Shown: positions 1 to 64,000 of the stretch, piece after piece | How the letters are laid out: each line of letters opens with the position of its first letter | Numbering within the stretch: position 1 is the stretch's first letter | NCBI GenBank assembly: GCA_021324655.1 | Contig: JAJPIP010000035.1 | Span: 150,121 to 214,120, forward strand | Origin: Pseudomonadota bacterium | GTDB taxonomy: Bacteria > Chloroflexota > UBA5177 | Length of the DNA stretch: 64,000 nucleotides | Reading direction: 5' to 3' | Translations under genes and position numbers: made by a program | The notes under the pieces: generated by a model | What the model was told of the DNA's origin: nothing | The model's database searches: none | Seen by the model: only the letters and a program-made list of their open reading frames with translations

Positions 1-1040
1 GCGGTCCCCGTCTCTCCGGCGCGGCCGGTCCGACCAATACGGTGGACATACGTCTCCGATGTGTCCGGCATGTCGTAATTGAAAACGTGCGTGAGACCGG
101 CGATATCGAGACCCCGGGCGGCTATGTCGGTGGCGATCAGCGCCTGTAGCTTGCCGGCTTTGAGGTCGGCCAGCACGCGCTGCCGCTGATTCTGTGAGCG
201 GCGCCCGTGCAGGGCGCCCACCCGATAGCCACGGCGGGTAAGGTCGCGCGTCAGCTTGTCGGCGCGGTAGGTGGTGCGGCGGAATACGAGGGCGAGGTAG
301 GTGGCGGGGTTGTCGAGGTAGGCGCGCAGCGCCTCCAGCTTGTCCACCTCCTCGACGCGCTCAAAGCGCTGCTCGATCTCGTCCACCGTGGCACGCTCCG
401 GATGCACCTCGACGGTTACCGGCTCGCGCAGGTGTCGCTGCGCCAGCTCGCGGACCGGGAGAGGAAGCGTCGCGGAGAACAGCCCGGTCTGTCGGCCGGC
501 AGGAGTCGCCCGGAGGATGCGCTCGATGGCGGGACGGAAGCCGATATCCAGCATCCGATCCGCCTCGTCGAGGATCACGATGCGAACGTCACTCAGTCGA
601 AGGTCGCCGCGCTGCATAAGATCCTCGACCCGCCCGGGCGTGCCGACGACCACCTGGGCACCGGCGCGTAGTCCCCCGATCTGCTTCCCGAACCCGACGC
701 CACCATAGATAGGAAGGACGCGGATGGCGGAGCCTTTGCCGAGGCGACCCAACTCGTCGGCGACCTGGATGCAGAGCTCGCGCGTGGGAACGAGGACCAG
801 TGCCTGCACGCCATGACGGCGCGGGTCAACACGCTCACTAATGGGGATACCGAAGCCCGCGGTCTTGCCGGACCCGGTCTGCGCCTGAGCAAGGACATCC
901 CTGCCCGCACGTAGTGGCGGGATGACGCGCTCCTGAATGAGGGTCGGCTGGCTGTACTGCATCTCTCGAAGTGAACGGGCGAGAGGAGCGCCAACGGATA
1001 ATGTTCCGAAGGTTCCCTCCTTATGGGGCGTCTGTGTCAT
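1..1040 (-). CDS. DEAD-box ATP-dependent RNA helicase (3' end outside window)
   Basis: Unwinds or remodels RNA using ATP in the cytoplasm. Translating the minus strand from ATG at 1040 gives a continuous frame to the window edge. Motifs appear in family order: a Q-motif region (SQPTLIQE), Walker A AQTGSGKT, PTREL, TPGR, the DEAD box in VILDEADRM, SAT in LFSATLP, then the second RecA domain with ATDIAARGLDIAG and finally HRIGRTGRAGETG at the edge. A purine-rich ribosome site (GGGAGGG) sits about 8 nt before the ATG. The C-terminal tail that separates CshA, RhlE and DeaD types is missing, so no gene symbol is given. The leader carries a terminator and a second hairpin (separate entries), which suggests control of its own expression, as known for cold-induced helicases. 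Confidence 0.95.
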   Translation of the reverse strand, partial: MTQTPHKEGTFGTLSVGAPLARSLREMQYSQPTLIQERVIPPLRAGRDVLAQAQTGSGKTAGFGIPISERVDPRRHGVQALVLVPTRELCIQVADELGRLGKGSAIRVLPIYGGVGFGKQIGGLRAGAQVVVGTPGRVEDLMQRGDLRLSDVRIVILDEADRMLDIGFRPAIERILRATPAGRQTGLFSATLPLPVRELAQRHLREPVTVEVHPERATVDEIEQRFERVEEVDKLEALRAYLDNPATYLALVFRRTTYRADKLTRDLTRRGYRVGALHGRRSQNQRQRVLADLKAGKLQALIATDIAARGLDIAGLTHVFNYDMPDTSETYVHRIGRTGRAGETGT

Positions 1041-1044
1041 AATG

Positions 1045-1061
1045 GTGCCCTCCCTGGGCAC
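1045..1061 (-). promoter_or_regulatory. Shine-Dalgarno-sequestering hairpin in helicase leader
   Basis: On the minus strand GTGCCC and GGGCAC form a perfect 6-bp stem around the loop AGGGA. The ribosome site AGGGAGGG lies in the loop and 3' arm, 4 nt before the start codon, so the folded stem would block initiation. It directly abuts the T-run of the upstream terminator hairpin. Confidence 0.5.
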
Positions 1062-1088
1062 AAAAAAAGCCCGCCGCTGTCAGCGGGC
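1062..1088 (-). terminator. Intrinsic terminator or attenuator in the helicase 5' leader
   Basis: Minus strand: GCCCGC pairs with GCGGGC, extended by a U-G and a G-C pair around the tetraloop ACAG, giving an 8-bp GC-rich stem followed at once by seven T. It lies between a TATAAT box at 1117-1122 and the helicase start at 1040, so it would stop transcripts from that promoter before the gene unless antiterminated. It could also simply end read-through from the small gene upstream. Confidence 0.7.
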
Positions 1089-1116
1089 GGACCAACAGTT
1101 TCTAGTATCAGGACAA

Positions 1117-1122
1117 ATTATA
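1117..1122 (-). promoter_or_regulatory. Candidate -10 box of the helicase promoter
   Basis: A perfect TATAAT on the minus strand, rare in this GC-rich sequence. A start about 7 nt downstream would give a leader of roughly 70 nt holding both hairpins. No convincing -35 hexamer lies 17 nt upstream; that position falls inside the long hairpin at 1135-1166. Confidence 0.45.
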
Positions 1123-1134
1123 CAGCATCGGCAT

Positions 1135-1166
1135 GCGTACGGCCTCCCTGGAGGGAGGCCGTACGC
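1135..1166 (-). terminator. Perfect 14-bp hairpin after the small helical gene
   Basis: A 14-nt arm (1135-1148) and its exact reverse complement (1153-1166) enclose a 4-nt loop. Neither strand has a T-run, so it is not a classical intrinsic terminator. A second 7-bp hairpin (CTCACCG/CGGTGAG, 1178-1195) lies between it and the stop of the small gene. Together they may end or stabilise that transcript. Confidence 0.45.
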
Positions 1167-1212
1167 GTACTCTTACTCTCACCGTGGCCGGTGAGTCAGG
1201 GCGCGTCCCGCG

Positions 1213-1446
1213 TTAGCTCTGGTTGATATTGCGCGCCAGGATCTTCTGCAGCTCCTGCACGACTTCGGTATCCTGCTGGCGGATCTTCTGCGCCAGCTGC
1301 ACGAAGGCGTTGTGGCCGCCCTGCTGCGCGTCCTGCGTGTACCTCTCAAGTGCCTCAAGTCCCTGCAGCTTTTCGTGCAGGATCGTGACGACGTCATACA
1401 CGAAGTTGCTGACGGGAAGATTCGTGCGGGTTTCCGTTTGGTTCAT
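1213..1446 (-). CDS. Small helical protein of unknown function, 77 aa
   Basis: The start is the ATG at 1446 because GGAGG lies 9 nt upstream; a longer open frame continues upstream without a better site. The product is acidic, almost wholly alpha-helical by composition (runs such as LHEKLQGLEALERYTQDA) and lacks a signal peptide or membrane segment. The pattern of conserved-looking His, Glu and Asp residues in two helices recalls half of a ferritin-like or bacterioferritin-type bundle, but the family is not recognised with confidence. It precedes the helicase on the same strand but is separated by hairpins and a separate promoter, so it is probably its own unit. Confidence 0.7.
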   Translation of the reverse strand: MNQTETRTNLPVSNFVYDVVTILHEKLQGLEALERYTQDAQQGGHNAFVQLAQKIRQQDTEVVQELQKILARNINQS

Positions 1447-1554
1447 AGTCAGTCGACCTCCTTCACCCTCATTCGCTGCAAGAGGCGTGCCCGGCCGGGC
1501 GTCAAGGGCCCTCTCTTGCGGGCGGAGATCATAGCCCCTGACGTCATATAGTCC

Positions 1555-1583
1555 TTGTCGTGTTCCGGTCCAGGGCATACACT
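1555..1583 (+). promoter_or_regulatory. Candidate promoter of the TIR-STAND gene
   Basis: TTGTCG (1555-1560) and TACACT (1578-1583) are separated by exactly 17 nt and each match the sigma-70 consensus at 4 of 6 positions. Transcription would begin near 1590, just before the GGAGG at 1611-1615. This makes the upstream TTG at 1555 part of the promoter, not a start codon. Confidence 0.45.
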
Positions 1584-1620
1584 ACATGCACCGCGATGCT
1601 TCGTTGGCGGGGAGGGGATT

Positions 1621-4600
1621 TTGGCGTCGCTTTTTATCAGCTATCGGCGGGACGATACACGGCATGTGGCAGGACGGCTGCGTGACAGCTTGATCAGCCA
1701 CTTTGGAGACGAGCAGGTATTTCGTGATGTCGATAGCTTGCACGGCGGCTATACGTGGGACACCAGTCTGGAGGAGCAAGTCGGGTCCTGCGACATCGTG
1801 CTTGTCCTGATCGGGAGCATGTGGCTCACCGTCACCGGTCGGGACGGGAAGCGGCGGCTGGACGATGCGCGGGATTGGGTGCGCCGGGAGATCGTGGCTG
1901 CTCTGCAGCGCGGCATCCCCATCTTCCCCGTCCTGGTGGATGATGCGCCGCCCCCGCCGAAGGACGACCTCCCGCGCGCGTTGCAGCCGCTGACGCGCTG
2001 GCAGATGTTCAATCTACGTGACGACCGCTGGCATGACGACGTGCACCGCCTCATCCGCGACATTGAGGCGGTGCTCGAGCGGAGCCGGCAAGAATCGGAG
2101 CATCGCACGGAGTCCGCACGGGAGTCTGTGGCATTGGAGACCCCGGTTCCGCGCCAGATTCTACCGGTCGGCGGCTTTCTGGGCTCGATTCCTTCCGACA
2201 AGCTGGTCGGGCGGGAGGATGAGCTCACGCGTGTTCTGCAATCGGTCGATGCCGCCACGCAGGAGGGACGCCTGGTTCTGCTGGCCGGTGAGCCGGGTGC
2301 GGGCAAGACCCGCCTTGCCCAGGAGGCGACCGTCGGTCTGCACAATCGGGGATTTCTGATTGCGGCGGGACGCTGCTACGAGCCGCAACAAGCTGTTCCC
2401 TACTTCCCGTTCATCGACGCGCTCGCCGCGCTGTTTGCCGTTGCCCCGGCCGCACTCCGCCGTGATGCCGCGACACTGTTTCCCTGGCTGGGTCAACTAT
2501 TGCCGGACGAAATTGGCGGGAGGCCGGCCGGTGCGACGGGAGGAACCGACGATCAGCAGCGGCTGTTTCGCGCGGTCACCGGCTTCCTCACGGCGCTGGC
2601 CGCCTCCGTTCCGGTGGCCATCCTGCTCGACGACCTCCACTGGGCCGATCAGGCGAGCCTCGACCTGCTCGGCCATCTCGCCCGTCACACCCGTCACGCG
2701 CCGATCCTAACTCTGGGCACGTATCGGGATGTCGAGGTGCGGCGCCGCCATCCCCTGGAAGGAACCCTCCGCGGCCTTCATCGCGACGGACTGGTGGAGC
2801 GGATCGACGTGCGCCGTCTGGATCAGGCGGGAACCGCTGCCCTCATCGCGGCGAGCTTTGGCGAGGCGGGAATCTCGGACGATTTCGCGTCTCTCGTGCA
2901 CCGTCACACGGAGGGGAACCCCTTTTTCACGCGGGAAGTCCTCCAGACCCTGATCGACCGCGGGGACGTCTTTCAACACGACGGGATCTGGGAGCGTAAA
3001 GAGGTCGCGGAGCTCGAGGTCCCGGAAAGCATCAGGTCTGCGCTCGACGAGCGCGTGGCGCGTCTGGACGACACGACCCAGGAGATCCTCGGCGAGGCCA
3101 GTGTGTTGGGACAGAGCTTCACCTTCGACGATCTCGAGACCATGAGCGGGCGCGGCGAATCGGCGATCGAAGCCGGGCTGGAAGAGGCGATTGAGGCGGG
3201 GTTAGTGCGTGAGTCAGGCCGGGACAGGTACGCCTTCAACCATGCCCTGACTCACCAGGCGCTGTACGCCGAACTCTCGGCACGGAAGCGGCGGCGTTTG
3301 CATCGGGCAGCCGGCGAGGCGCTCGAGCAGCTGCCGGAACGGAAACGAGCGGAACGGACAGTGGAACTGGCCCGTCACTTCCTCGAAGCCGACGAACCGG
3401 AGAAGGCGCTACGCTACAGTCTCGACGCAGGAGAGCGCGCGGAAGCCGTCTTTGCCCACGCCGAGGCCGAGCGCCACTATCGCGAAGCCCTGGCTCTGGC
3501 CCAGGACATCGGCAATGAGCGGGCCGAGGCGGAGACCGGAGAGAAGTTGGGACGGGTGCTGTCCGGCACGGCGCGATACGACGAGGCCATGCGATGCCTG
3601 GACACAGCGGCCAGGACGTATCGCCGGATCGGCGATCTGGCGGCAACCGGACGGGTCACGGCCGCGATCGGACGTTTATACCGCTGGCAGGGCGATCCGG
3701 AAGCGGGGATCGCTCGGGTCCAGTCGATGATCGATGAACTGGGCGCCAGGGCTCCGTCCGATGCACTCGGAGCGCTCTACATTGCCCTTGCCCATCTTTT
3801 CTTCCTATCGGGGAGATACAACGATGTGGTGGCGGTCGCGGAGCGGGCGAGCGAGATCGCGGCGGATGATCCGGCAACACTGGCCGAGGCTCGCGAGCGG
3901 CAAGGAACGGCGTTGATCATGTTGGATCAACCGGGAGAGGGCAAACGGATACTCGAAGAGATCCTCCCGGTCGTCGAGGCCGGTGAGAACCTCCCGCTCC
4001 TGCAGCGGATGATTCAAAACATCGGGTGCGCCGCCGATCTCATGGGCGACGGGACGACTGCCACGCGCTGCTTCCACCGTGCGGTGGAGCTCGCCGAGCA
4101 GGTCGGCAATCCCGATCAGCTCGCCTTCACCCTGGCCAACCTCGGAACGGTTCTTATGAATGGCGGTGAGTGGATCGAGGCGCGCAGCTATATCGACCGC
4201 GCCGCGGAACTCGCCCGCTCGAATATGACCTCAAACGCATCATTCCCCATCAAGCTGCAGGGCTCGCTCGCACTCCGACAGGGGGATTGGGAGAAGGCGC
4301 GTTCGTCGCTCTCCGAGTCCCTGCGTTTGGCGGAGGAGACGGGCAACCGGCAAGCGCACGAGCAGGCATTGGCCGCCCTCAGCCTGCTCGACATCCTCGA
4401 GGGACATCCTCAGGAGGCAGTGGAGAGATTAGCTCCCCTGGCAGATCAGGAGGGCGTCGATGTCCAGATCCTTGAGAGCCTGGCACACGCCCTGTTGGAC
4501 ACGGGAAACCTCGATCAGGCGGCGGAGCTGGCGGAGAGAGCGGCCGAGCGAGCACGCTCCGGGGACGAGCTCTCGTTGCCGGACACACTTATGGTGCAGG

Positions 4601-4908
4601 GGCTGGTCAAGGCACGCCAGGGACGCCTGGGTGAAGCAGAGCTGTTATTTAGGGACGTTCTCGATCTTGCCCGTGCATTACCGTCTCCGTACGTTGAGGC
4701 CTGTGCCCTCTACGAACTCGGCATCATCACCGGCCAGAGCGGCGACCGGGACGGTGCCCGCGAGATGCTCGAGCAATCGCTGGTAATTTTCCGCAAGCTG
4801 GGGGCCCGCAAGGATGTCGAAGAGGCCGAAGAAGCACTGCGTTCCCAAGCGGGAAATGGTCAGACCATTGGCTCCGGGAATGCGAGAGACACTCGCTCGG
4901 CGCACTGA
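1621..4908 (+). CDS. TIR domain - STAND ATPase - TPR protein, about 1,095 aa
   Basis: A large multidomain sensor. An N-terminal TIR domain (about residues 1-140) opens with LFISYRRDD and has CDIVLVLIG; Glu90 in WVRREIV is at the position expected for the NAD-cleaving glutamate. It is followed by an AAA_16/STAND ATPase with Walker A GEPGAGKT near residue 223 and Walker B ILLDDLHW near 334. A long alpha-helical TPR array runs from about residue 560 to the end. TTG at 1621 is chosen because GGAGG lies 5 nt upstream and a promoter covers the more upstream TTG. Known TIR-STAND proteins sense invaders or ligands with the repeats and then make NAD-derived signals or deplete NAD; that role here is inference. 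A cyclic-nucleotide-binding protein follows 89 nt downstream. A regulatory, non-defensive role is possible. Confidence 0.85.
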   Translation: MASLFISYRRDDTRHVAGRLRDSLISHFGDEQVFRDVDSLHGGYTWDTSLEEQVGSCDIVLVLIGSMWLTVTGRDGKRRLDDARDWVRREIVAALQRGIPIFPVLVDDAPPPPKDDLPRALQPLTRWQMFNLRDDRWHDDVHRLIRDIEAVLERSRQESEHRTESARESVALETPVPRQILPVGGFLGSIPSDKLVGREDELTRVLQSVDAATQEGRLVLLAGEPGAGKTRLAQEATVGLHNRGFLIAAGRCYEPQQAVPYFPFIDALAALFAVAPAALRRDAATLFPWLGQLLPDEIGGRPAGATGGTDDQQRLFRAVTGFLTALAASVPVAILLDDLHWADQASLDLLGHLARHTRHAPILTLGTYRDVEVRRRHPLEGTLRGLHRDGLVERIDVRRLDQAGTAALIAASFGEAGISDDFASLVHRHTEGNPFFTREVLQTLIDRGDVFQHDGIWERKEVAELEVPESIRSALDERVARLDDTTQEILGEASVLGQSFTFDDLETMSGRGESAIEAGLEEAIEAGLVRESGRDRYAFNHALTHQALYAELSARKRRRLHRAAGEALEQLPERKRAERTVELARHFLEADEPEKALRYSLDAGERAEAVFAHAEAERHYREALALAQDIGNERAEAETGEKLGRVLSGTARYDEAMRCLDTAARTYRRIGDLAATGRVTAAIGRLYRWQGDPEAGIARVQSMIDELGARAPSDALGALYIALAHLFFLSGRYNDVVAVAERASEIAADDPATLAEARERQGTALIMLDQPGEGKRILEEILPVVEAGENLPLLQRMIQNIGCAADLMGDGTTATRCFHRAVELAEQVGNPDQLAFTLANLGTVLMNGGEWIEARSYIDRAAELARSNMTSNASFPIKLQGSLALRQGDWEKARSSLSESLRLAEETGNRQAHEQALAALSLLDILEGHPQEAVERLAPLADQEGVDVQILESLAHALLDTGNLDQAAELAERAAERARSGDELSLPDTLMVQGLVKARQGRLGEAELLFRDVLDLARALPSPYVEACALYELGIITGQSGDRDGAREMLEQSLVIFRKLGARKDVEEAEEALRSQAGNGQTIGSGNARDTRSAH

Positions 4909-4997
4909 TTCGGCAGCGCGTTGCGTCGGAGCGCGCAAAGCGACACAATGGCACCATAGTCAGAGACATCCGGCTCGATCGACGGGAGGAACACACG

Positions 4998-5435
4998 GTG
5001 AATGCCGAAGAGACTTTGCAGCGCATCCCCCTCTTTCGCGGTCTCCAGCCCAAGCAGGTGAAGTCGTTGGCGCGGTGGACCACCACGCGCAACTACCCGG
5101 CCGGCACGGCCATCGTGCGCGAGGGACAGCCGGGACTCGGCCTGTACTTCATCGAATCCGGCACGGTCAAGGTGACGCAGCAGACAGCCAACGGCGAGCG
5201 GGAGCTCCGCACCATGGGTCCGGGGCAATCATTCGGCGAGCTGTCCCTCCTGGAGGACCGGCCGCGTACCGCGACCATTACCGCCATGGAGCCCACGACC
5301 TGCGTTCTGCTCGATAAGATGCAATTCAACGCCGAGCTGCGCGCCCATCCGGAGATGGCGATTCCGCTACTGCACGTTTTGGCGGGTTGGCTGCTCGAGG
5401 CCGAGCAGCGCGAGCCGGCGCAAGCCCAGGGATAA
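4998..5435 (+). CDS. Stand-alone cyclic-nucleotide-binding domain protein, 145 aa
   Basis: A single cNMP-binding (Crp N-terminal type) domain with no DNA-binding helix-turn-helix. It begins with the usual IPLFRGL segment, has the beta-barrel glycines, and a phosphate-binding cassette region FGELSLLEDRPRTAT, which keeps the Gly-Glu and Arg-Thr-Ala features that contact cyclic nucleotides. GTG at 4998 has GGGAGGA 7 nt upstream. It lies 89 nt after the TIR-STAND gene on the same strand and is closed by a strong terminator. Without an output domain it must act by binding a partner or by buffering a nucleotide signal. Confidence 0.85.
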   Translation: MNAEETLQRIPLFRGLQPKQVKSLARWTTTRNYPAGTAIVREGQPGLGLYFIESGTVKVTQQTANGERELRTMGPGQSFGELSLLEDRPRTATITAMEPTTCVLLDKMQFNAELRAHPEMAIPLLHVLAGWLLEAEQREPAQAQG

Positions 5436-5440
5436 TTGCC

Positions 5441-5476
5441 GGCGGGACGGGAGAAATCCCGTCCCGCCCTCTCTTT
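5441..5476 (+). terminator. Strong intrinsic terminator after the cNMP-binding gene
   Basis: A perfect 12-bp stem (5441-5452 with 5457-5468) closed by a GAAA tetraloop and followed by CTCTCTTT. It separates the TIR/cNMP pair from the amidase gene. Confidence 0.85.
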
Positions 5477-5484
5477 CCCGGTGC

Positions 5485-5490
5485 TACCAT
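5485..5490 (+). promoter_or_regulatory. Candidate -10 box placed for a leaderless amidase mRNA
   Basis: TACCAT ends 6 nt before the amidase ATG, and no ribosome site exists. A start at or near the A of ATG would give a leaderless transcript. No clear -35 box is seen. Confidence 0.35.
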
Positions 5491-5496
5491 AGCCCG

Positions 5497-6273
5497 ATGC
5501 GATATCTCGCCCTGCTGGCGGCACTGCTTCTTCTCTTTCTCCCCGGCCCGGCCTCCGCGCAAACTCACCACCGGCTGATCGTCGTCCTCGACCCAGGGCA
5601 CGGTGGCTACGGTCCGGACATGTCGTACACCGGGGCCATCGACAATGGCCTCGAGGAGAAAGTCCTGACCCTTCAGGTGGCGAAGCGGGCCGCACGTGAT
5701 CTCCGGGCCATGGGGTATGCGGTCAATCTCACCCGCACCCGTGATCAGGCGGTTAACTGGCCACCGCGCGATCTGAACCACGACGGCACCATCGATCAGC
5801 TGGACGATTACAACGCGCGCACTCTCTTCGCCAACCGACACCACGCCGACATCTTCGTGTCGATCCACTTCGATGCGGCCGAGGGCGCGCCCTTCATCCA
5901 TGGCACGCACGGGTATTACTGCCCGGCACGTCCTTTCTGGCGTCAGAGCAAACGTCTCGCCGCGACGATCACGGCAGCCCTCGCCGCCTCGCTCACGCAT
6001 TCCGGGTATAGCTCCCCGGATGCGGGTGTCCAGACCGATGTGGCGGATAAGGTGCCACAGCGCTTCCCCAACTATCCCTGGTTCTTCGTGCTCGGTCCTT
6101 CCTGGCCGAAACGGATCACCGGCAGCGCCATGCCCGGCGCGCTCATCGAGTCGCTCTATCTAACCAGCACGTCCGATGCGACGGCGCTGAAGCGCTCCGG
6201 CACGATCGCCGCCATCGCCCGCGGCTACGCGGAGGGCATTCGGGCGTACTTCCATGGGCATACGATGAGCTAA
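5497..6273 (+). CDS. Exported N-acetylmuramoyl-L-alanine amidase (Amidase_3), 258 aa
   Basis: Cleaves the amide bond between N-acetylmuramic acid and L-alanine in peptidoglycan outside the membrane. The N-terminus is a classical signal peptide ending in ASA at residue 21. Amidase_3 features follow: DPGHGG with zinc ligand His35, a glutamate in GLEEKVL, the second histidine in VSIHFDA, and the catalytic glutamate in GALIESLY. There is no AMIN or SPOR domain, so targeting must lie in the catalytic domain. No Shine-Dalgarno sequence precedes the ATG. It stands alone between two terminators. Confidence 0.9.
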   Translation: MRYLALLAALLLLFLPGPASAQTHHRLIVVLDPGHGGYGPDMSYTGAIDNGLEEKVLTLQVAKRAARDLRAMGYAVNLTRTRDQAVNWPPRDLNHDGTIDQLDDYNARTLFANRHHADIFVSIHFDAAEGAPFIHGTHGYYCPARPFWRQSKRLAATITAALAASLTHSGYSSPDAGVQTDVADKVPQRFPNYPWFFVLGPSWPKRITGSAMPGALIESLYLTSTSDATALKRSGTIAAIARGYAEGIRAYFHGHTMS

Positions 6274-6282
6274 GAACACAAA

Positions 6283-6312
6283 GAACGGGGGCCGCTGACA
6301 CGGCCCCCGTTC
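6283..6312. terminator. Bidirectional terminator between convergent genes
   Basis: A perfect 12-bp stem (6283-6294 with 6301-6312) with loop CTGACA. The minus-strand side continues into a T-rich stretch (TTCTTTGTG) that fits termination of the sialidase-like gene; the plus side ends the amidase. Confidence 0.8.
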
Positions 6313-6327
6313 GCGCGTGCGTGATGA

Positions 6328-8820
6328 TTAGCCGGTTGTCCCGGTACCGTTGTCGTCGAACGGTGTGTCGATCGACGCGAGGTTGGTGTTGCCGAGGCCG
6401 AGATTGGTTCCCGGAACGGTACTCTCGGAGCCAAGGTAGTACACCGAGAAACCGCTGATCGAGTACAGGCCGGCGCCTGGCTTGATGCCGAGTCCCGACA
6501 GTGGTGCCGTCAGCACGATAGTGCACGGTGCCGGTGCGGTGGGATTTACTACGCCCGGAGAGGTGAGACAGGTTCCGCCCAGTGTGCCGGCCTCCTGCGG
6601 AGAGAATTCGTAGTGGTTGAGCACGGGAGACACACTGGTCACCTGCCCTGCCTCCACACCTGGTCCACCCGAAGCTTCATTGTCGCGGTAGGCAATGTAG
6701 AAGTTGCCGTTGCCGGGTGCTCCCGCTGAACTGGGTGCGGAGGATGACCAGAACTCGGCCCCCCAGAGCCCGCCGTTCGCGCCCTCCCGCGAGCAAGTAG
6801 CTGCGTTGAGAGCGGTGGGTGGACCATCCAGTGTCAGGGTAACGGTCAGGATGCCGTTTGTCTGCTTCTCACTGGTGCCGAGGACATCCATGCCGGATCC
6901 AGCTTTGCAAGTTGGATCCGGTAGACCGGTCGCGTCTGTGACCACGTTGTTCGGGTCGCTGACCGCGTGGTCGGTGATGGGGTAAGAGTTCATCGCGGCG
7001 ATGGTCTGGCCCTGGAAGATGCTGTTACCAGACAACTGGCGTGAGAAGAACTGCCTGGTTTCCTGGTTCGCGTTATTGTCATCCGCCCAGGTGGTGTAGG
7101 CAGCACCCGTGTGATCCACGTCTATGGTCAGGAAGTCAAGTAGATCGCGATTCTGATACTGACCGGTTCCGCAGGAGGTCCCTCCGGTGCAAACACCACC
7201 TATGTGGATGGGGTGATCGGAGATCTGCACGACCTTGAAGTTGGCGCCGCTGTTGAGCGCATTCTGCGATTGCCCGAAGTACGTGTTCCAGACACTCGTG
7301 TTGGGAATGCATGACGCGCTGGGGGCGCTGCAACTATCATCCGGCTGCCCACTCGGGCTCGTAAAGGCAACATTCGGATTCAACCCGGTATTGGACTTGT
7401 ACATCACGAGATCTACCTGTCCGGGGCTTCCCGCTACCATCCAGGGGAAGACGGCCGAGTCGCCGGTCTCCTTGGTGAGGTCGATCGGTGTCTGCCAGGT
7501 CGCGCCACCGTCGGTCGAGTAGGTGTAGTAGACGTCCGTCTCGCCCTCGGCATCCGGCTGGTTGGTGTTCACGGTCTGCGTCTGTGACCACGTGTAGTAC
7601 AGATTTCCAGCGGTGTCGATCGTCATCTGAGGGAAAATGTTGGCCGGATCGTGTTGGCCGACACAGACCGCCGGCTTGCGGATCCATTGGTTCCCCTCAT
7701 CCGTGGAGATCGCGAGGTACATCACGAAGATCGGAGCACCGCTCTGCGTGCTGGTCGGGCACGTAAGGCCGCTGGGCAGTGAACTGGTCGAACTGTACTC
7801 GCGTTCAAACGGAATGTAAAGGTTATGGCGATACTGCGAGCTCGACGACGTATCAACCACGATCGGACCTGCGATGTAGAAGTTCGGATCGCTGGGATCG
7901 GGGCAGGCTGTCGGCTCGCTGTCACCAGCTGAGCTGAGGGAGGGCGACATTGTGAAGGCGTTGCACGACGAGGCAGCAAAGTCGGTCGGGAGATCTGCAC
8001 CACCGTCATCTGTGCTCTTCACGAACACTATGCTGCAGCCAGGGGCCGGAGTAGCCAGGCAGCCGGAGTCATTGTTGAAATTCATATAGACATCTTGGCC
8101 GTCGGGGGCAGTCTCGTCAGTTGCCACCCACTGCCGGTCGTCAATCACTCCCGGGTTCGACCCGCATCCCAGGTTGTTCGATAACCAGGTTTGACCTAGA
8201 TCGCGCGAGATGTTCATGGTGACGCAGGCACCGGACAGGTCCACGAAAAAGATACTGTGCGTGATCTGTCCCACCGCCTGGTGGGAGTCTCCTCCGCCAC
8301 CTCCCGTCTGCGAAGGCTGACTGTAGAAGTACGGATTGTGCGGAGGTACCCGGAAGGTTTGGCCACCATCGTACGAGGTATAGAACTGGCTGTACTCTCC
8401 AAGTCCCAGGGGATTCGAGACGTATACCGGATCGAGGTAGCAGGAGTCACTAGCCAGTTGGGCTGAGGAGCACTTCGCCAACTCGTTGTTGCATGCGGTC
8501 TCCGTATCGCTGACTCCGGATGCCACCTGGCACTGGAATGAGGTGCTGAAGGGATAGCGATCCACAACAGTGGTAGGTTCACCGCCCGTCTGGTGATAGT
8601 CCACGTAGCTCGCCGGCGCGAATATATTTGTCGCGTTGGATGTCGAGCTCGTATTGCCACCGTTGCCTCCGCCACCGCTCGTGTTGGTGTACAGGACAGC
8701 GGTGCCTGGGATGAGCTGGAGGACCGAGTCGGCCCGCGCCAGCGGCGCCATGATGATCCCCAGCACCGAGACCACGACAAAGGCAACAAAAGCACGACGC
8801 GCGTGTATGAGGCGGGACAT
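6328..8820 (-). CDS. Exported sialidase/BNR-repeat-like protein, 830 aa
   Basis: A secreted protein with an N-terminal signal peptide (hydrophobic AFVAFVVVSVLGIIMAP, cleavage after ARA) and a Gly/Ser/Thr-rich linker. The body is a probable beta-propeller: at least four Asp-box motifs (S-x-D-x-G-x-x-W/F) are visible, in SYDGGQTF, SRDLGQTW, STDEGNQW and STDGGATW. The Asp-box fold is shared by sialidases and many non-enzymatic propellers. I do not see a convincing arginine triad, so catalytic sialidase activity is not claimed. There is no C-terminal anchor. AAGGGAG lies about 9 nt before the ATG. It is transcribed divergently from livK. Confidence 0.75.
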   Translation of the reverse strand: MSRLIHARRAFVAFVVVSVLGIIMAPLARADSVLQLIPGTAVLYTNTSGGGGNGGNTSSTSNATNIFAPASYVDYHQTGGEPTTVVDRYPFSTSFQCQVASGVSDTETACNNELAKCSSAQLASDSCYLDPVYVSNPLGLGEYSQFYTSYDGGQTFRVPPHNPYFYSQPSQTGGGGGDSHQAVGQITHSIFFVDLSGACVTMNISRDLGQTWLSNNLGCGSNPGVIDDRQWVATDETAPDGQDVYMNFNNDSGCLATPAPGCSIVFVKSTDDGGADLPTDFAASSCNAFTMSPSLSSAGDSEPTACPDPSDPNFYIAGPIVVDTSSSSQYRHNLYIPFEREYSSTSSLPSGLTCPTSTQSGAPIFVMYLAISTDEGNQWIRKPAVCVGQHDPANIFPQMTIDTAGNLYYTWSQTQTVNTNQPDAEGETDVYYTYSTDGGATWQTPIDLTKETGDSAVFPWMVAGSPGQVDLVMYKSNTGLNPNVAFTSPSGQPDDSCSAPSASCIPNTSVWNTYFGQSQNALNSGANFKVVQISDHPIHIGGVCTGGTSCGTGQYQNRDLLDFLTIDVDHTGAAYTTWADDNNANQETRQFFSRQLSGNSIFQGQTIAAMNSYPITDHAVSDPNNVVTDATGLPDPTCKAGSGMDVLGTSEKQTNGILTVTLTLDGPPTALNAATCSREGANGGLWGAEFWSSSAPSSAGAPGNGNFYIAYRDNEASGGPGVEAGQVTSVSPVLNHYEFSPQEAGTLGGTCLTSPGVVNPTAPAPCTIVLTAPLSGLGIKPGAGLYSISGFSVYYLGSESTVPGTNLGLGNTNLASIDTPFDDNGTGTTG

Positions 8821-9193
8821 GGTTCCTGCACTCCCTTCCCATCGATCGCCCGGTGAGTCTTTTCACCGGCGGACTTCCTACAGCGGGCCGAACAGGTCGG
8901 CCCTATTTCGATTGTTTCCCTCGAATAGCGGGATTCCTATAGGGAGTCGACCCGATATTTGGGATGGAAGAGAGCCTAATTCGGCCTAGGGCCGGGACCC
9001 TAGCCACCTCGTGTTCGGCCCCGCGCGGAGGCGAGGGGCGGGAGGTTCGGAAGGGGGGAGGCGCCATCAGCCCTCGTTATGTTTTCTGGCACATGTTCGT
9101 TTAGGACAGTGGATGGCTATCCCGGGGTGAGAGGGATAGCCATGTATCATTAGCCCAGGCTTCAGAGGAAAACCACCTGGTTAGGAGGGGTGA
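8821..9193. other. 373-bp intergenic region between divergent genes
   Basis: No gene is seen. It holds two notable inverted repeats. One at about 8846-8873 has its core TCACC/GGTGA arms in the leader of the minus-strand gene. The other, at about 9112-9142, is a 10-bp ATGGCTATCC/GGATAGCCAT stem in the leader of livK. A strong AGGAGG at 9183-9188 serves livK. Promoters for both directions must lie here, but no convincing -35/-10 pair is visible. No known riboswitch was recognised. Confidence 0.6.
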
Positions 9194-10507
9194 ATGAAGA
9201 GACTCGCATATCTTGCCGCCGCTGTGCCGATGTTGCTGTCCGGCATCTTGGCGGGTAACGTCTTCGCGGCGAAGAGCCACACCAAGACGATCACGGTTCA
9301 GTTGTGCACGTCGACGCCCTATGGCGTGCCCGGAACCAAGACTCAGTCCCAGGGCATCCGCAATGGTGTGGCCCTGGCCATTGCCCAGTACCGGTCAAAG
9401 CTGCTCAAGGTCGGAGTCAAGATTGGGCCGACCATCACCATGGATGATGCCAAGGCCGACGGCAGCAACTACGACCCCAACGTCGAGCACGCCAACGCCC
9501 TGCGCTGCCTGGCAGCCAACCACGCCATGGGCTACGTTGGCCCGCTCAACTCGGGTGCCGCCCTCGCCGGCGAGCCGGTCCTGAATCGGGGCCATATGGT
9601 CGAGATCAGTCCCGCCAACACCAATCCGGAGCTGACGAGTGTTCGGCCGTACCAGGGCGCAGGGGGTCGAGCCTCACAGGAGCCGGCGACCTACAGCGGT
9701 GCGATTCCGTGGGTGACGTACTACCGCACCGTGACCACGGACGCGCTGCAGGGCCCGACCGGAGCGGCCTATGCCAAGGGCACCCTGCACGCCAAGACCT
9801 TCTACCTGGTCGACGATAAGACCACCTATGGTGCCGGTCTGGCGACAACCTTTGGCGCCTACGCGAAGAAGATCGGCATGAAGCAGGTTGGCGTGGGTCA
9901 CATTGATTCGTCGAGTACGGCGGCGGAAGCGCAGACCTCGCAGGCGATCGCCGCCAAGGCAGCCGGCGCGCATCCGGACATGGTGTACTGCGGCTGCAAC
10001 CCCCAGACCTCCTCGGGCCTGCCGAAGGACCTGCGGAACGCCGGCTACATGAAACCGGTCATGGGCGGTGATGGTCTCGTCACGCCGGACTGGATCACTC
10101 TTTCCGGCACACGGGGCGCCTTCAACAACTACGCCACGAGCGTCGGAAAGCCGGCAAGCGAGGCGTCGAAGGCCTTCATCAGGCTCTACAAGAGGTACTT
10201 CCCGACGTTCTACGCGAGTCCGGGCATTCAGGCCTACGATGCGCCGTCTTTCGATGCGGCAGGCATCATCCTGACTGCCATCTACGACGCGGCGAAGGCT
10301 CACCAGCTGACGGGCACGGCCACGCACATGCGCACGATGGTCGTCAAATACGTGCACAGCATCAAGTACCACGGAGCCCTCGGCTTGACGACCTTTGACA
10401 AGAATGGCGACACGAGCAACCGAATCCTGACCATGAACGCGGTTAAGGGAGGCAAGTGGATCTTGCTCAAGGTGCTAACGGCACCATCGGGCATCAGTCC
10501 GACATAG
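9194..10507 (+). CDS. livK: Branched-chain amino-acid ABC transporter substrate-binding protein, 437 aa
   Basis: Captures amino acids outside the membrane and delivers them to LivHM. It has a signal peptide (residues 1 to about 25, ending VFA) and the Peripla_BP_6 architecture: an N-terminal segment on nucleotide-like time/space wording replaced by TITMDDAKADGSNYDP, AMGYVGPLNSG for the first lobe, and TYGAGLATTFGAYAKKIG for the second. No lipobox cysteine is present, so retention at the surface is unexplained. It is first in the liv operon and is followed by a terminator, an arrangement that usually yields extra binding protein. The substrate is inferred from the family; related proteins also bind amides or aromatics. 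Confidence 0.9.
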   Translation: MKRLAYLAAAVPMLLSGILAGNVFAAKSHTKTITVQLCTSTPYGVPGTKTQSQGIRNGVALAIAQYRSKLLKVGVKIGPTITMDDAKADGSNYDPNVEHANALRCLAANHAMGYVGPLNSGAALAGEPVLNRGHMVEISPANTNPELTSVRPYQGAGGRASQEPATYSGAIPWVTYYRTVTTDALQGPTGAAYAKGTLHAKTFYLVDDKTTYGAGLATTFGAYAKKIGMKQVGVGHIDSSSTAAEAQTSQAIAAKAAGAHPDMVYCGCNPQTSSGLPKDLRNAGYMKPVMGGDGLVTPDWITLSGTRGAFNNYATSVGKPASEASKAFIRLYKRYFPTFYASPGIQAYDAPSFDAAGIILTAIYDAAKAHQLTGTATHMRTMVVKYVHSIKYHGALGLTTFDKNGDTSNRILTMNAVKGGKWILLKVLTAPSGISPT

Positions 10508-10521
10508 CGTGATGCCGGTGA

Positions 10522-10557
10522 GCGGGAGCTCCTTCGGGGGCTCCCGCTTCGTCTTTC
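10522..10557 (+). terminator. Intrinsic terminator between livK and livH
   Basis: An 11-bp stem (10522-10532 with 10537-10547, one G-U pair) with a UUCG loop, followed by TTCGTCTTT. It would let livK be made in excess over the membrane and ATPase genes. Confidence 0.75.
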
Positions 10558-10566
10558 CGTGCTCTC

Positions 10567-10572
10567 TATAAT
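10567..10572 (+). promoter_or_regulatory. Candidate -10 box of a livHMGF promoter
   Basis: A perfect TATAAT just after the internal terminator and about 54 nt before the livH start. No good -35 hexamer is seen. Confidence 0.4.
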
Positions 10573-10625
10573 GGTCCAATCGCGGACCCATCTCCGTATC
10601 GAAGACCCCAGAGCGAGAGACGAGA

Positions 10626-11558
10626 GTGGTTGAGATACTCATCGCGGGTCTGGCCCTCGGCTCCTTGTATGCGATCGTCGCCCTGGGCTACACGATGGTC
10701 TACGGCATCATCGAGCTCATCAATTTTGCGCACGGCGATGTCTTCACCTTCGGCGTGTTCGTCGCCATTCCCGTCCTCGACCGTCTCATCAATCAAAGCG
10801 CGATCAATATCAGTCCTCTCCAATCGCTCATCGGCATTGGGGTGGCGATGATCGTGTCGGCGTTGCTCTGTGGCATTCTCGGCGTCGCGATCGAGCGCCT
10901 GGCTTACCGCCCGCTACGGAATGCTCCGAGACTGGCCCCGCTCATCACGGCGATCGGTGTCTCGCTGATCATTGAGAATGCGCTGTTTCAATGGCAGGGC
11001 GGTGGCCTGATCGGCTTTCCGTCGACTCTGAACGTGGTGCAGTATCCATTCCTCGGCGGGGCTACTATCACCAATGTCCAGATTCTGGTTATAGCGGTTG
11101 CCGTGCTGATGATGATCGGTCTTGATCTCTTCGTGAATCGCACCAACGTGGGAAAGGCCATGCGCGCAGTGGCTCAGGATCGGGAAGCGGCCGCCATGAT
11201 GGGCATCAACGTGGATCGCATCATTTCGCTCACCTTCCTCATCGGCTCAGCGCTCGCCGGCGCCGGGGCAGTGATCTATGGGATTGAAATCAGCGAAGTC
11301 GGCTATGACACCGGCTTCACCCTCGGCCTCTTCGCCTTCACCGCCGCCGTCGTGGGGGGCATCGGCAACATTCGGGGGGCCATGCTGGGCGGTATTCTGA
11401 TCGGCGTCGTTATCTCGTGGGTCGATAACCTGGGATCGGGTGCTAGTGCCGGCGCCGGGACCGAGTGGTACGATGTCGTCGTCTTTGCCATCCTCGTGCT
11501 GATCCTCGTCTTCCGCCCTGCCGGACTGTTGGGGACGAACACGACGGAGAAGGTGTGA
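10626..11558 (+). CDS. livH: Branched-chain amino-acid ABC transporter permease LivH
   Basis: Membrane subunit of the transporter. It is a polytopic protein of 310 aa with about eight hydrophobic segments. It opens with the LivH-typical GLALGSLYAIVALGYTMVYGI and INFAHGDVF segment and contains the coupling-loop sequence GKAMRAVAQDREAAAMMGIN. GTG at 10626 is preceded by the purine stretch GAGAGACGAGA. It overlaps livM (TGATG), so the two are translationally coupled. Confidence 0.93.
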   Translation: MVEILIAGLALGSLYAIVALGYTMVYGIIELINFAHGDVFTFGVFVAIPVLDRLINQSAINISPLQSLIGIGVAMIVSALLCGILGVAIERLAYRPLRNAPRLAPLITAIGVSLIIENALFQWQGGGLIGFPSTLNVVQYPFLGGATITNVQILVIAVAVLMMIGLDLFVNRTNVGKAMRAVAQDREAAAMMGINVDRIISLTFLIGSALAGAGAVIYGIEISEVGYDTGFTLGLFAFTAAVVGGIGNIRGAMLGGILIGVVISWVDNLGSGASAGAGTEWYDVVVFAILVLILVFRPAGLLGTNTTEKV

Positions 11559-12799
11559 TGGTCACGCCGTCGTGGCGTGAGCGCATAGATCACTGGCGAG
11601 ATTCCCGTGCCCTCCGCCGGATCGCGGCGGTCGTGGTGGTGATCGCGGCGTTCCTGTACCCGCTGGTCGCGTCGAGCGGCACCGGGCTTGACACCGCCAC
11701 GGTCGCTGAGGTGTTCATCCTGCTGGCGCTTGGCCTGAATATTGTCGTCGGGTTCGCCGGCTTGCTCGATCTAGGCTATGCCGCGTTCTTCGCGATCGGC
11801 GCGTACACGACTGCCCTGCTGGCGTCGACCCATTTCGCGATCGGCAATCAGACTCACACTAGCCTGCTCCTGTCCTATGGCCCGAACGGCGTCCATGTGA
11901 ACTTCTTCTTGCTCATTCCTATAGCAGCGCTGGCCGCGGCGTTGTGCGGCATTCTCTTCGGAGCACCAACCCTGCGTCTGCGGGGCGATTATCTGGCGAT
12001 CGTGACCCTGGGATTCGGAGAGATCGTGCCGAAGGTCATCGAGAATCTCGGCCCGGGCAACAGCGTTGGCCTGCCCAACATCACCAACGGCGTCAACGAC
12101 ATTACAGGGATTGATTCCCCGCCCAACATCAATCTGGGACCCATCCACTGGACCTTTCAGACCAACGATCCCCGCCCCTGGTACTACCTGGGTCTGATCA
12201 TCGTCGTCATCAGCGTGATCATCATCTACCGGTTGCGCTCCTCCCGTCTGGGCCGCAGTTGGGTGGCAATCCGTGAGGATGAGATCGCGGCAGCCCATGC
12301 CGGGATCAACATTACCGGGACGCGTCTCACCGCTTTTGCACTGGGCGCGGCCTTCTCCGGATTCGGCGGACTGCTCGAGGCCAGCCGCCTGGGGACGGTT
12401 GATTACACCGAGTTCCTCTTCAACTTCTCGATCACCATCCTTGTCATGGTGATCCTGGGTGGAATGGGTAGTATCCCCGGGGCGGTCCTCGGCGGTATCG
12501 TCATTGCCTATCTCAACCAATCCTGGTTGACGAACGCCGCCGCCGGCATCAACAACTTCGGCGGCTGGCTGGAGAAGGGGCCCGGTCTCATCCACACCCT
12601 CGGCGTCTGGCTGTCCGGGCTGCCGCTGGCCTCTGCCAAGCCGATGATCTTCGGCATTATCCTGGTTGGGATCATGCTTCTTCGGCCGCAAGGGCTTTTG
12701 CCGTCCGGTCGGCGCGCTCGCGAACTACATCCCAGGACGGCAGGCGAGCTGGCCGAAGAAGATAGCGAGCTCTATACCGTTCGTACTGGTGAAATCTAG
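11558..12799 (+). CDS. livM: Branched-chain amino-acid ABC transporter permease LivM, 413 aa
   Basis: Second membrane subunit. ATG at 11558 overlaps the livH stop, and the open frame upstream of it is simply inside livH. LivM hallmarks include [41 protein letters not shown] and the coupling-helix region [24 protein letters not shown] long insertion around residues 180-210 ([11 protein letters not shown]) separates hydrophobic segments. A one-base gap separates it from livG. Confidence 0.93.
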
Positions 12800-12800
12800 G

Positions 12801-13589
12801 ATGACTGAGAACGAGGATCTCGTCCGCGTCCAGGGGCTGACACGGCGCTTCGGCGGCCTGACCGCCGTCGATTCCCTCGATTTCGAGGTGCGCGCCGGCG
12901 AGATCCTCAGCCTCATCGGACCGAATGGAGCCGGCAAGACGACCGTCTTCAATATCATCAGCGGCATCTACCCTCCCACGTCCGGACAGATTCTCTTCAA
13001 GGGCGAGAACATCGCCGGCCTCAAGCCGGATCGTGTGCAACGTAAAGGCATCTCGCGCACGTTCCAGACTCTGCGCCTATTTGCCAATATGTCGGTGCTC
13101 GAGAACGTCCTGGTCGGGTATCACTCGCGCCTCCACTCCAATCTCTTCGGCGATATCGTCAAGCCCCCCTGGGTGGTCAAGGCGGAAAAGGAAGCCGTGG
13201 AGAGATCACGAGAGGTGCTCGGCCGGTTGTCGCCGCGTCTGCTGTCGCGGCAAGAGTTCCGCGCCTCCGACCTCGCGTACGCCGACCGTCGATTGCTGGA
13301 ATTGGCGCGTGCCCTGGTCTCCGATCCGGCTCTCTTGCTCCTCGACGAGCCGACAGCGGGAATGAATCCGACCGAGGCGGCCGAGTTCATGGACCATATC
13401 CGGCACATCCATGCGGACGGCTTCACCATTCTGCTCATCGAGCACAACCTGAACGTGGTCATGGGTGTCTCGCACCGGATCGTGGTACTCGATTACGGAA
13501 CAAAGATCGCCGAAGGCACACCGGATGAGGTGCGCAGCAACGAGCGCGTCATTGAGGCATATCTTGGACGAAAAGCAGCCTCTGCTTGA
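12801..13589 (+). CDS. livG: Branched-chain amino-acid ABC transporter ATPase LivG, 262 aa
   Basis: Cytoplasmic ATPase driving import. ATG at 12801 follows the livM stop by one base. Walker A is GPNGAGKT, the LivG-typical [16 protein letters not shown] gives the Q-loop, Walker B is [13 protein letters not shown], and the switch histidine is in LLIEHNL. The signature region reads [18 protein letters not shown]; the usual LSGGQ is relaxed, as is common in LivG. Its 3' end overlaps the start of livF by 26 nt. Confidence 0.93.
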
Positions 13590-14286
13590 GTTCCGGGACG
13601 TCGATACCTACTACGGTAGCCTTCACATCCTGAAGGATGTGAACTACTCGGTCGACGCCGGGGAGATTGTGGCCCTCCTGGGAAGTAACGGCGCGGGCAA
13701 GACGACGACGATGAAGACCATCCTCGGCCTGGTCCGACCCCGTGACGGACGCGTGATCTTTGAGGGGAAGGAGATCAACGGTCTGCCGACGCGGCAAATC
13801 GTCGAGATGGGGATCGCGCCGGTGCCGGAGGGGCGTCGTGTCTTCCCCAAGCTGACCGTTCTCGACAACCTGAAGATGGGGGCGTGGACCCGCAAGGATC
13901 GTGACATCCAGAAGGATGTCGACCGCGTCTATACGTTGTTTCCGCGTCTCGCCGAACGCAAGAATCAGCTGGCCGGGACGATGAGTGGGGGCGAGCAGCA
14001 AATGCTGGCGATTGGCCGCGCCCTCATGGCCCGGCCGCGGCTCATGATCATGGACGAGCCCTCGATGGGGCTCTCGCCGATCCTGACCGAGCGAGTGTTC
14101 GACACGATCGTCGAGATTAACAAGCAGGGCACGACCATCTTCATGGTCGAGCAGAATGCCTACATGGCGCTGGAGATCGCCTCGCGCGCCTACGTGCTTC
14201 AGACGGGTGAGGTTGTCTTAAGCGGAACGGCCCAGAGCCTGATGGAGAGCGATCTGGTCCGCCGAGCATATCTTGGCGGAAGCTGA
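13564..14286 (+). CDS. livF: Branched-chain amino-acid ABC transporter ATPase LivF, 240 aa
   Basis: Partner ATPase of LivG. Family alignment places the start at TTG 13564, inside the end of livG; the longer open frame upstream encodes no family sequence. The product begins [19 protein letters not shown] and has Walker A GSNGAGKT, signature MSGGEQQMLAIGRALM, Walker B LMIMDEPSMGLSP and switch histidine replaced in context MVEQNAY, where LivF normally has Gln. The overlap implies coupled translation. It ends the liv operon. Confidence 0.9.
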   Translation: MDEKQPLLEFRDVDTYYGSLHILKDVNYSVDAGEIVALLGSNGAGKTTTMKTILGLVRPRDGRVIFEGKEINGLPTRQIVEMGIAPVPEGRRVFPKLTVLDNLKMGAWTRKDRDIQKDVDRVYTLFPRLAERKNQLAGTMSGGEQQMLAIGRALMARPRLMIMDEPSMGLSPILTERVFDTIVEINKQGTTIFMVEQNAYMALEIASRAYVLQTGEVVLSGTAQSLMESDLVRRAYLGGS

Positions 14287-14368
14287 ATTCCCTGGTTGAT
14301 CCGCACGCCACGGCACGCCGGACCCGAATCGGGCGCCGTGTAGGATGGGATGAGTGGAGGTGAGAACA

Positions 14369-16552
14369 GTGGACGCCACCGCTGCCGCCGAGGAGCAACA
14401 CGAGCCGTCAGTCCTGCCGGGAGCCGTGCACTGGGATAGCTCCCTCTACGACAGCATTCTCCAGGCCGCTCTGGGCGAAGCCGCCTTGCACCACGAGACC
14501 CCGGTCGCCGGCACCCTGACCGGGACCGACCTGCTCCGCGCCTACACGGTGGCACGGATCAGCCGCGACCTGGACACCCGTGAGCGCACGCTCCAGGCGC
14601 AGGGCAAAGCCTGGTTCTCGATCGCGGGGGCCGGACGCGAGGTGATCGGCTGGACATTCGGGCGCCGGCTGCGTCACTCCGATCCCAAGATGCCGTACTA
14701 CCGCGACCGCACCCTGCTGTTGGTCCAGGGCATGACCCCTGAGGAGATGCTGCTCCAGACGGTTGGAGCCGGCAGTGACGAGTCCTCCGGCGGACGCCAG
14801 ATGCCCAGCCACTGGAGCAGCCGCCGGCTCGGCGTCGTTTCGCAGTCCAGCCCGACCGGCTCGCAGGCCATTCCCGCCACCGGGTTGGCGGAGGGTATTC
14901 TCAAGGTCCTCGATCTGGGCCTCTCTCTGGAATCACCCTGGGAGCCCGATTCCGTCGTGTACGTGTCCATCGGCGATGGGACGACGGCGGAGGGCGAGGT
15001 TGAGGAGGCGATTCGTCAGGCGGTGCGCACGCACGCGCCGGTCATTTTCCTCGTCGAGGACGACAAGTATGCTATCTCCGTCCCCGCGACCTGGGCCATT
15101 CCGGGCGGGGACGCCTACCGCCTCTACGAGCACTACAGCGATCTTGGCATGCTGGTTCTGCGCTGCGACGGTACCGATCCGGTCGATGCCGATGCGGCGA
15201 CGGCCCGCGCCGTGGACTATGCGCGGGCGCGGAAAGGGCCGGTCCTGCTGCATGCGCTGGTCACGCGCCATATGTCGCACTCCTCAACGGATACGCAGGA
15301 GCAGTATCGAACACCGGAGGATCTGGCCGAGGAAGCGGCGCACGATCCACTGCAGCGGCTGGCCGCGCTGCTGCACGACGCCGGGATTCTGGACGACGAG
15401 ACGCAGAACGCCCTCGATGCCGCCTGCCAGCGCGACGTGCGCGCGGCAACCGATCGAGCCCTCGCGTCACCGCGGCCCAACCCGGAGTTGATCTGCGAGC
15501 AGGTGACGGCGCGCCCTCTGGAGGAGCGAGGCACGGAGCCGGCGGCCGAGAGCGGCGAGCCGGTGGAGATGCGCTACGCGTTGAATCGTGCGCTCAAGGC
15601 CGCGATGGAGCGCGATCCACGCATCGTGATCTACGGGGAGGATGTGGCCGACGCGGCGCACCCGGGCCTGCCCGGCAAGGGGGGCGTCTTCCACGTGACG
15701 CGCGGCCTGCAATTCGCCTTCCCCAAACGCGTCTGGAACAGCGCCCTGGCGGAGGCCACCATCATCGGCACGGCGATGGGCCAATCGCTTGCCGGGCTGC
15801 TTCCTGTGGTGGAGATCCAGTTCCGCGACTATCTGCACCCGGCCTGGCAGCAACTGGTGGATGAAGCGGCCACGTTGCGGTGGCGCTCCAACGGCGTCTG
15901 GAAAGCGCCCTTCGTGGTGCGTATGGCCTATGGCGGCTATCTGGGTGGCGCCGGCGCCCTCTGGCACAGTGAGGCGAGCGTCGGCATGCTCTCCAGTATC
16001 CCCGGCATCCGCATCTTCGTCCCCTCCAATGCCACCGATGCCGCCGGGATGATCGGCACGGCGGTGGAGAGCGACGATATCGTTCTGGTTCTGGAGCCCA
16101 AGGCGCTGTACGCTCGCAAGGCGCCGTACCCGGGCGACGACTACCGGGTGCCGCTGGGCGTGGCCAGGGTGCGGCGCACGGGCACCGACGTTACCATCGT
16201 CTGCTGGGGCAATCTCGTCCCGCGATCTCTCGAGGCGGCGGAGACGCTGGCCGGCGAGGGCATCTCGGCGGAGGTGATCGATCTGCGGACGGTTGATGCC
16301 GGCTGGGACGCAGCGGCGGTACGGGCATCGGCCGACCGGACGGGGGCGCTGCTCGTGGCGGAGGAAGACCGGCGTACCGGCGGTTTCGGGGCGAGCGTGG
16401 TCGCCCGCATCGCCGCCGATCTGCCGGGTGTTCTGGTCTCCCGGGTCACCGCTCTCGATTGCCGCGTCGCCTATGGTCCGGAGGGGGAGCGGGCGGTTCT
16501 GCCGCAGGCCGACGACGTGGTCCGGGAGGCGCGAAGACTGGTCGAAGAGTAA
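14369..16552 (+). CDS. Fused alpha/beta E1 subunit of a 2-oxoacid dehydrogenase, about 727 aa
   Basis: Thiamine-diphosphate-dependent decarboxylating dehydrogenase subunit, normally two proteins, here in one chain. The alpha half (about residues 1-370) carries the TPP motif GDGTTAEGEVEEAI; the beta half (about 395-727) starts at MRYALNRALKAAM with YGEDVADAAH, a typical E1-beta sequence. The substrate is probably a branched-chain 2-oxoacid by family resemblance and by the adjacent liv transporter, but pyruvate or acetoin types cannot be excluded. GTG at 14369 is chosen because GGAGG lies 8 nt upstream; an in-frame GTG at 14354 has no site. No E2 or E3 gene is nearby. Confidence 0.88.
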   Translation: MDATAAAEEQHEPSVLPGAVHWDSSLYDSILQAALGEAALHHETPVAGTLTGTDLLRAYTVARISRDLDTRERTLQAQGKAWFSIAGAGREVIGWTFGRRLRHSDPKMPYYRDRTLLLVQGMTPEEMLLQTVGAGSDESSGGRQMPSHWSSRRLGVVSQSSPTGSQAIPATGLAEGILKVLDLGLSLESPWEPDSVVYVSIGDGTTAEGEVEEAIRQAVRTHAPVIFLVEDDKYAISVPATWAIPGGDAYRLYEHYSDLGMLVLRCDGTDPVDADAATARAVDYARARKGPVLLHALVTRHMSHSSTDTQEQYRTPEDLAEEAAHDPLQRLAALLHDAGILDDETQNALDAACQRDVRAATDRALASPRPNPELICEQVTARPLEERGTEPAAESGEPVEMRYALNRALKAAMERDPRIVIYGEDVADAAHPGLPGKGGVFHVTRGLQFAFPKRVWNSALAEATIIGTAMGQSLAGLLPVVEIQFRDYLHPAWQQLVDEAATLRWRSNGVWKAPFVVRMAYGGYLGGAGALWHSEASVGMLSSIPGIRIFVPSNATDAAGMIGTAVESDDIVLVLEPKALYARKAPYPGDDYRVPLGVARVRRTGTDVTIVCWGNLVPRSLEAAETLAGEGISAEVIDLRTVDAGWDAAAVRASADRTGALLVAEEDRRTGGFGASVVARIAADLPGVLVSRVTALDCRVAYGPEGERAVLPQADDVVREARRLVEE

Positions 16553-16562
16553 GCGAGCCGAG

Positions 16563-16568
16563 TATAAT
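16563..16568 (+). promoter_or_regulatory. Candidate -10 box of the parvulin lipoprotein gene
   Basis: A perfect TATAAT 11 nt after the E1 stop codon, followed by a terminator-like hairpin and the ribosome site. No clear -35 box; that position is inside the E1 coding sequence. Confidence 0.45.
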
Positions 16569-16581
16569 CTCCCTCGAATGG

Positions 16582-16610
16582 CCTCGGCGTGGAGCCGAGG
16601 TCTCGTTTTT
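16582..16610 (+). terminator. Terminator-like hairpin between promoter and ribosome site of the parvulin gene
   Basis: CCTCGGC and GCCGAGG form a 7-bp stem around GTGGA, followed by TCTCGTTTTT. The ribosome site GAAGGAG begins at the next base. It may end E1 transcription or act as an attenuator for the downstream gene. Confidence 0.65.
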
Positions 16611-16622
16611 GAAGGAGCTCCC

Positions 16623-17561
16623 GTGCGCATCCCAAAGATCGTTTCCCTTCCTATCCTCCTGATCGCTGTCGCCGGTTGCGGCGCTCAGGCTGCCGGATCG
16701 CCCACGCCGACGGTTGCCCCCCAGCCGACGGTCAAGGTGCCACCGACCCCCATGGTGTCGGGCGGAGCCGTGGCCGCGGTGGTCAACGGCCACGACGTCA
16801 GCATGTCCAGCTATCGTCTCCTCCTGAACTTCGGCGTGCGGCAGTACGCGGCGCAGAAGGGGGTAAGCCTGAAGAAGATCGCGGATTCGGCCATGCAGCA
16901 GGTGGTGGTCAACGCGATCGTCGCCCAGTACGCGGCCCAGCATCACATTGCCGTCACCAACAACGAGGTGTTGAATCAGGTTCTGGCCCAGGAGCGTCAG
17001 GCGGGTGGGCTCGTTCACTTCAAGTCCGAACTGAAAGGCGCCGGTCTGACCATGAGCCAGTATGAGCAGCTGATCAGGCCCAATCTGCTCGCTCAGAAAG
17101 TGGCGCGGTCTATGTTCCCGGCCTCCAGCAAGGTCGAGGCGGCTCATGTCCGCCATATCCTGATCGCGCTTCATCCTTCGGCCGGGAAGCCGCGCACGGA
17201 TGCGCAGGCCCACGCGCTGGCCGAGCACGTTCTCTCGCTGATCCAGCACGGCGGCAACTTCGCAACGCTGGCGCGCAAGTACTCGGACGACCCGGGCAGT
17301 GCCGACAAGGGCGGTGATCTCGGAAATGTGTTCCCCGGCGAGACGGTGCCGCCGTTTAATCAGGCCGCGTTCCACCTGCCGCTGAACAAGCCGACCATCA
17401 TCAAGTCGGTCTACGGCTACCACGTCATCGACGTGCTGTCGCGCGGCATGGTCAAGGCGCCCGCCGGCAGCCAGCAGCAGCAACAGCAAACGAAGTTCTC
17501 GGCCTGGATCCAGCGGCAACTGAAGACGGCCAAGGTGCAGAAGCTCGCCAAGGTGAGTTAG
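16623..17561 (+). CDS. PpiC/parvulin-type peptidyl-prolyl isomerase lipoprotein, 312 aa
   Basis: Extracytoplasmic foldase related to PrsA/SurA. GTG at 16623 follows GAAGGAG by 5 nt. A lipoprotein signal with lipobox AVAGC gives acylation at the cysteine near residue 18, then a Pro/Thr-rich tether. A SurA_N-like helical domain (about 50-175, VNGHDVSMSSYRLLLNF) precedes one parvulin domain (about 175-285) with VRHILIAL, FATLARKYSDDPGSADKGGDLG and YGYHVIDV. The C-terminus has a run of six glutamines. It has its own promoter and a terminator. Confidence 0.9.
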   Translation: MRIPKIVSLPILLIAVAGCGAQAAGSPTPTVAPQPTVKVPPTPMVSGGAVAAVVNGHDVSMSSYRLLLNFGVRQYAAQKGVSLKKIADSAMQQVVVNAIVAQYAAQHHIAVTNNEVLNQVLAQERQAGGLVHFKSELKGAGLTMSQYEQLIRPNLLAQKVARSMFPASSKVEAAHVRHILIALHPSAGKPRTDAQAHALAEHVLSLIQHGGNFATLARKYSDDPGSADKGGDLGNVFPGETVPPFNQAAFHLPLNKPTIIKSVYGYHVIDVLSRGMVKAPAGSQQQQQQTKFSAWIQRQLKTAKVQKLAKVS

Positions 17562-17579
17562 TCCTCCGCAGACCACGCG

Positions 17580-17615
17580 AAAGGCCGGATCATCGACGAT
17601 CCGGCCTTTCGCCTT
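17580..17615 (+). terminator. Intrinsic terminator after the parvulin gene
   Basis: A perfect 12-bp stem (17580-17591 with 17598-17609) with loop ATCGAC, followed by CGCCTTT. Confidence 0.8.
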
Positions 17616-17625
17616 TCATGCCACC

Positions 17626-18450
17626 ATGGATCATGTTGTCGATCGGATGGTGTCAATGACAGTTTCTTCCTCATGGCGCACTGCCTTTACCACCCTGGCC
17701 TGTCCCGGCTGGACTATTGAGCGCATCGTGGCGGCCGCCCGAGAGTACGGCTACGATGCGATTGAGATCCGCTTGCTGGACGGTCAGGTCCTCGACCCGC
17801 GGCAGGACGCGGCGGCGATCCGCGATGCAACCGCGCGAGCCCGCGCCGCCGGCATCGAGGTCTGCGCTCTGGATACCTCCTGCCGCCTCGCCCTCGAGGG
17901 TGTGAGCGATCTGCAGCGGTGGATCGCCCTGGCCGGCGAGCTCTCCGTGCCGATCCTGCGCGTCTTCGGCGGCGAGACGGAGGAACCGGAGGATGTGGTG
18001 AATGCTCGGGTCGCGGCGCGGCTGCGCGAGATCACCGCGGAGGCCGAGGCCGCGGGCGTCGTGGTGGCGCTGGAAACGCACGATGCTTTCTCCTCGGCCC
18101 GGCGCGTCGCCACGGTCCTGAGCGACGTTCCGTCCCGGTCCGCCGGCGCCCTCTGGGATAGCCATCATCCGTATGAGATGGGGGAATCGGCTGGGGAGGT
18201 GGTCTCCCTCCTGGGCGATCGCCTGGTGCACGTGCATGTGAAGGACGCCCGGCGCACCGCGGACGGCTGGCAGCTGGTCCCGCTCGGCGAGGGAGAGGTG
18301 CCGGTGCCGGAGATGCCGGCGGCGCTACGCGAGATTGGATATCGGGGATATCTGGCCGTGGAGTGGGAGAAGAAGTGGCATCCCGAGCTGGCCGAGCCGG
18401 ACGTCGCGTTGCCGCAGCACCGTGTGGCACTGGGGCGCATGACGGCGTAG
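17626..18450 (+). CDS. Sugar phosphate isomerase/epimerase, xylose-isomerase-like TIM barrel, 274 aa
   Basis: AP_endonuc_2-type TIM barrel. Features are YGYDAIEIRLLDG near the N-terminus, VVVALETHDAF with the metal-binding glutamate, ALWDSHHPY with Asp and His ligands, RLVHVHVKDAR, and a final AVEWEKKWHPE with the last glutamate ligand. The substrate cannot be read from sequence. The family homology starts about 16 residues in, so ATG codons at 17647 or 17656 are possible starts; none has a convincing ribosome site. It is alone on the plus strand, but a second enzyme of this family lies in the minus-strand sugar operon 3.7 kb away. Confidence 0.85.
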   Translation: MDHVVDRMVSMTVSSSWRTAFTTLACPGWTIERIVAAAREYGYDAIEIRLLDGQVLDPRQDAAAIRDATARARAAGIEVCALDTSCRLALEGVSDLQRWIALAGELSVPILRVFGGETEEPEDVVNARVAARLREITAEAEAAGVVVALETHDAFSSARRVATVLSDVPSRSAGALWDSHHPYEMGESAGEVVSLLGDRLVHVHVKDARRTADGWQLVPLGEGEVPVPEMPAALREIGYRGYLAVEWEKKWHPELAEPDVALPQHRVALGRMTA

Positions 18451-18458
18451 CCGGTGGT

Positions 18459-18481
18459 CCGGAATCTGCCGCCGATTCCGG
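18459..18481 (+). terminator. Perfect 8-bp hairpin after the isomerase gene
   Basis: CCGGAATC and GATTCCGG enclose TGCCGCC. There is no T-run, so termination here would need another factor. Confidence 0.35.
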
Positions 18482-18523
18482 TGGTGGACGAGATGAAGCG
18501 CGCTTCACCACTGGACGGGTGAG

Positions 18524-19108
18524 ATGGGGCGGTCTCTGGCGAGCCTTGTCAGCGCCCTCTTTGACCCGCCGATCGTGGCCAGCGCGCTCCTCCTCGTCTT
18601 GACGGCGCACCACATGAGCAGCCGAACGATTGCCGTGCGCTGGGCCTTCGTCGCCGTGCTCTTCGCCGGTGTGATCCCCCTCCTGTACATCGCGTACGAG
18701 GTCGAGACCCATCACTTCCGCGGCTTCGACGTGCCCGCGCGGCGCAACCGCCCCGGTGCATTCGCCATGGCAGCCCTCTCCGGCGTCGCCGGGTTCATCG
18801 TCTTGCTTGCTCTTGGCGCGCCGGCTGATCTCCTGGCGGCACTTGCCACCGTCGTGCTGGGCCTCCTGGGAGCGGCGGCGATTTCCCTCTTCTGGAAGAT
18901 CTCCGTCCACACCTCCACGGTGAGCGGCGCCATCAGCATCCTGGCCGTCGCCGTCAGTCCCGCCTACCTGCTGCTGCTCCCTCTGGTACCGCTGGTCGCC
19001 TGGGCGCGGCTGCGAACCGGCGCCCACCGGCCCAGCCAGGTGGTGACCGGAGCATTGGCCGGCGCCTGTGGCGGGCCGGTCTTCTGGGTCATTCGCGCCT
19101 TTCTGTAG
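18524..19108 (+). CDS. PAP2-superfamily-like membrane protein, 194 aa
   Basis: Polytopic membrane protein with about five hydrophobic segments. ISVHTSTVSG and HRPSQVVTGALAG resemble the second and third phosphatase motifs of PAP2 enzymes (S-x-H-x-x-x-x-G and R-x-x-x-x-x-H-x-x-x-D, the last with the aspartate replaced). Catalysis is therefore uncertain; it may be a divergent lipid phosphatase or a prenyl-transfer-related protein. It ends 2 nt before the convergent SDR gene, and no terminator fits between. Confidence 0.6.
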   Translation: MGRSLASLVSALFDPPIVASALLLVLTAHHMSSRTIAVRWAFVAVLFAGVIPLLYIAYEVETHHFRGFDVPARRNRPGAFAMAALSGVAGFIVLLALGAPADLLAALATVVLGLLGAAAISLFWKISVHTSTVSGAISILAVAVSPAYLLLLPLVPLVAWARLRTGAHRPSQVVTGALAGACGGPVFWVIRAFL

Positions 19109-19110
19109 CG

Positions 19111-19926
19111 CTACACGCCCCACCACGCGCTAAAGCCACCGTCGACCGGAATGACCGTCCCTGTCACGAAGGCAGCCGCCGGGCTGCAGAGCCAGAGAAG
19201 CGGGCCGACGAGGTCGCGCGGCTCGCCGAAGCGGCCGGCTGGAGTGTGGGCGAGGGCGGCCGCGCCGCGCTCGGTGGGCGTGCCGTCTTCCTTCATGAGG
19301 AGGGCGCGATTCTGCTCCGCCAGGAAGAAGCCGGGGGCGATGGCATTGACGCGTAGTGCCGGGGAGTAGCGTCGGGCCAGATCGACCGCCAGCCAGCGGG
19401 TGAAGTTGTCGATACCCGCCTTGGCTGCCGAGTAAGCCGGGGCACGGGTGAGCGGGAGGGGCGCGGCCATGGAGGAGATGTTGACGATGACGCCACTCCC
19501 GCCGGCTGCCATGGCCTCGGCAAAGATCTGCGCGGGCAGGATGGTCCCCAGGAGGTTGAGATCGAGGGCGGCACGCAGGCCGTCGGCGGGCAGATCGAAG
19601 AAGGATCCATCCGGCGGGACAACCGCACCCGGCACCTGACCCCCCGCCGCGTTGACCAGGATGTCCACCCGTCCCCAGCGCTCGAGGACCTCCTCACGCA
19701 CGGCACGCACGGCCGTTTCCTGCAGCACATCGGCCGGGGCAGGCATCGCCTCGCCGCCTGCTGTCCGGATCTCCTCCGCCACCTCGCGGGCCCGTTCGAC
19801 CCGGCGCCCGAGGATCGCCACGCGCACGCCGGCCTCGGCGAGGCCGCGCGCCATTACTCCGCCCAGGACGCCCGTTCCGCCCGTCACCACCGCAACCTGC
19901 CCCCGCAGGGAGAAGAGAGCCTCCAC
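19111..19926 (-). CDS. SDR-family oxidoreductase, D-mannonate-oxidoreductase-like, 271 aa
   Basis: NAD(P)-dependent short-chain dehydrogenase. Seen are the nucleotide motif TGGTGVLGG, NAAGG, the catalytic Ser in NISSMAA, and the YSAAK motif. The C-terminus TPAGRFGEPRDLVGPLLWL and FVTGTVIPVDGGFSAW closely resembles SDR-type mannonate oxidoreductases (fructuronate reductases). That assignment fits a sugar-acid operon but is inference. GTG at 19926 overlaps nothing and lies 3 nt beyond the stop of the preceding LLM gene. Confidence 0.88.
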   Translation of the reverse strand: MEALFSLRGQVAVVTGGTGVLGGVMARGLAEAGVRVAILGRRVERAREVAEEIRTAGGEAMPAPADVLQETAVRAVREEVLERWGRVDILVNAAGGQVPGAVVPPDGSFFDLPADGLRAALDLNLLGTILPAQIFAEAMAAGGSGVIVNISSMAAPLPLTRAPAYSAAKAGIDNFTRWLAVDLARRYSPALRVNAIAPGFFLAEQNRALLMKEDGTPTERGAAALAHTPAGRFGEPRDLVGPLLWLCSPAAAFVTGTVIPVDGGFSAWWGV

Positions 19927-19929
19927 CGC

Positions 19930-20805
19930 TCACGCGCTCCCCGGCGGGCCGGCCAGAACCCGCTCACGGATTGGCCGGGTTCGGGCCGGTGTCAACTCAT
20001 CCTCCCAGCGCAACCCGAAGCGCCAGGGGCTCACGTCCTCCAGCCACCAGGTCACGCCGGCCTCGCCGTAGGGACGGACCGTCGCAGCATCGCCGGCGCG
20101 ATCCGTTCCGGTCGTCTGCCCACCGCTGTGGACGGCATCGAACGGCTCGGATGATGTGCGGTGCTGCGCGATATAGGTCAGAATCTCCCGCCACTCCTCC
20201 GGCGTCAGTTGCCGCTCCAGGTGTCCCGGCGCGACCCCATCCCAGCGTGCCGCCCGCCGCATCGGGGGCTTGTTGGGGTACCAGCCGCCGACCCAGACCG
20301 GAATACGCGGACGCTGCAGCGGCGTGGGCTGGAAGCGCACCTCGTGCATCCGGTAATGCGTTCCCTCGTGCCCGACGAGCTCGCCGGACCAGAGACCGCC
20401 GAGGAGGGCGAGCCCTTCATCCAGCTTCTCGGCCCGGACACGCGCATCCTCGTCCTCGCCGAAAAAGCCGTAGTCCCACTGCGCCGGATCGCCCAGACCG
20501 ACACCCAGGATGAAGCGGCCGCCGGAGAGACGGTCGAGGGCCACGGTCTCCCGAGCAACTTTCCAGGGACGGCGGCGCGGCAGGGGCGTGAGGAGGGTGC
20601 CGAGGCGCAGGCGGTCCGTCTGCACAGCGGCCGCTGCCAGCGCGATGAAGGGATCGGTCATGGGATAGAAGTTTGGGGTGAAGATGACGTGATCCCAGAG
20701 AAAAAGGCCGTCCCAACCGGCTCTCTCGGCCTCACGGGCCAGGTCGGCGACCGCTCGCGGCTCGGCATATTCGCCGAACGCGGGGAGATGGATAGCGAAT
20801 TTCAT
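19930..20805 (-). CDS. LLM-class flavin/F420-dependent oxidoreductase, 291 aa
   Basis: Luciferase-like monooxygenase fold, a TIM barrel binding FMN or F420. The N-terminus KFAIHLPAFGEY, GWDGLFLWDHV, and RLRLGTLLTPLPRRRPWKVARE with SGGRFILGVGLG are characteristic. Members close to this length are often F420-dependent, but the cofactor cannot be settled here. It sits between a PPOX-fold protein and an SDR, all on the minus strand with gaps of 3 and 12 nt, indicating an operon. Confidence 0.88.
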   Translation of the reverse strand: MKFAIHLPAFGEYAEPRAVADLAREAERAGWDGLFLWDHVIFTPNFYPMTDPFIALAAAAVQTDRLRLGTLLTPLPRRRPWKVARETVALDRLSGGRFILGVGLGDPAQWDYGFFGEDEDARVRAEKLDEGLALLGGLWSGELVGHEGTHYRMHEVRFQPTPLQRPRIPVWVGGWYPNKPPMRRAARWDGVAPGHLERQLTPEEWREILTYIAQHRTSSEPFDAVHSGGQTTGTDRAGDAATVRPYGEAGVTWWLEDVSPWRFGLRWEDELTPARTRPIRERVLAGPPGSA

Positions 20806-20817
20806 CGTGCGGCAGCT

Positions 20818-21306
20818 CTACTCGTCGAACTGCCAGCGGGTGCCGTCACGGAGGGAGGAATTACTCCAGGCACGCGCGGTGCGTGGACGCAGGCGAAAGA
20901 GACCGCTCCCCGCCGGATCAGGATGCAGCCTGCCATACTTGGCGTCCCATGCCGCGACGATGCGATCCCCGAGAGCCTTATCGGTCGTCAGATCCTCGGC
21001 AGATCCTTCCAGGATCACCACATCCTCCGCATCATCGAGATGGACCGCGAGGGCCGGGTTCGCTGCGAGGTTGCGCGCCCAGTGTGTGGTGGGCAGTCCG
21101 TCGAAGTAGAGGGCGCCGTCGACCCAAACACCCCAGACGGGCGTAACGTGGGGGCGGCCGTCCGGCCGTGTGGTGGCAAGCCAGTAGTTGCGGGCGGCTT
21201 CCAGGCGTCCCTCCGCGTGCGCCCAGGGGAGGAACGGGGCATCATCCTTGCCGAAGGCATAGGTCGGTGGCGCGTGGGGCCGTCCGGTGGCCCGCGGATT
21301 GTTCAT
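20818..21306 (-). CDS. Pyridoxamine 5'-phosphate oxidase-fold (PPOX) protein, 162 aa
   Basis: Split-barrel flavin/F420-binding protein. YWLATTRPDGRPHVTPVWGVWVDGALYFDG is the conserved first half; NLAANPALAVHLDDAEDVVILEG is the second. Actinobacterial proteins with this pattern use F420. ATG at 21306 has GGAGG about 12 nt upstream and GAAGG nearer. A TATAAT box 31 nt upstream suggests an internal promoter serving this gene and the LLM and SDR genes after it. Confidence 0.85.
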   Translation of the reverse strand: MNNPRATGRPHAPPTYAFGKDDAPFLPWAHAEGRLEAARNYWLATTRPDGRPHVTPVWGVWVDGALYFDGLPTTHWARNLAANPALAVHLDDAEDVVILEGSAEDLTTDKALGDRIVAAWDAKYGRLHPDPAGSGLFRLRPRTARAWSNSSLRDGTRWQFDE

Positions 21307-21336
21307 GCCTTCCCCTCCGGCGCACGGCCGTGCTCG

Positions 21337-21342
21337 CGATTA
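21337..21342 (-). promoter_or_regulatory. Candidate -10 box upstream of the PPOX-LLM-SDR genes
   Basis: A perfect TATAAT on the minus strand in the 50-nt gap between iolB-like and PPOX genes. No strong -35 box is seen. Confidence 0.4.
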
Positions 21343-21356
21343 TAGAGCCCGGTTTC

Positions 21357-22130
21357 TCACGGCTCGACCCAGCGGTGATTCTCATCCAGACGAGGGCGCA
21401 GGGTGCGGCCGGAGCCGGCAAGGAACCAGAGGTAGTACAGCCGGTAGCCGCCGGCTGCCACCACGGGGTGATAGCCGAAGGGAATGAAGGCGGAGTCACC
21501 CTCCTGGACGGCGAAGGCCACGTCGACAGCACGCTCCGGCGAGTAGACGCGCTGCAGGCCGAACCCCTGCGGCGGCTGGAGGCGGTAGTGGTAGATCTCC
21601 TGCAGGCGCACCTCGTCGGGCGGCGCGTCCACATCGTGCTTGTGCGGCACATAGCTGGACCAGCTGCCCGGCTCGTTGTAGGTCTCGCCCAATACCAGCC
21701 GCTGCGCCGGCTGGTCCTCTCCGATAATGTCCACGACCTCGCGCCGCCAGGTATCGCGCCCGACAGTTCGCGGCCGGTTTTCTCCCGGCCCCACCACGAA
21801 CGGCTCACCGGCGGCCGGCGCCGCCGCCCGGCAGAGGGCAATCTCGACGGAGGAAGCAGCGTTGATCTCATACGGCGTGCCGGCCGGGACATAGACGGCG
21901 GTGGCCCGGCCGGAGAAGACATCGCGGCGTTCTCCCAGTCCGGTCCAGGCGTGCCGGCCCGCGCGGAGGTCGCAGGCGCCGGCGAGGATCACCAGGGCCG
22001 TTTCATGGTGGGGATCGGTCTGCGCGAGATGCGTCCCCCGAAAGAGGGCGAGACCGATGTCACGATTGTCCCCGGTGGGGATGATCTCGAGGAGGCCGTC
22101 GCCGGCCGGCGCGCGGTAGAGGAGATCCAT
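21357..22130 (-). CDS. iolB: 5-deoxy-glucuronate isomerase-like protein (IolB family), 257 aa
   Basis: Cupin-fold isomerase that in myo-inositol breakdown converts 5-deoxy-glucuronate to 2-deoxy-5-keto-gluconate. GSWSSYVPHKHDVD with EEIYHY-like LQEIYHYRL gives the metal ligands; GDSAFIPFGYHPVVAAGGYRLYYLWFLAG is the family C-terminal signature. ATG at 22130 is chosen because the frame upstream overlaps the preceding isomerase gene. No iolC, iolD or iolE-iolG set is recognisable nearby, so the physiological substrate may be another uronate. Confidence 0.88.
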   Translation of the reverse strand: MDLLYRAPAGDGLLEIIPTGDNRDIGLALFRGTHLAQTDPHHETALVILAGACDLRAGRHAWTGLGERRDVFSGRATAVYVPAGTPYEINAASSVEIALCRAAAPAAGEPFVVGPGENRPRTVGRDTWRREVVDIIGEDQPAQRLVLGETYNEPGSWSSYVPHKHDVDAPPDEVRLQEIYHYRLQPPQGFGLQRVYSPERAVDVAFAVQEGDSAFIPFGYHPVVAAGGYRLYYLWFLAGSGRTLRPRLDENHRWVEP

Positions 22131-22137
22131 AGCGCCG

Positions 22138-22950
22138 CTACTCTTCCGCCCAGCCCATCTCATCCAGCAATCCCTTGAGTGCCGTCGCCGCCTCATGGAA
22201 GAGCTCGGGCCCGCTGAAGCCGGCAAACCGGCCGGCAGAGGCGAGATGTGGCTCAAGGGAAAGGACACCCGTGTAGCCGGAGGATCGCAGCGCGGCGAGG
22301 ATGTCGGGCCAGTGCGCTTCACCTCGTCCGGCGGGGACCAGTGATCCGTCGGCCGCGACATCTTTGACATGGACGTAGCCGATCGCCGGGCGCAGCAGGT
22401 CGTAGGCGTGAGGGTAGGGCTCCTCTCCGCACTGCAGGAAGTTTGCGGGATCGAAGGCGGCCCGCAGCCCCGGCACCTCCCCGAGGAGATCGGCGCAACG
22501 CTCCGCCGTGTCACCGTAGATCCCCTTCTCGTTCTCGTGCATGACCGTGACGTCGGCTTCCCCGGCCAGCGCCACCAGGGTCCGCAGGCGCTCGACGATC
22601 TCTTCCCGATCGAAGCGGCCGTCCGCCCCTGGGTAGTACGAGAAGGCGCGAATGGTCGGTGCGCTGAAGAGGCGCGCGAGATCGACCGCGCGGCGCATGC
22701 GCTGCACGTCGTCCTCGCGCGAGGCGTCGATCGACGTCTTGCCGATAGGGCTGGCAATGGCCGCGACGTGAATCCCGGCAGCGGCCAGCGCGCGCTGGAT
22801 CGTCCGGACCTGCTCTCCCGTCAGATCGAGGACGTTGGTGCCGTCCACCGAGCGGAGATCGAGGTGCCGAATCGTCTCGGCGCGCAGTCCCACGATCTGC
22901 TCGTCCAGCGCCGGGCTAATCTCGTCCGCGAAGGCAGAGAGGCGAATCAC
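22138..22950 (-). CDS. Sugar phosphate isomerase/epimerase (IolE/hydroxypyruvate-isomerase-like), 270 aa
   Basis: TIM-barrel enzyme of the AP_endonuc_2 family. Motifs are LSAFADEISP at the N-terminus, VTVMHENEKGIYG with the metal glutamate, AAFDPANFLQCGE with the aspartate, GYVHVKDV with histidine, and VLSLEPHL with the last glutamate. GTG at 22950 is 7 nt from the stop of the preceding dehydrogenase gene. Substrate not determinable, but its place between IolB-like and Gfo/Idh/MocA genes points to a sugar acid or inositol derivative. Confidence 0.88.
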   Translation of the reverse strand: MIRLSAFADEISPALDEQIVGLRAETIRHLDLRSVDGTNVLDLTGEQVRTIQRALAAAGIHVAAIASPIGKTSIDASREDDVQRMRRAVDLARLFSAPTIRAFSYYPGADGRFDREEIVERLRTLVALAGEADVTVMHENEKGIYGDTAERCADLLGEVPGLRAAFDPANFLQCGEEPYPHAYDLLRPAIGYVHVKDVAADGSLVPAGRGEAHWPDILAALRSSGYTGVLSLEPHLASAGRFAGFSGPELFHEAATALKGLLDEMGWAEE

Positions 22951-22957
22951 CGACCGC

Positions 22958-23968
22958 TTACAGGGTGATCTCGCGGCCGGTGCGCGAAGACTCGTAGATC
23001 GCCAGAATCAACTCGACGGCTCTCCGGCCGGCCGTAGCGTCGACCAGCGGCGTGGTTCCGTCCCGGATGGCGCGCATGACGTCGGCGATCTGGGCGGCAT
23101 GGCCGGGCCGGTCTCCCTCGTCCGCCGGCACCTCAGGTTCGGCCGTTTCCCGTCCCCACATGAGAGGCTCATCCTCGCCGCGCGTCTGGAGATAGGCGAG
23201 ACGATCTCGCTCGATGACGGCAGAGCCACGATCGCCGAAGATTTCGAGGCGGGTCGTGACGCCGGGATAGGCAGCGGTCGTCGCCACGATGGCGCCGAGG
23301 GCGCCGGACGCGAAGCGCAGGGAGGCAACGGCGACGTCTTCGGCCTCCATCTCATGGGCCAGCGTGTCGGTATAGGCCACAACGCGCTGCACTGGACCCA
23401 TCATCCAGAGGAGGAGGTCGATGGTGTGGATGGCCTGGTTCATCAGGATGCCGCCGCCATCGAGGGCGTAGGTGCCACGCCACTCACCGCTGTCGTAGTA
23501 CGATTGGCCTCGCCACCACGGTACCTGGGCCACGCCGAGGACGAGACGTCCCAGGGCTCCGGACTCGGCCTGCTGATGGACGCGCTGGGATGCGTCGTCG
23601 AAGCGGTGCTGGCTGATCACGGAGAGGACGCGTCCCGTCTCCTGCTGGACGCGTTGCATCTCCTCCAGGGCGGCCGGCGTGATATCCATCGGTTTCTCGA
23701 CGATGACGTGCCGGCCGGCGTGCATGGCCTCGATCGCTCCCGCACCGTGGAGACCGCTCGGGGTGCAGATGTTCACGATATCGAGATCCTCGGCGGCGAG
23801 CATCTCACGCAGGCTGCCGTACGCCGGTACCCCGTACCGCTCTCCCAGGGCTCGCGCCCGATCCAGGTTACTATCCGCCACCGCGGCCAGGACTGCGCCC
23901 GGCAGCGAGTTGATGGCATCGGCGTGGGTGGGAGCAATGACGCCGCATCCCACGATGCCGAATCTCAT
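22958..23968 (-). CDS. Gfo/Idh/MocA-family oxidoreductase, 336 aa
   Basis: NAD(P)-dependent sugar or inositol dehydrogenase. The Rossmann motif GIVGCGVIAPTHADA starts the protein, ICTPSGLHGAGAIEAMHAGRHVIVEKPMD carries the catalytic EKP, and GGGILMNQAIHTIDLLLWMMG contains the D/N-x-x-x-H catalytic region. ATG at 23968 matches the family start; the longer frame upstream overlaps the zinc-ribbon gene. It may supply the oxidation step for the adjacent isomerases. Confidence 0.92.
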   Translation of the reverse strand: MRFGIVGCGVIAPTHADAINSLPGAVLAAVADSNLDRARALGERYGVPAYGSLREMLAAEDLDIVNICTPSGLHGAGAIEAMHAGRHVIVEKPMDITPAALEEMQRVQQETGRVLSVISQHRFDDASQRVHQQAESGALGRLVLGVAQVPWWRGQSYYDSGEWRGTYALDGGGILMNQAIHTIDLLLWMMGPVQRVVAYTDTLAHEMEAEDVAVASLRFASGALGAIVATTAAYPGVTTRLEIFGDRGSAVIERDRLAYLQTRGEDEPLMWGRETAEPEVPADEGDRPGHAAQIADVMRAIRDGTTPLVDATAGRRAVELILAIYESSRTGREITL

Positions 23969-23969
23969 C

Positions 23970-24164
23970 TCACTCGGCGGCGGCACTTTCCGGTTCCATA
24001 ATCCATTCGATCTGATCCTCTCCGACGCCGGCAACCGTCCGGCACGCCTCGCAGACCCAGATGGTCACGTAGTCGGCGAGGTACTCCGCTCCCTCCGCTT
24101 CAGAAAAGGTATGCCACGTCTCCGTGGCATCGAGCATTTCGGTTTGGCAGACGGGGCAACGCAC
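23970..24164 (-). CDS. Small zinc-ribbon protein, about 64 aa
   Basis: Two CxxC knuckles (CPVC at the N-terminus and CEAC about 40 residues on) predict a zinc ribbon, with an acidic tail. GTG at 24164 has GGAG 6 nt upstream and keeps the gene clear of the divergent response regulator; an ATG at 24224 or 24236 would overlap the regulator's start and add a CKDC segment. It is first in the minus-strand sugar operon and ends 1 nt before the dehydrogenase ATG. Function unknown. Confidence 0.6.
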   Translation of the reverse strand: MRCPVCQTEMLDATETWHTFSEAEGAEYLADYVTIWVCEACRTVAGVGEDQIEWIMEPESAAAE

Positions 24165-24222
24165 GCTTCGCTCCGCGATGGAACAGTCCTTGCACAAGGA
24201 TAGCCCAGGGGGCCAGGTAAGC

Positions 24223-24588
24223 ATGGAACGTTTCATCCTTGTTGCCGAGGACGATCGAGATGTCCTCGGGCTCGTCCAGGACGTTCTCGAAGATGCCGGC
24301 TACCAGGTGAGCTCTGCGGTCGGCGGCCGCACGGTGGTGGAGGCAAGCGCTCGGCGGCCGGATCTCATTCTGCTCGATTATCAGATGCCGGGGATGGATG
24401 GAGTGAGCGTCGCCGAGGCGTTGCACTCCGATCCGCAGACCCGCTCGATCCCGATCATTGCGATGACGGCTGCCGGAAACGCCTCCATGATCTGCCGGAT
24501 GATGGACGCCAGCGGCTGCCTCGGTAAGCCCTTCGATATCGATGAATTGCTGGAGGTCGTGGAGAACCTCTTGCATAAGACGCACTAA
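24223..24588 (+). CDS. Stand-alone response regulator receiver protein, 121 aa
   Basis: CheY-like single-domain phosphoacceptor. Acidic pocket EDD near residues 9-11, phosphorylation site Asp52 in LILLDYQMPG, switch Thr in IIAMTAAG and conserved Lys in LGKPFD are all present. There is no output domain, so it must act by protein contact. No histidine kinase is in the window. It is divergent from the sugar operon, and its last 4 nt overlap the convergent phosphatase gene. Confidence 0.93.
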   Translation: MERFILVAEDDRDVLGLVQDVLEDAGYQVSSAVGGRTVVEASARRPDLILLDYQMPGMDGVSVAEALHSDPQTRSIPIIAMTAAGNASMICRMMDASGCLGKPFDIDELLEVVENLLHKTH

Positions 24589-25187
24589 GCGGTGTGCGCG
24601 GCGTCGTTCAACGCCTCGACTGTGACGTCCGATCCATCGAAGCGATAGATCGAAACACTGGTGGACGGGAACGTCATGCGGTAGGTCTCCTCGAGGGACG
24701 TCCCGGTGAGGTGATTGAGCAGCATGCGGGCCGGCCCCATATGGGTGACAAGGGCGACCGTCTCATCCGGATGACAGGCGCGGATCCGATCGAGCACCTC
24801 CGTGGTCCGTTGCAACACCTCGCGAAAGCTCTCCCCACCCGGTGGGCGCCATCCCCACAGGTCGGCATCTCGTTCCTGCCAGATGGTCGGACGAACCCGC
24901 TCCACCTCCGCGACCGACACGCCCTCATAGTCGCCGGCGGATCTTTCGCGCAGGCCCGGCTCGACGACGGGCCCTAATCCATGCCGGCGAGCTACGGCGT
25001 CGGCCGTCTGCCGAGCCCGGCGGCTCGGCGAGCTATAGATTGCGGTAATCGGCTCACCGGCCAGGCGCGTCCCGACCGCCGCGGCCTGCGCTTCTCCCTC
25101 AGCAGTCAGTGCGCACTCGTCCCAGCCGTGCCACATGTTGTTCACATTGCACGCGGTCTGTCCGTGCCGCACGACGATCAGACGCAT
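24585..25187 (-). CDS. Histidine phosphatase family protein (phosphoglycerate-mutase-like), 200 aa
   Basis: Catalytic RHG in VVRHGQTACNVN, the second histidine in LVTHMGP, YSSPSRRARQTA and the acid residue region LRERSAGDYEG. Members of this size act on small phosphoesters such as cobalamin precursors, sugars or glycerates; the substrate is not clear. It starts just downstream of the terminator that follows tRNA-Ser, so it needs its own promoter within that short gap. Confidence 0.9.
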   Translation of the reverse strand: MRLIVVRHGQTACNVNNMWHGWDECALTAEGEAQAAAVGTRLAGEPITAIYSSPSRRARQTADAVARRHGLGPVVEPGLRERSAGDYEGVSVAEVERVRPTIWQERDADLWGWRPPGGESFREVLQRTTEVLDRIRACHPDETVALVTHMGPARMLLNHLTGTSLEETYRMTFPSTSVSIYRFDGSDVTVEALNDAAHTA

Positions 25188-25190
25188 CGG

Positions 25191-25219
25191 GAAAGAAAAA
25201 AGGACGCATGCTGCGTCCT
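25191..25219 (-). terminator. Intrinsic terminator after tRNA-Ser
   Basis: On the minus strand AGGACGCA and TGCGTCCT form an 8-bp stem around a 3-nt loop, followed by TTTTTCTTT. It lies 2 nt beyond the tRNA 3' end. Confidence 0.85.
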
Positions 25220-25221
25220 CA

Positions 25222-25314
25222 TGGCGGAGGGGGTGGGATTCGAACCCACGAGACCCTCGTCGGGCCTGCCCGCTTTCGAGGCGGGTGCACTAAACCGGAC
25301 TATGCGACCCCTCC
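25222..25314 (-). tRNA. tRNA-Ser (CGA)
   Basis: The minus-strand sequence folds into a type II tRNA. The acceptor GGAGGGG pairs with CCCCTCC and the 3' CCA is encoded. The anticodon stem CCCGC/GCGGG holds the loop CTCGAAA with anticodon CGA. A long variable arm typical of serine tRNAs and the T arm GTGGGTTCGAATCCCAC follow. It reads UCG codons. Confidence 0.95.
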
Positions 25315-25349
25315 AGGGCGTCAAAGTGTATCACGCCGTCCACATCCTG

Positions 25350-25889
25350 TCAGGACGCCCGTTCGCTCAGCATCTGCCCCTGCAGGAAGCTCTCGATCTT
25401 CTCCACGACGTCGTCCACCGACAGTGTCGTGGTATCGAGGACCAGGTCGAACGGGGAGAAGTCCTCGGGCACGATCCCATAGAGCACCTCATAGCGGCGG
25501 TTGTCACTCGCCTCGCGACGGAGCAGGTTCTCGGCCGAGCGCGGGTGATGCTCACGCCCCTGCACACGGCGCAGGCGCTCGGAGAGATCGCAGGTCAGCC
25601 AGATACGAACGGCCGGCACATCACGTGGGAAGATCCAGCCGACGGTGCGTCCCTCGATCAGGACGTTCTCCCGCCTTCCCTCACGCACCAGGCGGCGGTC
25701 AATCTCTTGTTCGGTCTCCCGGTCCTCTTCGAGCGACTCCGCCAGCTCTTCCAGGGAGATGCCTCGCTCCTCCGCCATGGAGCGAAAAATCTGCCCGCCA
25801 TAGACATAGTCGAGGCCAAGATCGGCGGCAATACGCTTGGCCGCGGTCGTGCTTCCGGTTCCGGACAATCCACTCAATAGAATCCGCAC
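25350..25889 (-). CDS. Cytidylate-kinase-like P-loop protein (archaeal Cmk type), 179 aa
   Basis: Phosphorylates CMP or dCMP if it follows its family. GTG at 25889 has GAGGAG 5 nt upstream, and the P-loop GLSGTGSTT begins at the right distance; the upstream part of the open frame is not family-like. LDYVYGGQIFRSMA and VLIEGRTVGWIF match archaeal-type cytidylate kinases. The P-loop Ser-Thr in place of Lys-Ser/Thr (GTGSTT rather than GSGKS) is odd, since it removes the Walker lysine that contacts ATP. It could therefore be a divergent kinase or a non-catalytic relative. Confidence 0.7.
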   Translation of the reverse strand: MRILLSGLSGTGSTTAAKRIAADLGLDYVYGGQIFRSMAEERGISLEELAESLEEDRETEQEIDRRLVREGRRENVLIEGRTVGWIFPRDVPAVRIWLTCDLSERLRRVQGREHHPRSAENLLRREASDNRRYEVLYGIVPEDFSPFDLVLDTTTLSVDDVVEKIESFLQGQMLSERAS

Positions 25890-25913
25890 ATCTTCTCCTC
25901 GCTGGTTTTCATC

Positions 25914-25919
25914 ATTATC
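25914..25919 (-). promoter_or_regulatory. Candidate -10 box upstream of the Cmk-like gene
   Basis: GATAAT on the minus strand with a weak TTGGAG 18 nt upstream, about 25 nt before the GTG start. The surrounding gap (25890-26124) otherwise holds only a short direct repeat GGATGTCGAGA (two copies near 26080) and no gene. Confidence 0.3.
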
Positions 25920-26124
25920 AGGGCGCCGTGGGAGGCGCTCCAAGCTGTCCACACGCTCTACGTCACTACCCATCCCTGTGGTGATATCCGTGGTACCAGT
26001 CATAGGTGCAGTGGATTTGTCGAAACTCGGCGTGGCGCCCGACGCGGCGCCGAAGCAGGTGTTGAGAGAGTCGGCGAAAGGATGTCGAGAGGATGTCGAG
26101 ATGTTGAGAGACGGCCGGCCGTCA

Positions 26125-27003
26125 TCACGCGCCCGGCTCTCTCGACGCGTCATCGACATCTTTATCCACAGTCATCTCCGTGGCGGTGGCGAGGACATCG
26201 GCGACCGGTAGTGCGGCGAGGCAGGTGGGATCGTCACACACGCGGATCTGTCCCTGCCGGCCGGCATGAGCGGCACACCGCCGGAGGACACGGGCCCGGC
26301 CCAGAGGCGCCCACTGGACCGGATCGGTGGGGCCGAAGAGGGCGATCGTCGGGACGCCGAGGGCGGCGGCCAGATGGGTCACGCCGGAGTCGTTTCCGAT
26401 AAAGAGGCAGGCGGTGCGGAGATGCTGGGCCAGATCCTCGAGGGAGGAGGGACGCAGCACAGGCAGGTCGATATGTTCCAGAACTTCTGCCACGGCATTG
26501 CCGTCTGCCGGTCCCTCGATGAGGTGAACGCCGCACAGATGCGTGGCCAGCTCAGCGAAACGATCGGCCGGCCAGCGCTTCCACGCCGCGCCCGCACCGG
26601 GATGGAGGTAGATGCCGGCGCCGGTGTGGGCGCGGGACGCCGGCTCCAGGTCGCCGGGTGCCGGGTCGGCGTGGGGACCGAGCGAGCGGACGAGCCAGTC
26701 TGCGGCATGCATGCCGGGCGGCGGATACGGAGAGACGTGAATGTCGGGAGCCGGCAGGAAGGCCGGCCGGTGGACGGCCCAGATAACCGTGAGGTCGGGG
26801 TGTCCGGCGCGCGCCGCGAGGTGGTGGGGTAAGAGGCCATCCGGGTCCAGAACCTCGTCAATCTCGGGGATGAGGCGCCAGCGTGTCTTCGGGCCCACCG
26901 CCATGAGGTCGGCGGCGGGATAGCGGCGGCGCAGGGCGCGGACCGCCGGCCGCGTCAGCAAGATATCGCCGAGGGCGCCCTCGCGAACGAGCAGGATACG
27001 CAT
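26125..27003 (-). CDS. Glycosyltransferase family 9 (heptosyltransferase-like), 292 aa
   Basis: Transfers a sugar, classically ADP-heptose, to a cell-envelope glycan. MRILLVREGALGDILLTRPAVRALRRRYP at the start and GNDSGVTHLAAALGVPTIALFGPTDP near residue 220 are the family hallmarks of the two Rossmann domains; LHPGAGAAWKRWP covers the nucleotide-sugar loop. The ATG at 27003 aligns with the family, so the open frame upstream is discarded. No heptose-synthesis genes are near and the organism may lack LPS, so the donor is uncertain. Confidence 0.87.
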   Translation of the reverse strand: MRILLVREGALGDILLTRPAVRALRRRYPAADLMAVGPKTRWRLIPEIDEVLDPDGLLPHHLAARAGHPDLTVIWAVHRPAFLPAPDIHVSPYPPPGMHAADWLVRSLGPHADPAPGDLEPASRAHTGAGIYLHPGAGAAWKRWPADRFAELATHLCGVHLIEGPADGNAVAEVLEHIDLPVLRPSSLEDLAQHLRTACLFIGNDSGVTHLAAALGVPTIALFGPTDPVQWAPLGRARVLRRCAAHAGRQGQIRVCDDPTCLAALPVADVLATATEMTVDKDVDDASREPGA

Positions 27004-27008
27004 GGTGA

Positions 27009-27014
27009 AGGATA
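27009..27014 (-). promoter_or_regulatory. Candidate -10 box for a leaderless GT9 mRNA
   Basis: TATCCT ends 5 nt before the ATG on the minus strand, and there is no ribosome site. Confidence 0.3.
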
Positions 27015-27120
27015 GGCCGAGCGGGCGTGTGCTCCTTTTATCCTTGCGGAGCACGTCATTCCGAGGTACGCTGAAACTACATGGAGCTCCGTCCGGTTGC
27101 CCTTCCCTTGAGGGATTACC

Positions 27121-28182
27121 ATGCATGCCCGGCGCGCCGTCAACGTCTTGAGACGTCTCTTTGGCGTCTTCGGTTGGCCGGTACGCGCGCCTCTTCGCTC
27201 CCGGCCTGAGTTCTCCCGCGTCAACGCCGAGGCCCGCTCGATTCCGGTGCAACCCGAGCTCTCCGGGCTCGCCCTGCGCCGAGCTCGTGTACCGGCGGCC
27301 GCTCTCCGTCTCCTGATCACCCTTGGCTATCGCTGGCGACCCTCGGCCGACTATCAGCGGCGGCAGGCGGAGATGGCCGCGATGAATCCCAAACTGCGGG
27401 GACGGCGCCGGCTGCCCATCCCACCGCCTTTCCTCGCCTACGACGATGAGGCGGACCTGATGCCGGTGCGGCTGCAGCCTCTTCCCGGTAAGCGTGAGGA
27501 TGAGGAGATCCGCGATCTGAGCGATCTTGAGGAAGCGGATCGACACCGGCGCAGCCGGGTGCTACGGCCCGCTATCCCGGTGCTCGACCCGGAGGCGCTC
27601 ATCGCGTACCGGCCGCTCCTCCCACGCCGTTACCGTGATTTTCTGCGCTACTCTCCCTACCCGCGAATCGCCGGTGTCCTCTGCGCCCTATTGTTCGCCG
27701 CCGGCGCCTTCGTCTTTATCTCTCGTCTCGAGCGGGCGGATGCGGCCGCCGCCGCCCAGCTGAACGTCGCGCAGCATGCCTTCAGTGTCCAACTGAGGGC
27801 AGCGCGTGCCTTCGGCCTAGGGGCGAAGGACATGCGGGAGCTGATGGCCCAGGCACGGGTCCTCCGTACCGAGAGCCCGCCCGGCTTTCCGGGGACGCAT
27901 GCGCGCTTGCGGTACTACGCGGACCAGGAGGGTCGCTACCGGGCGCTGGTACGGCTGGTGCGTGTGATGGAGCGCCGCGAGCTGGCAGCCTGGACCGTCC
28001 GCGAGGGCGTCGCCTACGCCGAACTTCTGATCGCGACCCGGCAGGCGGCCGCTCTTGGACTCGACCTACCCGGGCCGACCGTCCGCGGCTGTACGACCGT
28101 TGCCTGCTACCGCCGCGTCGTGGCCCAGCAGGAGGCACGGCGCCTCTGGATTGAGAACCGGATCCACCGGGCGAACGGCTAG
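27121..28182 (+). CDS. Uncharacterised single-pass membrane protein, 353 aa
   Basis: Not recognised. A basic, Arg-rich, Pro-containing N-terminal half of about 180 residues precedes one hydrophobic segment (GVLCALLFAAGAFVFI, about 185-202), then a helical Ala/Arg-rich C-terminal half with a possible coiled coil (QLNVAQHAFSVQLRAARAF). The positive-inside rule puts the N-terminal half in the cytoplasm. Two cysteines near the end (RGCTTVACYR) could form a disulfide outside. TGAGGG lies 7 nt before the ATG. It is divergent from GT9 and convergent with the HNH gene. Confidence 0.65.
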   Translation: MHARRAVNVLRRLFGVFGWPVRAPLRSRPEFSRVNAEARSIPVQPELSGLALRRARVPAAALRLLITLGYRWRPSADYQRRQAEMAAMNPKLRGRRRLPIPPPFLAYDDEADLMPVRLQPLPGKREDEEIRDLSDLEEADRHRRSRVLRPAIPVLDPEALIAYRPLLPRRYRDFLRYSPYPRIAGVLCALLFAAGAFVFISRLERADAAAAAQLNVAQHAFSVQLRAARAFGLGAKDMRELMAQARVLRTESPPGFPGTHARLRYYADQEGRYRALVRLVRVMERRELAAWTVREGVAYAELLIATRQAAALGLDLPGPTVRGCTTVACYRRVVAQQEARRLWIENRIHRANG

Positions 28183-28198
28183 AGCCGGCGCCGAGCCC

Positions 28199-28705
28199 TT
28201 ATGCCCGCATCTCGCCGGTCAGTTCGGAGCCGGCCTCCAGACGCGACCTGCCTCTCTCCATCCAATGCTCGATAAAGTGACAGTTGGCGCAGAGGGGGTC
28301 GCACTTCTCGATCTCTCTCAGAATGTGTTCCTTCGACCAACCGCGCCGCACAGCGATGTAGACCTCCACGTCCTTCTTCCGCCGATCACGGTGGTGGAAT
28401 TGGATCGCGGCGGGATGAGAGAAGCCACAGCGGATGCAACTGAGGGAGCGCTTGAATTCCTCGAACCACACGAGAAGTTCTCGCTGCCGCTGCTCGATCT
28501 TGCCCTGGTAGTACAGCTTATTTTTCTCGTATGCGGCGTGACGCATCGGAACCTGGCATGACCGACAGTTCGTGTGGAGCAAGTTGAGCTTCTTGTACTT
28601 GAACGAGAAAGCAGATTCGGGCAGGCGCCGTCCACACTTTGTGCAGACTTTGTCGCTGCCGTTCGCGTACCACGCCGACATTTCAGGATGCAGAGGCGCG
28701 GTCAT
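28199..28705 (-). CDS. Zinc-finger HNH-endonuclease-like protein, 168 aa
   Basis: Two zinc sites surround a nuclease-like core. The N-terminal CTKCGRRLPESAF with NCRSC is a zinc knuckle common in phage-type HNH proteins. The C-terminal CIRCG, AIQFHHRDRRKK and CDPLCANCHFIEH resemble the beta-beta-alpha-metal nuclease, with His-His-Arg at the active site and four structural cysteines. Such proteins are often homing or phage genes. It lies 21 nt downstream of the 3' end of tRNA-Glu, with no other phage gene present. Lys/Tyr/Phe content is higher than in its neighbours, compatible with transfer. Confidence 0.75.
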   Translation of the reverse strand: MTAPLHPEMSAWYANGSDKVCTKCGRRLPESAFSFKYKKLNLLHTNCRSCQVPMRHAAYEKNKLYYQGKIEQRQRELLVWFEEFKRSLSCIRCGFSHPAAIQFHHRDRRKKDVEVYIAVRRGWSKEHILREIEKCDPLCANCHFIEHWMERGRSRLEAGSELTGEMRA

Positions 28706-28726
28706 GCTCCGATCCTTGACAAAATT

Positions 28727-28803
28727 TGGTAGGGCGTAGCGGATTCGAACCGCTGGTTTTCGGCGTGAAAGGCCGACGTCCTAGACCACTAGACGAACGC
28801 CCC
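28727..28803 (-). tRNA. tRNA-Glu (TTC)
   Basis: The minus strand folds as a type I tRNA. The acceptor GGGGCGT pairs with ACGCCCT (one G-U), and 3' CCA is encoded. The anticodon stem TCGGC/GCCGA holds CTTTCAC with anticodon TTC. The T arm AGCGGTTCGAATCCGCT is regular. It reads GAA/GAG. Confidence 0.95.
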
Positions 28804-28906
28804 GCACTCCACACGCTACCATATTCCCAGGACTTTCAGGGATCTGGTGCGCGGAAAGTGCGCCCCCGAGCCCCCAACGTCCGCCTCGCTCTCATCCCTG
28901 GGCCGC

Positions 28907-29278
28907 CTACGCCGTGATCACCAAATAAATCGCCAGCACGATGCCGACGATGACGACGATGACGGCGACGGTGTTGGCCAGGACCGGGGAGAAGGTGATG
29001 AGACCCTCCTCGATGCCGCGCCGGACTCTCTCGAAGTTCACGATGGCGAGGCCGGTGCTGATCAACCCGCCGACCACGAGGAGGATGCCGATCGCCGTGC
29101 CCACGTGCACGGCGGTGGTGTGGACATGAACGCCACTGACCTCGCGGATAAGAATGGAGAACTTGGAGACGACGAAGCCGAGCGCGATGAGGGCGATCCC
29201 GGTACGAATCCAGGCCAGCAGGGTGCGCTCGTTGGCGAGATGATCGCGGAGAGCATTGGGACCCGGTTGCCGGCTCAT
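28907..29278 (-). CDS. DUF202-family membrane protein, 123 aa
   Basis: Small membrane protein of the YidH/DUF202 family. The signature LANERTLLAWIRTGIALIALGF opens it, followed by two more hydrophobic segments (AIGILLVVGGLISTGLAI and VAVIVVIVGIVLAIYLVI), giving three transmembrane helices. Role unknown in the family. ATG at 29278 follows the purine stretch GGAAGCAGG; an earlier ATG gives an extension not seen in the family. Confidence 0.85.
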   Translation of the reverse strand: MSRQPGPNALRDHLANERTLLAWIRTGIALIALGFVVSKFSILIREVSGVHVHTTAVHVGTAIGILLVVGGLISTGLAIVNFERVRRGIEEGLITFSPVLANTVAVIVVIVGIVLAIYLVITA

Positions 29279-29400
29279 CCTGCTTCCACTGTAGCGAAGG
29301 CACCGAAGATTAAGACAGACATGTTGCAATCTGCGTAGCCAGCAGGCACAATGGGCGAAGGCCGGGTGGTACCGGCTGTTTGGAGAGAGGAAGATAGGCC

Positions 29401-30285
29401 ATGTATCGCCTAGGCGCCGTCCTGATCGCCCTCGTCGCAGTCATCCTGCTGATTCAACCGGCCCGCGGGCAGACACCACCCCCGCCCCCCGGCGGGAGCA
29501 CCCCGGGCACGACTCCAACACCATCCCCGACCGCCTTACCGGATGCACAGTCTCTGCTCCAGTCGATGAATGCAGCCGACGTGGCGAAGAAGACGGCGCA
29601 CATGACGTTTTCGGGCACACTGTCCCTGACCAGCGATATTCCTGGCGTCTCCATTACCGGCACGATTACCGGCAAAGGCGACCAGAACTTCGTGACGAAT
29701 GCGTATCGCGAGACCCTCACCGAGAAGCTCAAGGACACGGCCACCAAGCCGCCCAAGACGGTGACAGATCGCATCACCGAGATCTTCGCGCACGGTCACC
29801 TGGCGGTGCGGACCAACAACAAGAAGTTCCAGTGCTCTCCCGTGTCGACGGGAGGCCCTTCGGGCCCGGTGGGGAATCCGACCAGCGGGAGCGGGGTGAC
29901 GATCGCCAACGTCGGCCTCACGACGGTTAACGGCATCAGTGCCTGGGACGTGCGAGTCACCGTGTCGGTTCCGGGATCAAACGGCGTGCAGACGACCGCC
30001 GTCACCCTCGACGTCTACATCAATGCGGCTGATTACACGACGGTGGCGGAGACGTTGAATCTTCCGGTCACGGAGACGTTCAAGGTCAAGAAGAAGAAGC
30101 ATCGCCTTACCCTGACAGAGAACGTCACTGTCGCCTTCAATCAGTACGGCGAAGCCCTGTCGTTCAAGCTGCCCAAGGCATGCAAGTCCAGGGCAAAGTC
30201 GTTTGAGCTGGCCCACGTGACGGGGAGCGAGATCCTCTTCAGAGCGGCCCAGGGCTTCGGCGCCGCGAGCACGGCACTGCGGTAG
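29401..30285 (+). CDS. Exported LolA/LppX-like protein of unknown function, 294 aa
   Basis: Signal peptide (residues 1-23, cleavage after ARG or RGQ) and a Pro/Thr/Gly-rich linker to about residue 45. The remainder is beta-strand rich and begins with DAQSLLQSMNAADVAKKTAHMTFSG, a pattern seen in LolA- and LppX/LprG-type lipid-binding half-barrels. There is no lipobox cysteine. Confidence in lipid binding is low. It is closed by a strong bidirectional terminator. Confidence 0.6.
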   Translation: MYRLGAVLIALVAVILLIQPARGQTPPPPPGGSTPGTTPTPSPTALPDAQSLLQSMNAADVAKKTAHMTFSGTLSLTSDIPGVSITGTITGKGDQNFVTNAYRETLTEKLKDTATKPPKTVTDRITEIFAHGHLAVRTNNKKFQCSPVSTGGPSGPVGNPTSGSGVTIANVGLTTVNGISAWDVRVTVSVPGSNGVQTTAVTLDVYINAADYTTVAETLNLPVTETFKVKKKKHRLTLTENVTVAFNQYGEALSFKLPKACKSRAKSFELAHVTGSEILFRAAQGFGAASTALR

Positions 30286-30298
30286 GACAGAGCAACAA

Positions 30299-30343
30299 AG
30301 AGGGCCCCGGGAGACATTCCCGCGGGGCCCTCTGTTCTTCTCT
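30299..30343. terminator. Bidirectional terminator between convergent genes
   Basis: AGAGGGCCCC (30299-30308) pairs with GGGGCCCTCT (30324-30333); an inner GGGA/TCCC may extend the fold. TGTTCTTCTCT follows on the plus strand and CTTTGTTGCT on the minus strand. Confidence 0.75.
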
Positions 30344-30361
30344 CCCTGACGGCGCCGTCCC

Positions 30362-30955
30362 TTACTGCGCTCCCTGCCGCTCGGCGGCCGGCGGACGCGT
30401 TTCCATCATCACGCTCGGCTCCGGCGTCGGCTGCAAGGGTATGGCCGACGTTGCTTTGTTGACAACGGCCTCGGCGACCTCGGGGTGCCGCAGCGCAGCA
30501 TAGGTGGTCACGGCGGTGAAGATGCCGGCGCCGATTCGGAGAGGAATCGGCATGCGCATGCCGAGCACGTGATCGAGTGAGTAGCGGCCGGGACCGATGA
30601 CGGCGAGGAGACCGGCTGCCGCAAAGTTGGTGAGCGGTAGCTCGGCCCCACCCTGGCCGGCAAAGATGGGCAGCTTCCAGTGAGCTTTCCGGATGGCGAC
30701 GGCCATGGCCGCCATGATATTGAGCGGACCGATCGGCCAGAGGAAGCCGAGGGCAGTAAGGGTGCCGCCCATGAACTCACCCAGCCCCGCGGCGGGACCC
30801 CAGATGCGGCCCGGCCGTACCCCGAGCTTCTCCATCATGCCGGCCGTGCCCTGCAAACCCGGCCCGCTGAACCACCCGAAGAGCTTCTGCGCGCCGTGCG
30901 CGGCGAGGAGAGATCCCAGGACCAGACGCATCACGAGTAATCCAATGTTCTTCAT
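30362..30955 (-). CDS. DoxX-family membrane protein, 197 aa
   Basis: Four-helix membrane protein. LLVMRLVLGSLLAAHGAQKLFGWFSGPG and the GRIWGPAAGLGEFMGGTLTALGFLWP segment are characteristic. Family members have been linked to quinone or thiosulfate/sulfide-related redox chemistry, but function is mostly unproven. ATG at 30955 follows AAGGAG by 7 nt. A Pro/Glu-rich cytoplasmic tail of about 30 residues ends it. Confidence 0.88.
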   Translation of the reverse strand: MKNIGLLVMRLVLGSLLAAHGAQKLFGWFSGPGLQGTAGMMEKLGVRPGRIWGPAAGLGEFMGGTLTALGFLWPIGPLNIMAAMAVAIRKAHWKLPIFAGQGGAELPLTNFAAAGLLAVIGPGRYSLDHVLGMRMPIPLRIGAGIFTAVTTYAALRHPEVAEAVVNKATSAIPLQPTPEPSVMMETRPPAAERQGAQ

Positions 30956-31051
30956 GGCGCACTCCTTCCCATCAGTGGACACGCTATATCTGGGCAAGAA
31001 ACTTGCAAGCGGCATGCCAGCGCGGCCCGTATAGTGGAAGTGAGTCCAGCT

Positions 31052-31279
31052 ATGGAAATCCCCGAGCGAACGGTGCGGTTCGAGGCACCGGGTGTCGATA
31101 TCGCCCGTGACGCCGCCGACCTGGCCAACGCGCTGACGGCACTAAGCGGTGTCGTCCATGTGGCGGTGCGCGGGAACACCGTCACCGTCTCCTTCGACGA
31201 ACATTATGTCAATGCGCAGATGATCTGCCAGAACGCAGAAGCGGCGGGATATTCGGTACGCGAGCAGTCCTCGGATTGA
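31052..31279 (+). CDS. HMA-fold-like small protein without metal cysteines, 75 aa
   Basis: A ferredoxin-like beta-alpha-beta-beta-alpha-beta pattern resembling heavy-metal-associated domains: VRFEAPGVD, ANALTALSGVVHVAV, TVTVSFDEHYVNAQMICQNAEAAGYSV. The usual CxxC is absent; only one cysteine remains, in the second helix. Copper handling is therefore unlikely. ATG at 31052 is chosen from the HMA-like start; GTG codons at 31034 and 31040 are alternatives. It is followed after 21 nt by a membrane protein gene. Confidence 0.6.
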   Translation: MEIPERTVRFEAPGVDIARDAADLANALTALSGVVHVAVRGNTVTVSFDEHYVNAQMICQNAEAAGYSVREQSSD

Positions 31280-31300
31280 TCAGAGTGTGGGAGGAACAGG

Positions 31301-32002
31301 ATGTTACAGACGGCGACGACTTTTAACCTGGCGGCATCTCCCTTTGTGCCCTTCGCCCTCGGCTTTTTCGGCCTGGGTGTCGGCTACTTTGTATGGGGTG
31401 GGCAGCTTCTCTTCGGCTTTCCGGCAGCGACCCCGAACACGGATCGTTCCCTTGGCATGTGGGGCATCTGGATGCCCGGCTTCATGCAGTTCATCGCCGG
31501 GATCACCACGCTCATCGGCCTGACCTGGTTTCACGTCTTCGCGGTGGGAGTGGCCACGACGCCCGCGTACATGGCAGCGCTCGCCTTCACCGCGTACGGT
31601 GTCCACTGGTTCGTGCTGGGCTGGCGGCGCTATGTCCAGTCCGACGTCATGCCCGATGCCTGGATGGCAATCCCCTTCTTCCTGATCTCGGTGCTGGGCA
31701 TCATTGTCTTTTTCGACGCCAAAGTCAACGACAAGGGAGTGGGGATCCTCTTCATCTTCCTGGCCCTGATTTATCTGTCGGAAGCACTGGCGCGCTTCGG
31801 CCTCTTGCCCGGTGGCCGGCCACCGATGCAGAGTCAGGACGCAGTGCCGGAACGCGGGCTTCCTACCCGCATTGACACGACCAACCCGCTGATCGGCATC
31901 CGGCTGGTCGGTCTCTGGCAGTTTTTGGGCGGGATCTGGCTGATGTACCTGACTTACGCGCTGACGCTGGATCTGGCCATCGGCGCCGGTTGGCCGGTTT
32001 AG
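31301..32002 (+). CDS. Polytopic membrane protein, 233 aa
   Basis: About six hydrophobic helices: FVPFALGFFGLGVGYFVW, FMQFIAGITTLIGLTWF, MAALAFTAYGVHWFV, IPFFLISVLGIIVFF, GILFIFLALIYLSEAL and a final LWQFLGGIWLMYLTYALTL. The layout and aromatic-Gly pattern recall the GPR1/FUN34/YaaH acetate-transporter family, but the signature NPAPLGL is not present, so the assignment is weak. GGGAGGA lies 6 nt before the ATG. It is probably co-transcribed with the HMA-like gene. Confidence 0.65.
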   Translation: MLQTATTFNLAASPFVPFALGFFGLGVGYFVWGGQLLFGFPAATPNTDRSLGMWGIWMPGFMQFIAGITTLIGLTWFHVFAVGVATTPAYMAALAFTAYGVHWFVLGWRRYVQSDVMPDAWMAIPFFLISVLGIIVFFDAKVNDKGVGILFIFLALIYLSEALARFGLLPGGRPPMQSQDAVPERGLPTRIDTTNPLIGIRLVGLWQFLGGIWLMYLTYALTLDLAIGAGWPV

Positions 32003-32019
32003 GGAGCGCTCTTCCGAGA

Positions 32020-34848
32020 TTAGCGGCGTTTGCGCTTCGCGGCGAGGAGGCGGCCGGCCGTCGAGTCCTCGGGCACGGTGTCACCGGCGGATTCGCGCGG
32101 CTTCTCTTCAGGTCGCCTCTTCGGCGCCGCTCCCTTGATGTTGAGACGGAGGGCGTCGGCGGGTGATGGCACGCGAGGTGGTGCGGACGATGCTGCTCGG
32201 GAGGTCGCGGCGGGCGTGGCGGAAGCGCGTCGAGCGCGGATGGTGCCAAGCGGAGCGACCGCCGGCTCGGCGGCGAGAGGAGCGGGACGGCGCGCGACCA
32301 CCGTCGCCCAGATAGCAGTCAGATCGTGCCGCGTCACGATCAGGCGACGCAGACCGATGTCGACGGGGAGGAGCAGGAGCGCCAGCAGAAAGAGCCAGTT
32401 CGCCAGGGGGTGCTGCGCGTTCACGCCGGGTAGATTGTCGGCCCAGACCGCCCCGGGAGCGGAGATAACACTGCCGCCGCCGGCCGCCGCAACAGACGCC
32501 AGGAACGGCAGGTTGGTACCGGTGGTGCGATACTCGGCCGGGTAGGGAATGTCCAGCCCGGCCTGGCCGGCGTCGGCGTGCCCCTGACCGTGCGCCGATA
32601 CCGAGACGATGTAGGCACCCTGGCCGGCGGCCAGGAAGGTACCGCGGAAGTGGCCCGGCGCCGCCGGCTGCAACTGCAGCGTCGACGTGTGGAGCGCCGG
32701 ATCGACCACGTGGGCGGTCACCGATGGATTCCCTCCCAGGGAGGGCGGCGTATCGACCTCGATCGTGCCCTGACCGTTCCCCGCTGCCGTCTGGACAAAG
32801 AGCTTACCGGCGGCCGCGTTGGGCAGGACCCAGGAGACGAGGTTGGACCAGAACCGTTGCGCCCCGGGTGCCCGCAGCCAGTCTTTCGTCCAGAGCCCGG
32901 CGGCGTCGCTGGTCCAGGCCACGGAGCGGCCCAGCCCAAATTGCCAGGCAGCCAGGACGGGATCGAGCTTCTTGCTGACCAGGACCATTTCGCCGGTCGG
33001 CTTGGGTGTGGTGGCGACGTAGCCATAGAGCGGTGGGACGCTGGTGAGGTCGCGCACCATCGGGTTGGCGGACAGCTCCTGCGGGTAGAACTTCCCCGTC
33101 ACGATGCCGGAGCGCGCGACGGTCCGGGCCTCACGGAGGAAGATAGAAGGGATCGCCGTGGGGTTGTCGCCGACGTAGTAGCGCCCTCCTCCCCACTTCG
33201 CGATGTCCCGCATCGTCGCCCAGTCATTGAAGCCCAGGCCGTTGGTCGCGACCGTCGAGACGGTGACGCCACCCGCCCGGATCCGTTTCACCAGAGCGGC
33301 GTACCCGGAGTCCTCGGCGTCGCCGTCTCCCAGCAGGATGATGTGCTTGACGCGAGTGGTCGTATGGCGCAGCGCCTCGTACGCCGCCTGCAGATCCGGC
33401 GCATAGCTCATCGGATCGCCGGGCTGCATGGTCTGGATGGCCTGATCGATGGCTGCCTTATTGCGAACATGCTGCAACGGCACGGCGAAGGAGCCGGTGC
33501 CCTCCGCGTCGTCCACGAGGATCTTGTCTTCCTCGGTCAGGAGATTGACCACACCCTCCCCGGCGCGCTTCGAGATGTTGACCTGGGTCTGCTCTTCCAG
33601 GCTTTCGATGATCAGCGCCACCGCGGCGCTGGGTAGATCTCGCCGCTTGGGCAGATCCATCTTCACCGGCAGCGCCGTCTCGAGAGGTGTCTGCCCGTAG
33701 CCGCCCAGACCGTACGATTCCTGTCCGCCGATCACCACCAATCCGTGCCCGAGATCGCGCACGTACGGCACGAGCTGCTGGAGGAAGGTGGGATCGAAGA
33801 GATCGGCCGGTGTATCGACGATCACGAGAGCGGCGTAGCGCTGCAGCCAATCCAGCGTCGACACGACGGCATCGGGTGTCATGAAGACGGCGTGGATACC
33901 GGTGGCTTTGAGGCTGGCCATGACATCTGCCGCCTCGCGCCGCGCCGCGGCCACCACCAGAACCTTCGGCGGACCTTGCACCTGTGAGTACGTGGAGCCG
34001 CTGTTGTTGGCGCTATCCGTATCGATCGCCGGCGTGATATCGACCCTGAAAGTGTGGAAGCCGGGACGCAGCGGGGCCTGATCGACGGTCAGGGTGGTGG
34101 CGCCGGGACGAAGGCGGACGCGGCGCGAGAGAACGAGCTGGTGATCGCGGTAAATATCGAGGCCGCCGGTCGTGGCGACTGTGGAATGGAGAGCGACCTG
34201 CAGCGAGAAGCGCTCTCCCTGGCGCAGATTGGACGGCGCTGTCACGCTGTCGACGCGCACCTCCGGACCGGCCGGTACGCGCACCGGAAATACATCGACA
34301 CGGATCCCCTCCGCGCGTAGCAGCCGAGCGGTGCCCAGCGCATCTCCCATGTTCTGCTGCCCGTCCGACAGCAGAACCACGCGCCGCCGGTATCCCGGCG
34401 GGAAGATGGCGGCGGCCAGATTGAGGCCTCCCTCCAGGTTGGTGTAGCTGGTGTCAAGAGAATTGGCGGTCTGGAAGCCGTCAAAGCCGGTGAGGGTGGA
34501 AGGTGGCTGCTCCACGGCAGCCTGCCGGCCGACCGCGATGATACCGGCCAGGGCGTCGCCGGGACGGTGTGCCAGGGCAGTGGCGATGGCGCTGCGCATC
34601 GTGCCCTGCTGGGCGGCGTCGCTCGCCGAGAGGTCGGAAACGAAGATCGTCGCCTCGCGATTCTGGGGCAGCGTGAGGGAGGCGCCGGCCAGTCCCAGGA
34701 CGACGGCGGCGACGAGGGCGAGGCGAACGGCCGTCGCTACTCGCAAGCGGCGGGGGGAGAGTCCGAGGTACCCCGACCGCGCCGTTCCGATAATGAACAC
34801 CGCCAGCGGGAGAAGCAGGATCAGCAGAAGTGGATTCGAGGTGGTCAT
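32020..34848 (-). CDS. Membrane-anchored VWA / glutamine-amidotransferase-like protein, 942 aa
   Basis: Last gene of the MoxR/VWA operon. Two N-terminal membrane helices (about 7-24 and 37-56) precede a VWA domain with an intact metal site DLSAS near residue 70. Then follow Ig-like segments, a GATase1-like domain (ALVIVDTPADLF... HGLVVIGGQESYGLGG, about 340-400), a further VWA-like half (IILLGDGDAEDSGYAALV) and a C-terminal helix (WLFLLALLLLPVDIG, about 835) with a basic disordered tail. The large middle part faces outward. ATG at 34848 is 1 nt from the stop of the preceding gene. Such proteins may assemble with MoxR-matured partners. Confidence 0.85.
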   Translation of the reverse strand: MTTSNPLLLILLLPLAVFIIGTARSGYLGLSPRRLRVATAVRLALVAAVVLGLAGASLTLPQNREATIFVSDLSASDAAQQGTMRSAIATALAHRPGDALAGIIAVGRQAAVEQPPSTLTGFDGFQTANSLDTSYTNLEGGLNLAAAIFPPGYRRRVVLLSDGQQNMGDALGTARLLRAEGIRVDVFPVRVPAGPEVRVDSVTAPSNLRQGERFSLQVALHSTVATTGGLDIYRDHQLVLSRRVRLRPGATTLTVDQAPLRPGFHTFRVDITPAIDTDSANNSGSTYSQVQGPPKVLVVAAARREAADVMASLKATGIHAVFMTPDAVVSTLDWLQRYAALVIVDTPADLFDPTFLQQLVPYVRDLGHGLVVIGGQESYGLGGYGQTPLETALPVKMDLPKRRDLPSAAVALIIESLEEQTQVNISKRAGEGVVNLLTEEDKILVDDAEGTGSFAVPLQHVRNKAAIDQAIQTMQPGDPMSYAPDLQAAYEALRHTTTRVKHIILLGDGDAEDSGYAALVKRIRAGGVTVSTVATNGLGFNDWATMRDIAKWGGGRYYVGDNPTAIPSIFLREARTVARSGIVTGKFYPQELSANPMVRDLTSVPPLYGYVATTPKPTGEMVLVSKKLDPVLAAWQFGLGRSVAWTSDAAGLWTKDWLRAPGAQRFWSNLVSWVLPNAAAGKLFVQTAAGNGQGTIEVDTPPSLGGNPSVTAHVVDPALHTSTLQLQPAAPGHFRGTFLAAGQGAYIVSVSAHGQGHADAGQAGLDIPYPAEYRTTGTNLPFLASVAAAGGGSVISAPGAVWADNLPGVNAQHPLANWLFLLALLLLPVDIGLRRLIVTRHDLTAIWATVVARRPAPLAAEPAVAPLGTIRARRASATPAATSRAASSAPPRVPSPADALRLNIKGAAPKRRPEEKPRESAGDTVPEDSTAGRLLAAKRKRR

Positions 34849-34849
34849 G

Positions 34850-36688
34850 TCAGCGCCGGAAGGAAAACCACCACTCGGCGGAGAGCGCTCCGAGGCCGAG
34901 CAGAGCAAACACCCAACCGAGGCTGACCGGGACATGCGTGGGGTGATCGGTCTGAGACGGCGATCCGCCAAGCCAGACCGTTGACGGACCGCTCGCCGGC
35001 GACGCACGCGGTGGGAAGAAGTTGACGGCGAAGGTCGCCGCGGCAGGGTGCGGACCGATCGCTCGCGCCGCATACAGTCCCGGCTCGCCGGTATCGGTGA
35101 ACGGAATCGAGGGAGACCGGAGAGTATCGGTGGTGCCGTCAGGGCGTCTTACCGCGATTGCCGTGGAGCCGGCCGGCGGCAGCAGATGGATGACGCCGCC
35201 GGCGGACAGATCCGCCGTATCCAGGACGAAGCCGGGCGCGAGGTAGCTCACGAGGTTCTGGATCAGGACCGGGAAGGAGAGACGCAGCGGCCAGTCGGAA
35301 TCCTGCAGGCGGAAGGTGGTCAGGGCATAGCGGGTGGTGCCGGACTGGCCGGCTGCGACCAGCGGTTCTCCGCCCGAGGAGATGACCGGTTGCAGCCATC
35401 CGGGCAGCGTAACGTGCCGGGCACGCGCGATATGGACGTCGCCGAGGCCGACATAGCGGCCGATGGCGGCAAGGGGGCCGGAGAGACCGGCCGGCGCCAG
35501 AGATAGTGGGCCGGGCAACTGCTCATCGCCCCAGCGGAGCGAGCCCATCCGGCCGGCGGGGGGACCGACAAAGAGAGACGGCGTGGAGGGGAGGGATGAG
35601 GGCAGCCAGCCGTCGAAGACCAGAAGGTCGTATCCGCGCGCCAGAGACGGACGATAGAGACTCGGCCGGACCGTGGCGAGACGAGCTGCCGGATCGATCG
35701 TCAGCGCCGTCTGCAGCAAGTAGTCACCGGCAGTAATGAGAAGGATGCGGCGGGGTGAGCCGAGCGGCACCACCGACCAGGCGTTCTTGTCGGCAGTCAC
35801 GTCGTCGTGGACGTCGAGAGCAGCCTGGAGAACACGCGCGCCGGGAGGGAGATCGTTCCAGAACAGGGTCTGCTGGGCGTTTGGTGCCAGCGTGAGCGGC
35901 CGGACATCGGCCAGACGCCCATCCACTGTCAGGGTCAGATCGGTCCTTTCGGTGCGGCGTCCAAAGTTCTGGACGCGGAGGATCGCGCTCGTCTCGGCGC
36001 CACCGGCTGCACTGAACGACACGATGCCCAGGTCGCGCAGCCGGCCACCGAGACGGCGAATCTCGACGGGGAAGTTGACGGCGAGGGGGAGGGGACCGAT
36101 GCCGCTCTCCCGGCTGGTCAGGACGACCACGCGATCCGCCTCGCCGGCGCGGGCAAGGGAGGAAGCGAGGCTCAGGGCGCCGAGAAAATTGGGTGCGCCG
36201 TTCTGCACCCTGAGGCGATCGATGGCGGCGTCGATCGCGCCGAGGTCGCTGCTCTGGCCGATGGCGAGGAACGGCTGGGTTCCCATGCCGATGACACTCA
36301 TCACATTGCCGTCGCCGATGGTGCGGGCCAGAGCGTGGGCCTCACGTTGCGCGGCAGCGAAGCGTGAAGGGGCGACATCACGGGCCTGCATGCCGAAAGA
36401 CTCGTCCACGATGACCACCAGATCGCCGGAATAGCGCTCCGTTCGGGAGAAGGCCGGCTGGGCCAGGGCGAAGACCAGGGCCAGAAGAGCCAGGATCTGG
36501 AGAATCAGGAGACGATTCGGACGAAGTCGCTGCCAGGGAGCATTGGCTTGCACATCCTGCAGAGCGCGCTCCCAGAGGAAGGTGGTGGGGACGACGACAT
36601 CACGCCGGCGCAGCTTGAGGATGTACATGGCCACGATCGGCGCCGCGATAAGTGTGAGAGCCAGGGCGACCGGGGCCAGCAGGATCAT
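34850..36688 (-). CDS. BatA-type membrane protein with VWA domain, 612 aa
   Basis: BatA N-terminal helices (LLAPVALALTLIAAPIVAMYIL and LILQILALLALVFALAQPAF) flank the loop MYILKLRRRDVVVPTTFLW. A VWA domain from about residue 88 has a degenerate metal site, DESFG instead of DxSxS. Ig-like and beta-rich regions follow, a GATase-like stretch (YDLLVFDGWLPSSLP), and a C-terminal helix VSLGWVFALLGLGALSAEWWF. It overlaps the DUF58 gene by 4 nt. In known Bat loci such proteins work with MoxR in envelope stress tolerance; here that is inference. Confidence 0.87.
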   Translation of the reverse strand: MILLAPVALALTLIAAPIVAMYILKLRRRDVVVPTTFLWERALQDVQANAPWQRLRPNRLLILQILALLALVFALAQPAFSRTERYSGDLVVIVDESFGMQARDVAPSRFAAAQREAHALARTIGDGNVMSVIGMGTQPFLAIGQSSDLGAIDAAIDRLRVQNGAPNFLGALSLASSLARAGEADRVVVLTSRESGIGPLPLAVNFPVEIRRLGGRLRDLGIVSFSAAGGAETSAILRVQNFGRRTERTDLTLTVDGRLADVRPLTLAPNAQQTLFWNDLPPGARVLQAALDVHDDVTADKNAWSVVPLGSPRRILLITAGDYLLQTALTIDPAARLATVRPSLYRPSLARGYDLLVFDGWLPSSLPSTPSLFVGPPAGRMGSLRWGDEQLPGPLSLAPAGLSGPLAAIGRYVGLGDVHIARARHVTLPGWLQPVISSGGEPLVAAGQSGTTRYALTTFRLQDSDWPLRLSFPVLIQNLVSYLAPGFVLDTADLSAGGVIHLLPPAGSTAIAVRRPDGTTDTLRSPSIPFTDTGEPGLYAARAIGPHPAAATFAVNFFPPRASPASGPSTVWLGGSPSQTDHPTHVPVSLGWVFALLGLGALSAEWWFSFRR

Positions 36689-37593
36689 GCGCCGATCATC
36701 CGGGCGGTACGGAGAGCGCGCAGAGCCTCGGAGTCGACGGGAATGTCGCTGGAGATCTGGAGGTGGGCGATACCCTGCCGGCGGCAGAACGCGCGGACAG
36801 CGTCCAGGTGGGCGTCGAGCGCCTCGTGGTAGCGCTTCAGGAGGCGTGGTGACGTCGTGATCTCAACCTCGCGGCCGGTCTCGCTGTCGCGCAGCTTCCA
36901 GTCGCCGCGTAGACCCGGCGCGATCTCCTCGGGGGAAAGGATCTGCACCACGTTGACCTCCTGGCCGGCGCCTCGCAGCGCCTGCAACCCGGCCTGCCAA
37001 TCGGTATCGGTCATCAGGTCGGACAACACCACGGCGATGCCTGATCCCATCTGCATCCGTGCGTGCCGCTGCAGCGCCGCAAAGTCGGTCGGACCGTCAG
37101 GGGACCCGGCGATCGCGGCGATGGACCGCCAGACCAACGGAATCGAGGCTGTTCCACCGCGGGCCGGAAAGTAGCGGTCGACCCGGTCGCCCCAGCCGGC
37201 GACGGCCACGCGGTCATCGTTGTGCAGGCCGATGTAGGTGAGGATGGCGGCGAGCCGGGCGGCGGTCAACAATTTGGACGGAGATCCGAATGCCATGGAG
37301 CGTGAGTGATCGAGAAAGACGGTCAGGGTGGTCATTTCCTCGGCACGGTAGAGGCGGAGAAAGAGGCGATCGAGCCGGGCGAACGTGTTCCAATCGATGC
37401 GGCGGAAGTCATCCCCCGGCGAGTACTCACGGAAATCGGCGAACTCGACAGAGGAGCCCCGGCGGGGAGAGCGGCGCGGGCCCGCCTGCGCGCCGATCAG
37501 CGATCGACGGTTGAGGAGAGCGAGCTGCTCCAGCCTCTTGAGGAAGGCCCCATCGAAGCCGAAGTAGTCGGCCGGCGCGGGTTCAGCGGCCAT
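36685..37593 (-). CDS. DUF58 domain protein, 302 aa
   Basis: Cytoplasmic VWA-fold partner of MoxR. The DUF58 signature GDDFRRIDWNTFARLDRLFLR and the following VFLDHSRSM (a DxSxS-like metal site, D-H-S-R-S) are clear; VLSDLMTDTDW completes the fold. It lies between moxR-like (15-nt gap) and the BatA-like gene (4-nt overlap), the order usually found in MoxR operons. Confidence 0.93.
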   Translation of the reverse strand: MAAEPAPADYFGFDGAFLKRLEQLALLNRRSLIGAQAGPRRSPRRGSSVEFADFREYSPGDDFRRIDWNTFARLDRLFLRLYRAEEMTTLTVFLDHSRSMAFGSPSKLLTAARLAAILTYIGLHNDDRVAVAGWGDRVDRYFPARGGTASIPLVWRSIAAIAGSPDGPTDFAALQRHARMQMGSGIAVVLSDLMTDTDWQAGLQALRGAGQEVNVVQILSPEEIAPGLRGDWKLRDSETGREVEITTSPRLLKRYHEALDAHLDAVRAFCRRQGIAHLQISSDIPVDSEALRALRTARMIGA

Positions 37594-37608
37594 GTGGGCA
37601 CGTGTCCA

Positions 37609-38619
37609 TCAGGGCACGGGAACCTCGTCGAGGACCCGTCCGACGATTGTTTCCGTGGTCAACCCCTCGGCCATGCCCTCGAAGTTCAGGAGGAGGCGGT
37701 GTCGCAGCACCGGATAGGCGAGGGCACGGAGGTCCTCGATGGAGACGTTGTAGCGGCCCTCCATCAGAGCGCGCACTTGCGCCCCCGTCGCCAGCGCCTG
37801 CAGTCCCCGCGGACTGGCGCCACCCGAGACAAACTGCCGGACCATCTCGACCGAGGAGGACGCGGGATGCGTGGCGATGATGAGCGCGATGGCATAGTCG
37901 CGCACCGGATCGGCGATGGGGACGGAGCGGGCAACGGTCCCCATCTCGATGAGCTGGGTGCCGTCCACGACCGGCTGGACAATGGGCGCGGATCCGATGG
38001 TCTGGTCCAGGATGCCGCGCAGCACATCCGCACCGGGAAACGGCACCAGTACTTTGAAGAGGAAGCGGTCGAGCTGCGCCTCGGGTAGGGGATAGGTACC
38101 TTCCTGCTCCAGGGGATTCTGCGTGGCCAGGACGAAGAACGGCTCGGGCAGCCGGTGGGTATCGTTGCCGACGGTCACGGTATGCTCCTGCATCGCCTCG
38201 AGCAACGCGCTCTGCGTTTTCGGCGTGGCCCGGTTAATCTCATCGGCCAGGACCAGATGGGCGAAGAGTGGACCCTGGCGGAAGCTGAAGGAGCGGCGGC
38301 CGCTCTCGTCCTCCCGGAGGATCGTGGTGCCGGTGATATCCGCCGGCATCAGATCCGGCGTGAACTGGACGCGCGAGAAGGACAGATTGAGAGCGGCGCC
38401 GAGGGTCCGCACCAGCAACGTCTTGCCCAGCCCGGGCACGCCCTCCAGGAGTACATGCCCTCCGGCCAGCAGGGCAATGATCGTCTCGCGCACCACGGCC
38501 TCCTGGCCGATCACCACCGACTGCACGGACGCTTCCAGACGCCGCGCGTTCACCGTGAAGCGGGTGACGGCCGCGACATCGATCTCCGGATGTTCGGGCA
38601 GCGTCTGGATGTCGGTCAT
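37609..38619 (-). CDS. MoxR-family AAA+ ATPase, 336 aa
   Basis: Chaperone-like ATPase thought to help mature VWA-domain partners or insert metal. Walker A GVPGLGKT, Walker B LVLADEIN, sensor 1 FVLATQNPLEQEGTYPLPEAQLDRF with arginine finger, and a C-terminal lid. ATG at 38619 is 13 nt from the stop of the Gly-rich gene upstream. It is the only AAA+ gene of the operon, so all VWA proteins here are candidate clients. Confidence 0.95.
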   Translation of the reverse strand: MTDIQTLPEHPEIDVAAVTRFTVNARRLEASVQSVVIGQEAVVRETIIALLAGGHVLLEGVPGLGKTLLVRTLGAALNLSFSRVQFTPDLMPADITGTTILREDESGRRSFSFRQGPLFAHLVLADEINRATPKTQSALLEAMQEHTVTVGNDTHRLPEPFFVLATQNPLEQEGTYPLPEAQLDRFLFKVLVPFPGADVLRGILDQTIGSAPIVQPVVDGTQLIEMGTVARSVPIADPVRDYAIALIIATHPASSSVEMVRQFVSGGASPRGLQALATGAQVRALMEGRYNVSIEDLRALAYPVLRHRLLLNFEGMAEGLTTETIVGRVLDEVPVP

Positions 38620-38632
38620 GAATCCTCTCTTG

Positions 38633-40258
38633 TCAGTGGGAGATAGCGGAGAAATAGCTCCGCACTTCGGCCCGGAGGCTCGGGGGCAATGACGAGTGAT
38701 CGAGGGCGGTGCGCGCGGTATGGGCGTACTGGTTGACGACCACTGTATACGGAACGCTGGCGCCAGGAAGAGGAGCGCCGTTGGGTCCGGTCAGAATCGT
38801 GTGCGGACCGGAGTGGGGGCGTTGCGGAATGTAGACGTGACTGGCCGCGTAGCGCCCCTGACCCTGCGGTCCGCTGCCACCCCTGCCGCCACCGATGCCG
38901 TGTCCCCCCGTTCCACCACGACCCGACCCCGAGCCGCTGCCGTGACCCGATCCGGCACCATGGCCTGCGCCGTTCCCCTGCCCCGCGCCACGGCCATGGC
39001 CGGATCCCTGCCCGGAGCCGGAACCTTTCCCGGCGCCCTGACCACCGCGCCCGTTCCCACCGCTTCTCTGCCCTCCAGTCCCCGGTCCCTGTCCCAGGGC
39101 GGTGACCGGGCCCGATTGGCTCGTCAACCCGCTGATGGCGTTCTTCAGAGAATCGAGTGACGAGGCGGCGGCGAGCGCGCGGCGGCGCGCCATCGAAGCG
39201 GCCGGTGACTGGGAGAGAGCTTGTGCCGCACTGCGGAGCGCGCTCTGCGCCAACGGTTGATCGTTGTAGCCGAGGGCAGAGGCGGCGGCATGCAGAGCGG
39301 AGCGCAGGGTGTTATCGGCGGTGTTGTTGGCGGCGCGGGCGAGCGCGCTTGCCAACGCGGCCCGCTGAGACGGAGTCATGTGAGGGAGGGAGGACGCCAG
39401 ACGTTGCAGCGCCCGGGCGAGAGCAGCATCGGAGCTGTGGGCCGATAACAGTTGCCGCCGCTCGGCCGGCGTCAGCAGATGTTGCAGCGCCTGCCCCGCC
39501 GCCCTGGCGGCGAATGGACTGATGGGATGCTGCGTGGCGGCGAGCCGATGCAGCTGCTGCTGGGTGGCCGAGATAGCACGGAGGGCGGAGCGGCGATTCG
39601 GGCTCCTGAGAAGCCGGCGCTGCAGGTGCATGAGAGCGAGCGCCAGGGCGTGTAGTGCCGGGTTTCGGCGCTGCTGCAGCGTGAGCCCTTGCTGGGCGCG
39701 ACGCGTAATGGCGGGAACCTGGGTGACCACCGTGTGCCGCAGGCGATTGCTGCCGGTGCCCGCCACGGTCGAGGCGCGCGAGACGGGCTGGGGCAGGAAA
39801 AGCAGGATCAAAAGCAGGAGGAGCACCCCGGCGGCGGCGCCGGCCTCGCGGGCAGGAATGCCGAGGCGATTGCTGTCGGTCAAGCGAAGCCCGGCGATGC
39901 GCTGGAACGTGTCTTCGCGCTGCAACGCCGGCAAAGCGGTCTGCGCCGTGGAGAGCTGGAGCGCTGTGGTCACGCGGTCGTGCAGGCCGAAGTGACGGTC
40001 AACGGCATGCGCCGCATCGGCCCATCTCGGCCAGGCTCGCACGGCCAGCGCGGCCCCGATGGCTGCTCCGAGGACGGGCAGGGAGACTGGAAGGGCAAGC
40101 GGAGTGGGTAGACCAAGCCTCGCCGCACCCAGCAGGATTACTCCCGCGGCACCGCCCGCCCCCACCCCGCGGACCATGCCACGGGAGAGCCGTGCGAGGC
40201 CGAGGCGCAGGCGCACCGGGGAGAGCACAGTGGCGGCATCAAAGGCGGACGACGCCAT
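38633..40258 (-). CDS. Membrane protein with Gly/Ser/His-rich tract, 541 aa
   Basis: Not recognised. Two hydrophobic regions near the N-terminus (about 28-90) and one near residue 150 (AGVLLLLLILLFLP) bracket a cytoplasmic helical stretch HAVDRHFGLHDRVTTALQL. A long Ala/Leu/Gln-rich helical region (about 200-390) with repeated ALQ.L motifs follows, then a low-complexity GSGSGQGSGHGRGAG-type tract (about 393-470) and a short ordered tail (SGPHTILTGPNGAPLPG) ending in a helix. The first part resembles the DUF4175-like proteins that accompany MoxR operons in other phyla, but this is a guess. Confidence 0.7.
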   Translation of the reverse strand: MASSAFDAATVLSPVRLRLGLARLSRGMVRGVGAGGAAGVILLGAARLGLPTPLALPVSLPVLGAAIGAALAVRAWPRWADAAHAVDRHFGLHDRVTTALQLSTAQTALPALQREDTFQRIAGLRLTDSNRLGIPAREAGAAAGVLLLLLILLFLPQPVSRASTVAGTGSNRLRHTVVTQVPAITRRAQQGLTLQQRRNPALHALALALMHLQRRLLRSPNRRSALRAISATQQQLHRLAATQHPISPFAARAAGQALQHLLTPAERRQLLSAHSSDAALARALQRLASSLPHMTPSQRAALASALARAANNTADNTLRSALHAAASALGYNDQPLAQSALRSAAQALSQSPAASMARRRALAAASSLDSLKNAISGLTSQSGPVTALGQGPGTGGQRSGGNGRGGQGAGKGSGSGQGSGHGRGAGQGNGAGHGAGSGHGSGSGSGRGGTGGHGIGGGRGGSGPQGQGRYAASHVYIPQRPHSGPHTILTGPNGAPLPGASVPYTVVVNQYAHTARTALDHSSLPPSLRAEVRSYFSAISH

Positions 40259-40267
40259 GAGAACCTG

Positions 40268-41158
40268 CTACGTCCCCTCGGTGCGAAGCCAGCGTGGTGA
40301 GGAGCGAACCAGCGCGGCGGTCAGCAGGAAGAGCACCGCGGAGATGAGGATTGCCAGCAGGCAGAAGGCGCCCCACAGCGGCATGGTGACGTGCAGTCCG
40401 AAAGCATGGTGGATCTGACCGATGCCGTCCAGCACCGTGCCGCCGGTCGTATTGGGCAGGGCGGAGAGCAGGGCGATCAACGGATCAATCTGGGCGAGGG
40501 GAGTGAGCGGCGGCACGATGGGACCGTTCGGGCCGAATTGCGGCCGTGTCGGCTGTTCCAGGTAGATGGTGAACAGTCCGATGCCGACGCTGATGGCCAG
40601 GGCGACGATATTACTGATCACCATCGAGGCAGCAACGCGGCGTGTCAGCGCAGAAATGAAGAGGCTGGACATACCGAGCAGCAGGACAGTGGCCAGAAAG
40701 ACGACATAGGTGTGCAGGATGTCATCGGGGGCCACGCCACCGAAGAGAAAGACGAGGCTGAACAGCGGCAGCGAGCCGAAGATCAGGAGGAGGTTGAAGG
40801 CCAGCCCGGCGACGAGCTTGCCCCAGACGATGCCGAACGAGGAGAGATGCGTCACGCGCAGTAGATCCCAGGTTTGCCTCTGCCGCTCCCCGCTGATCGC
40901 GCTCGCCGTGGTGGCGGGCGTGACGAAGAGGATGAGCAAGAGCTGGAAGATACAGAGTACCTCGTACAGCTGGAGACCGGCCTGCGAGGATTGGCCGGCG
41001 GCGGAGGGGCCGACCTGCTGCACCAGCACGGCGATGGCGATGATGCCGAGCACGGCCATGTAGCCCATGAGGACGGCGATCGAGCGCCAGCCGCGCATGC
41101 GCGTGCGCAGCTCTTTGTCGATGACGGAGTTGTAGACGATGCCCCGCGCCCGAATCAT
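40268..41158 (-). CDS. ABC-2-type transporter permease, 296 aa
   Basis: Six hydrophobic helices in the ABC-2 arrangement: an N-terminal helix after RTRMRGWRSIAVLMGYMAVL, a large outward loop, and ISGERQRQTWDLLRVTHLSS, the amphipathic coupling segment typical of GldF/NatB-type exporters, followed by four helices. It partners the ATPase whose stop overlaps its start by one base. It is next to the Gly-rich membrane protein in the same operon. Exported substrate unknown. Confidence 0.88.
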   Translation of the reverse strand: MIRARGIVYNSVIDKELRTRMRGWRSIAVLMGYMAVLGIIAIAVLVQQVGPSAAGQSSQAGLQLYEVLCIFQLLLILFVTPATTASAISGERQRQTWDLLRVTHLSSFGIVWGKLVAGLAFNLLLIFGSLPLFSLVFLFGGVAPDDILHTYVVFLATVLLLGMSSLFISALTRRVAASMVISNIVALAISVGIGLFTIYLEQPTRPQFGPNGPIVPPLTPLAQIDPLIALLSALPNTTGGTVLDGIGQIHHAFGLHVTMPLWGAFCLLAILISAVLFLLTAALVRSSPRWLRTEGT

Positions 41159-42147
41159 CAGTCCTCCTCCCCCAGGTCGACGACCTGGAGGAAGATATCC
41201 TCCAGGGACCCGCGGTCCATGCGGAACTCGGTGATAGGAAGACCGAGCCCGACGAGATGTCCCAGGAGCGACGCCAGCGCCGCCTCGTCACCCTCGATAT
41301 CGGCGACCAGCCGGCGTCCCTCCTCCACCTGGACGTCATTCACGCCGGGGTATGACCGCAGCGCCTGCGCGGCCCCCGGCGCACCGTCGGGATCGAGCAG
41401 CGTGATGTGCAGGCGCGTCCCTTCGGTCAGCGCCGCGATGACCTCATCCACCGGCCCTTCGGCCAGAATCTCGCCTGCCCGGATCACGCCGATATGCGTA
41501 CACATCTCGGCCAGCTCGGGGAGGATATGCGAACTGATGAGGATCGTTTTGTCCATGGCGCGCAGCTCACGCAGGATCTCACGCAGCTCGATCCGGGCTC
41601 GGGGGTCCATGCCCGAGGCCGGTTCGTCGAGCAGGAGGACGGCGGGATCGTGGATCAGGCAGCGGGCGAGACCGAGGCGCTGCTTCATGCCGCGCGACAG
41701 AGCCTCGACCGGATCGTCGCGCTTGTCGGTGAGGTCGACCAGCTCGAGCAACTCTCCCACCAGCTGCCGCCGCTTGGCACCGTCGACCCCGTGACTCGCG
41801 CCGTAGAAGTGGAGATACTCGCTCACCGAGAGGCTGTCGTAGACGCCGAAGAAGTCAGGCATGTAGCCGACGTGGTCCCGTACCAGGGCGGGATGGGCGG
41901 CGATGTCGATGCCCATCACCTGGACGCTCCCGGCATCCGCTTTCTGCAAGGTGGCGAGCGTGCGAATGGTGGTCGACTTGCCGGCGCCGTTCGGTCCCAC
42001 GAAACCGTAGATACTGCCCGCCGGCACGTGCATGGAGAGATGACGGACGGCAAGAGTGCGGCCGTAGGCCTTGCGCATGCCCTCGATCTCGATCGCGTAC
42101 TCCGTCGTGCCCGCGGCCGACGAAACCTGCGCCGCCTCCTTGATCAC
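41158..42147 (-). CDS. ABC-2-type transporter ATPase, 329 aa
   Basis: Cytoplasmic ATPase of the exporter. Walker A VGPNGAGKST, signature LSRGMKQRLGLARCL, Walker B AVLLLDEPASGMDP and switch histidine in LISSHIL. The C-terminal extension (about 230-329) resembles that of GldA/NatA-type proteins. Starts within the last 4 nt of the exported-protein gene. It belongs to the eight-gene minus-strand operon. Confidence 0.93.
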   Translation of the reverse strand: MIKEAAQVSSAAGTTEYAIEIEGMRKAYGRTLAVRHLSMHVPAGSIYGFVGPNGAGKSTTIRTLATLQKADAGSVQVMGIDIAAHPALVRDHVGYMPDFFGVYDSLSVSEYLHFYGASHGVDGAKRRQLVGELLELVDLTDKRDDPVEALSRGMKQRLGLARCLIHDPAVLLLDEPASGMDPRARIELREILRELRAMDKTILISSHILPELAEMCTHIGVIRAGEILAEGPVDEVIAALTEGTRLHITLLDPDGAPGAAQALRSYPGVNDVQVEEGRRLVADIEGDEAALASLLGHLVGLGLPITEFRMDRGSLEDIFLQVVDLGEED

Positions 42148-44825
42148 GTCATCACCCCGCTACCACTGAGCTGCAGAGAGTGGTGGATATCGTTGATGTG
42201 AATGGTGTTTGAGTCGTAAGTGGCGCGGAGACGGACCAGGAGGGTGCCGGACGGCGAGATAAAGCGCGCCGGATCCCGGAGGCGCGTGTAGCCGTACGTG
42301 TTGTCCTCGTGCACCCAGGCATGGCGGTGCCAGTCGTACACCGCGCAGATGTCGGCGCCGTCCGCGCCGCCGGCGTCGACGCCGAGATTCAGGCGCGTCC
42401 ACGTGATGCGTGGCGCCTGAGGAATATCAAAAGCAAAGACAGCCCAGCCGCCGGCGTTGAGAATGACCGGCTCACTGGGTTGAGGACAGCACGAATTCTG
42501 CGACGGCTGAGGATTCTCATCGACCAGGTGGGCGCCCAACACGCCGGTGCGGAGGGTGAACGGGCCGTGGGGGAAGCTCACCTGGAGCGGCGCGGTGACG
42601 AGGGTAAGGTCACGGCGCTGGGGAGCGGCTCCATCGACGCTGATGGCACCGAACGGCTGCTGGGTCCACCCCACGAACACCACCTCGCCGACATCGGCGA
42701 TATCCTGCGCTTCCGGTAGACTCTCGGCGGCGTCGCGAATACGGTCGCTGAACGTCTTCTCCTGCGGTGGTGCCGGACCATAGCAGCAGCCACCGCCGAA
42801 GGCAATGCTCCGGACGCAGCAGCCGCCCTGGCCGAGAGGAGCGTACCCTGTCAACGAGCTCACCGGGAGGAGAGGAAACGTCGGCGGACCATAATATCCC
42901 GGTCCGTACGAGGGCTGGCCGTACATGCGGGTCCAGACCCAGGAGCCGTATTTGTAATTCAGCACATCGTTGACCGGCTTGATGCGGACGCCGACAGTGG
43001 CCTCCGGGGGCAGATCGGCGATGCGCTCCGTCGCGGTGCCGGCGATGATCGAGGGATGGAGCAGGGTGAGGTGGGTGTCGTTGTGCACGGCCCCGACGAT
43101 GTACCCCTGGCGGTCGACGTGGAGCTGGGCGCGAATGGCGCCGGTGACGTTCACGGACGACTGGAGAGCGACGGAGCGCATGGACCACATGTTCATGGAG
43201 AGGAAATCGACCCGGGTTTGACTCCCCTCCTGGAAGCGGAGCCCGACAGGGTTCGACGAGGGTGACCCGCCGTAGAAGAACTGAAACTGTGGAATGGTCG
43301 AGGGGAGAGCAGACGTGTTCTCGGTCAGGGTGTAATCGCCGCGCACCGGCGCGAAGAGGCCCACGTATTGGTCCAGGGGCTGCGGGCCATCCGTGCCGTC
43401 CAGCTGCAAGACGCCGATGGTATTGACCAGCACCGTATTGCCCTTGAGGTGGAAGGCGACGCCGAACGTCATGGCCAGACAGAGGAGAGCGCCAACGGGA
43501 ACGGTCACCCAGGTCAGCTCACGCCGGTGCAGCCGGCGCAGCACGAGGAAGTTCGCTGGTCCGAGCAGGAGGATATAGCAGACCGTCAGCAGGACGAATA
43601 GCAGGATCGAGGGGAGGGCAGCAGCCGGCACGTTGACCAGCTCGCTGCCGATGTTCACCGGCCCCCCGAGTCCGAGCCTGGCGAACAAGATGCCGGGACT
43701 CACGGAACCGGGGCCACCGTTGTTGCCGCCGTTCGACATAGCCCCACGCATCACGGCGTCCGGCGCCACCCGGCGCACGAGGTCGGTGAGCATACCGCCG
43801 GCACCGGCCCAATGGAGGAGCGGATCAACCGACGGATCAAAGGCCAGGTAGAGAATTTGCCCTCGGCCGAGCGGCATCTGGACGGCGAGCGGGATGGCGC
43901 CCTGCCGGGCGATGACCAATCCGGCCGGCTGGGTGAGGACGCTGAGCGTCGTCCGGCCGTGGGGTGGACGCGCGTTGGTCAGGGACCGAAGGCCGGTGAG
44001 CCTGGAGACGGTCGCCGAACCGGTGAGCCGGCCCGGGATGAGATTCGGTGGCAGTCCGCGGAGGGTTTCCTGCCAGGCAGGTCCGCCGACCAGAATGAGA
44101 CCGCCGCCGTTGCGGACATAGCCGGTGAGCGCAGCGAGCTGCGCGCTGGTGAGGGCGGCGAGATCGGCATTGCTGAGGGCAATGACGTCGAAGGAGTTGA
44201 GCGCCGCGGGCGACGGCGACAGAGTGGCGGAGGTCAGACGGACGTAGCTGGGTGACTCCGGCAGGGGATTATCCTGCCGGAGCCATGCCGTTGTCGTGGG
44301 GTCGGTCGTGAAGACGCCGATGCTGAGCTGCTGGTCGTCGAGCGTCGAGGGAGTGTCGTCGGTGCTGACGACGAGCGTGCGCCCCTGCCGGACATTCACC
44401 GTGACGCCATCGTTGCCGACGTCGCTGCCCGGCATATAGAGAACGACCTGCTTGGTTGTGCCGGGAGCCAGGGTTACCGCCGTCTGGTAGAGCACGTGAT
44501 ACGGCAGAGGCGGCCCGTTATTGTTATTGGACGAATCGGGGATCTCGACGGTGCCGCTGAAGATGGAGCTGGAGCGGTTATGGAGGGTCACGGTCACCGG
44601 CGTCCAGGCCGAGGTGCGTACCAACTCGTCAAAGCCGGCAGCGACTTTGACGGTGATCGGGGCCGGGGCGTGGTGAGCCGGTTTGACCTTCTTGTGCCGC
44701 CCCGCCGCGCTGGTCTGCTGCTGGGCAGCCAGGGGGGCAGCGGAGGCACGTGGCGCACCGGCAATCAGGGGGAATCCGAGGAGGAGGGCCAGGCCGAGGA
44801 TGGATGCTCTCGAAACAAGAGCCAT
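42144..44825 (-). CDS. Large exported membrane-anchored protein with cysteine pairs, 893 aa
   Basis: First gene of the operon. A signal peptide (residues 1-29, ending ASA) is followed by an Ig/CARDB-like beta domain (LVRTSAWTPVTVTLHNRSSS). A GATase-like domain (FDVIALSNADLAALTSAQL ... GGGLILVGGPAW, about 210-270) precedes two membrane helices (about 405-425, SILLFVLLTVCYILLLGP, and 445-465). The C-terminal beta-rich part has three adjacent cysteine pairs, in QGGCCVRS, GGGCCYGP and NSCCPQP. No enzyme motif is seen. GAGGTGA precedes the ATG. It may present a ligand or scaffold for the transporter or VWA proteins. Confidence 0.8.
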   Translation of the reverse strand: MALVSRASILGLALLLGFPLIAGAPRASAAPLAAQQQTSAAGRHKKVKPAHHAPAPITVKVAAGFDELVRTSAWTPVTVTLHNRSSSIFSGTVEIPDSSNNNNGPPLPYHVLYQTAVTLAPGTTKQVVLYMPGSDVGNDGVTVNVRQGRTLVVSTDDTPSTLDDQQLSIGVFTTDPTTTAWLRQDNPLPESPSYVRLTSATLSPSPAALNSFDVIALSNADLAALTSAQLAALTGYVRNGGGLILVGGPAWQETLRGLPPNLIPGRLTGSATVSRLTGLRSLTNARPPHGRTTLSVLTQPAGLVIARQGAIPLAVQMPLGRGQILYLAFDPSVDPLLHWAGAGGMLTDLVRRVAPDAVMRGAMSNGGNNGGPGSVSPGILFARLGLGGPVNIGSELVNVPAAALPSILLFVLLTVCYILLLGPANFLVLRRLHRRELTWVTVPVGALLCLAMTFGVAFHLKGNTVLVNTIGVLQLDGTDGPQPLDQYVGLFAPVRGDYTLTENTSALPSTIPQFQFFYGGSPSSNPVGLRFQEGSQTRVDFLSMNMWSMRSVALQSSVNVTGAIRAQLHVDRQGYIVGAVHNDTHLTLLHPSIIAGTATERIADLPPEATVGVRIKPVNDVLNYKYGSWVWTRMYGQPSYGPGYYGPPTFPLLPVSSLTGYAPLGQGGCCVRSIAFGGGCCYGPAPPQEKTFSDRIRDAAESLPEAQDIADVGEVVFVGWTQQPFGAISVDGAAPQRRDLTLVTAPLQVSFPHGPFTLRTGVLGAHLVDENPQPSQNSCCPQPSEPVILNAGGWAVFAFDIPQAPRITWTRLNLGVDAGGADGADICAVYDWHRHAWVHEDNTYGYTRLRDPARFISPSGTLLVRLRATYDSNTIHINDIHHSLQLSGSGVMT

Positions 44826-44980
44826 GGGTCACCTCAGGTGCCGGGTGGAGGTCTCTCTGCTGCCGTGTGTATGTGTAACGCCGCGACTGCCCGAAATGTC
44901 ACATCTGTCGCGAATTTCTTTCGTCCAGCGTACACGACGGCGAATGAGAGAGCCGGAATTGATGCTGAGCCGGCCCCTTC

Positions 44981-46606
44981 CTAGGTCCCGGCGCAGATGG
45001 CTCCGAGCAAAGGGACGATGTCCTTCTTGCGCGACATGATGCGCGGCAGCTCGATAAGATGCTCGCCGATCAGCACGGTATCGAACGCGGCCGCGGCCGC
45101 CGGCGCCTTCCCTTCGATCAGGATGGTGCTGCGTTCCCCCGCGATGTCGATGATGGCGAAGAGGACGCTGTCGTAGCCGCGCCGGCGTAAGTGCTCCATC
45201 GCGGTCAGCAATTCGTCCTGGCGCGCGAGGACGGCCGCGGCGCGCGTGGTCTCGATGGTGCCGATGCCGAACTCACACCCCTCCACGTTGAAATCCTTGA
45301 AGTCGGCCATCAACAGCTCCTGCGCAGTGCGCTCCGAGACGTCCGACGCCAGGTCCAGGATGGCGGTGCCGAACTCCTCGAGATCCACGCCGGCGATCCG
45401 GGCGAGATCGCGGGCGACGCGCCGATCCTCCTCGGTGGTCGTGGGACCGCGGAAGAGGAGGGTATCGGCGAGAATGCCGCCCAGCAGGACGCCGGCGGTG
45501 GAGGGATCGAGCGGGAGCTGCGCCTCGTGAAAGAGCTTGGCCACGATGGTGCTGGTAGCACCCACGGGCTCCAGGCGCATATATGGCGGGGTACGGGTCC
45601 AGAAATCGGCGACCCGGTGGTGATCGATTACGGCGACGACCTCCGCCTCCTCGACCCCATCCGGCGCCTGTCCGCGCTCGTTGTGGTCGATCAACGCCAC
45701 TCTGCTCCGCGAGGGACGAAGCAGATTGGTGCGGCTGATAATGCCCTCGACCCGGTTCTCGGCGTCGACGACGATCAGGGAGCGGGCGCCAATCTGGAGC
45801 CGCTCGCGGATCTCGTCGACCAGATCGTCCGGACCGCAGGTGGCGACGTCGCGGCGCATCACGTAGTGGACTGGGGCGCTCAGCTCGATGAGACGCAACG
45901 TCGCGTAGGTGTCATGAGGGGATGTCAGGACCCAGACGTTCCGGGCGCGGGCCAGGTCGAGGAGCTCGGGAGCGACCGGACGATTGCCGGTGATGACAAG
46001 GCCGGCGATTCCGGCCTCCACGGCGGCATGCTGTGCCTCGGTGCGATCGCCGATCACCAGCAGAATGTCGGGCTCCAGGTAGCTTCGCATCGACGCGGTG
46101 GACATTGCGCCGACCATGACCTTATCGCGCAAGGCGCGGCCCGCCGCCTCCACCAGCACCTGTCCACCAAGCGTTTCCAGGATGTTCTCGATGTGGAGCG
46201 GGACACCACTGAGCTCTGCCTCGGAGACTTCGATGAAGGCGCCCGCCAGATCGGCGATGCCGGCAACGCCCAGGAGATGCGCGTCGTCATCGGCGACGAC
46301 CAGCACGCGCAGATCATGTTCCTCCAGTTCACGGCCGACGTGGTAGAGGGACGTCATCGGTGAGACACACCGCACGTCGCGGGTCATGGCGTCGGCGACG
46401 CGCGGGCGAACGTCGGTGACGAGCAGGGGAGAATGGGCGCCGAAGCGCTCCAGGATGTAAGCGGTCTCGCGGCGCACCGGCCCCTGCCGGCTCGCGACCG
46501 CCTCCGTTCCGCCCTCTTGATGGAGCAGGGCCGTATACCCAATGACGGCGCAGATGGAGTCACTATCCGGGTTCTTGTGCCCGATGACGAAGATGGGGGC
46601 AGGCAT
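44981..46606 (-). CDS. ppaC: Family II manganese-dependent inorganic pyrophosphatase with CBS and DRTGG domains, 541 aa
   Basis: Hydrolyses pyrophosphate in the cytoplasm. DHH-family motifs are GHKNPDSDS (metal ligands) at residues 9-17, VAVIDHHR and GILADTLLF. The phosphoesterase is split by a regulatory insert of about 250 residues: a CBS domain (VADAMTRDVRCVSPMTSLYHVG), a DRTGG-like domain (LVIGDRTEAQHAAVEAGIAGLVITG) and a second CBS half (MRRDVATCGPDDLVDE). Such inserts bind adenine nucleotides and tune activity. The C-terminal DHHA2 part has the substrate-binding SRKKD. Close to clostridial-type CBS-PPases. Confidence 0.95.
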   Translation of the reverse strand: MPAPIFVIGHKNPDSDSICAVIGYTALLHQEGGTEAVASRQGPVRRETAYILERFGAHSPLLVTDVRPRVADAMTRDVRCVSPMTSLYHVGRELEEHDLRVLVVADDDAHLLGVAGIADLAGAFIEVSEAELSGVPLHIENILETLGGQVLVEAAGRALRDKVMVGAMSTASMRSYLEPDILLVIGDRTEAQHAAVEAGIAGLVITGNRPVAPELLDLARARNVWVLTSPHDTYATLRLIELSAPVHYVMRRDVATCGPDDLVDEIRERLQIGARSLIVVDAENRVEGIISRTNLLRPSRSRVALIDHNERGQAPDGVEEAEVVAVIDHHRVADFWTRTPPYMRLEPVGATSTIVAKLFHEAQLPLDPSTAGVLLGGILADTLLFRGPTTTEEDRRVARDLARIAGVDLEEFGTAILDLASDVSERTAQELLMADFKDFNVEGCEFGIGTIETTRAAAVLARQDELLTAMEHLRRRGYDSVLFAIIDIAGERSTILIEGKAPAAAAAFDTVLIGEHLIELPRIMSRKKDIVPLLGAICAGT

Positions 46607-46612
46607 GGGTCA

Positions 46613-47023
46613 TTATCCGGCCGAGTACGGCGCCCTGACGACAGCTTCCCCGTCGATTGCCGTCCCTCGCACCGTCACCGCCCAGGTGCGGAGGGTGATG
46701 ATTGGCTTATCGGGCCGAACCGCGATCACCTCCACTGTCGCGGTCACGTCCTCGCCGATGTAGACCGGTGACCGGAACGTCAGGCGCTGCGAGAGGTAGA
46801 TCGTGCCCGGGCCCGTCAGCTGCTCTGCCAGGAGCTGGGAGAAGAGGGAGGAGACTAGCAGGCCGTGGACGATGGGAGCCCCAAACGGCGTCCCCCGCGC
46901 GTACTCCGGATCCAGGTGGAGCGGGTTTCCATCGCCGGAGAGGCGGGCAAAGGTCAGGATATCCTCCGGGCTGAAGGCGCGGGTGATGCTTGCCTGCTGT
47001 CCGATGGAAAGAGGAGCAGCCAT
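46613..47023 (-). CDS. MaoC-like (R)-specific enoyl-CoA hydratase, 136 aa
   Basis: Hot-dog-fold hydratase; PhaJ-type members hydrate trans-2-enoyl-CoA. The catalytic segment FARLSGDGNPLHLDPEYA gives Asp and His, and FGAPIVHGLLVSSLFS continues the family pattern. ATG at 47023 is 97 nt from the divergent fdhD start. It is 6 nt upstream of the pyrophosphatase gene, so the two are probably co-transcribed. Confidence 0.9.
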   Translation of the reverse strand: MAAPLSIGQQASITRAFSPEDILTFARLSGDGNPLHLDPEYARGTPFGAPIVHGLLVSSLFSQLLAEQLTGPGTIYLSQRLTFRSPVYIGEDVTATVEVIAVRPDKPIITLRTWAVTVRGTAIDGEAVVRAPYSAG

Positions 47024-47120
47024 GCTCAGGGTCTGCGCACCTCCCGAGGCTCACTCCCCCTGAGCTTACCCGCTCGTCCCCTTGGTGCCTCTCCGGCCGG
47101 CGCTATGCTGGAGGTACGCG

Positions 47121-47960
47121 ATGGTCCATTCTTCGGCCGATCCGGCCATCCAGACCGAGCAGATCATCCGCTACGCGGGCGATGAAGCCGAACCGCGCCT
47201 GGATCGGGTCGCGGTGGAAGAGCCGCTGGAGATTCGCCTGGCAGGGTGTAGCGTCGCCGTGACCATGCGCACGCCAGGGGACGACCTTGATCTGGCTGCG
47301 GGGTTCCTCTTCACGGAGCGAGCCCTCCAGTCACCGGACCAGATAGGCTCGCTCGCGCACTGCCCAACGGACGATGCGGCGAGTGCCGCGAATATCGTCA
47401 ATCTCAATCCGGTCGATCCGGGGTTGGTCGATCCGGCGCGCTGGCAACGGGCCTTCTTTGTCGCGTCCAGTTGCGGCATCTGCGGGAAGGACAGCATCGC
47501 GGCGGTGCGGCAGGACTCGACGCCCATCACCTCCGATCTCTCCGTTGCGGCGGACATGCTGTACCGATTGCCGGACGCGCTGCGGGCGGGGCAGGAGGTG
47601 TTCGGACGGACCGGCGGACTGCACGCGGCAGGTCTCTTCGATGCGGCCGGGCAGCGACTGGCGGTGCGGGAAGATGTGGGGAGGCATAACGCCGTGGATA
47701 AAGTGATCGGCCATGCCTTCCGTCAGGGGATGGTGCCGCTGACGGAGTGCCTCTTGATGGTGAGTGGGCGCCTCTCTTTTGAAGTGGTACAGAAAGCGCT
47801 GATTGCCGGTATTCCCATCGTGGCTGCCGTCTCGGCCCCCTCCAGCCTGGCCGTCGACCTGGCGCGAGAGAGCGGGATGACCCTGGTCGGATTCTTGCGA
47901 GCGGAGAGCGGTCACAGGCGATTCAACGTGTATGCCGGCGAGGGGAGAATCCATGCCTAA
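47121..47960 (+). CDS. fdhD: Formate dehydrogenase accessory sulfurtransferase FdhD, 279 aa
   Basis: Transfers sulfur from a cysteine desulfurase to the molybdenum cofactor, activating formate dehydrogenase. The essential CGxCG motif is present in SSCGICGKDS, and GGLHAAGLF, VREDVGRHNAVDKVIG and LLMVSGRLSFEVVQKAL are family blocks. ATG at 47121 has GGAGG 6 nt upstream. Its stop overlaps the fdhA ATG by 8 nt, coupling the accessory protein to its client. A TATGCT box just before the ribosome site is too close to be the sole promoter. Confidence 0.95.
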   Translation: MVHSSADPAIQTEQIIRYAGDEAEPRLDRVAVEEPLEIRLAGCSVAVTMRTPGDDLDLAAGFLFTERALQSPDQIGSLAHCPTDDAASAANIVNLNPVDPGLVDPARWQRAFFVASSCGICGKDSIAAVRQDSTPITSDLSVAADMLYRLPDALRAGQEVFGRTGGLHAAGLFDAAGQRLAVREDVGRHNAVDKVIGHAFRQGMVPLTECLLMVSGRLSFEVVQKALIAGIPIVAAVSAPSSLAVDLARESGMTLVGFLRAESGHRRFNVYAGEGRIHA

Positions 47961-50900
47961 GAGATCGATCGGCACCATTCTGCGGGAGCATGCCGGCCTC
48001 AACCCGGATCACGCCGTCAGTCCGAACACGGAGGAGATACGCCCGCGGACGGAAGGGGCACAGGTCGGTGTGTCCGTCTGTCCCTACTGCGCGGTCGGCT
48101 GCTCGCAGCTCGTCTACCACAAAGACGGAACGGTCCTCAGCATCGAAGGGAACTACGAGAGCTTTATCAACGGCGGCACGCTCTGTCCGAAGGGAAGCGC
48201 GACCTACGGGTTGGTGGTGAACCCGCGCCGCGTGACCACGGTCAAGTACCGGCGGCCGGGGAGCGATCACTGGGAGGAGGTCTCTCTCGAGTGGGCGATG
48301 GAGCGCATCGCGCAGTTGGTCAAGGAGACGCGCGACCAGACGTTCGTGCACCAGACACCGGACGGCAAGACGGTGAACCGCACGACGGGGATCGCTCACC
48401 TGGGCGGGGCGACGCTGGACAACGAAGAGAACTACGTCATCAAGAAGCTCTTCACCGCTGGTCTCGGCATGGTGTATGTCGAGAACCAGGCCCGCATATG
48501 ACATAGCTCCACAGTGCCCGGTCTGGGCGCACGACTCGGCCGCGGGGGCGCGACCACCGCGGAGAACGATCTCGGCAATGCCGATTGCATCGTCATCATG
48601 GGCTCGAACATGGCGGAGAACCACCCCGTCTGCTTCCGCTATGTCGTCAAGGCGCGCGAGCAGGGAGCCAGGATCATCCACATTGATCCCCGCTTCTCCC
48701 GCACGTCGGCGCTTGCCGACCACTATGTGCGGATCCGTCCCGGATCCGACATCGTCTTCCTGGGTGCCCTGATCAACTACGTGATTGGGAACGAGACGTA
48801 CTTCAAAGAGTACGTACAGGCGTATACCAATGCCACGACGCTGATCGATCCCGCCTTCCAGGACACCGAGGACCTGGACGGGCTCTTCTCGGGATACATG
48901 CCGGAGGAGCACCGGTACAACGCCGAGACCTGGCAGTACCGGGGGACGACGCGGCAGGGGCCGGTGATGCATCGCCAGTTCTCCAGCATGTCCTACTCGC
49001 AGCGGCTGGGAGGTATCGAGGGAAGCTGGCCCCCGCCGTCCGATCCCACCATGCAGGATCCCCACTGTGTCTTCCAGATCATCAAACGGCACTATGCCCG
49101 CTACACGGCGGAGATGGTGGAAGAGGTCTGCGGCGTGCCGCGGGAGGAGTTCCTGGCGGTGGCGCGGGCTATCTCGGAGAACTCAGGGCGCGAGCGGACC
49201 ACGGCCTGGTGCTACGCGGTGGGCTGGACCCAGCACACGACCGGCCCGCAGGTGATCGGTGCCTGTGCCCTGCTGCAGCTCCTGATGGGCAATATCGGGC
49301 GACCCGGCGGCGGCATCCTGGCTTTGCGCGGCCACGCCAGCATCCAGGGCTCGACCGACATTCCGACGCTGTACGACATCCTGCCCGGCTATCTGGCCAT
49401 GCCCAATACATTCGACCGGCACGAGACGCTTCAGGAGTACCTCGAGACCGAGACGCCGACGACTGGGTACTGGCACAACCTGCCGACCTATATGGTCTCC
49501 CTCCTGAAGGCGTATTACGGTGACCGAGCCACTGCGGAGAACGACTACTGCTACGACCTCCTGCCCAAGCTCTCCGCCGACTACTCGACCTTTCCCATGT
49601 TCCTGGCGGCCCGCGACGGACTGATCAAAGGAATGTTCGTGATGGGACAGAACCCGGCCGTCGGCAACATGGACTCGGGTCTGATGCGTGAGGCCCTGGG
49701 CAAGCTGGACTGGCTCGTGGTGCGCGATCTCTTCGAGATCGAGTCCGCCGGCTTCTGGAAGGATTCGCCGGAGGTGAGGAGCGGCGCCGTCAAGACGGAG
49801 GATATCAAGACGGAGGTGTTCCTGATGCCGGCGGCGATCGTCGCCGAGAAGGACGGCACCTTCACCAACACGCAGCGGCTCATCCAGTGGCACGACGCCA
49901 CGGTCCGGCCGCCCGGCGACGCCACCACCGAGCCGTGGTTCATCTACCATCTGGGCCGGCGTCTCCGTGAGATGTACGCCGGCGACGACTCTCCAGCCGC
50001 CCGGCAGCTCCTATCTCTCGATTGGGAGTATCCGCTGGACGAGGAAGGCGAGCCGGTGGTGGAGGCGATCCTCAAGGAGATCAACGGCTACACGGTGGCC
50101 GACCGCAAGCAGCTGCCCGGCTTCGCTGCCTGCAAGGACGACGGCTCGACGGCCTGCGGCTGCTGGATTTACAGCGGTGTCTATCCCGAAGAGGGAAGGA
50201 ACCTGGCGCGCAGCCGGGTGAGCGACGCCGGGTACTCGCTGGGCTGGGGCTTTGCCTGGCCGGCCAACCGCCGCATTCTCTATAACCGTGCCTCGGCGGA
50301 CCCGGAAGGACGGCCATGGTCGGAGCGCAAGAAGCTCATCTGGTGGGATGCGGAGCAAGGCCGCTGGGTGGGCAACGACGTACCGGATTTCCCGGTGGAT
50401 AAAGCGCCGGGGACTCCAGCCGACCCGAACGGAAAGGGGTTGGCCGCTCAGTCCGGCGCCGATCCTTTCATCATGACCGCGGACGGACGCGGCTGGCTTT
50501 TCACGCCGAGTGGTATGCGTGACGGGCCGCTCCCCACCCACTACGAGCCGCTCGAGTCGCCGGCCGGCAATCCGCTGTACCAGCAGGCGACCAACCCGCT
50601 GGCGAAGTACTGGCCCCGCCGCGAAAACCGGCTGGCACGGCACGGCGATCCCAACTATCCCTACGCCGTCACCACCTATCGGCTCACCGAGCACCACACG
50701 GCGGGCGGGATGAGCCGCTGGGTGCCGTGGCTGGCCGAGCTACAACCCACTTTCTTTGCGGAGATAAGTCCGCGGCTGGCGGCAGAGATCGGCGTGAAGA
50801 ACGGCGATTGGGTGATCGTGTCGTCACCGCGCAACGAGATCGAGGCTCGGGCTCTCGTCACCGAACGGATGCAGCCGCAGCGTGTGGGGAAACGGACGGT

Positions 50901-51063
50901 GGAGACGGTGGGATTGCCGTATCACTGGGGCTACTCCGGCATCGTGAAAGGCGATGCCGCGAATGACCTGGTGCCCCTCGTCGGTGATCCCAATGTCAGC
51001 ATCGAGGAGGCCAAAGCCTTTACCTGCAACGTGCGGAAGGGGCGACTGGAGCGCAAGCCGTGA
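47953..51063 (+). CDS. fdhA: Selenocysteine-containing formate dehydrogenase catalytic subunit, 1,036 aa
   Basis: Oxidises formate to CO2 at a molybdenum or tungsten bis-MGD site. The frame is interrupted by TGA at 48499-48501, which must be read as selenocysteine (residue 183): the residues before and after (ENQARI-Sec-HSSTVPGLG) match the active-site loop of selenium-dependent enzymes. A single [4Fe-4S] site is formed by Cys43, Cys46, Cys50 and Cys78. The rest is a complete molybdopterin oxidoreductase with a C-terminal cofactor domain (VKNGDWVIVSSPRNEIEARALVTERM). ATG at 47953 has GAGGGGAG upstream. There is no twin-arginine signal, so the subunit stays in the cytoplasm. It is close to actinobacterial-type FDHs. 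Activity requires selenium machinery, not found in this window. Confidence 0.95.
48514..48530 (+). promoter_or_regulatory. Bacterial SECIS hairpin for selenocysteine insertion
   Basis: GTGCCC and GGGCGC form a 6-bp stem (one T-G pair) with the loop GGTCT. The stem starts 12 nt after the TGA, matching the spacing in Escherichia coli fdhF (about 11 nt), and GGTCT is the SelB-contact loop there. Confidence 0.85.
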
Positions 51064-51356
51064 GCAATGAGCTATGTGCCGGCAGCCATGAGGGGTGGAG
51101 CGGGATGAGACAACGTGCTTGTGCACCAATACCGGTGAATGAAGTTGAAAGTTGTGGGCGTGGAGAGGCAAGAGAGCCGGCGCAATTCATTCAGATCGCG
51201 CGCGACTCCGCCCGTGAACTCAAGTACCATCGGCTCCTTGCTCACGACCTGAACGTCATCCCGCGACACGTCCATGACCATCTTTCACGTGCCCTGGCCG
51301 AGGTCCAGAGAATGCTGACTTCCTCTCGTCAAGCCCTGACAGCTCACGGCGCATAG
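51060..51356 (+). pseudogene. Remnant of a four-helix-bundle (23S rRNA intervening-sequence-type) gene
   Basis: The open frame begins inside the fdhA stop (GTG) with MSNEL from a stuttering repeat. From about residue 26 it reads NEVESCGRGEAREPAQFIQIARDSARELKYHRLLAHDLNVIP, which parallels the second and third helices of four-helix-bundle proteins (typical E-G-x-G-R-G ... F-L-x-I-A-R-G-S ... E-L ... L-L-x-A). The fourth helix ends RALAEVQRMLTSS. The first helix is missing, replaced by repeats. It sits between fdhA and fdhB without disrupting them. Known family members occur in rRNA intervening sequences and diversity-generating retroelements; this copy is probably dead. Confidence 0.6.
51061..51115 (+). 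repeat. Degenerate stuttering repeat after fdhA
   Basis: Repeats of a TGAG(C/T)(A/T)ATGAG-like unit (TGAGCAATGAGCTATG, later CATGAGG and GGATGAG). Related short copies flank the remnant at 51343-51362 (GCTCACGGCGCATAGCTCATG). Similar sequence appears at 52172-52216 and near carA/carB. Confidence 0.6.
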
Positions 51357-51359
51357 CTC

Positions 51360-52175
51360 ATGGCTACCTCCAAAGGCTTCCTCACTGACACCTCCCTCTG
51401 CATCGGCTGCAAAGCCTGCGAGGTGGCGTGCAAGCAATGGAACCAATTGCCGATGGACGGCGTGGAGTGGTTGGGCACGAGTTATGACAACACGCACTCG
51501 CTGGGAGCGACGACCTGGCGGCATGTGACCTTTGCCGAGCTGCCGGGAAGCGGCGGGGCGGGGGCGCAGACGAACTGGCTGATGATGAGCGACGTCTGCA
51601 AGCACTGCACACACGCGGGATGCCTGGAAGCGTGTCCGACCGGAGCCATCATGCGCACCGAGTTCGATACCGTCGTCATCCAGCAGGATGTCTGCAACGG
51701 CTGTGGCTACTGCGTTCCCTCCTGCCCGTTCGGCGTGGTGGAGCTGGATGTCGCGCACGGACCGGCGCCGACTCTCGCCGGCGCCGGACACGACGGTAAG
51801 GCGCACAAGTGCACGCTGTGCTACGACCGCTTGCAGGACGGGTTGGAACCGGCCTGTGCCAAGGCCTGCCCGACCGATTCCATCATCTTCGGCGATCAGG
51901 ACGATCTCTGGGCTCACGCCGAAAAGCGAGTGGCAGAGCTGCAGGGAAAAGGGCTCAACGCCTATCACTACGGGGACGAGCAGGTGGGTGGAACTGAGGG
52001 AGTGGGTCGCCTCGGCGCCTCGTTCATCCTGCTGGATGAGCCGCACAAGTACAACCTGCCGGAGCATCCCATCCTGCCGCAGGATCATACTTTCCCCGGG
52101 CTGGCGACGATGGCGGCGGCTGCCGTAGGGCTCGCCGGCGCGATCGCCTGGGCGCTGATGGGGAGCGAGGAATGA
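51360..52175 (+). CDS. fdhB: Formate dehydrogenase iron-sulfur subunit with C-terminal membrane helix, 271 aa
   Basis: Carries electrons from the catalytic subunit to the membrane subunit. Sixteen cysteines make four [4Fe-4S] sites: CIGCKACEVACKQ, CKHCTHAGCLEACP, CNGCGYCVPSCP and CTLCYDRLQDGLEPACAKACP. A hydrophobic helix near the C-terminus (ATMAAAAVGLAGAIAWALM) anchors it, like FdnH/FdoH-type subunits. The ATG follows the remnant and its repeats by 3 nt. It is followed by another repeat and the NrfD-type gene. Confidence 0.93.
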   Translation: MATSKGFLTDTSLCIGCKACEVACKQWNQLPMDGVEWLGTSYDNTHSLGATTWRHVTFAELPGSGGAGAQTNWLMMSDVCKHCTHAGCLEACPTGAIMRTEFDTVVIQQDVCNGCGYCVPSCPFGVVELDVAHGPAPTLAGAGHDGKAHKCTLCYDRLQDGLEPACAKACPTDSIIFGDQDDLWAHAEKRVAELQGKGLNAYHYGDEQVGGTEGVGRLGASFILLDEPHKYNLPEHPILPQDHTFPGLATMAAAAVGLAGAIAWALMGSEE

Positions 52176-52216
52176 GCGGTGAGTTATGAGTTGTGAGGGA
52201 TGAGCGGTGAATGAGG
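52172..52216 (+). repeat. Degenerate stuttering repeat between fdhB and the NrfD-type gene
   Basis: Four or five imperfect copies of TGAG(C/T)(G/T)(A/G)TGAG (GAGCGGTGAGTTATGAGT, then TGTGAGGGATGAGCGGTGAATGAG). It supplies the stop of fdhB and the GTG start of the next gene. Confidence 0.7.
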
Positions 52217-53142
52217 GACGCGACGGGGTGCTGACCACGACCGATGAGGTGCGGAGCAGCTATTACGGCTTTCCCGTCATCAAGGCGGCGCACTGGGGCT
52301 GGCTGGTCGTTCTTTACTTCTTTTTCGGTGGGATTGCGGGTGGAGGATTGACGATCGGCGCGCTTGCCACGTTACGCGGCGAGCGCCGCCTGGCGCGGCT
52401 TGCGCACTACATCGGCATGGCCGCCCTGCTACCGTCGCCGATTCTGCTCATCCTGGACCTGGGGAGGCCGGAGCGGTTCCTCCATATGCTGCGCATCCTC
52501 AAGGTCCGCTCACCGCTCTCGCTGGGGAGCTGGGCGCTCACCTTGCTGGGCCTTTTCGGTGGTGGAGCAGCCGGACTGCAGCTACTCTCCGATCTGACCG
52601 GCAAGCCGGTGCTTCCGGCGGCACAGAAAGCGTTTGCCGTTCTCACGTTGCCCTTTTCCCTCTTTCTCACCGGCTACACCGGCGTGCTCCTGGCGGTCAC
52701 GAATATTCCGCTCTGGGCACGGAACTACCTGCTGCTCGGCCCGCCCTTTGTGGCCTCCGCCTTCTCCACCACGCTGGCCGCCATCTCCCTCTTCTCGGAA
52801 AAACATGAGGATGCGGAGCGTCTGGCACGGGCCGAGGTGATGTGCGCCGTGGCGGAGTTATCATTCCTGACGGCAGGTCTGGTTCGTCTGGGCCGTCTGG
52901 GCCGGCCGCTGACGTCCGGTTCCTGGGCGGCCGTCTTCTGGCCGGTTACGGTACTTGCGGGGCTGCTGGCCCCACTCGGCCTCAATCTGGCGGCCGCCGG
53001 GAGCGGGTCCGTGACCATGCGCCGCGCGAGCGCCGTTCTCACTCTCCTGGGAGGCTTCTCGTTGCGGACGGTGATGATCTTCGCCGGCCGGGAATCGGCG
53101 CGCCGTCCCGAGGACTACTTCGAGTACACGAGGAAGCGATGA
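52207..53142 (+). CDS. NrfD-type membrane subunit of formate dehydrogenase, 311 aa
   Basis: Integral membrane quinone-interacting subunit. Seven or eight hydrophobic helices (HWGWLVVLYFFFGGIAGGGLTIG starts the NrfD core; LGRPERFLHMLRI is a conserved loop). NrfD proteins carry no heme and pass electrons to menaquinone. GTG at 52207 is encoded by the upstream repeat; the ordered protein starts a dozen residues later. The gene ends ATGA overlapping the DUF2171-like gene. Confidence 0.9.
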   Translation: MNEGRDGVLTTTDEVRSSYYGFPVIKAAHWGWLVVLYFFFGGIAGGGLTIGALATLRGERRLARLAHYIGMAALLPSPILLILDLGRPERFLHMLRILKVRSPLSLGSWALTLLGLFGGGAAGLQLLSDLTGKPVLPAAQKAFAVLTLPFSLFLTGYTGVLLAVTNIPLWARNYLLLGPPFVASAFSTTLAAISLFSEKHEDAERLARAEVMCAVAELSFLTAGLVRLGRLGRPLTSGSWAAVFWPVTVLAGLLAPLGLNLAAAGSGSVTMRRASAVLTLLGGFSLRTVMIFAGRESARRPEDYFEYTRKR

Positions 53143-53624
53143 GCGAGGAGCGAGCCTCTTCCCTGCCGATTCGGCCCGGTATGGACGTCTACGGGCCGGA
53201 TCAGAGCGAGTACATCGGCTCGGTGGTCGCGGTGGAGCGCGCTGCGGGCGGAGAAATCGCGGGAGCCGGTCCGCGCGAAACCGGTTCATCGCCGGACGCG
53301 GCGGAGGGAAACCCGGCACTGGTGCACGAGGGAGGCGCGGCAACCTCGCCGACACCGCAGGTTGAGCCAAAGCGGCTGGGCGAGGAGATGGGCCCCGTCT
53401 CGACCATCGACATGGGCAACACCGGCCCGGTCCGGCAGTCGGCTGCCTACCACTACGCCACGACGGCTGCCCACGGAGCGCAGGTCAGCCGCTTTGCCGT
53501 CCGACCAGGGCGGATCAATCTTGGACCCCTGACACCTGCCTTCTGGGTGCCGGTGGAGGAGGTGCGGAGTGTGTCGATGGAGCGTGTGGTGCTGGGGAGG
53601 GGCAAGCGGCATCTGGCGCGGTAG
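53139..53624 (+). CDS. PRC-barrel/DUF2171-like protein of the fdh operon, 161 aa
   Basis: The start (ATG at 53139) overlaps the NrfD-type stop. The N-terminus IRPGMDVYGPDQSEYIGSVVAVE and C-terminus VRPGRINLGPLTPAFWVPVEEVRSVSMERVVL form small beta-barrel patterns seen in DUF2171/PRC-type proteins. A long acidic, Gly/Pro-rich linker lies between. Soluble, no cofactor motif. Its role with FDH is unknown, although similar genes accompany actinobacterial FDHs. Confidence 0.6.
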   Translation: MSEERASSLPIRPGMDVYGPDQSEYIGSVVAVERAAGGEIAGAGPRETGSSPDAAEGNPALVHEGGAATSPTPQVEPKRLGEEMGPVSTIDMGNTGPVRQSAAYHYATTAAHGAQVSRFAVRPGRINLGPLTPAFWVPVEEVRSVSMERVVLGRGKRHLAR

Positions 53625-53667
53625 AACCGGATGATGTAACCGGGGGCCGGCTGGGAGCGTTTTAGAG

Positions 53668-54240
53668 GTGGAAGACGCCCTTGATTCCACAGCCCACGAG
53701 CTGGGGGCGTTCGACTTCATCTCACCGCGCACCGGATTCGTCAGCGCCGGCTTTGGGAACCTCGTCCGGACCGATGACGGGGGGCACAGCTTTTATCGGG
53801 TGCCTGGCACACCATTTGAGGGCGTCCTGGACGCCTCCTGGTGGGGACCGAAGGTGGGCTACGTCGCGACGAGTAGCGTGCTGATGACGACCTCTGATGC
53901 CGGAGCCCATTGGCAGCAGGTGTACCCAGCCCTCCAGCCGCAAGGGCCGATCGCGCTCACCGCGTCCGGGTCGGGGTTCGGCGCGGGCATCAGTTAGTTT
54001 CCCGCCGCGATCCTCTCGACCGGCGACGGCGTCCACCGGCATCTGGTCACGGACACACCGGTTACTCTCCGGCGGAGACGGGTCGACGTTGCCCTCACGT
54101 CGCTCGAACGAGGCGGCCGGATCCCTGGAGGCACGATCGGGGCCGTGGCCGGCCTGGTAAACGGAACCAACTCTCGCGTGTACCTGTTGCGATCGAAGGA
54201 CAGTAGCCAGCAAGGGTTGCATGTCCAACGAGCTGTGTAA
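53668..54240 (+). pseudogene. Broken exported beta-propeller (BNR/YCF48-like) gene
   Basis: An Asp-box-like reading frame (DGGHSFYRVPGTP, TTSDAGAHWQQVYPALQ) is stopped by TAG at 53995. The same frame continues without another stop to TAA at 54238, with the coherent Asp-box-like ILSTGDGVHRHLVTDTPV directly after the TAG. The 5' end lacks a signal peptide. It is therefore a decayed paralogue of YCF48-type propellers; programmed read-through is a less likely alternative. Confidence 0.7.
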
Positions 54241-54297
54241 GAAGAGACACGCATCGGTGCCGCCGTCGAAGTACTCGGCTGAGGGGCAGGAGTCAGT

Positions 54298-55662
54298 CTA
54301 GCCATCCGTCCTGGCGCGTCTTTCGTGCACTCTCACGTGAATCCCACTCGGGATCGACGGCGTGACGCCGTAGTAGCGATGCACGACCGGCTGCTGCGGA
54401 ATAGGCTCCAGCGAGAAGTGGCGCAGTATATGGGCGGCGGCGATGCGCATCTCGATCTGGGCGAAGTTGATGCCGATGCAGATGCGCGGGCCGCCGCCGA
54501 AGATGGCCAGCGCATAGGGATTCGCTTTCCCCTCCTCGCGGGGAGGGGCAAAGCGGTCGGGATCGAACCGGTCCGGTTCGGCGAAGATCTCGGGTAAACG
54601 ATGACAGGCGCCAACCACCAGGCGAATCTGGGTGCCGGCTGGGATGACATAGCCGCCGAAGGTGACATCGGCGACGGTGCCTCGTGGCAGGGCGGCGACG
54701 GGAGGATAGAGGCGCCCCGCCTCGTCCATGGCATAGCCCAGGAGGCGTAGTCCTCGCAGCGCCTTGAGGTCGAGGGCACCGTCCGCGGCGCCGAGGGCAG
54801 CATCCAGTTCGGCGTGGACGCGCCCCAGATAGGCGGGATGCGAGGCCAGCAAGTAGAGCAGCCAGGCGTTCAGCGTCGTGGTCGTCTCGTGGCCGGCGAC
54901 GAGGAGAATGTGGACCTGGCCGAGCAACTCGCGGTCGCTGAGGGAGTGGCCGTCTTCGTCGTGGGCGGAGACGAGCATGCCGAGGATATCGTCGGTCGGC
55001 GACCGCCGCCGCTCTGCGATCAGGCGCAGCAACATCTCGTCGAGCTCGGTCCGCGCTCGTATGACGCGTTCCATGAATTCTTCAAACGTCTCATCGACGT
55101 TGGTCTCGCCATGGAGCAGCTGGACGAACAGGTAGCGGAGGCGATCGACCGTCGCCCCCGACTCCAGGCCGACCAGCGCCTCGGCCGCGACGTCAAATGT
55201 GATCTCGCGACTCTCCTCGTAGAGATCGACCTCCCCCCGCTCCAGCCAGTCGCTCGTGCGGCGCTCTACGACCCGCGACATGAGCGGCACATAGCGGTTC
55301 ATGTAGGCGACGGCAAAGGCGGGGTTCATCAGACGGCGCTGCCAGGCGTGCGCTGGATCGTCGGTGTTGAGGAGGCCCCTGTCCATGATCGGCTCGAGAG
55401 CCGGCGTCCAGCCGAGGTCATGGCTGAAGAGATGTCGATGGGTCTGCAGGACGAAGCGGTTCGCATCCGGACCGATCAGGTAGACGAACCAGGCGCCGAA
55501 CCGTTCATGCATCTCGTCCGGCACAGCCCGCCGCACCACCGGACCGTGGAGACGGGCTGTTTTGGCGAGAAAGGAGAGATAGGTATCGGCGTAATTCTCG
55601 GGGAACTCAATGATGGGGATCTCATCGAAGGCGCGAACGCCTTCCAGGGTGGGTGTTGTCAT
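54298..55662 (-). CDS. Cytochrome P450, 454 aa
   Basis: Heme-thiolate monooxygenase. The I-helix motif AGHETTTT, the ExxR in DEAGRLYPP and the heme loop FGGGPRICIG with ligand Cys395 are all present. The pattern and lack of an N-terminal anchor point to a soluble bacterial P450 related to fatty-acid or terpenoid hydroxylases of the CYP102/CYP197-like groups; the substrate is not predictable. No ferredoxin or reductase gene lies beside it. Confidence 0.95.
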   Translation of the reverse strand: MTTPTLEGVRAFDEIPIIEFPENYADTYLSFLAKTARLHGPVVRRAVPDEMHERFGAWFVYLIGPDANRFVLQTHRHLFSHDLGWTPALEPIMDRGLLNTDDPAHAWQRRLMNPAFAVAYMNRYVPLMSRVVERRTSDWLERGEVDLYEESREITFDVAAEALVGLESGATVDRLRYLFVQLLHGETNVDETFEEFMERVIRARTELDEMLLRLIAERRRSPTDDILGMLVSAHDEDGHSLSDRELLGQVHILLVAGHETTTTLNAWLLYLLASHPAYLGRVHAELDAALGAADGALDLKALRGLRLLGYAMDEAGRLYPPVAALPRGTVADVTFGGYVIPAGTQIRLVVGACHRLPEIFAEPDRFDPDRFAPPREEGKANPYALAIFGGGPRICIGINFAQIEMRIAAAHILRHFSLEPIPQQPVVHRYYGVTPSIPSGIHVRVHERRARTDG

Positions 55663-55826
55663 GCGGACCTCCGTTAGTCCCGAGTGTAGGTCGGTAGAAA
55701 CGGGTAGTCAATCAAGGCCGCGGAGGAGACTGCAGGGATGCGCGACACGATGCATGGCAGACTGGTAAGGGGAGGGCCGTCGAGGGCACGAGGCGCGCCC
55801 CACCTACCGGCTACAGGGAGGTTGTC

Positions 55827-55973
55827 ATGTTCAAGCCCGCCGAGATCGCGGGGTGGGTTATCGCCGTCATCGTGGTGCTCGTCATGGGATTCGTCGCGCT
55901 CCATGGCCACTGGCACGTGGTCAATAAGGGAGCGCTCGGGACCCTGGCTGCCTCGGGCTTTCTTTACCTGTAG
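55827..55973 (+). CDS. 48-aa single-pass membrane protein
   Basis: ATG at 55827 with GGGAGG 5 nt upstream encodes a short protein with one hydrophobic helix (GWVIAVIVVLVMGFVALHG) and a His/Trp-containing turn, then a second weaker hydrophobic end. No family recognised. It lies 3 nt before the next gene on the same strand, which suggests co-translation with it and with fabD. Confidence 0.6.
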   Translation: MFKPAEIAGWVIAVIVVLVMGFVALHGHWHVVNKGALGTLAASGFLYL

Positions 55974-55976
55974 GAT

Positions 55977-56462
55977 GTGCGCGCCCTTCTAATCCTGGCG
56001 ATCGGCTTTCTGATCGGCGTGGTGGTGCTCCTCTTCTTCTGGCCGCAGACGCCGGCCGGCGGCGGGGCATCGACGCCCTCCTCCGATGTCCGTGTGACGA
56101 TCAGCGACGGATACCTGGCTCGTGTCGCCGCCGCCCACGCCCATTCGCTGGGGCCGGTGGCGATCAGTGCCATCACGGTGGGGTCGTCTCCGCCGGATGA
56201 GCTGATCGCGCGGGCCTCTGCGGCGGTCGGACCCCTCTCGGCTCCCGTGGCGATTCAGCTACAGCCGGTCGCGCGGCATGGCATCGTGCAGGTGCGCCTT
56301 ATCACGGTGCATATCGGTGACATCCCGATCCCGGGTGGGCTGGCCGGGATTCTCAGTGACAGCATCAACGGCAAGCTGCGCAGCTTGCTCGGGCATAGTG
56401 CCTCGGTCGTCGCGGTGCGAGTGGTGCCGTCCGGCCTCCAGGTGTTCGCCAACTATGACTGA
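55977..56462 (+). CDS. DUF2993/LmeA-like anchored protein, 161 aa
   Basis: An N-terminal signal-anchor (LLILAIGFLIGVVVLLFFWP) is followed by a beta-rich domain: VRVTISDGYLARVAAAHA, VQVRLITVHIGDIPIPGGLAGIL and VVAVRVVPSGLQVFA. This pattern resembles LmeA/DUF2993 lipid-binding barrels, but weakly. GTG at 55977 lies 3 nt after the 48-aa gene; fabD starts 12 nt after its stop. Assignment uncertain. Confidence 0.65.
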   Translation: MRALLILAIGFLIGVVVLLFFWPQTPAGGGASTPSSDVRVTISDGYLARVAAAHAHSLGPVAISAITVGSSPPDELIARASAAVGPLSAPVAIQLQPVARHGIVQVRLITVHIGDIPIPGGLAGILSDSINGKLRSLLGHSASVVAVRVVPSGLQVFANYD

Positions 56463-56474
56463 CAAGGAGCCTTC

Positions 56475-57410
56475 ATGAGCATCGCCTTCCTCTTCCCCGG
56501 CCAGGGATCGCAGCGCGTCGGCATGGGTCTGGCCGTCGCCGAGAGATGGCCCGAGATCAAGCGACGCTACTTTGACCGCGCCGACGAGGTTCTGGGGATG
56601 GAAATCTCGCGCCTGTGCTTCGAGGGGCCGGACGAGGAGCTGGTGAAGACCGAGAACCAGCAGCCCGCGATCTTCCTGGTGAGCTGCGCCATCGCGGCGG
56701 TGCTGGATGAGCATGGGGTACGGGCGGCGTCCGCGGCCGGCCACAGCCTGGGAGAGTATGCGGCGCTGGTGACCGCGGGAAGCATCGGCTTCGAAGAGGG
56801 GCTTCGCCTGACGCGGGCACGCGGCGAGATGATGGCGGCGATCGCGGCCCGGACCGGCGGGATCATGGCGGCGATTATCGGATTGCCGGCGGACGAGGTG
56901 GGTGTGATCTGTGCCGAGGCATCGACGCAGGGCGTGTGCGACGTGGCCAACTACAACTCCCCGACCCAGACGGTGATCTCCGGCGCGGAGACGCCGGTGC
57001 GGACGGCGATGGACGTGGCCAGGGAGAAAGGAGCCCGCGTCATCCAGCTCAACGTCAGCGCGCCGTTCCACTCTCGCCTCATGGCGTCGCTGGCGGAGGA
57101 GTTCGCCACGGTGCTCGACTCTGTGTCGGTTTCCGACCCGCAGGTCCCGGTCGTGGCGAACGTGACGGCGCGGGACGAGCGGACGGCGGGCGAGGTCAGG
57201 CGCAACCTGATTGATCAGCTGGCATCATCCGTGCGGTGGACCGCGTCGGTCGAGTACCTGGTGGCAGAGGGATTCCGGACCTTCATCGAGGTTGGCCCGG
57301 GCAAGGTACTCACCGGACTGATGCGCCAGATAGCCCCGGAGGTCCAGGTCTGTGCGACCGGGGACCCCGCCGGAATCGAGAAGGCGGCCGGGGCGGCGCA
57401 CGCATCCTGA
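56475..57410 (+). CDS. fabD: Malonyl-CoA:acyl-carrier-protein transacylase FabD, 311 aa
   Basis: Loads malonate onto ACP for fatty-acid synthesis. The catalytic serine is Ser91 in GHSLGEY, the catalytic histidine His199 in SAPFHSRLM, and FPGQGSQ and QPAIFLVS lie where expected. ATG at 56475 has AAGGAG 6 nt upstream. No other fab gene is in the window, so FabD is separated from the fatty-acid cluster. It belongs to a run of plus-strand genes with short gaps. Confidence 0.95.
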   Translation: MSIAFLFPGQGSQRVGMGLAVAERWPEIKRRYFDRADEVLGMEISRLCFEGPDEELVKTENQQPAIFLVSCAIAAVLDEHGVRAASAAGHSLGEYAALVTAGSIGFEEGLRLTRARGEMMAAIAARTGGIMAAIIGLPADEVGVICAEASTQGVCDVANYNSPTQTVISGAETPVRTAMDVAREKGARVIQLNVSAPFHSRLMASLAEEFATVLDSVSVSDPQVPVVANVTARDERTAGEVRRNLIDQLASSVRWTASVEYLVAEGFRTFIEVGPGKVLTGLMRQIAPEVQVCATGDPAGIEKAAGAAHAS

Positions 57411-57426
57411 CTTACACGAGGTTTCC

Positions 57427-58404
57427 ATGAAACGTGTCCTCCTGATCCTGGTTCTGCTGGCGGCGATTGCCGCGGGCGGCCTTATCGCTTATGGACGCCT
57501 GCACCGGCCGAGCGCGGCTCTGGCCGGCACGAGCGGATCGGCAGCCAACGTGCGGCCGGTGGCGGTGACCATCGACAACTATCTGGCGGCACGACCGCAG
57601 GATGGCTTGAGTGAAGCGGACATCGTCTTCGAGACGCTGGCGGAAGGCGGAATCACGCGCTTCCTGGCGGTGTTTCAGTCACAAGCCCCCGCGACCGTCG
57701 GCCCGGTGCGCAGCACGCGGTACTACTTCAATGCCTGGGCGGCGATGATCGGTGCCATTTTCGGGCATGACGGCGGAAACGTGGATGCCCTGCAAGAGCT
57801 GCCCTCCCTCACCACGATCTATAACGAGGACGCCGACCGCATGGTGGGACCCTTCTGGCGCGTCTCCTCGCGCGTGGCACCGTACAACGAGTACACGAGT
57901 GTCGCCGGCCTGCGTTCCTATGCCGCCCAGCACGGCAGCTCGATCACGGGCAGCCGGTGGAGCATTCCCCACAAGAATCCGGCGTCCCCGTCCGGCCGCG
58001 GTCCGCAATCCACCATCAACATCCAGTTCTCCTACGCCGACTACAACGTCTCCTGGACGTACAACCCGGCAACCAATCTCTATGCGCGTGTCATGGGCGG
58101 TTCCCCGCACATCGACGTGCTGACCGGCAAGCAGATCACCGCGGCGAATGTGGTGGTGATGTTTACCGACGAGACCTCGGCCCCCGACCCCTACACACCG
58201 GGCGCGATTCACATGCGGACGGAGGGCAGCGGCCAGGCGATCGTCTACCGGGATGGGCACGTGACGCCCGGTACCTGGCAGAAGAACGGCGTGGATGGCC
58301 CGCTGCAGTGGTTCGACAAGAATGGAAACCAGATCGCGCTGAACCCCGGGCCGACCTGGATTGAGGTGGTGCCTAAGGGGAACACGGTGACGCCGACGTC
58401 ATAA
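57427..58404 (+). CDS. DUF3048 (YerB-like) exported protein, 325 aa
   Basis: A signal-anchor (LLILVLLAAIAAGGLIAYG) precedes the DUF3048 domain. VRPVAVTIDNYLAARPQDGLSEADIVFETLAEGGITRFLAVFQSQ is its characteristic first part, and GPVRSTRYYF with GHDGGN follows. The C-terminal half has DGPLQWFDKNGNQIALNPGPTWIEVVP. Family function is unknown. GAGG lies 5 nt before the ATG; the gene follows fabD by 16 nt. Confidence 0.88.
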   Translation: MKRVLLILVLLAAIAAGGLIAYGRLHRPSAALAGTSGSAANVRPVAVTIDNYLAARPQDGLSEADIVFETLAEGGITRFLAVFQSQAPATVGPVRSTRYYFNAWAAMIGAIFGHDGGNVDALQELPSLTTIYNEDADRMVGPFWRVSSRVAPYNEYTSVAGLRSYAAQHGSSITGSRWSIPHKNPASPSGRGPQSTINIQFSYADYNVSWTYNPATNLYARVMGGSPHIDVLTGKQITAANVVVMFTDETSAPDPYTPGAIHMRTEGSGQAIVYRDGHVTPGTWQKNGVDGPLQWFDKNGNQIALNPGPTWIEVVPKGNTVTPTS

Positions 58405-58482
58405 GACGCCCCTCACCCTAGCAGCAGCGTTTGTCCGGGGCGTGTGTTGGGTACCGCGTAGTATCGGGCGGGAAGACTTGGT

Positions 58483-59289
58483 TTGACTCTCACCAAAGAG
58501 GCAGACTTGCAGGCGTTGCGGCGCGATTCCGTGACGCTGGCGGAGGCGGCGCGGCAGGATCTCACCGTGCCGATTCCCAGCTGTCCCGGCTGGAGCATGG
58601 CCGATCTCGTGGTGCATACGGGCGGGGTGCATCGGGCGCAGGCGCGCATCGTGACGACGCGAGCACAGGAGCCGATGGGCATCGCACGGGAGATGTTTGA
58701 CGGGGTGCGGGGCTTGCTGGGCTGGCTGGAGAGCTCGACGCTGATGGGCGGAGAGAGTGATCTCAGCGCGATCCCGGCGGGACTGGTGGACTGGTTTGAG
58801 GAGGGCGCGGCGATTCTGGTGGCGGCGCTGGCGGAAGCGGATCCGGAGGAGGCCGTCTGGAGCTGGTCGGACGATCACCGAGTGCAGCATTACCTGCGCA
58901 TGATGCCGATCGAGACGGCGATCCACCGATGGGACGCGCAGAATGCCGTCGGGCAGGTAGAGCCGGTCGAGCGGCCACTGGCGGCGGAGGGAATCAGCCA
59001 CACCTTCGAGGTGATGATGCCTTCTCGGCGCGCTCACCGGCAGGCGCCGCCCGGGGAGGGAGAGAGTTTCCGCTTCGTGATGAACGACGGGCCGGAGGTC
59101 TGGACGGTGCGGTTTCCCGGTGAGCCGGTGGTGAGGGCCGATGGAGAGGGGAAGGTGGATCTCACCCTCTCAGGGAGCGCCTCCGATCTGATGCTGTTCC
59201 TCTGGGGACGGCTGCCCGTGGACAGGCTGGAGGCGGCGGGGGATGTCGGACTGGTGCAGCGCTATTTCGAGCTGGTGCCGCCCGTGTAG
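58483..59289 (+). CDS. Maleylpyruvate-isomerase-family (TIGR03083-like) protein, 268 aa
   Basis: DinB/MDMPI-fold protein. CPGWSMADLVVHTGGVHRAQ is the family core with the metal-binding histidine, and ETAIHRWDAQNAVG gives the second. The C-terminal MDMPI domain has VMNDGPEVWTVRF and LTLSGSASDLMLFLWGR. Metal-dependent thiol-related chemistry with mycothiol is known for some members; activity here is unproven. TTG at 58483 is preceded by GGAAGA about 10 nt upstream. Confidence 0.82.
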   Translation: MTLTKEADLQALRRDSVTLAEAARQDLTVPIPSCPGWSMADLVVHTGGVHRAQARIVTTRAQEPMGIAREMFDGVRGLLGWLESSTLMGGESDLSAIPAGLVDWFEEGAAILVAALAEADPEEAVWSWSDDHRVQHYLRMMPIETAIHRWDAQNAVGQVEPVERPLAAEGISHTFEVMMPSRRAHRQAPPGEGESFRFVMNDGPEVWTVRFPGEPVVRADGEGKVDLTLSGSASDLMLFLWGRLPVDRLEAAGDVGLVQRYFELVPPV

Positions 59290-59313
59290 TGGGCCACAGC
59301 TTCCCGATAGCCG

Positions 59314-60108
59314 ATGAAACTTGAGTCGTGCAATGCACAGGGCCGCGCGGCCCTCGCGGCGGTGCTCGGCGACTCGCCCACGACGACCACCATGGTCCAT
59401 CTCCTTCACCGGAATCTGTGTGTGGCGTATGTTCTGGGCGATGCCGGATCTCCCCTGGCGGCGGCCGCCTTCTCGACGATTCGTCCCAGGACCGCGGTCG
59501 TGTTTGGCGAGGATGCGGCCGCGCTCTGGTCGTTGCTGCAGGCGGTTCCCGGATGGGAGACGGTCAACGTGGCCGGCGAGCAGGCGGAGGCGCTGCGAGC
59601 GGCGATGGAGCGCGATCTCGCGGTGCCGGTTGAACGCCGGGGCGACATGTATTTCGTGCTCAACGGGCGGCCGGCGGACCTCAGTCACCCGCTCGTCCGG
59701 CGGCTGACGGCGGAGGACATCGAGCTGATCGAGGAGGCGCCGCCGCCTCTGCAACAGGGACGATTGTTCGGTGGACCGGTTGGCCTGCTGCGCGAGGGGA
59801 TCATGGCTGGGGCGATTGACACGGGGACGCTGGTGGCGACGGCTCATACGAGCACATTGACGGCCGGCTATGCCGATATCGGGGTGGTCACGCTGGAGTC
59901 CTACCGGAGGCAGGGAATCGCGGCCGCCGCTGCCTCGCTGGTGTGCCGTGCGGTGCAAGGAATCGGACGGAGGCCGGTCTGGAACTGCGCGGACGATAAC
60001 GTGGCGTCGGTCCGTCTGGCCGGCAAGCTGGGTTTTGTCCCGATTGAGCGGCGTGTCGAGTTCACGCCGATTCGTCCTCACGCCAGAGCAGCATCAGCAG
60101 GCTGGTGA
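59314..60108 (+). CDS. GNAT-family acetyltransferase, 264 aa
   Basis: C-terminal GNAT domain (about 180-250): VVTLESYRRQGIAAAAASLVC gives the acetyl-CoA loop (R-x-x-G-x-A), and CADDNVASVRLAGKLGF completes it. The N-terminal 150 residues are a degenerate second GNAT-like half, as in two-domain FR47 proteins. Substrate unknown. No ribosome site precedes the ATG. Its last 47 nt overlap the convergent DUF4386-like gene. Confidence 0.8.
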   Translation: MKLESCNAQGRAALAAVLGDSPTTTTMVHLLHRNLCVAYVLGDAGSPLAAAAFSTIRPRTAVVFGEDAAALWSLLQAVPGWETVNVAGEQAEALRAAMERDLAVPVERRGDMYFVLNGRPADLSHPLVRRLTAEDIELIEEAPPPLQQGRLFGGPVGLLREGIMAGAIDTGTLVATAHTSTLTAGYADIGVVTLESYRRQGIAAAAASLVCRAVQGIGRRPVWNCADDNVASVRLAGKLGFVPIERRVEFTPIRPHARAASAGW

Positions 60109-60697
60109 GGACGATCCAGACGAGGAGAAGGAAGAGGGCAGCGCCGGCGGGTAGCGTCAGGACTGGGGAGGGGATGACGCCGGCGAGGGCACCGACGACT
60201 CCAAGGCCGGCAGTGACGGCGCCGTACCACCGCAAGGGACGCGGGAAGACGTCGGTGAGGGAGGCGGCGCCGATCATCACGGCCGCCGGCAGATAAACGA
60301 GGATGCCGAGCGTGGAGGTAATGTCCCAGGCGAGGGTGTTGACGGCGATATCGTGGAGGGCCGCGGCGCGGAAGGCGATCGCCCCCTGGACCGAAGAACT
60401 GACCGAGGCGACGGCGAAGGTGGCCAGGCCGCCGAGCATGGCGATGACGGCCAGTGCCTCGTCGGCGGGGCGGAGCAGGCGGTTGAGTCCCACGACGTAA
60501 GGGATGCCGAGGGCGAGGGTGAGCATGCCCGCATAGGCGGCAACGGCGAAGCCGGTACGGTGCACCGCGACGAAATGGGAAACGGAGACGGCGGACGCGG
60601 TCGGGCCGGGCGGAATGCCGGCCGCCAGGATGGCCACGGCCAGGGAGAGAGCGGTGCCGAGGCCGCAGAGGCCGAGGGCCCGGCGGGGAGAGATCAC
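60062..60697 (-). CDS. DUF4386-like polytopic membrane protein, 211 aa
   Basis: About six hydrophobic helices: GLCGLGTALSLAVAILAAG, YAGMLTLALGIPYVVGLN, AVIAMLGGLATFAVASVSS, GILVYLPAAVMIGAAS, AVTAGLGVVGALAGVI and AALFLLLVWIVLTSLLML. The loop pattern resembles DUF4386/DUF998 membrane proteins. GTG at 60697 lacks a ribosome site and has a TACGAT box 5 nt upstream, the leaderless arrangement seen elsewhere in this window. Confidence 0.65.
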   Translation of the reverse strand: MISPRRALGLCGLGTALSLAVAILAAGIPPGPTASAVSVSHFVAVHRTGFAVAAYAGMLTLALGIPYVVGLNRLLRPADEALAVIAMLGGLATFAVASVSSSVQGAIAFRAAALHDIAVNTLAWDITSTLGILVYLPAAVMIGAASLTDVFPRPLRWYGAVTAGLGVVGALAGVIPSPVLTLPAGAALFLLLVWIVLTSLLMLLWREDESA

Positions 60698-60702
60698 GTC
60701 AC

Positions 60703-60708
60703 ATCGTA
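60703..60708 (-). promoter_or_regulatory. Candidate -10 box for a leaderless DUF4386-like mRNA
   Basis: TACGAT on the minus strand ends 5 nt before the GTG start. No -35 box is clear. Confidence 0.3.
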
Positions 60709-60813
60709 GCCAGAGATGGGAAGGACATTCTTCTCCTCTGATCGGGGACTCTGTGCCCTCGTCTCATCCTTTGTGATGTGGTTCTCTACAGTCGCGTGCT
60801 GGGCTCCTCCAAA

Positions 60814-60850
60814 GCCTCCGTACCGTCTCCTTCCGGTACGGGGGCTTTCC
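60814..60850 (-). terminator. Intrinsic terminator after carB
   Basis: A 12-bp stem (60814-60825 with 60834-60845, one G-T pair) and an 8-nt loop. The minus-strand continuation is TTTGG; the plus side ends TTTCCC. It lies 22 nt after the carB stop. Confidence 0.7.
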
Positions 60851-60867
60851 CACATAGGAGGACCACC

Positions 60868-63800
60868 TTAGACCGGCAGCAGTGCGTCGTCCGACCGCAC
60901 GCCGGCGATCATCTCCGCGCCCATGGCGCGCAACAGGGCACGCACACCGCGCCGGGTCGTGATAGCCGGGATGCCGGTTGCCGCACAGTGCCGGAGGATC
61001 TTCCGATGCTGGGCATCCCGGCCCAGGACGACGGCGAGCCCGAGATCCGGAACGATCTCATCCACCACGTCGCTGTCGGTCGCCGAAAATTGCGCGGCCA
61101 GGATACCGCGCTCCGGTTGCGGTAGGCCATCCAGCAGGACGGCGCGGCCAAAAGGCAGTGCCCGCATGCCGGCACCCAGCCAGGATTTCCAGTAGGCTTG
61201 CGGGAAGGTTTCGCCGATCCCCATCGATTCTCCGGTACTCTGCATCTGCGGACCGAGAATCGGATCGAGATCGGGGAAGACGCGGAACGGGAAGACGACG
61301 TTCTTGATGCAGATCCGATCCTGCCGTGGCGCCGGCACGGTCAGATCGCGTAGCCGCTCTCCCAGGATGGCTCGGATGCCGAGATCGGCCAGCGGGATGC
61401 CGCTCGCCTTGCTGGCGAACGGGACCGAGCGGCTGGCGCGGGGATTCACCTCGAGGACGTAGAGCGCGCCGCGGTGAACGGCGAACTGGATGTTCATCAG
61501 ACCGACCACGTGGAAGGCACGGGCCAGCGCCCGCGTCGTGTCCTCGACGCGGGCCAGCAACTCGGGACCGATGCTCTGGACAGGATAGACTTCCATGCTG
61601 TCCCCGGAGTGGATGCCGCACTCATCCAGCTGCTCCATGACGACCGCCACCACCTCACGGCCGTCGCTCACCGCGTCCACGTTCAGTTCGATGGCGTCTT
61701 CCAGGAACTGATCGATGAGGAGCGGCCGTTCCAGCGGCTTGTGACCGTGCTCGGCCAGATAGCGGGAGACGTCGGCGGGGGAGTGGACGATGATCATGCC
61801 GTCACCGGAGAGGACATAGGACGGGCGCAGCAGCGCCGGGAAGCCCACCTCGGCGACGGCACCCGGGAGGTCCTCCCATCGGTCAACGGAACGCCAGATA
61901 GGAGCTGGGATGCGCTCGGTGGTGAGGATGGCGGAGGTGCGGCGGCGATTCTCGGCCGCGTCGATCCATTCCGGCGGTGTTCCCAGGATGGGGATGCCGG
62001 CCTTCTGGAGAGCGCTAACCAGATTGATGGCGGTCTGCCCGCCGAATTGCGGGATGACGCCGATCAGCCCCTCGCGTTCGTTTTCGATGATAGCCAGCAC
62101 CGCCTCGGCGTCGAGTGGCTCGAAGTAGAGGCGGTCCGAGGTGGAGTAGTCGGTACTGACGGTCTCGGGGTTGTTGTTGATGATGATGGAGGCAACGCCC
62201 GCCGCGGAGAGGGCGTGGCAGGCATGCACGGTCGCGTAGTCGAACTCGATGCCCTGGCCGATGCGAATCGGTCCGCTCCCCAGGATGATCGCCTTGGGGC
62301 CGGGAAGCGACGCCGCCTCGTTGCGGGCGCCTGGTGCGGTCGTCCGGTAAAAGTACGGCGTACGCGCCTCGAACTCGGCAGCGCAGGTGTCCACTAGCTT
62401 GAAGGCAGGTGGGCTCGAGACCGGCTCTCTGGAGTGCGTGATCGCCTGCAGCCGATCGATGAACCAGGGATGGATGGCGGAGGCCGCGGCGATCTCACCG
62501 GGGTCGGCACCCTCCCGCAACGCCTGCAGGATGGCGGGCAGACGATAGGCATGCGGCGTGGCGATGTCGTGGCGGCCGGGCGGAAGATCCATGCCGCCCA
62601 GGCTGCGGATCGCTTTGTCGAGCGCCTCCTCCACGGTGCGGCCGATCGCCATGACCTCGCCCGTGCTGCGCATGCGTGTGCTGATCTGGGGCGCGGCGGG
62701 CAGCTTGTCGAAGGGCCAGCGCGGAATCTTGGCCACAACATAGTCGAGCGCGGGCTCGAAGAAGGCGGTGGTGCCGGTAATCTCGTTGCGAATCTCGGGC
62801 AGGCTGCGGCCGAGGGCAATCTGGGTGGCGACCTTGGCGATGGGGTAGCCGGTGGCCTTGGAGGCCAGGGCGGAGCTGCGCGAGAGGCGCGGATTGACCT
62901 CGATGACGTGGTAGTGGCCGGTATGGCGATCGAGCGCGAACTGCACGTTGCAGGCGCCCCGCACGTCGAGCGCTGCGACGACGTGAATCGCGGCGGCCCG
63001 CAGCATGTGATACTCGACATCGCTCAGCGTCTGGCTGGGAGCGATGACGATCGAATCGCCGGTGTGGACGCCCATGGGATCGATGTTTTCCATGTTGCAG
63101 ACGACGATGGCGTTGCCGTCGCCGTCGCGAATGACCTCATATTCCACTTCGGTCCAGCCGTAGACGCTGCGCTCGATGAGAACCTGCCCGCTACCGCTGG
63201 CACGGAGACCCACCTCCACCTGGGCGCGCAGTTCCTCCGATGTGTGGGCAATACCGCTGCCGGCCCCGCCCAGAGCAAAGGCCGAGCGGCACATCACCGG
63301 ATAGCCGATGCGGTCCGCGACCGCGAGCGCGTCCTCGACCGACGAGATCGCCTCGCTGGGCAGAATCGGCTCGCCGATGGCCCGGAGCGTGCGGGCAAAA
63401 AGGTCGCGATCCTCGCCGCGTTGGATGGCGTCGAAGCCGGTCCCCAGGATCTCCACGCCGAACTCGTCCAGGATGCCGGCCTCGGCCAGCGCCACGCTCA
63501 GGTTGAGAGCTGTCTGCCCGCCAACGGTAGCAATGATGCCGTCCGGCCGCTCGCGGGCGATGATGCCGCGCAGCGAGGGGACGGTTAGCGGCTCGATATA
63601 GACGGTGTCGGCGATGTGCGGATCCGTCTGGATGGTGGCCGGATTGGAATTGACGAGGATCGTTCGCACGCCGGCCGCGCGGCAGGCAAGGCAAGCCTGC
63701 GTCCCGGAGTAATCGAACTCGGCCGCCTGCCCGATGACGATGGGGCCGGAGCCGATGATGAGGACGGAGCGGGGCAGCCTTGCGTTCTGAGTGGTGCGTT

Positions 63801-63882
63801 CTGGGTCTTGCGCGCTGAGCTGCGAGCTATGAGCTATTAACTGAGAGCTGTCAACTGACAGCCGGCGACCGCTACCTGACAC
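60868..63882 (-). CDS. carB: Carbamoyl-phosphate synthase large chain, 1,004 aa, with repeat-encoded N-terminus and shortened domains
   Basis: Makes carbamoyl phosphate for pyrimidines and arginine with CarA. First ATP-grasp half: VLIIGSGPIVIGQAAEFDYSG at about residue 38, GGQTALNLSVAL, EVNPRLSRSSALASKATG. Second half: AIILGSGPIRIGQGIEFDY, VIPQFGGQTAIN, EVNPRASRSVPFASKASG. GTG at 63882 overlaps the carA stop by 11 nt; an extension of about 30 residues (SVDSSQLIAHSSQLSAQ) comes from the stuttering repeat. The region between DPGEIAAASAIHPWFIDRL and KLVDTCAAEF is about 45 residues shorter than in E. coli CarB. The C-terminal allosteric (MGS) domain is only about 80 residues instead of 130. The synthetic ATP sites look intact. 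Confidence 0.93.
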   Translation of the reverse strand: MSGSGRRLSVDSSQLIAHSSQLSAQDPERTTQNARLPRSVLIIGSGPIVIGQAAEFDYSGTQACLACRAAGVRTILVNSNPATIQTDPHIADTVYIEPLTVPSLRGIIARERPDGIIATVGGQTALNLSVALAEAGILDEFGVEILGTGFDAIQRGEDRDLFARTLRAIGEPILPSEAISSVEDALAVADRIGYPVMCRSAFALGGAGSGIAHTSEELRAQVEVGLRASGSGQVLIERSVYGWTEVEYEVIRDGDGNAIVVCNMENIDPMGVHTGDSIVIAPSQTLSDVEYHMLRAAAIHVVAALDVRGACNVQFALDRHTGHYHVIEVNPRLSRSSALASKATGYPIAKVATQIALGRSLPEIRNEITGTTAFFEPALDYVVAKIPRWPFDKLPAAPQISTRMRSTGEVMAIGRTVEEALDKAIRSLGGMDLPPGRHDIATPHAYRLPAILQALREGADPGEIAAASAIHPWFIDRLQAITHSREPVSSPPAFKLVDTCAAEFEARTPYFYRTTAPGARNEAASLPGPKAIILGSGPIRIGQGIEFDYATVHACHALSAAGVASIIINNNPETVSTDYSTSDRLYFEPLDAEAVLAIIENEREGLIGVIPQFGGQTAINLVSALQKAGIPILGTPPEWIDAAENRRRTSAILTTERIPAPIWRSVDRWEDLPGAVAEVGFPALLRPSYVLSGDGMIIVHSPADVSRYLAEHGHKPLERPLLIDQFLEDAIELNVDAVSDGREVVAVVMEQLDECGIHSGDSMEVYPVQSIGPELLARVEDTTRALARAFHVVGLMNIQFAVHRGALYVLEVNPRASRSVPFASKASGIPLADLGIRAILGERLRDLTVPAPRQDRICIKNVVFPFRVFPDLDPILGPQMQSTGESMGIGETFPQAYWKSWLGAGMRALPFGRAVLLDGLPQPERGILAAQFSATDSDVVDEIVPDLGLAVVLGRDAQHRKILRHCAATGIPAITTRRGVRALLRAMGAEMIAGVRSDDALLPV

Positions 63883-63885
63883 CTG
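63784..63885. repeat. Degenerate stuttering repeat at the carA/carB junction
   Basis: Plus strand shows GAGCTGCGAGCTATGAGCT, then ATTAACTGAGAGCTGTCAACTGACAG and ACCTGACACCTGTCAACTCC-like copies: imperfect 7-10-nt units of the same kind as in the fdh operon. It encodes the carB N-terminal extension and the last residues of CarA. Confidence 0.65.
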
Positions 63886-64000
63886 TCAACTCCGGACTCC
63901 GGGCCAGGTCAAGCCACTGGTCGAGAATGATGCCGGCATCACGGGGGCCCGGGGCACCTTCGGGGTGGAACTGGACGGAGCGGATGGGGAGGGTGCGATG
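63872..64000 (-). CDS. carA: Carbamoyl-phosphate synthase small chain, C-terminal end only
   Basis: Glutaminase subunit that supplies ammonia to CarB. The last 42 residues are readable on the minus strand: HRTLPIRSVQFHPEGAPGP carries the histidine and glutamate of the class I amidotransferase triad, then DAGIILDQWLDLA and the TAG stop at 63872-63874. The start lies outside the window. The tail ELTGVR is derived from the repeat. carB begins within its last 11 nt. Confidence 0.9.
   Translation of the reverse strand, partial: HRTLPIRSVQFHPEGAPGPRDAGIILDQWLDLARSPELTGVR

What the first reader, a model, noticed from the sequence alone, without database searches (positions are those of the whole stretch)
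1040..1122. Helicase leader with a terminator followed by a ribosome-site hairpin
Between a TATAAT box and the DEAD-box helicase ATG lie an 8-bp terminator with seven T and, directly after it, a hairpin that hides the Shine-Dalgarno sequence. The two elements touch. This looks like dual control of transcription and translation of an RNA-unfolding enzyme, so feedback by the helicase or a temperature response is plausible.
Basis: partly seen in the sequence, partly recalled or inferred. Interest (0 to 1): 0.58.

Follow-up and report, generated by a model that had tools for sequence, protein, structure and literature searches.

The report
Double-brake leader of an RNA helicase
A gene for an RNA-unwinding enzyme begins with a short RNA stretch that carries a transcription stop signal and, right behind it, a hairpin at the ribosome-binding site; the pair is kept in related bacteria, so the cell probably holds this enzyme under two brakes that changes in RNA folding could release.

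Summary
On the minus strand, a TATAAT box (1122-1117), an 8-bp terminator with T7 (1088-1062) and a 6-bp hairpin at the Shine-Dalgarno (SD, 1061-1045) precede the DEAD-box helicase ATG (1040). Within 374 kb of this genome, 34 terminators were found and only this one has the SD hairpin and start codon behind it. The layout recurs before the orthologous helicase in all 5 genomes of the family (5 genera, different upstream neighbours, one divergent); a covariance model finds one strong copy per genome there among 400 phylum genomes. A paralogous helicase in 4 of the 5 has an unrelated leader of the same layout with a larger SD-switch hairpin. In another family a third leader, a three-way junction holding a terminator, precedes the helicase (81 of 120 genomes; 21 of 21 checked loci). 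No Rfam match. Premature termination plus restricted translation is well supported as anatomy; neither was measured. A melting thermometer is not supported (hairpin closed to 65 C in silico). The release trigger is open: helicase shortage or cold, or a ribosome on an overlapping upstream ORF.

The parts
1117..1122 (-). -10 box TATAAT; a TAnAnT box lies 24-30 nt before the terminator stem in all five orthologous leaders
   Evidence: extended TGn before the box in 4 of 5 (not in this genome); no -35 found by the scan
1089..1116 (-). 28-nt spacer: presumed transcription start and 5' end of the leader; poorly conserved
   Evidence: start site inferred, not mapped
1069..1088 (-). terminator stem-loop, 8 pairs, loop ACAG
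   Evidence: conserved in 5 of 5 orthologues
1062..1068 (-). U-tract, T7
1045..1061 (-). SD hairpin GTGCCC-AGGGA-GGGCAC
1049..1055 (-). Shine-Dalgarno AGGGAGG, 8 nt before ATG; 5 of 7 bases in the loop
1021..1095 (-). possible overlapping uORF (TTG start) in the frame shared by all five leaders, running through terminator and SD hairpin
   Evidence: hypothetical, weakest of the five because it starts with TTG
1..1040 (-). DEAD-box RNA helicase gene, N-terminal 346 aa in the window (whole frame 430 aa in the genome)
   Evidence: PF00270 157.5 bits, PF00271 102.5 bits; nearest NCBIfam model CshA, below its cut-off
1135..1166 (.). perfect 15-bp inverted repeat, likely 3' end of the upstream gene, outside the leader

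Best explanation
The stretch is the 5' leader of the helicase mRNA and acts as a two-step brake. Transcription starts a few bases after TATAAT (inferred), and RNA polymerase meets an intrinsic terminator about 20 nt later, so a share of transcripts should end there. Transcripts that read through carry the SD in a small hairpin directly behind the U-tract, which limits ribosome access. Helicase output therefore depends on how often both hairpins are opened. Shown: the elements, their order, their conservation and their specificity to helicase leaders. Inferred: that termination and reduced translation occur. Not known: the trigger. Likely candidates are low helicase activity or cold, altering the folding of the nascent RNA, and a ribosome on an overlapping uORF that would open both hairpins.
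For: Orthologues in 5 of 5 family genomes carry the same order of elements. Model R1 gives 57.9-67.5 bits in exactly these five and at most 35 bits elsewhere among 400 phylum genomes; 23 of the 25 weaker loci returned were inspected and none precedes a helicase. Paired changes in 4 of 12 consensus pairs. Upstream neighbours differ, and in G004 the neighbour is divergent, so the terminator is not its 3' end. 1 of 34 terminators in 374 kb has the layout. The paralogue has an unrelated leader of the same layout in 4 genomes. A third leader class with a terminator precedes helicases in another family.
Against: No transcript data. Only five genomes, so covariation is thin, and the SD hairpin is weak in G004. 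Most of the SD is in the loop in this genome. No antiterminator partner was found in the short spacer. A same-class orthologue (G006, 56% identical) shows no terminator in its leader, and G005 lacks one before its type II orthologue. Only 9 of 65 phylum helicase leaders had a terminator within 260 nt of the match, with no control rate measured.
Confidence: 0.62

Rival explanations
1. Ribosome-coupled attenuation: a ribosome on a near-leaderless uORF crosses the terminator and the SD hairpin, preventing termination and handing over to the helicase start. Translation capacity, not helicase or temperature, is sensed.
For: All five type I leaders have an open frame through both hairpins in one common frame relative to the stem (ATG in 4, TTG in G000); spacer shuffles reach 4 of 5 with P 0.00165; in G003 and G004 it ends TTGA on the helicase TTG. 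In type II an ATG lies 7-8 nt after the -10 in 4 of 4, as in leaderless mRNAs (the comparison with leaderless mRNAs is recalled).
Against: Found after looking (post hoc), five genomes, no clear SD before the uORFs, no ATG in the window's own genome; type II peptides not alike and of 13 to 32 codons.
Confidence: 0.25
2. The terminator is simply the 3' end of the upstream gene and the helicase has an ordinary promoter.
For: In this genome the upstream gene (1213-1446) runs the same way.
Against: That gene is followed by its own 15-bp palindrome; the TATAAT lies upstream of the terminator and T7 touches the SD hairpin, leaving no promoter room; in G004 the neighbour is divergent; conserved with different neighbours in 5 of 5.
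Confidence: 0.08
3. RNA thermometer: the SD hairpin melts with heat.
For: It sits on the SD of a helicase gene.
Against: SD pairing in G000 and G001 is unchanged from 10 to 65 C in silico; only the G002 and G004 leaders open with warming.
Confidence: 0.05
4. Chance juxtaposition in GC-rich DNA.
For: Terminator patterns alone are at chance level in 4 kb.
Against: 5 of 5 orthologues, one strong copy per genome, 1 of 34 terminators in 374 kb.
Confidence: 0.02

Closest known systems
CspA-family antitermination and cold-shock leader attenuation (E. coli; C. crescentus cspA)
   Same: Cold-response RNA chaperone genes tied to intrinsic terminators; C. crescentus cspA is attenuated at optimal temperature and translated better in the cold (passage of PMC5472812); Csp effects on readthrough (passages of PMC8307031).
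   Different: The gene is a helicase; no cold-shock-domain protein was found in this genome; no antiterminator known here.
Autoregulated bacterial DEAD-box helicases: C. crescentus rhlE, Synechocystis crhR
   Same: Helicase mRNA under post-transcriptional and possibly self control (PMC5472812 passages; PMC3485376 abstract).
   Different: rhlE has a 186-nt 5' UTR; the passages read mention no leader terminator; no shared sequence tested.
B. subtilis dual attenuators (vmlR; trp leader with TRAP)
   Same: Transcription attenuation and translation attenuation in one leader (vmlR: title and abstract start in the search listing, PMC9226507; TRAP recalled).
   Different: Those have a known inducer and a leader peptide or binding protein; here the trigger is unknown and the spacer is only 28 nt.
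RNA thermometers
   Same: Hairpin over the SD.
   Different: Predicted not to melt in this genome; preceded by a terminator.

Membership tests
Intrinsic-terminator transcription attenuator | Terminator between promoter and gene | tested here: met
   Sequence level only: -10 at 1122-1117, terminator 1088-1062, ATG 1040; conserved in 5 of 5
Intrinsic-terminator transcription attenuator | Regulated choice between termination and readthrough | not testable with these tools
   Needs term-seq or reporters
Intrinsic-terminator transcription attenuator | Competing antiterminator helix | tested here: inconclusive
   No competing helix in the minimum-energy folds of four leaders; G004 fold mixed; no systematic search
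SD-sequestering translational control | SD paired in the mRNA | tested here: inconclusive
   Hairpin in 5 of 5 but SD mostly in its loop in G000, G003, G001; weak in G004
RNA thermometer | SD helix opens in a physiological range | tested here: not met
   G000 unchanged 10-65 C in silico
Known Rfam families (riboswitches, T-boxes, r-protein leaders) | Match at gathering score | tested here: not met
   Only 2 tRNAs in the window; none in 8 loci with leaders of both types or in 11 phylum loci
Leader-peptide (ribosome-coupled) attenuator | Conserved translated uORF overlapping the terminator | tested here: inconclusive
   Common open frame in 5 of 5, ATG in 4; shuffle P 0.00165, post hoc

The most novel reading that the evidence does not exclude
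At least three unrelated leader RNAs in one bacterial phylum place an intrinsic terminator in front of DEAD-box helicase genes, in two of them followed at once by an SD switch. This would be a recurring way to sense the cell's RNA-unfolding or translating capacity on the nascent helicase mRNA itself, with a (near-)leaderless uORF as the device that opens both hairpins in types I and II.
Probability: 0.27. Interest if true: 0.8.

Novelty: new variant of a known kind. Interest (0 to 1): 0.55.

Why it matters
How bacteria control their RNA helicases is not well characterised (so says the abstract of PMC3485376). Here are three compact leader RNAs, without a match in Rfam at gathering score in the loci scanned, each tied to a DEAD-box helicase in its lineage, with a defined terminator to test. 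If readthrough depends on helicase level, temperature or translation, they would show how a cell measures its own RNA-unfolding capacity.

Tried and rejected
Upstream-gene terminator, thermometer and chance were weighed and set aside (see rivals). Rfam gave nothing for the leaders. The genome-contig scan returned 80 more distant helicases and no obvious member of the window's family; its output says that near records may be left out. Weak R1 and R2 hits elsewhere were read as chance: 25 loci inspected (23 of R1, 2 of R2), L152 and L153 not. G005 and G006 leaders were folded as possible SD hairpins without a terminator; the folds are not better than shuffles (22 of 200 as good for G006, 45 of 200 for G005), so I claim nothing from them. 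The f52 family leaders have terminators farther upstream but did not align well. A T-box before leuS in G004 was considered and is not supported by Rfam. Models R1 and R3 were run on 13 and 11 further loci: one weak R1 hit (19 bits, L069), no R3 hit. I did not measure a control rate for leader terminators across the phylum, so no enrichment is claimed from 9 of 65. Literature searches that were answered; none listed a paper describing such a helicase leader.

Full report
What is there. The helicase gene lies on the minus strand with ATG at 1040 and runs off the window start; in the genome the open frame is 430 aa. Pfam gives DEAD and Helicase_C; the nearest NCBIfam model is CshA, below its cut-off. 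Upstream on the same strand come, in order, TATAAT, a 28-nt spacer, an 8-bp terminator stem, T7, a 6-bp hairpin with the SD, and the ATG. The terminator's U-tract touches the hairpin. Five of the seven SD bases lie in the hairpin loop, so the SD is constrained rather than fully hidden.

Is it more than chance. The simple terminator scan in 4 kb is at chance level. A strict scan for terminator, adjacent hairpin with SD, start codon and an ORF of at least 60 codons over the window plus 310,120 bases of the same genome (374,120 in all, both strands) found 34 terminators and one with the layout: this one. The same scan finds it in three of the four orthologous regions tested; in G004 the helicase hairpin is too weak for the scan, which instead flags a similar layout before leuS there (leuS named by eye from the translation).

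Conservation. The class holds seven genomes. In the five of the same family, each its own genus, the orthologous helicase (68-71% identical to the window's) is preceded by terminator, U-tract, SD element and start. Model R1 from these five finds one strong copy in each (57.9-67.5 bits); among 400 phylum genomes 46 have a match at E up to 0.01, and the other 41 have at most 35 bits. Of the 25 weaker R1 loci returned, 23 were inspected and none precedes a helicase. RNAalifold on the five gives 12 pairs, 4 with a change on both sides; in G004 two inner pairs of the SD hairpin change from C-G to U-A together, but its outer pairs are lost. All five sequences were used to build R1, so their scores are high by construction; what the search adds is the copy number and the absence elsewhere. 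Neighbouring genes upstream differ, and in G004 the neighbour is divergent.

A second leader with the same layout. A paralogous helicase in four of the five genomes (G004 shows no close copy) has a different terminator followed by a longer hairpin, then the SD GAAAGGAC and the start. Model R2 finds one strong copy in each of these four (88-108 bits) and otherwise 31 bits at most in 400 genomes. The arm GGGTGTYCC can pair with GGRAYGCCC downstream (9 pairs, some G-U, in 4 of 4, read by eye from the sequences) or with GGACACCC over the SD (30 of 32 cells). These helices exclude each other. The predicted equilibrium favours the SD-paired form in G002, G003 and G001 and is mixed in G000; warming to 60 C changes it little. 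The SD-free helix is completed first during transcription, so slow refolding could leave the SD open; that is inference.

A third leader in another family. Of 65 phylum helicase leaders looked at (260 nt, a few shorter), 9 have a terminator-like hairpin; no control rate was measured. Several belong to one family, f7, where the leader aligns well and folds into a three-way junction with the terminator as one arm. Model R3 matches 21 of 400 phylum genomes, all f7; in 21 of 21 loci a DEAD-box helicase frame follows. Over these 21, 92.2% of 940 cells are paired and 18 of 45 pairs have changes on both sides, which none of 500 shuffles reached; the alignment was fitted to the model, which favours it. 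In a draw of 120 f7 genomes 81 match. Six of the 21 sequences built the model. Two f7 or near relatives (L213, L221) and G310 differ in the 3' part and were left out of the model.

Mechanism. The best reading is two brakes in series. Against a thermometer: the G000 hairpin keeps the same pairs from 10 to 65 C. The spacer is too short for a classical antiterminator, and the predicted folds show none in four leaders. Two triggers remain. One is RNA unfolding itself: cold or scarce helicase. The genome has no cold-shock-domain protein at the cut-off used (genome about 96% complete). The other is the ribosome: all five type I leaders have an open frame through both hairpins in one common frame, starting with ATG in four and TTG in G000, ending TTGA on the helicase start in G003 and G004; shuffled spacers reach at least four ATG frames in common in 0.165% of trials, but the test was made after seeing the pattern. 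In type II an ATG stands 7-8 nt after the -10 in 4 of 4, the spacing of leaderless mRNAs (recalled).

Known context. C. crescentus rhlE has a 186-nt 5' UTR and may regulate itself; cspA of that species is attenuated at optimal temperature (passages of PMC5472812). CrhR of Synechocystis autoregulates (abstract of PMC3485376). B. subtilis Csp proteins alter readthrough at terminators (passages of PMC8307031). vmlR combines transcription and translation attenuation (title and abstract start in the listing). PMC6239172 was read in passages only and reports no helicase attenuator there. Nine answered searches listed no paper on helicase leaders of this kind; the library lacks most subscription journals.

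Origin. From genome sizes and relatives I think the phylum is Chloroflexota and f7 Anaerolineales; that is inference.

Noticed in passing
L189, L196, L197, L199, L207, L123 and L223-L243 (family f7): Conserved three-way-junction leader RNA with an embedded terminator before a DEAD-box helicase; 81 of 120 f7 genomes, no Rfam match in the loci scanned; strong covariation.
   Followed up: partly
L011, L012, L013, L014 (type II leaders): Second helicase paralogue with terminator and a two-state SD hairpin; ATG 7-8 nt after the -10 in all four.
   Followed up: partly
L184 (G040), minus strand, about 60-100 nt before the helicase match: Terminator of 14 pairs followed directly by a possible hairpin CCCAC/GTGGG holding GGGAGG, before a helicase in another family: possible independent case, though the predicted fold prefers another pairing of the SD.
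   Followed up: partly
L179 (G004) 12990-13073: Between a tRNA gene and a leucyl-tRNA synthetase-like gene: a terminator directly followed by an SD hairpin, the same layout at a non-helicase gene.
   Followed up: partly
window 1135-1166: Perfect 15-bp inverted repeat with a 2-nt loop behind a short ORF (1213-1446, minus) without Pfam or NCBIfam match.
   Followed up: no
G000 whole genome: No cold-shock domain (PF00313) match at E up to 0.001, although the control search rings in 9 of 14 known genomes.
   Followed up: no
L025, L031, L040: Bacillales helicase genes share a terminator-like hairpin GCTCGGCAA..GACCGGGC (varied) upstream, with similar sequence kept downstream of it.
   Followed up: no
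window 1555-4908: Large plus-strand ORF; its start resembles a TIR domain followed by an ATPase (recalled, not scanned).
   Followed up: no
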